From: a virus
IMG/VR virus record: IMGVR_UViG_3300007541_000158
Coordinates: 1-27,203 of that record
Length of the DNA stretch: 27,203 nucleotides
Reading direction: 5' to 3' (one strand)
Below the pieces are notes generated by a model. That model had not been told where the DNA came from, ran no database searches, and saw only the letters and a program-made list of their open reading frames with translations. Both the position numbers and the translations under genes were made by a program. Each line of letters opens with the position of its first letter. Position 1 is the first letter of the stretch. Below, one piece after another: positions 1-27,203 of the stretch.

Positions 1-160
1 CACTAGATTCTAGCACATAAGTAGGAGGATTGAGACGACAGTATTCATTAAATGTAATCTTCATCTCTTTCCAAGTTAGACCACAATTTGCTGCTGCTTT
101 AGGAACATTCCATTTTGCTGCAAACAGCATCTCCATTGATTCTCTTGTTTCAGGTCGCAT
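1..160 (-). CDS. Conserved small protein, partial (runs off left edge)
   Basis: An open frame reads from an ATG at 160 to the window edge without a stop (53 codons visible). It starts MRPETRESMEMLFAAKWNVP and continues with a short helical segment (AAANCGLTWKEMKITFNEYC). The pattern of two short helices with a CGLTWKEMK turn looks like a small helix-turn-helix-type protein. From memory, similar MRPETRE-type small proteins recur in T4-like cyanophages, but no function is known to me. The start lies 5 nt after the stop of the 72 aa gene at 166, so the two are probably one transcript from the promoter at 409-437. There is no strong Shine-Dalgarno, so translational coupling is likely. The 3' end is outside the window. 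Confidence 0.65.
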   Translation of the reverse strand, partial: MRPETRESMEMLFAAKWNVPKAAANCGLTWKEMKITFNEYCRLNPPTYVLESS

Positions 161-165
161 ACCTA

Positions 166-384
166 TTAAAATGGGTTGGCATAATGTACAATGTCTTCAG
201 GCATTACTGCACGAATGACCTCAAGAACATTCATGAACTGCTCTATTGTATCACAGTCCACAACTTTTTCATCACCCTCATTGGAGTAAAGATAGAACAT
301 CTTTTTGAGGGGATCAACAACACACCTAGTAATCCATTCCTCATCTTCATCATCAACGATAAAGTCTTCTCTGCTGTAACCCAT
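166..384 (-). CDS. Acidic small hypothetical protein (72 aa)
   Basis: This is a 72 aa acidic protein (MGYSREDFIVDDEDEEWITR at the N-terminus) with no membrane segment and no recognisable catalytic motif. It contains alternating strand- and helix-like segments (CVVDPLKKMFYLYSNEG, then EQFMNVLEVIRAVMP). It is the first gene behind a near-consensus sigma70 promoter (409-437), with an AAAGG-like ribosome site upstream, so it is probably expressed early. It belongs to the class of small conserved cyanophage proteins of unknown role. I do not recognise a family. Coding is supported by promoter placement and by tight spacing to the following gene. Confidence 0.7.
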   Translation of the reverse strand: MGYSREDFIVDDEDEEWITRCVVDPLKKMFYLYSNEGDEKVVDCDTIEQFMNVLEVIRAVMPEDIVHYANPF

Positions 385-408
385 TGGTGTTGTGTTGAAT
401 ACCTTTTT

Positions 409-437
409 ATTATAGGGCAGACTCAGGGCAGAGTCAA
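409..437 (-). promoter_or_regulatory. Sigma70-type early promoter upstream of the 72 aa gene
   Basis: On the minus strand the -35 box is TTGACT (432-437) and the -10 box is TATAAT (409-414), separated by exactly 17 nt. The -35 and spacer hold a GACTC-N6-GAGTC inverted repeat and a doubled GA(C/G)TCTGCCCT, which might be an operator. The first 14 bases (TTGACTCT.CCCT) resemble those of the repeat promoters at 22962 and 23826. It lies between the stop of the late fibre gene (452) and the start of the 72 aa gene (384), separating a late block from an early block. Confidence 0.8.
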
Positions 438-451
438 GGGAAGAGTGCCAC

Positions 452-799
452 TTATGTAAGTGTCAGTGTTGCAGTGCCAACACCAGCAACACTAAAGGAA
501 AGAGTGGTTCCTGACCAAGTGATACTTACAGCAGTAGTGAGTCCAGAACTAATGAATCCATTGGCAGTTACAATGCCAACACTGAGGTTTGGTCCCCCAG
601 AAAGACCTTGTGCAAGAGTTGCAATTCCTGCAGTTGCTGCATAAGTAGCATTTGCAACTGTACCACTTAAAGTGGTGCCATTACCAAAAGTACTGTAGAT
701 TTCATCAAAATTGTCATTGGTCTTTGTACTGGCTACTCTCAGAGTATCACCAGTTCCGTCATTAGGACTAGAACCAACATTAAGTGTCTGCTTTGCCAT
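452..799 (-). CDS. Tail-fibre-type structural protein (115 aa)
   Basis: The protein opens with MAKQTLNVGSSPNDGTGDTL, followed by KTNDNFDEIY. This N-terminal module is very common in cyanophage tail-fibre and appendage proteins, where it precedes repetitive fibre sequence. The remainder (40-115) is a low-complexity Ala/Thr/Gly/Ser/Val run typical of beta-rich fibre shafts. At 115 aa it is short and may be an adaptor or a minimal fibre subunit. The start has AAGGAG 10 nt upstream. A late promoter box TAATAAATA lies at 821-829, with its first three bases being the stop of the upstream 399 aa gene. It is the last gene of the late structural block. The exact role is inferred from the family. Confidence 0.75.
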   Translation of the reverse strand: MAKQTLNVGSSPNDGTGDTLRVASTKTNDNFDEIYSTFGNGTTLSGTVANATYAATAGIATLAQGLSGGPNLSVGIVTANGFISSGLTTAVSITWSGTTLSFSVAGVGTATLTLT

Positions 800-820
800 G
801 TTTATTAAACTCCTTGATTG

Positions 821-829
821 TATTTATTA
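821..829 (-). promoter_or_regulatory. T4-type late promoter (TAATAAATA)
   Basis: The minus strand reads TAATAAATA, matching the NATAAATA late consensus of T4-like cyanophages (T4: TATAAATA). It lies 22 nt upstream of the 115 aa fibre gene start. The leading TAA is the stop codon of the 399 aa gene (827-829), so stop codon and promoter are merged. Confidence 0.7.
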
Positions 830-2026
830 GTTAAGGTCAATGGTGACATTAGTGCTATCAATAGTAATCTTCTCTGTATCAATAGTGCTACCTGGATAAT
901 CTGGAAGCTCTGGATCAACTGTTTGTGTTGCACTGATTGCTGTAGTAATACCAACTTGCTCTTCATCATTTCTAATCTTGATCCTTTCATATGACCAGAT
1001 TCTTAATTGCTGAGAGTGTTTTCTCTCCTTAGTTGCATTTGCACCATCAAACCATGTTCCAATACCAGATCTTAAACTGGTTATTTCTGCTTCTAAGGCA
1101 TCTATTTGACTGGCAAGAGTGTTGCAACTTTGTGTTGATGCAATAGAAAGAACTCCACTTCCCCCAACAATGGGGAAGAATGATATTGTTGGAGTTAATT
1201 GATTTGTTGATGGATTCCAACTAATGCTTATTGGTGCAGTTGGACCATCTACATCCCAGCTACCTGTCTGAATACCAGTAAATGTGCTCAATACACTATC
1301 ATATTCTGGATTAGGAGTAAAGATTCCATTGACACTATCAACAGATCCAAAAATTGTGATAACTCCAGTTCCAGGTCCAGTGATTTCATAATATCTACCT
1401 AAAGTATCTCCACCATCCCATCCTTCAGTGCTCCAATTCCCCTCATCATCACTCACATAATATGTGACATATTCATCATTCCATCTGGAATTTCTAAAGA
1501 AGACATTTTTTTTACCCTGACCTGCATTTCCAGTTGTTAAAATTGGAAACTTCATATTTTTCAATGGATTATCATCAGGAGCTTCTCTTCTCTCCAATCT
1601 AGGATACCTTTGAATTCTGACATAATCTCCTCTGACATTTCCATATGCAATAGCAGGAGTAGGAGTTCCTCCAACACCAGCATTGGCAGGAATTGTGCCC
1701 TTATCTGAATCAATGTTGCTATCAATATCTCCTGTATCTGATGCCAAACTACAATTTGGAAGACAGAGACCAGGAACAAATGCTCCTAATGCAAGTTGAC
1801 ACAACCCAACAATCTCAGATTTCTTTTGATTGATTAAGTCAACCTGAGATTGAATTGCAGCAATCACTTCTTCATCAAGTTCCTTTGCAACTATCTGGTA
1901 ATAATTTGCTGCTGTAGATGCAATTCCAATAGGATTAGAAAGAACATTGGTATCTTCAGTTCTATTCTGACTTTCAGATGTTAATCCAGTAACAATATAA
2001 TTTCCTATTGTTGATAATGTAGACAT
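827..2026 (-). CDS. Virion structural protein (399 aa)
   Basis: This 399 aa protein starts MSTLSTIGNYIVTGLTSESQ. Residues about 40-90 are helical (AANYYQIVAKELDEEVIAAI, followed by a second helix). A Gly/Pro/Asp-rich beta domain runs over about 110-300 (YVRIQRYPRLERREAPDDNP, NSRWNDEYVTYYVSDDEGNW). A late helical stretch holds LASQIDALEAEITSLRSGIG near residues 310-330. It has no catalytic signature. The start is supported by an excellent AGGAGGT site 7 nt upstream. It sits inside the baseplate/fibre operon, so a virion-associated role is likely. I recall this as a conserved, functionally unassigned cyanophage structural protein. A short-fibre or baseplate-peripheral role is inference. Confidence 0.75.
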   Translation of the reverse strand: MSTLSTIGNYIVTGLTSESQNRTEDTNVLSNPIGIASTAANYYQIVAKELDEEVIAAIQSQVDLINQKKSEIVGLCQLALGAFVPGLCLPNCSLASDTGDIDSNIDSDKGTIPANAGVGGTPTPAIAYGNVRGDYVRIQRYPRLERREAPDDNPLKNMKFPILTTGNAGQGKKNVFFRNSRWNDEYVTYYVSDDEGNWSTEGWDGGDTLGRYYEITGPGTGVITIFGSVDSVNGIFTPNPEYDSVLSTFTGIQTGSWDVDGPTAPISISWNPSTNQLTPTISFFPIVGGSGVLSIASTQSCNTLASQIDALEAEITSLRSGIGTWFDGANATKERKHSQQLRIWSYERIKIRNDEEQVGITTAISATQTVDPELPDYPGSTIDTEKITIDSTNVTIDLN

Positions 2027-2031
2027 ATCAT

Positions 2032-2868
2032 TTACCTCCTATCGTAGTCATAACCAGCAATGGAGAATCTACTATTATCTCCCGGGTAGTCTTTTGGTGT
2101 TTCTCCCAAATATTCTACCTGCAATTTGTCATCATATTTTCTTGCAGCCCATACTTGATAGTAGCAATTAATTGGACCACCTTCTCTGTTTTTAATCACA
2201 ATATTTTTATTCCATTGAATTGATTCTACAAATAATTCTTGGTATGAACCAATAGGAGTTAAATTGACAGTTAAAGTTTCAAAATCCACTAATCCATTCC
2301 AATAATCCGGAATTTCAATAATATTTTTTCCTTCCAATTTTCCTCTGAAGTAAATTGGACCATCTTCTGGACCTTCTACACAGATATGTCTAAGTCTATA
2401 TCCTTCTTTATTTGGATGAGGAATATCAAATCCCTTATTACTTTTATCTAATTTTGTTGCTGTTAGATTTTTCAAATATGCTTCAACATTTCCAATACCA
2501 GAAAGATTAACTATACCATTGCAAGCAACAACACTATTAGCAGTGATGATATCATTACAAACAATCTTATCATTTACAATGATCTTGCCATTGAATACTG
2601 TATTTTGAATATTAGCAAGAAGGTTTGGAAGATCACCACTATTCTTCTCTAAAGTGACAAGAGAAGTTGATGTTCCATACAAATGGAAATATGCATAGTC
2701 AGACTGTTCTTTATAAAAAACTATACCAATGTCGGAAAGTTTGAATGAGAGATCTTCTGGAAGATCTTCATGCCAAAATCCTTCCTTAGATGCTTTTTCA
2801 TAAAAATAATCACCAGTCTTATCCAGTGGACCAGTAAATGTTCCAAACTCTTTATACTTAAATCCCAT
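2032..2868 (-). CDS. Fibre-type structural protein with HP...EGPE domain (278 aa)
   Basis: The first 130 residues include an NGKIIVNDKIVCNDIITANS-like beta-repeat segment resembling a short fibre shaft. The C-terminal ~130 residues form a domain with IPHPNKEGYRLRHICVEGPE, IYFRGKLEGKNIIEIPDYW and LTPIGSYQELFV. The same domain is in the upstream gene (2868-3569), so the two are tandem paralogues. The HP.....L.H.C.EGPE...YFRG motif is widespread at the ends of appendage proteins in marine phages and large algal viruses. An appendage role is established only by association. The start codon overlaps the stop of the upstream gene (TAATG), implying coupled translation. Confidence 0.75.
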   Translation of the reverse strand: MGFKYKEFGTFTGPLDKTGDYFYEKASKEGFWHEDLPEDLSFKLSDIGIVFYKEQSDYAYFHLYGTSTSLVTLEKNSGDLPNLLANIQNTVFNGKIIVNDKIVCNDIITANSVVACNGIVNLSGIGNVEAYLKNLTATKLDKSNKGFDIPHPNKEGYRLRHICVEGPEDGPIYFRGKLEGKNIIEIPDYWNGLVDFETLTVNLTPIGSYQELFVESIQWNKNIVIKNREGGPINCYYQVWAARKYDDKLQVEYLGETPKDYPGDNSRFSIAGYDYDRR

Positions 2869-3569
2869 TATCCATCAATCTCCGTTACTAACTTGGGAAC
2901 ATCTTTTCTTTCTGCAAAAATATGATAGTAGCAATTAATAGGAAGTCCTGGTTTTGCTTGAATCACAACTTGATTATCTTGAACTCTTCTTACCATCAAA
3001 TCCTGATGAGATCCAATTGGTGTAAGAGAAACTGTAATAGAACTTTCATCCACAAGATTTCTCCAAACATCAGGAAGATCAATTGTATTCTTATTAAGAA
3101 GTCTTCCTCTTACGTAAACAGAATTCTCTGGACCTTCAAGACAAGCATAGACCAATTTCTTTCCATTTTTATCTGGGTGAGGGATGACAAAGTTTTTAGT
3201 CTTTGCCATGATTACTTCTGCGTAGATAATCTTTGACTTAATCAACTCTACTGTCAATAGTTTATCTACTTTCAAAAAGTCTTTAATCCTAGCATATGTT
3301 TTAACAAACAATGCATAGAATGGTTTGGGTTTCATTTCAGAATTTTCATTCTGACCAATCATTACATTGGCAATTCCATTTTGTGGTCCTGCAGGAACTC
3401 CATCCTTTGCTGCAGTTTTGATATCAAACTGACCATTAGGATCCCCAACAATCAGTGGTCCTTCTACATATCCAGAACCACGAACTTCCAATGGTCCACG
3501 ACCAAGAAGTTCTGGTTTTCCAAGTCCAAGAAAAAATCTTTTTCCTACAAATAGGTCAGGTACTTTCAT
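2868..3569 (-). CDS. Fibre-type structural protein, paralogue of its neighbour (233 aa)
   Basis: This 233 aa protein has an N-terminal Gly-rich region (FVGKRFFLGLGKPELLGRGP, then EVRGSGYVEGPLIVGDPNGQ) like appendage proteins that attach to the baseplate. The C-terminal domain contains IPHPDKNGKKLVYACLEGPE, VYVRGRLLNKNTIDLPDVW and LTPIGSHQDLMV, clearly homologous to the 278 aa neighbour by eye. The last ~30 residues (QAKPGLPINCYYHIFAERKD) are also shared. It lies between the needle-like 193 aa gene and its paralogue, with TAATG overlap downstream. A possible role is a short appendage or host-recognition protein. There is no direct functional evidence. Confidence 0.75.
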   Translation of the reverse strand: MKVPDLFVGKRFFLGLGKPELLGRGPLEVRGSGYVEGPLIVGDPNGQFDIKTAAKDGVPAGPQNGIANVMIGQNENSEMKPKPFYALFVKTYARIKDFLKVDKLLTVELIKSKIIYAEVIMAKTKNFVIPHPDKNGKKLVYACLEGPENSVYVRGRLLNKNTIDLPDVWRNLVDESSITVSLTPIGSHQDLMVRRVQDNQVVIQAKPGLPINCYYHIFAERKDVPKLVTEIDG

Positions 3570-4150
3570 TATAATCCTCCTTTATTTTTCTCTTCATTAT
3601 CTGATTTCACTTTAGATCCATTAGTTTCTGTTGCACCATCTGCACAATCAATCAGACCTCCGTATATATTTAATATGGCTTTACCAATCAAATCCACAGT
3701 TTTTTCTGAGAATATTTTGGTAGATACTTTTGCATTTACATCTATTGTTTGTGCTTTAATTATAACCTTCTCATTGCTTTCAATGGTAACGTTTCCATTC
3801 TTATTATCGGATCCACTTGCAATAATGTCAATATTGATCCCTTCAATTCTTACTCTTCCTTTTGGAGCTCTCAATACAAGATCACCGCTTATTGCATCAA
3901 TGTAAACACCAGGTATTCCCTTACCTACATTATCTCCTGCTAATATTTGGCAACTTCCTGGAGACCTGAGAATAGTTCCATGCTTACGATGATCTTCCCC
4001 AGTAGCTTCCATCGAAATATAGTGAAGTGGTTCCTTACCACTTCTGACGGAAAATGAAGATAGGGTGTTGTCTTGGTTAATATGACCAAACTTTACTTCA
4101 CCATCTCTGTTCCCATATCTAATTGTATAATAGTTTTTAGTTTGTGACAT
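3569..4150 (-). CDS. Baseplate spike/needle-like beta-helical protein (193 aa)
   Basis: The protein is 193 aa, beginning MSQTKNYYTIRYGNRDGEVK. The second half (about 90-170) is a regular series of short alternating strands (LVLRAPKGRVRIEGINIDII, GNVTIESNEKVIIKAQTIDV, then STKIFSEKTVDLIGKAILNI). This looks like the repetitive beta-helix of the C-terminal part of T4 gp5 and VgrG-type spikes. The C-terminus is charged and disordered. The gene overlaps the end of the gp5-like gene by 14 nt. One reading is that the membrane-piercing needle, fused to gp5 in T4, is here a separate polypeptide. That assignment is inference from repeat pattern and position. Confidence 0.65.
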   Translation of the reverse strand: MSQTKNYYTIRYGNRDGEVKFGHINQDNTLSSFSVRSGKEPLHYISMEATGEDHRKHGTILRSPGSCQILAGDNVGKGIPGVYIDAISGDLVLRAPKGRVRIEGINIDIIASGSDNKNGNVTIESNEKVIIKAQTIDVNAKVSTKIFSEKTVDLIGKAILNIYGGLIDCADGATETNGSKVKSDNEEKNKGGL

Positions 4151-6515
4151 TAAATTTTCCTACGCAATCAATAACTGTGACAAGATCACCAGTTACTGGT
4201 TTCTCAACATCTTCTCCAATTCTATCTATACACAATCTTGGAGTAAGGATTGCATTGAATCCAGTTTCACTTTGGATGTATATTTCAGGAAGTTCTGTGA
4301 ATCCTTCACCACCCTTAGTAACTTTAATTCCAGTAAGAGTACCAAAATTGTCAAATGTTGGAACTGCTTCTGCACCATTGCTAGGTTCAATAACAATCTG
4401 ATCTCCAGGTCTATAATTGATTCCTGGATTATTGATAATAACTGCACAAAGATACATGATAGCAGGATATGATCCAAGACTTGTGATTGGGTAAGATCCA
4501 ATCAGAGGTGTTACAGGTCTTTCTGGTGTAGTAAAGTTTCCTCCAATTAAAACTTCATGAGGAGCACCACCATTTATCAGTTCCCCTAATTCAGTGATGA
4601 CACTAGTTCCTGAAGGAACAGTAACGGTATCTCCTGGAACAACATTGACTACATTTCCAGGAGGAATGGGAACTTCATAAATTCCATCATCATGTCTGAC
4701 AGTGCTATCATCTGGATTTGCCCAGGTTCTACCATCTCCACCAAGACTACCATCAAATGTAGGCAGATATCCAGTTCCACCCTCAAGAACTTCAATGCCA
4801 ACAATTCCTGTAGTTCTGGTGCCAGGAGGAAGTGTTCCTGTTGGGTCTACAGTTGTTCCATCTGTACCATCTCCAACAATAACCTCACCAAAAACTGGTC
4901 TAATCACTGCACCAGATCCCTTCCCACAATCATCATTGACTTTAGCAAAGGATTTCCCTGCAACATAATTGATTCCAGCATTAACAAGATCTGCACCAAT
5001 TACAGAACCTCCACCACTTACAATCAAGTTAAAAGCAGCTCCTGTTCCTCCACCAAAGAATTGTGCAGTCGGTGGACCACATGCTCTTGGTCCAGTGAAA
5101 CATGATCCTGCACCAGCAACTGCATCTTGCCAAACAGAATTGAAGTCTATATTGAAATCAAAATTGTCTGCATTGAATGATGAATTGATTGTACCTGAAA
5201 CTGAACCAGCAAAATTTGTTACTTTATCTATAATTCCAGTAAGATCTGCAGTAGCATTTTCTGCTGCACCACTCCAGAAGTCCCAAGCATCTACTTCAGC
5301 ACATTCTGGTTTCTCTTCACAACTCAGGAAAGAAAGAACATCAATAATAATATCAAGTGCTCCTCCAGCAATGGATGCAACTCCTCCTAGAGCAGCATTG
5401 ATAGCACCAAATGCCTGCCCCATTACGCCATCAATCAAGTCAGCAATTCCTGCGAATAGTGTTCCTAGGAAATTATCTACAAGACAAGTTGCAACGTTGA
5501 TTATTCTATCAAGTGCGCCAAGAAGAAAGTCTTTTACTATATTGAAAAGCGCAGCAATGATCTTTTTGATTAAACAGGCAACTAGATCATTTGCAGTCTC
5601 TACTTTTTCTTTTAAATCTGCTTGTTCATTTGGGAATAGTGTATTGTATACTTTTTTCGTATTGTCATTTATTTGTTTGATAATTGCCTTTTCTATTTGA
5701 GTAATAATCCATTTCAGACCATTAGTAATATATTCTGCATATTCGTCAACTTTCTTATTGATATATTCTTGCCAGTCTGCTGTTTTTTTGGCAAGAGCAT
5801 ACTGATATCCATAAATTGCTTTCTTTGCCTTTTCAATATCCTGAATGGCATTTTGAATATCTTTCTGCATTTTTCCAACCTTGGACTTGCAATCTTCAGT
5901 AGTTGCTATTGTTCTTTTTCTTGCAGAATCATTTTTCTGTTCTTGACTTGCAAAGTCAGATTGTGAATTTGATCCCTGAGCACTTTCAGTAACAGTAGTT
6001 CTATTAGTCCCTCCACCAGTGTTATCAAGAGGTGCTGTTTCTCCTCCTGGACTTGCTTTTATCTGTGTAACTGAAATACCATCTTGTGGCTCATATCCAC
6101 TGAAAGGTATGAATCTAGTGGATGGAACATTGGACATTACTTGGTTATAGTCATTATAACCAAGTGTTCCCATAATTACTGGCTGCTGGGCATCTTCGCC
6201 ATCCATGAAGAAACCAAACACAAAAGTTCCTTGTGTGAGGTTTGCTGACTGAAATGCTCCTCCAGGACCACCACCAGCAGTCACAGGATACATCACCTGT
6301 GCCCATGGCAATGCATCATCAGTTAATTCTTCTGGATTCGCAGTATGATAACCCATAATGCGAACTTTATATCTTTCACCAAATCCAGGACTTTCATTAG
6401 TAGGATTTGCAGGAATATTATTCTTCCAAGACTTTGCAGGAGCAATCTGTCCTATCCACCAGATAAATCCATCTCTTCCTACAAAATGCCTTTTAAATAA
6501 ACCTTGTTCTATCAT
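4137..6515 (-). CDS. gp5: gp5-like baseplate hub / spike protein lacking lysozyme (792 aa)
   Basis: Residues about 1-125 match the OB-fold start of T4 gp5 and VgrG spikes: MIEQGLFKRHFVGRDGFIWW, ERYKVRIMGYH, ALPWAQVMYPVTAG, and TQGTFVFGFFMDGEDAQQPV followed by IMGTLGY. After a Ser/Thr/Gln linker comes a long amphipathic and hydrophobic helical region (about 205-400, e.g. IGAINAALGG-type stretches and KIIAALFNIVKDFLLGALDR). A Gly-rich beta region with GGTGY/GINY repeats runs over 470-792. The T4 lysozyme domain between OB-fold and needle is absent. The helical insert with hydrophobic segments is unlike T4 gp5 and might interact with membrane. In transcription order it is followed by the needle-like 193 aa protein and preceded by the gp27-like gene, the partner of gp5 in T4. 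Confidence 0.8.
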   Translation of the reverse strand: MIEQGLFKRHFVGRDGFIWWIGQIAPAKSWKNNIPANPTNESPGFGERYKVRIMGYHTANPEELTDDALPWAQVMYPVTAGGGPGGAFQSANLTQGTFVFGFFMDGEDAQQPVIMGTLGYNDYNQVMSNVPSTRFIPFSGYEPQDGISVTQIKASPGGETAPLDNTGGGTNRTTVTESAQGSNSQSDFASQEQKNDSARKRTIATTEDCKSKVGKMQKDIQNAIQDIEKAKKAIYGYQYALAKKTADWQEYINKKVDEYAEYITNGLKWIITQIEKAIIKQINDNTKKVYNTLFPNEQADLKEKVETANDLVACLIKKIIAALFNIVKDFLLGALDRIINVATCLVDNFLGTLFAGIADLIDGVMGQAFGAINAALGGVASIAGGALDIIIDVLSFLSCEEKPECAEVDAWDFWSGAAENATADLTGIIDKVTNFAGSVSGTINSSFNADNFDFNIDFNSVWQDAVAGAGSCFTGPRACGPPTAQFFGGGTGAAFNLIVSGGGSVIGADLVNAGINYVAGKSFAKVNDDCGKGSGAVIRPVFGEVIVGDGTDGTTVDPTGTLPPGTRTTGIVGIEVLEGGTGYLPTFDGSLGGDGRTWANPDDSTVRHDDGIYEVPIPPGNVVNVVPGDTVTVPSGTSVITELGELINGGAPHEVLIGGNFTTPERPVTPLIGSYPITSLGSYPAIMYLCAVIINNPGINYRPGDQIVIEPSNGAEAVPTFDNFGTLTGIKVTKGGEGFTELPEIYIQSETGFNAILTPRLCIDRIGEDVEKPVTGDLVTVIDCVGKFNVTN

Positions 6516-6528
6516 AATAGATTATGCC

Positions 6529-7986
6529 CTAGTTTAAAAATGAGTTAGTAAGTTTTGCTTTTACTGTACCTAAACTATCTGAAACCAGATCTATGCTGGA
6601 AAAAGTATCTTCAGATGTTACCTTATGACAGACACTTGACACCATATATATTCCAGAAAGTTGATTGTTTTCTTCATCAGACTGCCTAAGATCTTGAAAT
6701 TTACAAGCAACTCTATCTCCAGCACTTATGCTAAAGTCACCAGGGATGGTGATATTCAATTGAATGGAAAATAGTTGATTATACCTCATAATAGATTGAA
6801 CCATAATATCTTGTGCATCAAAGTTGGTTTCCACTAAGCTTTGCTTCCATGCACTCAGTTGAGAATTACTATCTGTACCATCTGGCATAACACCAACATC
6901 CAAAACATGACTCATTAATCTTGTTGGTGTATCTGTTATATTTTTTACTGTTGGAATGTTCCTATCTGATCCAAGATAATTAATTCTCTGATCATCTGAT
7001 GTAAAAATCTTAACACTATAATTCATAGAGAAAGGATCAAAAAATATAGATCTATTATTATAAGTCCCAAGAGATAATTCTTTTCCTATATCAACTGTTC
7101 TATTAAAAGAATAATTTAAGATATTGGAATCTGCCTCATCATATTGATTATTATCTACATTTTTTCCAGTATTATTGTATATAAATTTCCTAATCTTTTC
7201 ATCGCTATTAATAGTATCATTTGGTTCTGTAGACATCAATCTATCTAAGGAACGAAATTGAAAGGAGTCTCTTGTCTGATAGAACAGATAACCAGCTCCA
7301 CCACCAACCATTGGTTTTCCGTCTTTATCATTTCCCTCAGGAATGGATTTACTTGCTAACCAAGTACAAATATAAAATGGCTTCCTATCATTTCCAATAA
7401 AATTATAAGTTGATGCAGTTTTGTTGACTGTAATAGGAAGTGTGGTTTTCAGCACTCCACCAAGAATATTTCTTATATTATCTGATATTTTACCATCATA
7501 TCTTCCTACCACTCTAGTCTTTTCATTGGAAATGAATTCTTCAGGAACTAAATCCAATGCAAATACATCTTTCAATGAGTTATTGCTAATTTCTCTAATT
7601 CTATTAATATACATTCCTCCTGTATATTCTAGAATTGCTTTATCTCCTCTTATTTTTGGATTGGAGTGTTCTATTTTGAAATCCACTCTTTCCCCACCAA
7701 CTAATTTCAAACTAGAAATTATTCCATTGGTGGATATTCTATTAATTAATTCAGTCTCTCCTCCCTGATTTCCAGAAAGAAAACCAGTATCAACTATCAT
7801 CACAGTGGCACTAATAGTGTTAGATAAGACACTTTCATAAAAATAGAAATCAGCAACAGCTGAGCTAATGTCAAGACTCAAAGATCCATCTGAGTTTGTT
7901 ATAACAAACTGATGAATTGTTGATGGTCTTATTGCAGCATTAGTTGCAAATGGTATTTCTGCTAATGGATCTTTTGTTGCTGTCAT
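6529..7986 (-). CDS. gp27-like baseplate hub protein (485 aa)
   Basis: This 485 aa protein is encoded immediately before the gp5-like gene. The N-terminal part (IHQFVITNSDGSLSLDISSA, FYFYESVLSNTISATVMIVD) and the middle (NRKPFYICTWLASK-like segment near 200, GYLFYQTRDSFQFRSLDRLM near 235-255) resemble the tube-like beta domains of gp27/gpD hub proteins. The later part has LNITIPGDFSISAGDRVACK and LSGIYMVSSVCHKV, a classic hub signature of a quantity defined, then a returned-state strand. The length is near T4 gp27 (391 aa) with insertions. The start overlaps the stop of the 698 aa gene (TAATG). The assignment combines weak sequence resemblance with strong context next to gp5. Confidence 0.65.
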   Translation of the reverse strand: MTATKDPLAEIPFATNAAIRPSTIHQFVITNSDGSLSLDISSAVADFYFYESVLSNTISATVMIVDTGFLSGNQGGETELINRISTNGIISSLKLVGGERVDFKIEHSNPKIRGDKAILEYTGGMYINRIREISNNSLKDVFALDLVPEEFISNEKTRVVGRYDGKISDNIRNILGGVLKTTLPITVNKTASTYNFIGNDRKPFYICTWLASKSIPEGNDKDGKPMVGGGAGYLFYQTRDSFQFRSLDRLMSTEPNDTINSDEKIRKFIYNNTGKNVDNNQYDEADSNILNYSFNRTVDIGKELSLGTYNNRSIFFDPFSMNYSVKIFTSDDQRINYLGSDRNIPTVKNITDTPTRLMSHVLDVGVMPDGTDSNSQLSAWKQSLVETNFDAQDIMVQSIMRYNQLFSIQLNITIPGDFSISAGDRVACKFQDLRQSDEENNQLSGIYMVSSVCHKVTSEDTFSSIDLVSDSLGTVKAKLTNSFLN

Positions 7987-10082
7987 TATCCTTGTTTATA
8001 CAAAAATCCAAGAACTTGGAAGTTATAATAAGTATTTAACACTTGAAATTCTGATACTGGAGCTGGCAATGGTGTATCAGTTGCTGATGCCATTTGCCTT
8101 TGATTATTTTGTGTTGGAGTAGATACAGGAATCAAAGCAGGAGTTTCTGCTGGTTGTTCATAAGGAGCATATTGTGCAATTGATGATGGTGTAGAAGTAA
8201 GAACATTCTTCTGACCTATCAAAGAAAGTGTAGATCTACTAGGATCTCCATGGAAAGTCTTAAATACTACTTTGCCATTTTGATCAGTAATTTGATAGAA
8301 AGCTCCTCCATTCTGAGCACTTCCAGAATGGAAACTAATTTTGTATCCGGGAGGTAGAGCTGGTGCTGGGATATTTGCATACTCTGCACTTTTGCCAAAT
8401 CTAGTTTCTCCTGATTTTGGTATGAAATAATCAAATGCTGCCATACTTCTTTGCGTATGGTGACCAGCAGTAGCATTTTCTAAGAATCTTTTCTTTTCGT
8501 CAAAAGTTCCATTGACAGGATATCTCTTACCAGAAACAGATCCTGCACTTCCCATTTCCATAACTCTACCTTCAGCAGCAAGAATTGCTGCCATACTATC
8601 AATCATTGGAACAACTATATCCATTGGTAAATCTCTAGCCCATCTAGTATCAACGTGGAAGGGAGTTCCTCCTCCATGACCAGTGAGAAGTCCAGTCATT
8701 GTCCCCATACCTGTTGATAAAGATGCTGGTTGTGACACTGCTGTAGTTTGTGGTTGTGAAGTAGAAGATCCACCAAATAGTGATGATCCCATCCCAAAAA
8801 TATTAGGAAAAGTGAATGTTGAAGATGGTTTTGTCGTTGATGATGGTCCATCAAATTTTTTCTGTTTTGTTGATGGATATAGCCTCTTACTCAAGGAAGT
8901 TTCAGGAAGTACACCAGTAGTTTCATATAAGTCCTGAAGTTCCAATAACTTAATTCCCTGAACCACTATCTGATCTTCAAGCATCCTTATCTTTTGATCT
9001 GATTCGGATAGATCATCTTGTAACTTCTTTATCTTAGAAGGATTCTTAAATAAAGATTTTCTTTCATTATATAATGCATCATTTATTTTTTGTCTATTTT
9101 GCAATTCATCATCATACATTGAAAGGAATTGTGCAGTAGACTTTTCATCTGCTGTCATCTTATCATAATCTGCCTTTGTTGCTATCCTTCCATATTGATC
9201 TCTCAATTTAGTGATAAAAACTCCTTTCTTGGAGTTTCCTACGCCATACATTCTCTTTATATTTGCTGTTATGAGATTATTGACAAATGGTGCAATCTTT
9301 GGCAGTGCATACTTATAAAAAGCTGCTCTACCTGCCAAAGCAGCTACTGCAATTCCAACAGCAGGAAGAACCACTGGATTGAGAAGTAAGGAAACTAAAG
9401 ATCCAACAAGGGCAGCAGTGACATTAAAAAGAATACCAAAGGCACCAAGTAATGGGGTAAAGGGTGCAAGAATAAGAGCACCCATAATGCCAACCATCCC
9501 AAGAAGAATGACTTCCATATTATTAGTCAAAAATCCAATAATAGAATCTTTCTTCTTAGGATCACTGAGAATACTTAGAACTTGCATGACTGCAGTTCCT
9601 ATAGCAAATTTTTTTAAAAATTCAAAGGCTCCATCAAATAAAGGGAGTTTTGGAGCTGCTATCTTTAATGACTTTCCTTCATCTCTAGATCTACTTCTAG
9701 TTTCTACACTTTCCTCTCTTTGCCTCTTTTTTTCCAATTGATCTGATCTTCTTTCTACCTCTGCATTTTTGGATTCAGATTTATACTCTGACTTAGAAAT
9801 TTTAAGAAGAGAACTCGTATTCTTCACTAAAGAATCTAAAATACCATTTAAAAAATCAAAACTAACTTTACCTTTAGGTACTTTAGTTTCCTTTACACTT
9901 GGTAAAATAACTTTGGGTGCCAATTTGGATGATGGTCTAGAAACTAAAGATGATACTTCAGACTTTACTATTGATGATCTTCTTCTATCTCCTTCACGAG
10001 GTTTTGATACAAACTTATCTACTTTTATTTTCTTAACCAGTTTACCTTTACTATCTGCAGGTTTTAGAAGTCCCTTTACCAT
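7986..10082 (-). CDS. Tail hub / tape-measure candidate with membrane helices (698 aa)
   Basis: Residues 1-145 are strongly basic, charged and probably disordered (RRSDQLEKKRQREESVETRS). A conserved amphipathic motif FEFLKKFAIGTAVMQVLSIL follows (152-171). Three strongly hydrophobic segments lie at about 188-250, as in tape-measure proteins. A coiled-coil-like stretch covers 330-395. After a Ser/Thr/Pro linker, residues 465-615 form a globular domain with GGGTPFHVDTRWARD, ATAGHHTQRSMAAFDYFIP and VFKTFHGD, which looks like a metallopeptidase-type cell-wall domain (candidate ligands H476, H541/H542, D551, H611). That enzymatic reading is speculative. It shares the FLK(K/R)F.IGTA(V/I)M motif and a related C-terminal tail with the 733 aa neighbour, so the two may be diverged duplicates. 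It occupies the position of gp28/gp29 in T4. Confidence 0.65.
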   Translation of the reverse strand: MVKGLLKPADSKGKLVKKIKVDKFVSKPREGDRRRSSIVKSEVSSLVSRPSSKLAPKVILPSVKETKVPKGKVSFDFLNGILDSLVKNTSSLLKISKSEYKSESKNAEVERRSDQLEKKRQREESVETRSRSRDEGKSLKIAAPKLPLFDGAFEFLKKFAIGTAVMQVLSILSDPKKKDSIIGFLTNNMEVILLGMVGIMGALILAPFTPLLGAFGILFNVTAALVGSLVSLLLNPVVLPAVGIAVAALAGRAAFYKYALPKIAPFVNNLITANIKRMYGVGNSKKGVFITKLRDQYGRIATKADYDKMTADEKSTAQFLSMYDDELQNRQKINDALYNERKSLFKNPSKIKKLQDDLSESDQKIRMLEDQIVVQGIKLLELQDLYETTGVLPETSLSKRLYPSTKQKKFDGPSSTTKPSSTFTFPNIFGMGSSLFGGSSTSQPQTTAVSQPASLSTGMGTMTGLLTGHGGGTPFHVDTRWARDLPMDIVVPMIDSMAAILAAEGRVMEMGSAGSVSGKRYPVNGTFDEKKRFLENATAGHHTQRSMAAFDYFIPKSGETRFGKSAEYANIPAPALPPGYKISFHSGSAQNGGAFYQITDQNGKVVFKTFHGDPSRSTLSLIGQKNVLTSTPSSIAQYAPYEQPAETPALIPVSTPTQNNQRQMASATDTPLPAPVSEFQVLNTYYNFQVLGFLYKQG

Positions 10083-10088
10083 TTCTTA

Positions 10089-12290
10089 TTACCCCACAAG
10101 ATTATAAATTGATTTGATCACAAGAAAATTAGAGTTTGTTCTATCATATGCAGAGAATGTAGGAATGGTCTTTTGTGTTGCAGTAGAAACATTTGTCTGC
10201 TGATTTTGCTGACCATCTGTTGAAATGGGTATGGGCAATGGAGACAATCCAGTAGAACCAGGAGCTTGGGGAGTACTAACAGTTGGTTTTGCAGTAACTA
10301 CTATTGCTGTTGATGGAGTAGTGGATTGTGATTTGATACTTGCAGGTGCTGCTGATGGATGAGTTAAAGATCCATCGGGTTTTTGATAGAATGTTTGACC
10401 TCCAAATGTAACCATTTTCCCTTGGTTTTGTGCTGGAGGTGCAGCAGTAGCAGCTGCTGTAGGTGAAGCTCCTGGTGCAGATGCTGCAGGAGCAGAAGTC
10501 TTTGTTACTGGACCAAGTTTTGCACCTGATGGTGCCATTTGAATTGTGTATGGTCCACCACCAGCACCAAAGTAGTCTCTAGTAGCAACACTAAAGTCCA
10601 TCATTCGTTTTGGATCTTGTCCAGCAACACCAGATCCAACATCATTGATTCTCACAACTGCTTGTTTTCCAGTTTTTGAATCAGTGAGCAAGACATTGAA
10701 AGCTTGACCTCTAGCTAAAGTTCTGCCACCAGGAAAATTTGGTGCAGAATATGTCATACTTCTTGGGAGTTTTGATATGAGAGATGGGAATGCTGCAGCT
10801 GTGAATTTAGATTTATCATATCTCTCACCAGTAGAAGTCCTAGCATTTGGATCTGCTCTACCAGTTCCAGAGTTGATTCCACCTAGTCCAGGATTATACC
10901 AAGATGCTTTTGCACCAGTTGCCAAGGTTTGTCCAGCAGGTCCAGGAAGAGATGTCCCTACTGCAGGTGGTGCTCCAGATGATGCTGCTTGACCTGATGG
11001 CTGTGCTGGTTGTGCAGTTCCCATCATGGGTATTCTGGGAAGATTAATCATATCATCTATTATTCCAGGATCTATAGCCCCTATCTGCATCTTTGATAGA
11101 TCCATTTTTGGAATAAAATTACCTGGTATTTTATCAATCAGTCCATTAATCTGCTCCACCATACTTTTAATTCCACCATTAACACCACCAATAACAGTAT
11201 TAATTGGTGCTATTATTTTATCTTTAATAATTCCTTTTATACCATCTTCTATTTTTTGAATGGTTCCATTCAACCAATTCACTATCCCATTAATATAAGC
11301 TTGAGGATTTTCCAGGAATTTCAACAATTCCATAATAGCAGTTCCTATCAGGAACCTCTTGAGGAAATCACCAATGACATCAAGAACACCTTTAACTGGT
11401 GCAATTGCAGAGGCAAGAGCATTGGTCAAACCAGATGCCATTCTTCCTCTTTCTGCTCCCTCCTCTCTTATTACCTTTCTAGTCTTATCAGCATATACTC
11501 TATCTTTTTCTCCTTTCTTCTTTTCTACTTTATTTTTCTTTTTATCAGTATCAACTATATTTTTTATATTATTATTGGCGTCAGAAATTTTAGAGGCCAA
11601 TACTTTCATGGACTCAGAAACTTCATCCTTCTTGTCTTCTGAAGGTTTGATTAAAGGGACCTTTTTCTCCTGTTTAACTCCTGGAAGTGCCTTTACTGCT
11701 TTAGTAGTTGTTGGTTCCTTTTTCTTTGCGACAAAAGATTCAGCTTTAATCTTCTGTGCTTTAACTTTAAATCTACCAGTCTTTCCCTTTACTCTTTTAA
11801 ATTCATTAGTGAGTATCTCAATTTCCTCTGTTGGCATTTGGCTGCCAGGCATTCTGCCAGCAGCCATTTTTTCTCGCAAAAGAGTCTTATATGTATCATA
11901 ATCAATATCAATTACATCATCAAATCCCAATAATCTAAGGATTAGTGGATCTATATCCTCATCTACAATATCTGTACCCCTTTTCTCTGCCTTTGGAACA
12001 ACAGCAAGGGCAGAAGAAGATGGAGGTTCAGCAGTAGCAGTAGCAGTTTTGGGTTTCGAGAAAGCTACTTCACCATCTATCATCCCAAAAGCCATTCCCT
12101 CTGCTACTTCAGCAAAGTCATTGCTCTCTCCACTTATTATTTTTTCATCTATTTTATCTTGCTCATCTTCAGTTAAGGAATCATAAAAACCTTCTAGCAA
12201 AGACAGGCGCTTTTCATCGAGATTGGATAAGATATCTTTTCCAGTTTCATGTTGAAATATTTTAAGTAGTCTGACTACTTTACTGTCCAT
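10089..12290 (-). CDS. Tail hub protein with RlpA-like double-psi beta-barrel (733 aa)
   Basis: Residues 150-290 are basic and Lys-rich. FLKRFLIGTAIMELLKFLEN (309-328) matches the motif in the 698 aa neighbour and is followed by amphipathic helices (330-400). Residues about 458-587 look like an RlpA/DPBB domain: ATGAKASWYNPG, TSTGERYDKSKFTAAAFPS, FNVLLTDSKTGKQAVVRIND and DPKRMMDFSVATRDYFG. These parallel the ASWYG, NGE.fd...AAH, V.DRGP and DLS.aAA segments of RlpA. D550 corresponds to the conserved catalytic aspartate of lytic transglycosylase DPBB domains. The tail (595-733) is Ala/Pro/Thr-rich. A peptidoglycan-opening role at the tail tip is inference. It overlaps the gp51-like ORF by 11 nt and has no lysozyme-type motif elsewhere. 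Confidence 0.7.
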   Translation of the reverse strand: MDSKVVRLLKIFQHETGKDILSNLDEKRLSLLEGFYDSLTEDEQDKIDEKIISGESNDFAEVAEGMAFGMIDGEVAFSKPKTATATAEPPSSSALAVVPKAEKRGTDIVDEDIDPLILRLLGFDDVIDIDYDTYKTLLREKMAAGRMPGSQMPTEEIEILTNEFKRVKGKTGRFKVKAQKIKAESFVAKKKEPTTTKAVKALPGVKQEKKVPLIKPSEDKKDEVSESMKVLASKISDANNNIKNIVDTDKKKNKVEKKKGEKDRVYADKTRKVIREEGAERGRMASGLTNALASAIAPVKGVLDVIGDFLKRFLIGTAIMELLKFLENPQAYINGIVNWLNGTIQKIEDGIKGIIKDKIIAPINTVIGGVNGGIKSMVEQINGLIDKIPGNFIPKMDLSKMQIGAIDPGIIDDMINLPRIPMMGTAQPAQPSGQAASSGAPPAVGTSLPGPAGQTLATGAKASWYNPGLGGINSGTGRADPNARTSTGERYDKSKFTAAAFPSLISKLPRSMTYSAPNFPGGRTLARGQAFNVLLTDSKTGKQAVVRINDVGSGVAGQDPKRMMDFSVATRDYFGAGGGPYTIQMAPSGAKLGPVTKTSAPAASAPGASPTAAATAAPPAQNQGKMVTFGGQTFYQKPDGSLTHPSAAPASIKSQSTTPSTAIVVTAKPTVSTPQAPGSTGLSPLPIPISTDGQQNQQTNVSTATQKTIPTFSAYDRTNSNFLVIKSIYNLVG

Positions 12291-12459
12291 TTGCTTGCTT
12301 ATGCTTGAGTTCTTCTTCCTCTAAATGCTGCTTAAGGAGTGCAACATAAATGTCTCTCTCCCAAGGCATCATGTTTTCTATCTCAGTCAATGAGTATTTA
12401 TGATACTGCATCAAGGCGAAGTTGAGTTTAAAGTAACTCTCTAGGTCCATGTGGACCAT
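12280..12459 (-). CDS. gp51: gp51-like baseplate hub assembly protein (59 aa)
   Basis: This short ORF fills the gap between gp26 and the 733 aa gene. It encodes MVHMDLESYFKLNFALMQYH, then YSLTEIENMMPWERDIYVAL and an acidic/basic tail ending in KQANGQ. The 'Y.L.EIE.M.PWERD.YV.LL' signature is what I recall for the short gp51-type protein of T4-like cyanophages, encoded directly after gp26, and it also resembles small tail-assembly chaperones. T4 gp51 itself is much longer, so the name rests on synteny (T4 order is 26-51-27). It starts 2 nt after the gp26 stop (or 9 nt later at a second ATG) and overlaps the next gene by 11 nt. The strong helix pattern and full use of the gap make it a real gene. 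Confidence 0.75.
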   Translation of the reverse strand: MVHMDLESYFKLNFALMQYHKYSLTEIENMMPWERDIYVALLKQHLEEEELKHKQANGQ

Positions 12460-12461
12460 GC

Positions 12462-13181
12462 CTATGCGAAAAAACTGGATAATCCCTCCAGAACTACAGT
12501 GCTATTAACTTTAGTTTTTGGATTAGTGACTTCAATCTCGTAAGAAAGTTTTGGCATGGTTTCAAAGAATTTTTCAATTGCTTTGAATTGAATGGAGTTC
12601 ATCTGCTCAAGAAATTCAATCACTTCTTTCTTAGTGACATCAGCAGTTGACCAAACTTCTTCTTCACTGTAGATCTTATCAATACAAGATGCAATCAATT
12701 CAAATGATTGATCCATGTTTGAAGATCCACTGAGATCAAAATTATTCTGAATGAATTGATTCAATGATGGATACTTCATTTCCATCATCAAATCATCAGA
12801 AAGTTTAATTCTCTTATCATGTCCCTCATTTTCTGTCACCTGGATTTCATCAATGGAGATCTTAATGGGTATTTCAGTTTCTCCATCATCAGGTGCAATA
12901 ATATTAACTTCTACTTCTTCACCAACTGATTTACCTCTGATGTTGAGGAAGAGGTATTCAATATCAAAAGTAGGGAGTTCTTCTACTTTAACACCCTTGG
13001 TCTCAATGCAGTTTTTCAGAACAGTCTTGATTGCTGTAGTGATTTGCTTAGTATCTTCACTTTCAAGTGCAAGAACTAACAATTTTTCTTCTTTTACAAG
13101 GAAAGGTCTATACTTAATTGGTTTTTTTGTAGAAGGCAATACCAACTCATATGTTGGGGTAGCAATCTTTGGTAAAGGCAT
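12462..13181 (-). CDS. gp26: gp26 baseplate hub subunit (239 aa)
   Basis: The protein starts MPLPKIATPTYELVLPSTKK with PIKYRPFLVKEEKLLVLALE right after. This YRPFLVKEEK(I/L)L opening is characteristic of the T4 gp26 family. The middle holds FDIEYLFLNIRGKSVGEEVE, also a family hallmark, and the end is an alpha/beta region closing with VVLEGLSSFFA. At 239 aa it is slightly longer than T4 gp26 (208 aa). gp26 is part of the central hub of the baseplate. It is followed at 2 nt by the gp51-like ORF, as in T4. A late box TAATAAATA (13211-13219) sits about 30 nt upstream and an AGGA ribosome site precedes the ATG. Confidence 0.9.
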   Translation of the reverse strand: MPLPKIATPTYELVLPSTKKPIKYRPFLVKEEKLLVLALESEDTKQITTAIKTVLKNCIETKGVKVEELPTFDIEYLFLNIRGKSVGEEVEVNIIAPDDGETEIPIKISIDEIQVTENEGHDKRIKLSDDLMMEMKYPSLNQFIQNNFDLSGSSNMDQSFELIASCIDKIYSEEEVWSTADVTKKEVIEFLEQMNSIQFKAIEKFFETMPKLSYEIEVTNPKTKVNSTVVLEGLSSFFA

Positions 13182-13210
13182 AATATCCTAATAATGACTT
13201 CAGATAATGC

Positions 13211-13219
13211 TATTTATTA
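13211..13219 (-). promoter_or_regulatory. T4-type late promoter for gp26 (TAATAAATA)
   Basis: The minus strand reads TAATAAATA, ending about 30 nt before the gp26 ATG at 13181. The first TAA is the stop codon of gp54 (13217-13219). It matches the cyanophage late consensus NATAAATA. Confidence 0.75.
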
Positions 13220-14101
13220 AGCATTTCCGAATCCAGGTGTTTGTGGATTGGTAAATGATGCCCCACTAGATCTAATGAGTTTCACTGTACCATTATCACT
13301 GTAGTATGAACCTCTAGGATCACTAACTCCACTTAAAGATGATGGTCTTGCGCCAGGTCTATCATATCCAACTCTAGGATACCTTCTAGTGACACCTTGA
13401 TCTTGCCCTGCTCCTGCAGATTGATACACTGGTCCAGGACCACCATTAAACAATCCTTGAAGGTTTATATCAGGAACACTATCAAGTGGAAATACTGCTC
13501 CAGTATCTCTAATATATCTGATGTATGAGATACCAACATTGCATTTTAGCAACTCACTACCATCATATGACACTGGCATAGATGTAATATTAACTGGGAA
13601 TGCACCAATGAATGTGTATCCTAATGATGGACCATAAACATCCTTTTCAAATTTGCTAATGAAAATATCAGATCTGTATGTATCTGGATAATTGAATCTA
13701 TAATTTGCAACTCTAGATTTAAATGCTCTAGGATTATATTGACCAGCAATAAAATCTATCCATCCTTCAAAAAATTCTATGACTTTATAACCTCTATCAA
13801 CATAGAAAGTCATATTCAAGGTATCATCATAATCACGTCTATATGCCATCTTTTCAGTGACACCATGATAATCATTCTCTACAGTATGAGTTCTCAAAAA
13901 TGTTCCTGGAAGTGATGTTTCACTGCACAACAATTCCATATTCTCACCATCAAGTCCATAATTAAATCCCCTAGAAGACAGGAATGCACTTACTGATGGA
14001 GGTGGTTGTAACTTTACTTGATATACAGATGTCTGAGCAATATTCAGAATTCTGCTCTTCAAGTGCGATGTCTTAATGGCATTAGGACGTGGAGCAGGCA
14101 T
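13217..14101 (-). CDS. gp54: gp54-like baseplate tail-tube initiator (294 aa)
   Basis: Residues 15-230 show the tail-tube fold pattern: YQVKLQPPPSVSAFLSSRGF, ELLCSETSLPGTFLRTHTVE, GVTEKMAYRRDYDDTLNMTF, KVIEFFEGWIDFIAGQ, and VYGPSLGYTFIGAFPVNITS. The closing ISYIRYIRD strand is typical of gp19/gp54 proteins. gp54 sits on top of the baseplate and starts polymerisation of the tail tube. It is close to T4 gp54 in length (320 aa). The last 60 residues are Gly/Ser/Arg-rich and probably flexible. It is divergently oriented from gp4. No good ribosome site precedes the ATG, and a weak late box TATACATA lies 28 nt upstream (14129-14136). gp48 and gp54 are related folds, but the plus-strand 539 aa gene fits gp48 better. 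Confidence 0.8.
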   Translation of the reverse strand: MPAPRPNAIKTSHLKSRILNIAQTSVYQVKLQPPPSVSAFLSSRGFNYGLDGENMELLCSETSLPGTFLRTHTVENDYHGVTEKMAYRRDYDDTLNMTFYVDRGYKVIEFFEGWIDFIAGQYNPRAFKSRVANYRFNYPDTYRSDIFISKFEKDVYGPSLGYTFIGAFPVNITSMPVSYDGSELLKCNVGISYIRYIRDTGAVFPLDSVPDINLQGLFNGGPGPVYQSAGAGQDQGVTRRYPRVGYDRPGARPSSLSGVSDPRGSYYSDNGTVKLIRSSGASFTNPQTPGFGNA

Positions 14102-14102
14102 C

Positions 14103-14110
14103 TATAAATA
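14103..14110 (+). promoter_or_regulatory. T4-type late promoter for gp4 (TATAAATA)
   Basis: A perfect T4 late consensus TATAAATA stands 30 nt upstream of the gp4 ATG (14141) in the 39 bp divergent spacer. It would drive gp4, the 125 aa gene, gp48 and gp53. Confidence 0.8.
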
Positions 14111-14128
14111 AATTTGGACTACTATTAC

Positions 14129-14136
14129 TATGTATA
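14129..14136 (-). promoter_or_regulatory. Possible late promoter for gp54 (TATACATA)
   Basis: The minus strand reads TATACATA, one mismatch from TATAAATA, 28 nt upstream of the gp54 start. It faces the gp4 promoter at 14103-14110, so the two transcripts would overlap at their 5' ends. The mismatch keeps confidence low. Confidence 0.4.
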
Positions 14137-14140
14137 AGAC

Positions 14141-14653
14141 ATGCCTCGTGATTCCAAGTACCATCAGGGAAGGTTTCATCCCCAATATCCTGAAAAATAT
14201 TTGGGTGATGCTAATAATATTGTTTATAGAAGTAGTTGGGAATTACATTTCCTAAGATGGTGCGATAGAAATGATAATGTTTTGGAGTATGCATCCGAAG
14301 AGTTCAGCATACCATATGTTTCACCTGTAGACAATAGAGTTCATAGATATTATCCTGATGGTTTTGTAAAAATAAAACATCAGAATGGTGAAATCAAAAA
14401 GTATGTTGTTGAAATTAAACCTTTAAGACAAACTCTTGAACCTAAAAAACCAGATAAAGTTACCAAGACATATATTAATGAGTGCAAAACCTATGCAGTG
14501 AACCAGGCAAAATGGAAATTTGCCAGGGAATTCTGTAAAGATAATATGATTGAATTCAAAATTCTAACAGAAGAGGACTTAGGTATTAAGTCATATGGAA
14601 CAAGAAGACTACCTAATAAGCGATACAAACAGAATAGAAAACGTAGTAGATGA
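14141..14653 (+). CDS. gp4: gp4 head completion protein (170 aa)
   Basis: This 170 aa basic protein has YHQGRFHPQYPEKYLGDANN, IVYRSSWELHFLRWCDRNDN, EYASEEFSIPYVSP, HRYYPDGFVKIK and VVEIKPLRQT. These are the recognisable blocks of T4 gp4 (head completion, a PD-(D/E)XK nuclease-like fold; the D in YYPDGFV and the E-x-K in VEIKP are the expected active-site positions). In T4 gp4 closes the filled head so that the tail can join. It is near T4 length (150 aa). The C-terminus is very basic (KRYKQNRKRSR). It is the first gene of the plus-strand late operon, behind a perfect late promoter, and overlaps the next gene by 59 nt. Confidence 0.9.
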   Translation: MPRDSKYHQGRFHPQYPEKYLGDANNIVYRSSWELHFLRWCDRNDNVLEYASEEFSIPYVSPVDNRVHRYYPDGFVKIKHQNGEIKKYVVEIKPLRQTLEPKKPDKVTKTYINECKTYAVNQAKWKFAREFCKDNMIEFKILTEEDLGIKSYGTRRLPNKRYKQNRKRSR

Positions 14654-14972
14654 TATCATTGGTCTCAGAGATCCTGATGATATGATGATAGAATTGTTGG
14701 ATACTTTGAAAACTACTGAGTTAGTCCCAACTGTTGGTAGATATTATACCTTTGTTTATTCTCCTAAGACACCCAGAATTGAATATGACCAGCATCCACT
14801 GATTGCTTGTGTTGGATTATTCAGATGGGGATTCAGAGGTATCAATTATCACTGGAGTGATTTTAGAAACTACACTTGGGAAGAAGTTTCTGGAAGTTTG
14901 CATCTTGTATATCCATTAGAGTTGAATGATATGAGATCTATCCCGTATCAACATTTCAGGATAAATAACTAA
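14595..14972 (+). CDS. Conserved cyanophage protein between gp4 and gp48 (125 aa)
   Basis: This 125 aa protein has a distinctive core: VGRYYTFVYSPKTPRIEYDQ, HPLIACVGLFRWGFRGINYH, WSDFRNYTWEEVSGSLHLVY and a closing SIPYQHFRINN. I recall this family (YTF.Y.PKT...YD.HPLI...F.WGF.G.N.HW...R.YTW) from T4-like marine phages at this locus, but no function is established to my knowledge. Aromatic and Pro residues suggest a small beta barrel. The first ~40 residues (MEQEDYLISDTNRIENVVDD) overlap gp4 by 59 nt, and a later start near 14682 (MMIELLDTLK) is possible. No clear ribosome site supports either. A head/neck or baseplate role is inference from the flanking genes. Confidence 0.75.
   Translation: MEQEDYLISDTNRIENVVDDIIGLRDPDDMMIELLDTLKTTELVPTVGRYYTFVYSPKTPRIEYDQHPLIACVGLFRWGFRGINYHWSDFRNYTWEEVSGSLHLVYPLELNDMRSIPYQHFRINN
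14960..14967 (+). promoter_or_regulatory. Late promoter box for gp48 (GATAAATA)
   Basis: GATAAATA matches NATAAATA and lies about 25 nt upstream of the gp48 ATG (14993). It overlaps the last codons of the 125 aa gene, whose TAA follows at 14970-14972. Confidence 0.6.
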
Positions 14973-14992
14973 ACTGGACAAAACGCTACCTG

Positions 14993-16612
14993 ATGGAAGT
15001 TAAAACAAAAAAGTCTATAAAAAATATATTGTTCACACAAAGAACTTACACTGAAGGTGCTAATGGAAGTGTAACACAGCTTTTTGATTCTCCCATAGGT
15101 TCTCTCGGAAATGTGGTGCCAGGTTATAGTATTCAACTAGCATCCAGAGATAAACAAGGTAAGTGGAAAGTAGATAATCTTCAAAAACTCACAGAGTTTT
15201 ATAACAACGCAAATAAAACAAATCTTTCAGAAAAAGATGTTAATAAAATATTTTACTTATCCATAGCTCCAGAAGCTAATAATGATGCAGCAAATATTCT
15301 CAATACCAATAGTAACTACTCTAGTCAACAAACAGCTATCATACAAAGAAAATCATATGTAGCAGCAGGAATACCTAAAGTTACTGATCCATCTACAGGA
15401 GGATCTACAAATTCAAAAGGACAAAAGACCACAGCACCAATTACTGCACCAGCACCTGCTGCGACCACTGCAGCAACTGCAGGAGATCAAACGATTACTT
15501 CTGGTGCTAGTGTAGACGCAGGGGGATCAACAAGTTCTGGAGGATCTGCAGATGCACCAGCACCTGCTACTACTGCAGCAGATAGCCAACCAGTAAAGCC
15601 ACTCCCCCCAACAATAGATCCCAATCAAATTCCTCCTAAAAATTCTCCAATTCTTAGGTATCCATTAGCAAACCTGGATGTTGTTGGTGAAGAGCTTGGA
15701 ATTGGATATGATTATATTAAGATACAGATAGTAAATCACATTTCTTCTCTGGATCCAAATGTCTTTTTGCCTGGACAAAATTCACAAATCACAAATGCAC
15801 AACAACAAGCAGAAGCACAATTGGAACAAATCACATCAAATAAGGACCTTACAAAGGCATATGCACAATATTCTGATAGTTTTACAACTATAATTCTTCC
15901 CATGCAATCAAATTTATCAACTTCAAATAGTGTTGACTGGGGAAGTGACAGTTTGAATATTGCTCAACTTGTGGGAGGACAACTCTTTACTAATTACTTT
16001 ACTAGTGCTGGTAGTGGAAATGCCATTGAATCTATGAAAAATCTTGCTGTCCAGGCAATTCAATCAATGGGTACATTTGCAGATATTGGTGTAGCAAATA
16101 AAAATACTATTGCTGCTTTGATGGCTGGTTATCTTGTAGGAAATAACAACATTGCCACAAGAGCAACTGGAACTGTAATCAACCCAAATATGGAAATGTT
16201 ATTCAATGGTCCAAGAATGAGAACGTTCAATTTCCAATTTGATATGACACCAAGATTCAAGGAAGAATCTGATCAAATAAAGAAAATAATTAAGACATTT
16301 AAAAAATACATGTCTCCATCAAAAACACCAGGAAATGCATTCTTAAGGTCGCCAAAAATATTCCTCTTAAAGTACATTTACAATGGTAATATCAAGAGTG
16401 GTGTTGCAAATGGAAATACTCATCCATATCTAAATAAATTCAAACCTTGTGCTTTAACAGAATTCAATGTGAACTATACACCAGATGGTTCATATATGAC
16501 ATACAGAGATGATGGGTCAATGACAAAATATAGCATCTCAATGTCATTTTCTGAAATTGCTCCAATATATCAAAGTGATTATGATGACGACACTAACGAT
16601 ATGGGTTATTAA
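14993..16612 (+). CDS. gp48: gp48 baseplate tail-tube cap (539 aa)
   Basis: The C-terminal 330 residues carry the gp48 signature: ILRYPLANLDVVGEELGIGY, MLFNGPRMRTFNFQFDMTPR, IKKIIKTFKKYMSP, HPYLNKFKPCALTEFNVNYT and PDGSYMTYRDDGSMTKYSIS. It then ends in a short acidic tail (YDDDTNDMGY). In T4 gp48 caps the baseplate hub and forms the platform on which gp54 and the tube assemble. The protein is much longer than T4 gp48 (364 aa). The excess is mainly a low-complexity Ala/Pro/Thr/Ser/Gly insertion at about residues 130-218 (TAPITAPAPAATTAATAGDQ and similar), probably a flexible linker. A late box lies upstream at 14960, and gp53 follows after 2 nt. Confidence 0.88.
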   Translation: MEVKTKKSIKNILFTQRTYTEGANGSVTQLFDSPIGSLGNVVPGYSIQLASRDKQGKWKVDNLQKLTEFYNNANKTNLSEKDVNKIFYLSIAPEANNDAANILNTNSNYSSQQTAIIQRKSYVAAGIPKVTDPSTGGSTNSKGQKTTAPITAPAPAATTAATAGDQTITSGASVDAGGSTSSGGSADAPAPATTAADSQPVKPLPPTIDPNQIPPKNSPILRYPLANLDVVGEELGIGYDYIKIQIVNHISSLDPNVFLPGQNSQITNAQQQAEAQLEQITSNKDLTKAYAQYSDSFTTIILPMQSNLSTSNSVDWGSDSLNIAQLVGGQLFTNYFTSAGSGNAIESMKNLAVQAIQSMGTFADIGVANKNTIAALMAGYLVGNNNIATRATGTVINPNMEMLFNGPRMRTFNFQFDMTPRFKEESDQIKKIIKTFKKYMSPSKTPGNAFLRSPKIFLLKYIYNGNIKSGVANGNTHPYLNKFKPCALTEFNVNYTPDGSYMTYRDDGSMTKYSISMSFSEIAPIYQSDYDDDTNDMGY

Positions 16613-16614
16613 AA

Positions 16615-17286
16615 ATGTCAAAACCTTATTTTAGGTATATTCCAAACTTCACATATGTCAATAGGCTCAGAGAAAATAAAACTCTCTCTGAGTTTATTGT
16701 AGTGAAAAATATTTTCAAAAGAGGAAGATTAGACAATAATATTATTAGAGATCTATCATACTTTACAAAATATCAAATTGTTGGCAATGAAAGACCTGAT
16801 GAGGTTGCATACAAAATATATGAAGATCAATATTATGATTGGTTGATTCTTCTCTGCAACAATATTATTAATTTTCAAGATGAATGGCCAATGAGTCAGA
16901 GATCATTTGAAAAATATCTTTACACAAAGTACATCACTGATGCTAATCTCAATTCAATTCATCATTATGTAAGTAAAGAGGTGAGAAACAGTAGAGGAGA
17001 GGTGATATCACCAGCAGGATTAGAAGTTCCATCCAATTACTCAATTACATATTTTGATGATGGATCTCAGTCTGAAGTAACTGCAGTAAATGTAACTCAA
17101 GGCATCACCAACTTACAATATGAAACTAAAAAAGAAGAAAATAAAAGAAATATTTTTGTACTGAAACCAGAATTTGCTAGTTTAATAGCAGATGAGTTGG
17201 ATGGATCTATGATATATCAATCAGGAAGTTCTCAATACATCAGTAATAATCTTATTAAGGGCGAAAATATCAGATTATATCAATAG
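16615..17286 (+). CDS. gp53: gp53 baseplate wedge subunit (223 aa)
   Basis: This 223 aa protein begins MSKPYFRYIPNFTYVNRLRE and includes YTKYQIVGNERPDEVAYKIY-type sequence and DQYYDWLILLCNNIINFQDE, followed by WPMSQRSFEKYLYTKY. This 'RPDEVAYK.Y.D..YDWL.LL.N.I....E.WP' block is typical of T4 gp53 and its LysM-like relatives. gp53 sits in the baseplate wedge and helps wedge association around the hub. It is similar in length to T4 gp53 (196 aa). It is the last gene of the plus-strand operon, and a strong terminator follows at 17299-17338. Confidence 0.9.
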   Translation: MSKPYFRYIPNFTYVNRLRENKTLSEFIVVKNIFKRGRLDNNIIRDLSYFTKYQIVGNERPDEVAYKIYEDQYYDWLILLCNNIINFQDEWPMSQRSFEKYLYTKYITDANLNSIHHYVSKEVRNSRGEVISPAGLEVPSNYSITYFDDGSQSEVTAVNVTQGITNLQYETKKEENKRNIFVLKPEFASLIADELDGSMIYQSGSSQYISNNLIKGENIRLYQ

Positions 17287-17298
17287 AAAAAAAGTAAA

Positions 17299-17338
17299 GG
17301 GGGCAATTTTCACCAGGAAAATTTTCTGCCCCCTTTTT
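17299..17338 (+). terminator. Rho-independent terminator after gp53
   Basis: GGGGGCA and TGCCCCC form the stem base, extended by AATTTTC/GAAAATT pairing around a small ACCAG loop and followed by TTTTT. It separates the convergent gp53 (+) and gp32 (-) operons. On the minus strand the hairpin is followed by an interrupted T run, so it may work in both directions. Confidence 0.9.
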
Positions 17339-17361
17339 GGATTATAAAGTGAATTTTGAAA

Positions 17362-17430
17362 TCACTTAAAGATTAGATTTATATATGCTGCAACAACCAG
17401 AAGAGTAAGACAGATCTGATTATACTTCAT
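17362..17430 (-). CDS. Tiny hydrophobic peptide ORF downstream of gp32 (22 aa)
   Basis: The ATG of this ORF shares one base with the gp32 stop (TGATG). It encodes MKYNQICLTLLVVAAYINLI plus two residues, essentially a single membrane helix. It ends before the terminator at 17299-17338 and is the only open frame in the 90 bp between gp32 and the terminator. The overlap suggests translation coupled to gp32. No strong ribosome site is visible and such a short frame may be chance. I do not recognise a family. Confidence 0.35.
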   Translation of the reverse strand: MKYNQICLTLLVVAAYINLIFK

Positions 17431-18368
17431 CACATCTCAGCAAGTTTGCTGAAGTAACTCAGTGCATCATCCTCATCATCATCACTGGATGAAGTTTCAG
17501 GAACAGATTGCGACTTAGTATAACTCTGCTCAAGTTTCTGGAAGACTTCCTCTTCAGTCACACGCTTGCTTTCAGTAGAAGCATAACTATCATACTCAGT
17601 CTCCTCATCAACAGTTGCCATGCGAGTAGACTTGTTACCAAGAACATAGTCAAGACGCTTCTTCAGATCCTCATAGGATTTGAATTGATCAGCAGCAGTG
17701 ATGGCAGTCAGAGAATACTGCTTCTTCCACAGTGCTTCCAGAGCATCATCATCATCCAGCAGCGCACTGGGACGATCAAACTCAGACTTATCATAGTTCC
17801 AGTAACCATCCTTCTTCACCAACTTCAGTTTGAAGTTAGCACCTTGCCAGAAGTCAAAAGGATTGATAGGAGTCTCATCCTCAAACTCAGGTTGCATCAC
17901 ATCCATGATCTTATCAAAGATCTTCTTGCCAAACTTGTAGAGGAATACTTTACCCTCATTCTGAGGATTAGCAGGATCCTTTACAACATAGATGTTTGCA
18001 TAGAAGGACAGTTTACGCTTTTGCTTGCGAACAGTTTCTTTATCCTTATCACTACCACTGTTCCACAGTTCACGATTAAGTTCACTAACAGGATCTTTTT
18101 GATTCAGTGTAGTGAGAGAGTTCTCAATGTACCAACCACCAGGACCTTGGAAGGCATGTGAGAACAGTTTGACCCAAGGCAGATCTTCTCCATCAGGAGC
18201 AGGCAGGAAGCGAATTACAGCATAACCATTACCAGATTTGTCCATCTCAGGTTTCCAGAGACGATCATCAGTGCTGCTGCCAGTATTATTCATCTTTTCT
18301 ACTTCCTTCACCAGTTTGCTGGTGAGAGAACCCAGAGAAGATTGCTTCTTAAGATCGGAAAATCCCAT
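17430..18368 (-). CDS. gp32: gp32 single-stranded DNA-binding protein (312 aa)
   Basis: The chosen start (MGFSDLKKQSSLGSLTSKLV) has GAGG 6 nt upstream. A longer frame to 18458 lies in the promoter and is not used. The Lys-rich N-terminus matches the cooperativity (B) domain of T4 gp32. The core (AVIRFLPAPDGEDLPWVKLF, KLSFYANIYVVKDPANPQNE, FLYKFGKKIFDKIMDVMQPE, INPFDFWQGANFKLKL) is the OB-fold DNA-binding domain. The acidic C-terminus (SSSDDDEDDALSYFSKLAEM) is the partner-binding tail. The protein contains no cysteine, so the His-Cys3 zinc site of T4 gp32 is missing. It coats ssDNA at forks and recruits gp59. It has its own early promoter (18430-18458) and closes the replication operon. Confidence 0.95.
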   Translation of the reverse strand: MGFSDLKKQSSLGSLTSKLVKEVEKMNNTGSSTDDRLWKPEMDKSGNGYAVIRFLPAPDGEDLPWVKLFSHAFQGPGGWYIENSLTTLNQKDPVSELNRELWNSGSDKDKETVRKQKRKLSFYANIYVVKDPANPQNEGKVFLYKFGKKIFDKIMDVMQPEFEDETPINPFDFWQGANFKLKLVKKDGYWNYDKSEFDRPSALLDDDDALEALWKKQYSLTAITAADQFKSYEDLKKRLDYVLGNKSTRMATVDEETEYDSYASTESKRVTEEEVFQKLEQSYTKSQSVPETSSSDDDEDDALSYFSKLAEM

Positions 18369-18429
18369 GTTTACCTCGTATTTGTACGTATTAGATGTGT
18401 GTTTTGTATTGTGTGTCCCACACCCCAGT

Positions 18430-18458
18430 ATCATAGCACCCCTGTCAGGGGTTGTCAA
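18430..18458 (-). promoter_or_regulatory. Sigma70-type promoter of gp32 with an inverted repeat in the spacer
   Basis: On the minus strand, -35 is TTGACA (18453-18458, perfect consensus) and -10 is TATGAT (18430-18435), 17 nt apart. The spacer is filled by the inverted repeat ACCCC-TGACA-GGGGT (18438-18452), a possible operator between the two boxes. The -35 and part of the repeat overlap the last codons and stop of the DUF1825 gene. The start of gp32 is about 60 nt downstream, leaving room for a regulated leader. Confidence 0.8.
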
Positions 18459-18783
18459 GAATCCTCTCCCTCATGGACTCCAACACTTTAGTCATGTTGG
18501 CAAAAATATAAGTGAGATTGATGTCAGCTGGGAATCCTAATTCCATTGCAGAATGAAGAATACTTTCCTTCATTTTCTTAGCAGCAGGGTCATCAGATAA
18601 ACACAATCTAGTGTAAAGAACTCTCTGTTTTTCCAGAAGTTCTCCAAGTTTATCTACATGATCAAGTTTTCCCTGCTTATCCATAGTTGGGAATTGGAAT
18701 ACACGAGCATAAATTTCTTCTTGCATTCTGGAGATTTCTTCCATCTCCTCACGAACAAACTCTGAATCAAAGAAACTACTCAT
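18445..18783 (-). CDS. DUF1825 family protein (112 aa)
   Basis: Starting at MSSFFDSEFVREEMEEISRM, with GGAGG 4 nt upstream inside the end of gp59 and an ATGA overlap with its stop, this is a 112 aa helical protein. The opening FFDSE(F/I)V..E, the FPTMDKQGKLDHVDKLGELL segment and LEKQRVLYTRLCLSDDPAAK match what I know of DUF1825, a family found in cyanobacteria and their phages. No biochemical role is established. Its fixed place between gp59 and gp32 suggests a link to replication or to host takeover through mimicry of a host protein. It is not gp33, which is found at 19947-20210. Its 3' end overlaps the gp32 promoter. Confidence 0.8.
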   Translation of the reverse strand: MSSFFDSEFVREEMEEISRMQEEIYARVFQFPTMDKQGKLDHVDKLGELLEKQRVLYTRLCLSDDPAAKKMKESILHSAMELGFPADINLTYIFANMTKVLESMRERILDNP

Positions 18784-19391
18784 TTTCCTCCACAAACAAT
18801 TTCCTTTAGGATCTTTTTGTATTTGAACACATCGATATGTATAAAAGAATTATACTTATCCATTCTCATTGATAAGAACTCCCATACAGGATCCTTAAGT
18901 TTTTTATCAAAATTATTCTTATAACCAAGAATCATATTAAGAATAATCATTGTCTCCAAAGATATATTCTTTTGAAGATGTTCTTTTACTAAAAGAGGAT
19001 GCTTAGATCCTTCGATCTCAAACATCCTATCAAAGTTTTTCTTATTGAATACTGCAGATACTTCTTCTCTGAAGATATAAGTAAGTGATTGAACTCTCTT
19101 TTTCCACTGAGTATAATTTCCTTCGCCATTTTGCATGATCTCCCCAATCCAAAGTGTTTGGGGATCATCGCAACTGACAAAGTTAGAAACAAAGAAGTCA
19201 ATCACTTCTGAATCATCTTTCTGTCTGGAAAGTTTCTCAAAGAAAAAACGATCCTTGCGTTTGTAGAAAGATTGCAAAGAAGCTCTAGACTTACCACAGT
19301 ATTTGTGGTAATCATATGACTTTCTAGTAAAGTGATTTTTCAATCCAAGATAGGACTTGTAAGTATCAAATGGAGTCACTTTTGGAATCAT
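18780..19391 (-). CDS. gp59: gp59 helicase loader (203 aa)
   Basis: This 203 aa basic protein has FDTYKSYLGLKNHFTRKSYD, YHKYCGKSRASLQSFYKRKD, RFFFEKLSRQ, ISLETMIILNMILGY and DPVWEFLSMRMDKYN. These blocks match T4 gp59 (KLYLMIKQH, RRDKYFFQKLS, ISFETFILLDSFL, LVWNNYSIKLKAY) in order and spacing, and the length is near T4's 217 aa. gp59 binds forks and gp32-coated DNA and loads the gp41 helicase. It is coupled to its neighbours by ATGA overlaps at both ends (upstream 2OG gene and downstream DUF1825 gene). Confidence 0.9.
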   Translation of the reverse strand: MIPKVTPFDTYKSYLGLKNHFTRKSYDYHKYCGKSRASLQSFYKRKDRFFFEKLSRQKDDSEVIDFFVSNFVSCDDPQTLWIGEIMQNGEGNYTQWKKRVQSLTYIFREEVSAVFNKKNFDRMFEIEGSKHPLLVKEHLQKNISLETMIILNMILGYKNNFDKKLKDPVWEFLSMRMDKYNSFIHIDVFKYKKILKEIVCGGK

Positions 19392-19966
19392 TGTCTAATG
19401 TTTATATTAAATGCGAATGTGATCCTTTCTCTACAGGATTTTTGTTTTTCTACGTAATGAAGAACATTACTTGGGAATAGAATCATAGTTCCATTCTTCC
19501 CATCATATTTTGTATTATATTCAGGAAAAAATGTCGGATGACCATGATTTTGATGGTATATTACTCCAGAAACTTCACCAGAGTGATTATGAATAGGATT
19601 TTCATTTCCCATGTAAGAAAAATTTGCCCAAATATCATATCCATCAAAATGACCATTCCACTTTCTAAGAAAATAATCTCTATGATATGACCCAAAAATA
19701 GTAGAACATAACCTGAGAGTATACGCTAACCAAAAAGAATTTTCTACTAGTTGTGGAGGAACACTGCACTGAAACGAATTAAATTTCGTCTCTGAATTTG
19801 GATTGTATCCAACATTTTCATGAGACTTTAATTCTGATAAAGGATGATTCTTTATTTTTTTGCACTCTTTAGCCCATAAATTAATTTCCTTTTTTATAGG
19901 ATTGGGAAGATCAGTTACAAAAATTGGAGAGTCATCTTTCAATATTTCAAATTGGAAGTTTTGCAT
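19388..19966 (-). CDS. 2OG-Fe(II) oxygenase-like protein (192 aa)
   Basis: The C-terminal half has the double-stranded beta-helix pattern of the phage 2OG-Fe(II) oxygenase group: IWANFSYMGNENPIHNHSGE, VSGVIYHQNHGHPTFFPEYN, GTMILFPSNVLHYVEK and CRERITFAFNINIRQ. Likely iron ligands are H126 (with H128 or E131 nearby) and H170, and R179 or R181 would bind 2-oxoglutarate. Such enzymes are common in cyanophages, and their substrates (protein prolines, nucleotides, small molecules) are mostly unknown. The length is typical (about 190-200 aa). It overlaps gp33 by 20 nt and gp59 by 4 nt, so it is embedded in the replication operon. The activity is inferred from motif layout. Confidence 0.75.
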   Translation of the reverse strand: MQNFQFEILKDDSPIFVTDLPNPIKKEINLWAKECKKIKNHPLSELKSHENVGYNPNSETKFNSFQCSVPPQLVENSFWLAYTLRLCSTIFGSYHRDYFLRKWNGHFDGYDIWANFSYMGNENPIHNHSGEVSGVIYHQNHGHPTFFPEYNTKYDGKNGTMILFPSNVLHYVEKQKSCRERITFAFNINIRQ

Positions 19967-20210
19967 GAGATGTTCTCTTCAGAAAGTTAAGTTCAATTGC
20001 TTCACATTTAATCTTTTCTTTGAGTGGTTTGGAAATCAATTTAGGAACTGTTTCCACATCCACATTATTTTTCTCACAGAAGAAGATAATCGCATCAATG
20101 TATTTCATGTCTTTATTGGCATGAACAATATTTTCAATTTCCTCTGAAAATTTTCTAGAACAATAAAATTTACTTTCTAGAAGTTTATTGATGTCATTTT
20201 CCTCTGTCAT
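19947..20210 (-). CDS. gp33: gp33 late transcription coactivator (87 aa)
   Basis: The protein begins MTEENDINKLLESKFYCSRK. Its second half IENIVHANKDMKYIDAIIFF-CEKNNVDVETVPKLISKPL-KEKIKCEAIELNFL lines up block by block with T4 gp33 (IEKMVEEFGMSYLEATTAFL, EENSIP, EKIQSEAIDENLLRP). gp33 bridges RNA polymerase and the sliding clamp at late promoters. At 87 aa it is shorter than T4's 112 aa, mainly at the N-terminus, and the C-terminal clamp-binding motif of T4 is not obvious here. The start was chosen at 20210 (AGGAG just upstream), within the end of the exonuclease gene. A longer frame to 20315 is a shadow of that gene. It sits close to gp59, as in T4. Confidence 0.8.
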   Translation of the reverse strand: MTEENDINKLLESKFYCSRKFSEEIENIVHANKDMKYIDAIIFFCEKNNVDVETVPKLISKPLKEKIKCEAIELNFLKRTSHAKLPI

Positions 20211-20880
20211 ACTCCTGCAGTTTAAATTCAACAAACTCTCTAATATATTTGGTGAGTAACTTAATGTATTTTGATTTGTCATACTCTTCATAAACAACGC
20301 ATTCTCCACTTTCACAGGACATAATGATCACAAATTTTTTAACTATGATGCCTGTCATTTCATACAACATACAGGCATAGGCAGCACATTGAACAAAATA
20401 GTGTTCAATCCAATCTTTAGGTTTTGGTTTCTTAGATGTTTTGAAGTCTATAATAGCTAACTCACCATCATATTCCGCAATACAATCTACAGTTCCTGCT
20501 ACTCCTAATTTTTGACTGTAGAGGGATGTTTCAAGGGCATGAATATTATTTATCAGATCAAGTTTGGGTTTAGCCAACTTGAACAAAATATCAGAGAGTG
20601 GTTGAACTTTAGGTAGGACCTGATCATTCTTGAGATAATGTTCAACCAAAGTATGCATATCAGTACCACGACTAGTTGCTGCTTTGGTAATCTTATCTGC
20701 TTCTTCAGTTCCTACCTTCTTTCGCCACTCAATAAAGATGCCACGATTTACATGACTAATAATAGAGGTGATTGATACTAGTTTTGATAATCCATCATCA
20801 GATGGAACTTCATAGTATCGCACACCATCAATAGTATCTCTATCAAGTTTTGGAAAATCAATTTCTACATGTTGAAACAT
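20194..20880 (-). CDS. PD-(D/E)XK exonuclease, MGME1/RecB-like (228 aa)
   Basis: Motifs run in order: LVSITSIISHVNRGIFIEWR (about 34-53), the SRGTDMHTLVEHYL helix with H76 and E80, AGTVDCIAEYDG with D132, LAIIDFKTSKK with D145 and K147, and YFVQCAAYACMLYE with Q164. This is the catalytic arrangement of the Cas4/RecB/MGME1 nuclease group (G..D...x(n)..DxK..Q..xY). Enzymes of this type in cyanophages are annotated as exonucleases and may recycle host DNA or process recombination ends. It begins where phoH stops (TAATG) and overlaps gp33, so it belongs to the replication operon. Confidence 0.85.
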   Translation of the reverse strand: MFQHVEIDFPKLDRDTIDGVRYYEVPSDDGLSKLVSITSIISHVNRGIFIEWRKKVGTEEADKITKAATSRGTDMHTLVEHYLKNDQVLPKVQPLSDILFKLAKPKLDLINNIHALETSLYSQKLGVAGTVDCIAEYDGELAIIDFKTSKKPKPKDWIEHYFVQCAAYACMLYEMTGIIVKKFVIIMSCESGECVVYEEYDKSKYIKLLTKYIREFVEFKLQEYDRGK

Positions 20881-21641
20881 TAGAGCCCCAGTTGATTCTT
20901 TGCCACAATGTACTCTTTAACAAGTCCACTTCTGCAGATATCCTCTGCACTAAATTCAATTGTATCAAAGGATGGCATATTTTGCAAGATGCGCATAAAA
21001 TCAACAATTCCATTCTTCTCAGCAGTCTTCACAAGGTCTGACTGAGTTGCATCTCCACAGAACATAATCTTGCTATTTTCACCAACCCTAGTAATCATAG
21101 AATCAAGTTCATGGAAGTTAAGGTTTTGGAATTCATCCACAATGATAATTGCATTATCAAATGTAGTTCCACGAATGAATGATGTGCTCCAGAAACTAAT
21201 AGTACCCTGTGCCTTTAGGTTGGTATAAAGCATATCAAAGGCAGAATCATCAGGCATCTCAAACATATACTTCACCATATTCTTATATGGAATCTGATAA
21301 AGAGATGACTTATCTTCATGATCTCCAGGAAGGAAACCAATTTCACGAGTTGCTACAAGGGACCTAACAATATAAATCTTTTCATAGGGTTTCTTTGGAT
21401 CAAGAACATCAAGAATTGCATTATACAAAGTGATGAATGTCTTACCTGTACCAGCACAACCATATGCTACAAGGTTTTGATCTAACTTATATTTCTCAAA
21501 GAACTTTTCCTGATTATCTGTCAAAGGTTCAATGTCTTTGATGAAATCAAGATTGATTGGTTTCTTTCTTTTCATAACTCTATTGCTCATCCCAAATGGA
21601 ACAGGATTTGTACCGATACCAGCAGCCTTCTTTCTAGCCAT
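20880..21641 (-). CDS. phoH: PhoH-like P-loop ATPase (253 aa)
   Basis: Walker A is GCAGTGKT (residues 61-68), followed by FITLYNAILDVL. Walker B is IIIVDEFQN (165-173), then HELDSMITRVGENSKIMFCG and DATQSD as sensor. The KIYIVRSLVATREIGFLPGD block is a hallmark of PhoH. PhoH-like proteins are RNA-helicase-type ATPases common in marine phages, and phosphate regulation is not proven for phage versions. The N-terminus is basic and possibly disordered. The gene is preceded by the 82 aa conserved gene and overlaps the exonuclease start by one base. Confidence 0.93.
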   Translation of the reverse strand: MARKKAAGIGTNPVPFGMSNRVMKRKKPINLDFIKDIEPLTDNQEKFFEKYKLDQNLVAYGCAGTGKTFITLYNAILDVLDPKKPYEKIYIVRSLVATREIGFLPGDHEDKSSLYQIPYKNMVKYMFEMPDDSAFDMLYTNLKAQGTISFWSTSFIRGTTFDNAIIIVDEFQNLNFHELDSMITRVGENSKIMFCGDATQSDLVKTAEKNGIVDFMRILQNMPSFDTIEFSAEDICRSGLVKEYIVAKNQLGL

Positions 21642-21652
21642 AAATTAATTGT

Positions 21653-21901
21653 TTAAACAGGACGTACATTTGATCCAGGGACTTTTGATGCCTTGCGCAA
21701 GACATCATTCCATCCAGGATGGGTTTTCTTCAACTTATCATAGACTTCACCAACTTCTCCTACATTGGGAACAGTTGATGGGTCTGAGTAATCTCGTGTC
21801 CAATCTGGGTTGTCTGTTTTCCACTGATCCCAATCATGGACACTCATTACAACTTCTTTTTGTTCACCAGTTTTTGTATTCACTACAGGATATGTTGCCA
21901 A
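21653..21901 (-). CDS. Conserved cyanophage protein next to phoH (82 aa, TTG start)
   Basis: This 82 aa protein reads MATYPVVNTKTGEQKEVVMS, then VHDWDQWKTDNPDWTRDYSD and a C-terminal KKTHPGWNDVLRKASKVPGS. The start is TTG at 21901, supported by AAGGAG 9 nt upstream, and no ATG fits. The (A/P)TYPV.N..TGE opening, NPDW...YSDPS and PGWNDVL motifs recur in cyanophages at this place. It recalls FmdB-like zinc-ribbon proteins in layout but has no cysteines. A late box TAATAAATA precedes it (21929-21937), formed on the thyX stop. The function is unknown. Confidence 0.8.
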   Translation of the reverse strand: MATYPVVNTKTGEQKEVVMSVHDWDQWKTDNPDWTRDYSDPSTVPNVGEVGEVYDKLKKTHPGWNDVLRKASKVPGSNVRPV

Positions 21902-21928
21902 AGTTTCAAACTCCTTATAATATTTTTG

Positions 21929-21937
21929 TATTTATTA
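21929..21937 (-). promoter_or_regulatory. T4-type late promoter after thyX (TAATAAATA)
   Basis: The minus strand reads TAATAAATA about 28 nt upstream of the TTG start of the 82 aa gene. The leading TAA is the thyX stop codon (21935-21937). It would add late expression to phoH and the replication operon. Confidence 0.65.
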
Positions 21938-22573
21938 CCAGTCCATTGCTTCTGCAATTACAGGAAACTGCCCTTTGAATACTTGTTTGCATTCATTAGC
22001 AATTTGCATGTGCTCTGCTTGAGTTCCATTGGCACTTCTAAGATCAATATAGTGCATCCAAGAACGCAGTGAGCCAGACATATAAATTCTGGTGGGAGTT
22101 GCTAAAGGAAGAACAAACCTAGCACACTCTTTTGCAACACCATGAGAAAGAAGTTCTTTATAAAGGTGCATACCATTAGCAAAGTGCTCTTGAATCTTTC
22201 CTTGAAGTTTGAGTTTTAGATATCCTTCCAAATCATCAGTAGAATTTTGACGATTCTTAGTATCCTGACGACGCAGATCAGGCACAGGAATATAATCAGA
22301 AATCAAACTGGTGTCTGCATACCTTTGAGAAAATTCCTGAAATGTAAAACTCCTATGTCGCAAAATTTGAGCTGCAATTCCTCTGGTAGTTTCAATCTCC
22401 AAAGTCATGAATGCCTGCTCAAAGATGCTCCAGTGCTGGTGTTTAATGCAATACTTGAGAAGACCAGCAAAGGAGTCATTCTCTTGGTTCTGGGGGTTGC
22501 TAACCCTTGCACAGTAAGCAATATGCTTTTCTGCATCAGGTGTCACACTAACTAGTTTTACAGTTTGCATCAT
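21935..22573 (-). CDS. thyX: FAD-dependent thymidylate synthase ThyX (212 aa)
   Basis: The protein carries the ThyX signature RHRSFTFQEFSQRY (RHR-X7-S) at about residues 72-85. Also present are HWSIFEQAFMTLEIETTRGI, AAQILRHR and the C-terminal ATPTRIYMSGSLRSWMHYID, RSANGTQAEHMQIANECKQV. ThyX makes dTMP from dUMP using FAD, NADPH and methylene-tetrahydrofolate, supplying thymidine for phage DNA. The length is normal (about 210-230 aa). The start has GAGGA 6 nt upstream and an ATGA overlap with the 67 aa gene. It belongs to the early operon driven from the promoter at 22962-22990. Confidence 0.95.
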   Translation of the reverse strand: MMQTVKLVSVTPDAEKHIAYCARVSNPQNQENDSFAGLLKYCIKHQHWSIFEQAFMTLEIETTRGIAAQILRHRSFTFQEFSQRYADTSLISDYIPVPDLRRQDTKNRQNSTDDLEGYLKLKLQGKIQEHFANGMHLYKELLSHGVAKECARFVLPLATPTRIYMSGSLRSWMHYIDLRSANGTQAEHMQIANECKQVFKGQFPVIAEAMDW

Positions 22574-22773
22574 AGTAGGTCCTCTTCAGATTCATTCCAG
22601 GATTCTTTTTCTTTCTTTCTAAGTTTCTTCAAATCTTTCATCATAGATTTGATTTCTTGATAGGCAGTTTCTGGAGACATTTTATCACCAATTTCAAGTC
22701 CAACAATATATTGAACTTTATCCCCAAATCTTGCCAGTGCTCTCTCAAAAGCAGTCAATTCTTCATACACCAT
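22570..22773 (-). CDS. Small helical hypothetical protein (67 aa)
   Basis: This 67 aa charged, helical protein starts MVYEELTAFERALARFGDKV, with a Lys-rich middle (EIKSMMKDLKKLRKKEKESW) and an acidic tail. It has stop/start overlaps with both neighbours (TGATG upstream, ATGA with thyX), a good sign of a real, coupled gene. Similar small genes next to thyX occur in cyanophages, but I know no function. Confidence 0.7.
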   Translation of the reverse strand: MVYEELTAFERALARFGDKVQYIVGLEIGDKMSPETAYQEIKSMMKDLKKLRKKEKESWNESEEDLL

Positions 22774-22940
22774 CAGTCATCCTCATCATAAAATACTTCA
22801 TCATAATCATTGATACAAGGAATAATTTCCTCATAATCATATTCTTGTAAAGGATTTTGTTCAAATAGCATTTCTTCTTTCAAAGTTTCAAGAAGAGATT
22901 CAAGATTATTGATAATTGCTTTGACCCTTTCTTTGTTCAT
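22773..22940 (-). CDS. Small acidic hypothetical protein (55 aa)
   Basis: It starts at MNKERVKAIINNLESLLETL (ATG 22940). A GTG five codons earlier (22955) lies inside the repeat promoter leader and is less likely. The N-terminal half is a helix and the C-terminal half is very acidic (EYDYEEIIPCINDYDEVFYD). It is the first gene behind repeat copy 1, whose last bases TTGGA give the ribosome site. It overlaps the 67 aa gene by TGATG. No family is recognised. Its acidity recalls DNA-mimic-type early proteins, which is only a guess. Confidence 0.65.
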   Translation of the reverse strand: MNKERVKAIINNLESLLETLKEEMLFEQNPLQEYDYEEIIPCINDYDEVFYDEDD

Positions 22941-22945
22941 CTTAT

Positions 22946-22991
22946 TCCAAGTCACAATAGTATTTTACACAAAAAAAGAGGGAGAGTCAAT
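22946..22991 (-). repeat. 46 bp direct repeat, copy 1 (terminator arm + promoter module)
   Basis: This is identical over 46 bases to 23810-23855 (period 864 bp). On the minus strand it reads: 3' arm of a terminator, seven T, sigma70 -10, leader, then TTGGA at the start of the next gene's ribosome site. It is followed by the 55 aa gene. The two copies flank the 260 aa gene. Confidence 0.95.
22962..22990 (-). promoter_or_regulatory. Sigma70-type early promoter in repeat copy 1
   Basis: -35 is TTGACT (22985-22990) and -10 is TAAAAT (22962-22967), 17 nt apart. The spacer is the terminator arm CTCCCTC, seven T and GTG. It drives the 55 aa, 67 aa and thyX genes. The -35 box overlaps the terminator stem of the upstream gene. 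Confidence 0.75.
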
Positions 22992-23005
22992 AACATCCCA
23001 CCCTC
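22971..23005 (-). terminator. Terminator of the 260 aa gene, overlapping the promoter
   Basis: On the minus strand GAGGGTGGG pairs with CTCTCCCTC (one mismatch and one G-U) around a 10 nt loop, followed by seven T. The 3' arm and T run belong to repeat copy 1, while the 5' arm is unique, so each copy has built its own stem. Confidence 0.75.
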
Positions 23006-23019
23006 AAATTATTACACAT

Positions 23020-23802
23020 TTATCGAAATAATATACCAAGTTTTCTTCTAAATTTTCTATATAAATCTTCAGATTTAAATTTGTGAGTTGCATGAAATTG
23101 CAATTTATTTAATCTATCATATTCCTTTTCATCAACATATTTAACTTCAGATCTATATGTCTTTCTATAAAATGGAATAATTAACATTATAGGTTCTTCT
23201 CTATCTATAACTTGATTTTCTACATCTATATCATTTATATTCATTTTATTTTTTATTTTATAGTTCCACTCAAAAAACCATGGCAAAGATAATGGAGATT
23301 TATCTGTATGAAAAATTCCTGTAGAAGTTGTGAATGAAGTATTTCTGTGCCATATTGGATTTGTAATTAGACAAGATACTCCAGGTTGTGTCTGAACTAT
23401 CCAAGGTGTACTGAATTTAAAAAAATTATTATATATTGGTGGATTTTTCATTCCATAGAATTGATCCATTCCACTAGAAGAAATTGATTGATTCAATGGA
23501 TTTTCCATCCAATTCACATACAATTCTCCATCATAATCTTCTCTGAAAATGAAAGATGACCAACTTGGAACAATATATCCAGTTTTTAAAAAATCTTGAA
23601 TTCCTATACAATTTGCCATACTATTGGATTTGGCATATTGTAGGTTTAAAATATTATTCTGGACTGCAGTAAATGGACATTTACTGCTATTGTTTTTAGG
23701 TAAATTTGAAAACCACTCTGGAAATTTTTTATAGGCTGGTAATGGTTCCGGAACTAAATCTTTGTAATAATTTGTAGTGGTAAAAGTTATTTTTAAAGAC
23801 AC
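23020..23802 (-). CDS. Phage DUF6065-like protein, single cargo gene between repeats (260 aa)
   Basis: The start is GTG at 23802 with GGAG 6 nt upstream. A TTG four codons earlier (23814) lies in the repeat. The layout resembles a phage family I know as DUF6065-like: PAYKKFPEWFSNLPKN, CIGIQDFLKTGYIVPSWSSF, a central FSTPWIVQTQPGVSCLITNP and STGIFHTDKSPLSLPWFFEW, then EPIMLIIPFYRKTYR. In relatives these blocks are KP.P.WF, C.P..D....GY.IP, P.GYS.LF..P, SG..DTD....P..FPF and P..QIIPF.R. The function is unknown, and a virion or host-modifying role is only guessed. The gene is more AT-rich and Asn/Ile/Lys/Tyr-rich than its neighbours, and the perfect flanking repeat suggests recent acquisition. 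Confidence 0.75.
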   Translation of the reverse strand: MSLKITFTTTNYYKDLVPEPLPAYKKFPEWFSNLPKNNSSKCPFTAVQNNILNLQYAKSNSMANCIGIQDFLKTGYIVPSWSSFIFREDYDGELYVNWMENPLNQSISSSGMDQFYGMKNPPIYNNFFKFSTPWIVQTQPGVSCLITNPIWHRNTSFTTSTGIFHTDKSPLSLPWFFEWNYKIKNKMNINDIDVENQVIDREEPIMLIIPFYRKTYRSEVKYVDEKEYDRLNKLQFHATHKFKSEDLYRKFRRKLGILFR

Positions 23803-23809
23803 ATACTTC

Positions 23810-23855
23810 TCCAAGTCACAATAGTATTTTACACAAAAAAAGAGGGAGAGTCAAT
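23810..23855 (-). repeat. 46 bp direct repeat, copy 2 (terminator arm + promoter module)
   Basis: This is identical to 22946-22991. It holds the 3' end of the terminator stem, seven T, promoter, leader and the first bases of the ribosome site of the 260 aa gene. The stop codon of the 51 aa gene (TGA at 23851-23853) lies inside the repeat's -35 box. Confidence 0.95.
23826..23854 (-). promoter_or_regulatory. Sigma70-type early promoter in repeat copy 2
   Basis: -35 is TTGACT (23849-23854) and -10 is TAAAAT (23826-23831), 17 nt apart, identical to copy 1. It drives the 260 aa gene. The -35 box forms the loop of the overlapping terminator hairpin and contains the TGA stop of the 51 aa gene. Confidence 0.75.
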
Positions 23856-23863
23856 CTCCCTCT
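23834..23863 (-). terminator. Terminator of the small-gene cluster, overlapping the promoter
   Basis: The minus strand forms a perfect 9 bp stem AGAGGGAGA / TCTCCCTCT with loop TTGAC, followed by seven T. The 5' arm is the last coding bases of the 51 aa gene, and the loop is part of the next promoter's -35 box. Termination and initiation signals share the same ~30 bp. Confidence 0.88.
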
Positions 23864-24006
23864 GATTTAAATAATTTTTCAAACCATTCCACAAGATGAA
23901 TACGATAACAGGACCAGTATTTACATCCTCTATATGTTAAAAGATAACAAGCAGGACCTCTATTGTCCTTATCCATATCATCATAGTGATAATGGTAATC
24001 TTCCAT
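23851..24006 (-). CDS. Small His/Tyr-rich protein with YRG motif (51 aa)
   Basis: This short ORF encodes MEDYHYHYDDMDKDNRGPAC, then YLLTYRGCKYWSCYRIHLVE and a charged tail (WFEKLFKSEGD). The LTYRG.KY motif resembles DUF4278, a small cyanobacterial/cyanophage family, as does the MSKVVYRG protein two genes upstream. Three cysteines and the HYHY cluster could bind metal, which is speculation. Its ATG shares a base with the stop of the 28 aa ORF (TAATG), and it ends in the terminator. Confidence 0.65.
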   Translation of the reverse strand: MEDYHYHYDDMDKDNRGPACYLLTYRGCKYWSCYRIHLVEWFEKLFKSEGD

Positions 24007-24092
24007 TATCTATTAAGCAATAGAACTTCAAGATAGATTAGATAAATGAATGCTGTTGATGCACCTGAAATAGCTGCAATTGTAGCAATCAC
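24006..24092 (-). CDS. Micro-ORF, single membrane helix (28 aa, GTG start)
   Basis: GTG at 24092 is preceded by GGAG at 7 nt. The peptide (M)IATIAAISGASTAFIYLIY-LEVLLLNR is one hydrophobic helix. It overlaps the stops and starts of both neighbours (AGTGA upstream, TAATG downstream). This coupling and the good ribosome site argue for a real gene. It is similar in size to small thylakoid-type membrane subunits, but I see no specific match. Confidence 0.5.
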   Translation of the reverse strand: MIATIAAISGASTAFIYLIYLEVLLLNR

Positions 24093-24187
24093 TTTCCTGC
24101 TCCTGCATTTGCAAGCAGTGCTTGATGACGACGATCTTCTTTTTGCTTCTTCTCTTTAATGAGTTGAAGTGCATTAAGTTTCTTCAT
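24089..24187 (-). CDS. Small basic protein (32 aa)
   Basis: It encodes MKKLNALQLIKEKKQKEDRR plus HQALLANAGAGK, a basic helix. ATG at 24187 shares one base with the stop of the 45 aa gene (TGATG), and GAGGGG lies 8 nt upstream. It overlaps the 28 aa ORF at its end. The function is unknown. The full use of the interval and coupled starts support coding. Confidence 0.5.
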   Translation of the reverse strand: MKKLNALQLIKEKKQKEDRRHQALLANAGAGK

Positions 24188-24324
24188 CACTTGTGCCCCT
24201 CTTTCACAAACTTAACACCACGATAGGTTTCATCATATTGTTGAGGTTGCTGCATCATTTGCTGTTGATACTCAAGACGCTTTTGAGTATCATATTCAAC
24301 ACCACGGTATACTACTTTAGACAT
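24187..24324 (-). CDS. DUF4278-like small protein (45 aa)
   Basis: It encodes MSKVVYRGVEYDTQKRLEYQ, a Gln-rich middle and a second motif YRGVKFVKEGHK. The pair of YRGV.(Y/F) motifs is typical of DUF4278 proteins from cyanobacteria and their phages. The start has AAGGAG at 8 nt. It is the second gene of the cluster driven from the promoter at 24593-24621. The function is unknown. Confidence 0.75.
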   Translation of the reverse strand: MSKVVYRGVEYDTQKRLEYQQQMMQQPQQYDETYRGVKFVKEGHK

Positions 24325-24364
24325 TAGGTTTTCTCCTTAGTTTTTTAGGTTAAAGAGCGTTCCT

Positions 24365-24520
24365 TCAGTCGGCTTTTGCGTCTATGATACAACCTTTCTT
24401 TGCTACTTGCTTTATTTCCCAGACAATATCATTCTTCTGCTGAGAAGAAAGTTCTGGATGTTTATTCACTCTGCCAATAAGAAGTTGTGCTTGTAAGCAA
24501 GTTAAGAAGAGTGTTTCCAT
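24365..24520 (-). CDS. Conserved small cyanophage protein, LTCLQAQ type (51 aa)
   Basis: It encodes METLFLTCLQAQLLIGRVNK, HPELSSQQKNDIVWEIKQVA and a Cys-containing end (KKGCIIDAKAD). The M...LLTC.QA..L..R....L...QK...I.EI(K/R)..... C pattern is one I recall in many cyanophage genomes as a small conserved protein of unknown function. No strong ribosome site is seen. It is the first gene after the early promoter and hairpin (24557-24621). It is flanked by short imperfect direct repeats of the type AAGCCGACT-N-GGAACG. Confidence 0.7.
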   Translation of the reverse strand: METLFLTCLQAQLLIGRVNKHPELSSQQKNDIVWEIKQVAKKGCIIDAKAD

Positions 24521-24556
24521 AGATGAACGACTACGTTCCGAGTCGGCTTACTTCCG

Positions 24557-24578
24557 TTTGCTATTTGGAAATAGCAAA
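24557..24578 (-). promoter_or_regulatory. Hairpin at the 5' end of the early transcript
   Basis: TTTGCTATTT and AAATAGCAAA form a perfect 10 bp inverted repeat with a 2 nt centre. It begins about 7 nt after the expected start of transcription from the promoter at 24593-24621. No T run follows, so it is more likely a 5' stabilising stem or regulatory element than a terminator. Promoter plus stem-loop is the PeSL layout described in T4-type phages. Confidence 0.7.
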
Positions 24579-24592
24579 TGAACGACAGGTCA

Positions 24593-24621
24593 ATTATAGA
24601 CCATCAATATTATTTAGTCAA
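24593..24621 (-). promoter_or_regulatory. Sigma70-type early promoter of the small-gene cluster
   Basis: -35 is TTGACT (24616-24621) and -10 is TATAAT (24593-24598, perfect), 17 nt apart on the minus strand. It precedes the 51 aa (24365-24520), 45, 32, 28 and 51 aa genes and is the strongest-looking promoter in the window. Confidence 0.88.
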
Positions 24622-24636
24622 CAACTTTGTATAAAA

Positions 24637-24655
24637 TGTTACTATTTATGTAACA
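24637..24655 (-). promoter_or_regulatory. Palindrome enclosing a late-type box
   Basis: The minus strand reads TGTTAC-ATAAATA-GTAACA followed by TTTTAT. The loop is a late promoter core (CATAAATA) and the arms plus T run look like a weak terminator for the 64 aa gene, which stops at 24663. It stands just upstream of the early promoter, so early and late starts may be stacked here. Confidence 0.5.
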
Positions 24656-24662
24656 TGGTGAA

Positions 24663-24857
24663 CTAAAATCCTGCCTCTTTTGCTTCCTCTACCATTTTTG
24701 ATACTAAATTTTCAGTACCATCCATGGACTTAACTGTAAAAAGATTTGACCTTTGATATTTTTTAATCTTTTTATATTCCTTAAGCAGTCTATTAACTTG
24801 ATCTCTAGGCAGTTCAAATTCTACATCAAAGTTACTATCATTAAATCCCTTTTTCAT
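24663..24857 (-). CDS. Small hypothetical protein (64 aa)
   Basis: This 64 aa protein starts MKKGFNDSNFDVEFELPRDQ with a following helix (VNRLLKEYKKIKKYQ) and an amphipathic C-terminal helix. Its ATG overlaps the stop of the 96 aa gene (ATGA), so translation is probably coupled. No family is recognised. It is the last gene before the terminator-like palindrome at 24637. Confidence 0.6.
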   Translation of the reverse strand: MKKGFNDSNFDVEFELPRDQVNRLLKEYKKIKKYQRSNLFTVKSMDGTENLVSKMVEEAKEAGF

Positions 24858-25144
24858 TTCTTCTTTTTACTCTCTTTTGCCTTATAACCCCAGAGCTTTG
24901 GATTAGTTCTTCCATACCCAAAGTCAATCTTTTGAATTACTCCAGGTCCATATTTGTCATAATAAAAATCAAAGATATCTACTCTCTTACTTCCTCTACA
25001 GAGATCAATAAAAGTTTCACCTTCAACTCTATACCAAATCAAATAAGCATCATTTGGAAACGAACTATCCTTTGCTTGATCGATAGAAGTTCTCTCTAAC
25101 AAAATTTCACAGGAGTAATTTAATGGATTTACTCCTCTATTCAT
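24854..25144 (-). CDS. Conserved hypothetical protein (96 aa)
   Basis: The start MNRGVNPLNYSCEILLERTS (25144) has GGAGG 6 nt upstream and an ATGA overlap with the DUF6433-type gene. An ATG five codons earlier is less likely. The protein has a beta-rich core with FPNDAYLIWYRVEGETFIDL, CRGSKRVDIFDFYYDKYGPG, VIQKIDFGYGRTNPKLWG and a Lys-rich end. I recall similar proteins in cyanophages without a known function. Confidence 0.7.
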   Translation of the reverse strand: MNRGVNPLNYSCEILLERTSIDQAKDSSFPNDAYLIWYRVEGETFIDLCRGSKRVDIFDFYYDKYGPGVIQKIDFGYGRTNPKLWGYKAKESKKKK

Positions 25145-25659
25145 GAACGCCCTCCCCATTGAATATCTGGGAAAGCTTGTTCAACAACTTCTTTGCTAAT
25201 CTTAAATTGTGATTGAAGATTCTTATCTTTCACAAGACAAAGAATATCAGCTTCCTTGGGATGAAGACCCTCAAGAATCTGAATAAACATAGTTTCTCTA
25301 CGAACTTGAGAGAGACTATCATTTCCACCCTTCACAAAGTGATAAAGATTCTTCCACTCTTTTCTCAAAGAAGTGTGGTCTGTTCCTACAGGAACTTCAT
25401 TCTTTTCATAAGGAACATCCCCACTAGGAATCATAGAGATTATACTCTCATCAAAGTTCCAAATGAGAATTGCTTTAAGAGCATCAGTAGAATACTCTTT
25501 AAAGACTTCTACTTTCTTCTGATTGGTTCTTTGCTTACTTGCCAATTCCAAAATCTCAAACATGAACGGATTTGGTGGCAATTTTGTTGAAGCAGTAACT
25601 GCTTTAGTTTCTGTAGTTACTTTAGTAATCTTCTTCGTCTTCGTGCTCGAAGTCATCAT
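25141..25659 (-). CDS. DUF6433-like conserved cyanophage protein (172 aa)
   Basis: The protein starts MMTSSTKTKKITKVTTETKA (Thr/Lys-rich leader of ~25 residues). The conserved body follows: FMFEILELASKQRTNQKKVE, ALKAILIWNFDESIISMIPS, DHTSLRKEWKNLYHFVKGGN and QVRRETMFIQILEGLHPKEA, then a C-terminal VVEQAFPDIQWGG. The 'RRE.MFI..LE.LHP.EA....' block is what I know as DUF6433 in T4-like cyanophages (function unknown). GAGG lies 7 nt before the start. It overlaps the end of the upstream membrane-protein gene by 38 nt. Confidence 0.75.
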   Translation of the reverse strand: MMTSSTKTKKITKVTTETKAVTASTKLPPNPFMFEILELASKQRTNQKKVEVFKEYSTDALKAILIWNFDESIISMIPSGDVPYEKNEVPVGTDHTSLRKEWKNLYHFVKGGNDSLSQVRRETMFIQILEGLHPKEADILCLVKDKNLQSQFKISKEVVEQAFPDIQWGGRS

Positions 25660-25843
25660 TTTCAAACCTCACTGCGTAAATTGTGTCTGGAATAATATTT
25701 CCCTCTTCATCAAACATTTCTGGATGAAGTTTAGGAAGTGTTGTCTCATCTATATATTGCTTTACCATCCAACCTATTACTAAACCCACTAGGAGAAAAA
25801 GAATAGTTACTGATGAACTGAGGGCTATAATTGCTGCTTGCAT
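25622..25843 (-). CDS. Small membrane protein with acidic tail (73 aa)
   Basis: Residues 1-27 (MQAAIIALSSSVTILFLLVG, LVIGWMV) are one transmembrane helix. The rest is a soluble acidic tail with HPEMFDEEGNIIPDTIYAVR and FENDDFEHEDEEDY. The HPE.FDE.G...PDE motif after a single helix is conserved in cyanophages in my recollection. GGAG sits 9 nt before the ATG and partly overlaps a sequence able to pair with an upstream repeat (see findings), so translation could be regulated. The function is unknown. Confidence 0.75.
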   Translation of the reverse strand: MQAAIIALSSSVTILFLLVGLVIGWMVKQYIDETTLPKLHPEMFDEEGNIIPDTIYAVRFENDDFEHEDEEDY

Positions 25844-25844
25844 T

Positions 25845-26012
25845 TTATTTTCTCCGAGAGATTACTTTTTTAAAATCTAACTGTAAGTCTAGAAAAAAGT
25901 GAATCTCTCGACCAAAGAGAGAGACCATTTTCCCAAACTTTATTTGAAAAGTTTTAGGTTCTTTCTCCCTCCTTTTTTTATTTCTCATCAACAATTCTAA
26001 TCCCCTATTCAT
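25845..26012 (-). CDS. Possible small basic protein (55 aa, uncertain)
   Basis: An open frame fills most of the 194 bp between the 119 aa and 73 aa genes. The frame extends upstream to 26096, but that part overlaps the 119 aa gene. The first ATG outside it is 26012, giving MNRGLELLMRNKKRREKEPK and a hydrophobic-basic end (FGREIHFFLDLQLDFKKVIS). AAGGAG lies 20 nt upstream, too far for good use, and the ATG sits in a hairpin CCTATTC-AAT-GAATAGG. The DNA contains repeats that could form alternative RNA stems, so this may be a structured leader rather than a gene. Confidence 0.35.
   Translation of the reverse strand: MNRGLELLMRNKKRREKEPKTFQIKFGKMVSLFGREIHFFLDLQLDFKKVISRRK
25855..25924 (-). promoter_or_regulatory. 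Candidate alternative-pairing RNA switch before the 73 aa gene
   Basis: Three minus-strand segments can pair in two exclusive ways: TCTCTC (25917-25924), CGAGAGATT (25902-25910) and AATCTCTCG (25855-25863). Segment 1-2 forms a hairpin followed by a T-rich run. Segment 2-3 forms a 9 bp stem that reaches the first base of the GGAG ribosome site of the 73 aa gene. It overlaps the uncertain 55 aa ORF. Confidence 0.35.
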
Positions 26013-26037
26013 TGAATAGGAGTTTTCCTTGTCTCCT

Positions 26038-26397
26038 TTATTTAGAGACTTTTTTCCTCCTCCCCGGTCTCTTGTCATGACTATACCTCCATGCATCTTC
26101 TAAGATGCCATACAAATAATTTTTTATTTTCCTTGCCTGAGGTTTTGGAATGTGACCATATGCTTCACGAAGTTGTTTGTGATTGTTGTCAGATCCTCCC
26201 TCAAGGTATTCATCAAGTTCACTTACAAGATCACTAATTTCATTTGCAGTTTGACTAGAAATAAATTCTTCTACTTGCTTTTTAGTGACTGATCTGGTCT
26301 TCAAGTATTCATAAAACTTTAGGACAAATCTATTTTCAAAAGCAAAATCAATTGCTTGATCCACATCAGAATATACTTCGTGAAAGTTCGTATCCAT
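26038..26397 (-). CDS. Conserved hypothetical protein (119 aa)
   Basis: This 119 aa mostly helical protein starts MDTNFHEVYSDVDQAIDFAF and has FVLKFYEYLKTRSVTKKQVE, LVSELDEYLEGGSDNNHKQL and a very basic end (DKRPGRRKKVSK). It has a few conserved features (REAYGHIPKPQARKI, YLYGILEDAW) but no catalytic motif. It starts 1 nt after the glutaredoxin stop. The C-terminal basic tail could bind nucleic acid. Similar genes near the glutaredoxin gene are known to me from cyanophages without function. Confidence 0.7.
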   Translation of the reverse strand: MDTNFHEVYSDVDQAIDFAFENRFVLKFYEYLKTRSVTKKQVEEFISSQTANEISDLVSELDEYLEGGSDNNHKQLREAYGHIPKPQARKIKNYLYGILEDAWRYSHDKRPGRRKKVSK

Positions 26398-26398
26398 T

Positions 26399-26635
26399 TT
26401 ACACTAGATTATTTTCTTTCAAATAATTAACAGTTTCCTTACACCCACCAATATTTTCTCCCCCAGCAACTACTTGAGGAAAGGTGCTACCATTTCCAAA
26501 TTCAGCATAGAATTCAGTTGATGTGAAATCTTCATTGAGTTTATAAACTACATGCTGAAGTTCTGCCAACTTTAACACCTTCTCAACCTTTGTGCAATAT
26601 GGACACCCATCTTTTGAGTAAACAGTAAACACCAT
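26399..26635 (-). CDS. Glutaredoxin (78 aa)
   Basis: MVFTVYSKDGCPYCTKVEKV carries the redox motif CPYC at residues 11-14. The cis-proline segment TFPQVVAGGENIGG and the glutathione-binding GG.. end are as in glutaredoxins. The length (78 aa) is typical of the T4 NrdC type. It would keep ribonucleotide reductase and other thiol proteins reduced during infection. A late box TAATAAATA (26654-26662) precedes it by about 20 nt, formed on the stop of the 91 aa gene. Confidence 0.92.
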   Translation of the reverse strand: MVFTVYSKDGCPYCTKVEKVLKLAELQHVVYKLNEDFTSTEFYAEFGNGSTFPQVVAGGENIGGCKETVNYLKENNLV

Positions 26636-26653
26636 ATCTATGAAGAAAAAATT

Positions 26654-26662
26654 TATTTATTA
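26654..26662 (-). promoter_or_regulatory. T4-type late promoter for glutaredoxin (TAATAAATA)
   Basis: The minus strand reads TAATAAATA about 19 nt before the glutaredoxin ATG. Its first TAA is the stop of the 91 aa gene (26660-26662). It is the fourth case in the window of a stop codon merged with a late box. Confidence 0.6.
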
Positions 26663-26935
26663 AGAATGTTTTTGCCTGAGTTCTGGATTTGGTTGTGAAG
26701 GAACTACAGGATTTCGAGTCTTATTTTTAATCACAATAAATGCATCATTTTGATAGGTAACTGTTCCATATGGTTTTGCCCATTTTGGATTTGCATCTGG
26801 GTGAGTTGCAGTGCCTGTTACAGCAACTCCACCAATCTCTACTGACAATTCATCATTATGATCCCAGTTCAATTCTTGAAGGGCAATTGCAAATTGCCCC
26901 AACATTGCAACTGAAGATGGCTGTATAGCAGTCAT
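26660..26935 (-). CDS. Conserved cyanophage protein downstream of psbD (91 aa)
   Basis: This 91 aa protein starts MTAIQPSSVAMLGQFAIALQ and contains ELNWDHNDELSVEIGGVAVT, GTATHPDANPKWAKPYGTVT and IVIKNKTRNPVVPS. It is beta-rich with no catalytic signature, conserved in cyanophages in my memory without a role. The ATG at 26935 directly follows the T run of the psbD terminator and has no ribosome site. A second ATG at codon 11 is not better. A GGGCAATT/AATTGCCC inverted repeat lies in the codons around residues 12-18. Confidence 0.7.
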   Translation of the reverse strand: MTAIQPSSVAMLGQFAIALQELNWDHNDELSVEIGGVAVTGTATHPDANPKWAKPYGTVTYQNDAFIVIKNKTRNPVVPSQPNPELRQKHS

Positions 26936-26960
26936 AAAAAAAGAGGGTTATAACCCTCTC
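26936..26960 (-). terminator. Rho-independent terminator of psbD
   Basis: The minus strand carries the 18 bp perfect palindrome AGAGGGTTA/TAACCCTCT (26942-26959), followed by a T run (26936-26942). It lies between the psbD stop and the start of the 91 aa gene, which begins at the end of the T run. Confidence 0.88.
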
Positions 26961-26966
26961 AGTGTA

Positions 26967-27203
26967 TCACAGAGCATTACCTCTTGGCAAGACTTCCTCT
27001 GGGAACACAAAGTTCTCATGAGGTTGATCCACTGGTGCCAACCAAGCACGAAGACCTTCATTCAAAAGAATGTTCTTTGTGTAGAAAGTTTCGAACTCAG
27101 GGTCTTCAGCAGCACGGATTTCTTGGGACACGAAATCATAAGCTCTCAAATTCAATGCTAAACCAATGATGCCGATGCTAGAGGTCCAAAGACCCATAAC
27201 GGG
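26967..27203 (-). CDS. psbD: Photosystem II D2 protein, C-terminal part (78 aa visible)
   Basis: The frame enters from the right edge as [20 protein letters not shown] and continues [34 protein letters not shown], then [20 protein letters not shown] and GNAL. This is the unmistakable C-terminus of D2 (the [11 protein letters not shown] end is nearly invariant). The 5' three-quarters of the gene lie outside the window. D2 pairs with D1 in the photosystem II reaction centre; phage copies replace photodamaged host protein. psbD in T4-like cyanophages is commonly near psbA. A terminator follows. Codon use looks less AT-biased than in the surrounding small genes, in line with host origin. Confidence 0.97.

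Follow-up and report, generated by a model that had tools for sequence, protein, structure and literature searches.

A duplicated, predicted promoter-inside-terminator element flanks a single accessory gene at a variable locus of T4-like cyanophages

The window analysed here is the entire IMG/VR record IMGVR_UViG_3300007541_000158, a stretch of viral DNA of 27,203 nucleotides in which two copies of one short regulatory module lie within a block of small genes on the minus strand. Read on that strand, the order is a 51-aa gene upstream of the site (23851..24006), module copy A (23810..23855), a 260-aa gene with a GTG start, here called the cargo gene (23020..23802), module copy B (22946..22991), a 55-aa gene downstream of the site (22773..22940), a 67-aa gene, the conserved neighbour thyX (21935..22573) and phoH. 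An earlier reading of the letters alone (the sequence-only reading) had described a perfect duplication of 46 bp, and this was confirmed: 22946-22991 and 23810-23855 are identical at 46/46 bases, with a start-to-start distance of 864. A 32-nt core with up to three mismatches recovered only the two repeat copies within the window (0/100 shuffles), and a third copy is absent from it. An assembly artefact was ruled out by the near-identical contigs L003 and L304 from other metagenomes, which match at 99.9%; L003 has the two module copies, one of which differs by a single SNP, and L304 carries copy B. Scanning of viral contigs with the 3' part of the repeat located the exact 46-bp allele only at this site, in L003, L304, L224/L302 and L303, and a spread of the allele to other loci was therefore rejected.

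Both copies read ATTGACTCTCCCTCTTTTTTTGTGTAAAATACTATTGTGACTTGGA on the minus strand and consist of the terminator loop, the 3' arm and T-run, a predicted promoter with -35 TTGACT, 17 nt and -10 TAAAAT (promoter A, 23826..23854; promoter B, 22962..22990) and the start of a ribosome site. The layout is nested, with the -35 placed within the terminator loop and with the 3' arm and T-run forming the 17-nt spacer. The repeat does not reach the 5' arms, which differ between the two copies. For terminator hairpin A (23841..23863, minus strand, loop TTGAC) folding gave a perfect 9-bp stem of -14.8 kcal/mol; its 5' arm is encoded by the last codons of the 51-aa gene, and the TGA stop codon of that gene sits inside the TTGACT of promoter A. 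Terminator hairpin B (22978..23005, minus strand) is imperfect, with one mismatch and -10.6 kcal/mol, since the repeat stops short of its 5' arm GAGGGTGGG, which is not fully matched to the shared 3' arm. With stop codon, -35, terminator and promoter spacer overlapping on shared bases, the layout is an unusually compact regulatory design. Copy A is the predicted driver of the 260-aa gene.

That each copy combines terminator parts, a sigma70-type promoter and the first bases of a ribosome site had been proposed from the letters; the promoter-terminator part of this assignment finds support in the 17-nt spacing and in hairpin arms that covary. A free-gap pattern (TTGAC, 0-5, CCCTNTTTTTT, 2-6, TANAAT), which permits total lengths of 24-33, matched at least 120 stretches in viral contigs; among the matches listed, the 17-nt spacing (length 29) was present in 99 of 121 and length 28 in 18. 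A complementary 5' arm, which the pattern does not require, was found for 116 of the 121 matches listed versus 10% with shuffled upstream bases. Among 73 distinct modules from this site and its relatives, 64 had arms complementary at 7/7 positions, whereas re-pairing of the halves gave 17 on average and 27 at most. Kinship among the sequences inflates a test of this kind, although 22 different 3' arms take part in it. An Rfam search of the module returned 0 matches. Since the terminator and promoter parts share it, a single 50-bp stretch is a candidate for a dual role, in which the upstream transcript would end and the next one would start at the module. Early transcription of cyanophages is thought to use unmodified host polymerase and sigma70-like motifs (PMC2984593), which the promoter assignment fits. 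At empty loci (e.g. L153, L162 and L266) the short inverted repeat ACCTTTGTTGAGGT is frequent in the leader between the -10 and the ATG of the 55-aa gene and would fold the ribosome site into a hairpin right at the 5' end of the mRNA.

The cargo protein matches phrog_7084 with an E-value of 3e-31. The label DUF6065-like, under which the gene had first been described, was rejected, since the match to DUF6065 (Pfam PF19541) reached 13.3 bits (E 0.06) and lies below the gathering score of 26.6. The gene had also been called more AT-rich than its neighbours; its GC content of 27.2% is indeed low compared with 35.8% for the window, but the neighbouring 55-aa gene is equally low at 28.0%. The AlphaFold model of the cargo protein is of moderate confidence (pLDDT 66.8); Foldseek against the PDB gave no match with E under 0.1, and profile searching of PDB sequences yielded nothing credible either. 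Distant members of phrog_7084 are present in many haloarchaeal tailed viruses of the phages collection. Additionally, homologues of the 260-aa gene were seen by eye at other places, where a tryptophan-halogenase-like or a clamp-loader-like gene follows (L020 after 4756; L009 and L013 downstream of the gene).

The sequence-only reading had expected relatives with one module and without the 260-aa gene, and such relatives were found at base resolution. The sister contigs L224 and L303 carry a single module, 46/46 identical to that of the window, and lack the 260-aa gene; the outer flanks of both window copies are joined exactly at this module, and the 864-bp segment missing from the sisters (22992..23855, minus strand) corresponds to one module copy plus the cargo. 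On their two flanks L224 and L303 are 91.7-93.3% and 92.4% identical to the window, and the module is thus more conserved than the flanks, which diverge by 7-8%. For that reason the perfect identity of the repeat cannot date the event, and its use as a clock was rejected; the module is under constraint, so the identity could have outlasted an old event or be maintained by gene conversion. The sisters have furthermore lost most of the 51-aa gene while keeping its last 15 codons, i.e. the terminator 5' arm (L224 3895-4010, L303 1943-2058). Among the isolates, the site is empty in S-RSM4, S-WAM2 and S-H9-1. S-RIM4 has the 51-aa gene with its own module at the end of that gene, then a homologue of the 260-aa gene (46% identity) and talC, and both module and cargo are missing from S-H35, which is 96-97% identical to S-RIM4 on either side. 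The junctions between these two isolates fall inside the 51-aa gene and beyond the cargo and not at two modules; the exchange extends into the 51-aa gene, so that module and cargo differ together.

A survey covered 112 loci at which both neighbours have homologues; this number includes some overlapping retrievals from a single contig. About 55 distinct loci are empty, with a gap of 49-67 bp that holds the module alone, and 16 distinct other loci are filled with five kinds of cargo; different genes at the same place had likewise been anticipated. The five kinds are the 260-aa gene (with two modules in the window and L003, with one in L004), a 60-aa gene designated MHNL (11 loci), a 161-aa gene (L084 and copies) flanked by two different promoter modules, a 266-aa gene (L190) and a 144-aa gene (S-RIM32). 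At most filled sites a terminator hairpin lies on each side of the cargo. In the MHNL class the hairpin beside the 51-aa gene mostly carries TTAA instead of TTGAC and looks like a terminator without a promoter. In L144 (3270-4046) the 60-aa MHNL gene stands in tandem with the first part of a second gene, similar to the 266-aa one of L190; a hairpin precedes each, and the pair is possibly a stack of two cargoes. In about 12 further relatives (most of L005-L018), in which the 51-aa gene is absent, the 260-aa gene lies between a single module and the 55-aa gene, with a gap of 3-15 bp before the latter and no second module; two modules are thus not required for residence of this cargo.

In a ThyX tree of 83 rows the state of the site changes at least 19 times, a count taken from a quick tree of one short protein, to which crossovers falling between the site and thyX would add. 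Six changes are needed for the 260-aa state alone, three of which are forced by well-supported branches. Moreover, as many as four hairpins are found with one and the same 25-nt leader, and each of the two hairpin classes is combined with each of the two main leader types; such mixing is expected if crossovers fall within the element.

The anatomy of the element, its empty and filled states, their turnover and the mismatched arm are established at the level of sequence. The explanation considered probable is that an element resident in T4-like cyanophages, with a promoter inside a terminator, doubles as a recombination joint, and that the lineage of the window gained the 260-aa gene there. The element would reside between the 51-aa and 55-aa genes, with the end of the 51-aa gene encoding the terminator 5' arm, the -35 contained in the loop, and the 3' arm and T-run making up the 17-nt spacer, followed by the -10 and the ribosome site of the next gene. 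Because it is short, conserved and self-contained, it could serve as a joint at which an incoming gene with a similar hairpin would recombine, presumably through the phage's own machinery, with one crossover at the loop and the other at the -10/ribosome-site end. The gene would then be flanked by two modules, shielded from its neighbours on either side and provided with its own start. In the window this would have left the 260-aa gene between two identical resident modules and copy B as a recombinant, chimeric hairpin, in which a 5' arm of probably foreign origin is joined at the loop to the resident 3' arm.

Insertion of a gene together with a module at a pre-existing module, as the sequence-only reading proposed, agrees with the empty sisters joined at the module, but gain in the window lineage and loss by repeat recombination in L224 and L303 leave identical traces. 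Under loss, two modules would have enclosed the cargo already in the common ancestor of the window and these sisters, and a single repeat recombination would have removed it from the sisters, which would produce exactly their joined site. The presence of the 260-aa family at the locus in about 12 other relatives and the additional loss of most of the 51-aa gene in the sisters are in keeping with this; the emptiness of most relatives, the other 260-aa loci without a second module, the AT-richness of the cargo and the 5' arm of copy B, which fits as poorly as expected of an insertion joint, speak against it, although none of these points is decisive. The balance tips towards gain, because empty sites are common and the arm fits poorly, and loss is regarded as an unlikely but serious alternative. 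A smaller chance still is given to a stepwise origin, in which the cargo came first with one upstream module, as in L004, and the module alone was then copied before the 55-aa gene by duplication or gene conversion, giving that gene its own promoter. The relatives with module, 260-aa gene and 55-aa gene in direct succession would suit such an intermediate, but L224 and L303, with one module, no cargo and both outer flanks of the window, imply that cargo and one module differ together, and an unrelated 5' arm precedes copy B. That the two copies are ordinary regulatory sequences held alike by selection without recent common origin is highly improbable, for despite the strong conservation of the module at this site, even between sisters with divergent flanks, the identity covers bases past the -10 (ACTATTGTGACTTGGA) that vary freely among relatives, and the viral-contig scan found the exact allele only in the window's own group.

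Recombination at the resident element, the preferred explanation, recalls the promoter-early stem-loops (PeSLs) of T4-type phages, which were reportedly treated by Arbiol et al. in 2010 and Comeau et al. in 2014 and are said to have been described in RB49 and Phi1. As outlined in PMC4503421 and PMC3950731, PeSLs resemble the present element as composites of a terminator and a sigma70-type early promoter between small variable genes, and as points of gene gain, loss and exchange. Judged by its sequence, the element likewise appears to unite a promoter and a terminator stem-loop between genes, and insertion, deletion or replacement of genes between close relatives is seen here too (window and L003 versus L224 and L303; S-RIM4 versus S-H35; the tree). 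In contrast, the window module is nested, with the -35 in the loop and the T-run in the spacer, whereas the units of RB49 and Phi1 are mostly tandem, terminator then promoter; a scan with the same script gave 18 tandem units and three loose overlaps in each of these two genomes and 0 matches to the strict nested pattern. Standard PeSLs are expected in many copies per genome, densely placed in variable regions. Isolate genomes contain about one strict nested form each, mostly next to the 51-aa gene, as in S-RIM4, S-RSM4, S-WAM2 and S-H9-1, and no match occurs in the S-PM2 and S-RIM32 genomes; the count was made in isolate genomes, the window being a 27-kb fragment of a genome. A module scattered through the genome was therefore rejected for the strict form in isolates. 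Under looser criteria, one or two weaker nested units were seen in each of S-RIM4 and S-RSM4 (e.g. S-RIM4 35561, S-RSM4 51394). Of the mobile, PeSL-type cassette that had been suggested, the gene turnover at the motif was thus borne out, while the copy number and the tandem geometry were not. The element is PeSL-like in its apparent action, differs in geometry and number, and is not classed as a standard PeSL, a distinction drawn by our own scan of RB49 and Phi1 as the geometry standard.

PeSL-like motifs have also been proposed in the haloarchaeal virus HGTV-1, with a suggested role in aiding genome shuffling (PMC3950731), and halovirus HF2 has promoter-bearing intergenic repeats (PMC8707807). 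Promoter-bearing intergenic repeats in tailed viruses are a shared feature, but those of HGTV-1 and HF2 are archaeal and genome-wide. We know of no single-site comparison of empty and filled states for the haloviral repeats. The locus moreover resembles the hyperplastic regions of T4-like cyanophages, in which small variable genes lie between conserved ones (PMC2984593, PMC4503421). For S-PM2, PeSLs were considered unlikely to explain gene gain (PMC4503421); at the present locus, in contrast, one defined element marks the joint.

The site looks like a natural plug-in point at which such viruses gain and lose genes. Tentatively, with a chance somewhat below even, the nested element, usually single per genome, may serve T4-like cyanophages of both marine and freshwater habitats as a standing landing site, where hairpin-matched arrivals would be insulated from both neighbours, so that accessory genes could be swapped singly with the thyX-phoH genes undisturbed. 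One short element with empty and filled states makes the question of single-gene gain and loss in these phages testable in the laboratory, and both states are available at the same locus, among sister contigs and also in two cultured phages, S-RIM4 and S-H35.

Upstream of the block of small genes, at 24530-24586 on the minus strand of the window, a match to the glutamine riboswitch aptamer RF01739 was noted (31 bits versus a gathering score of 35, E 3e-4), and similar sequence was seen by eye upstream of the same block in L224 and S-H9-1.
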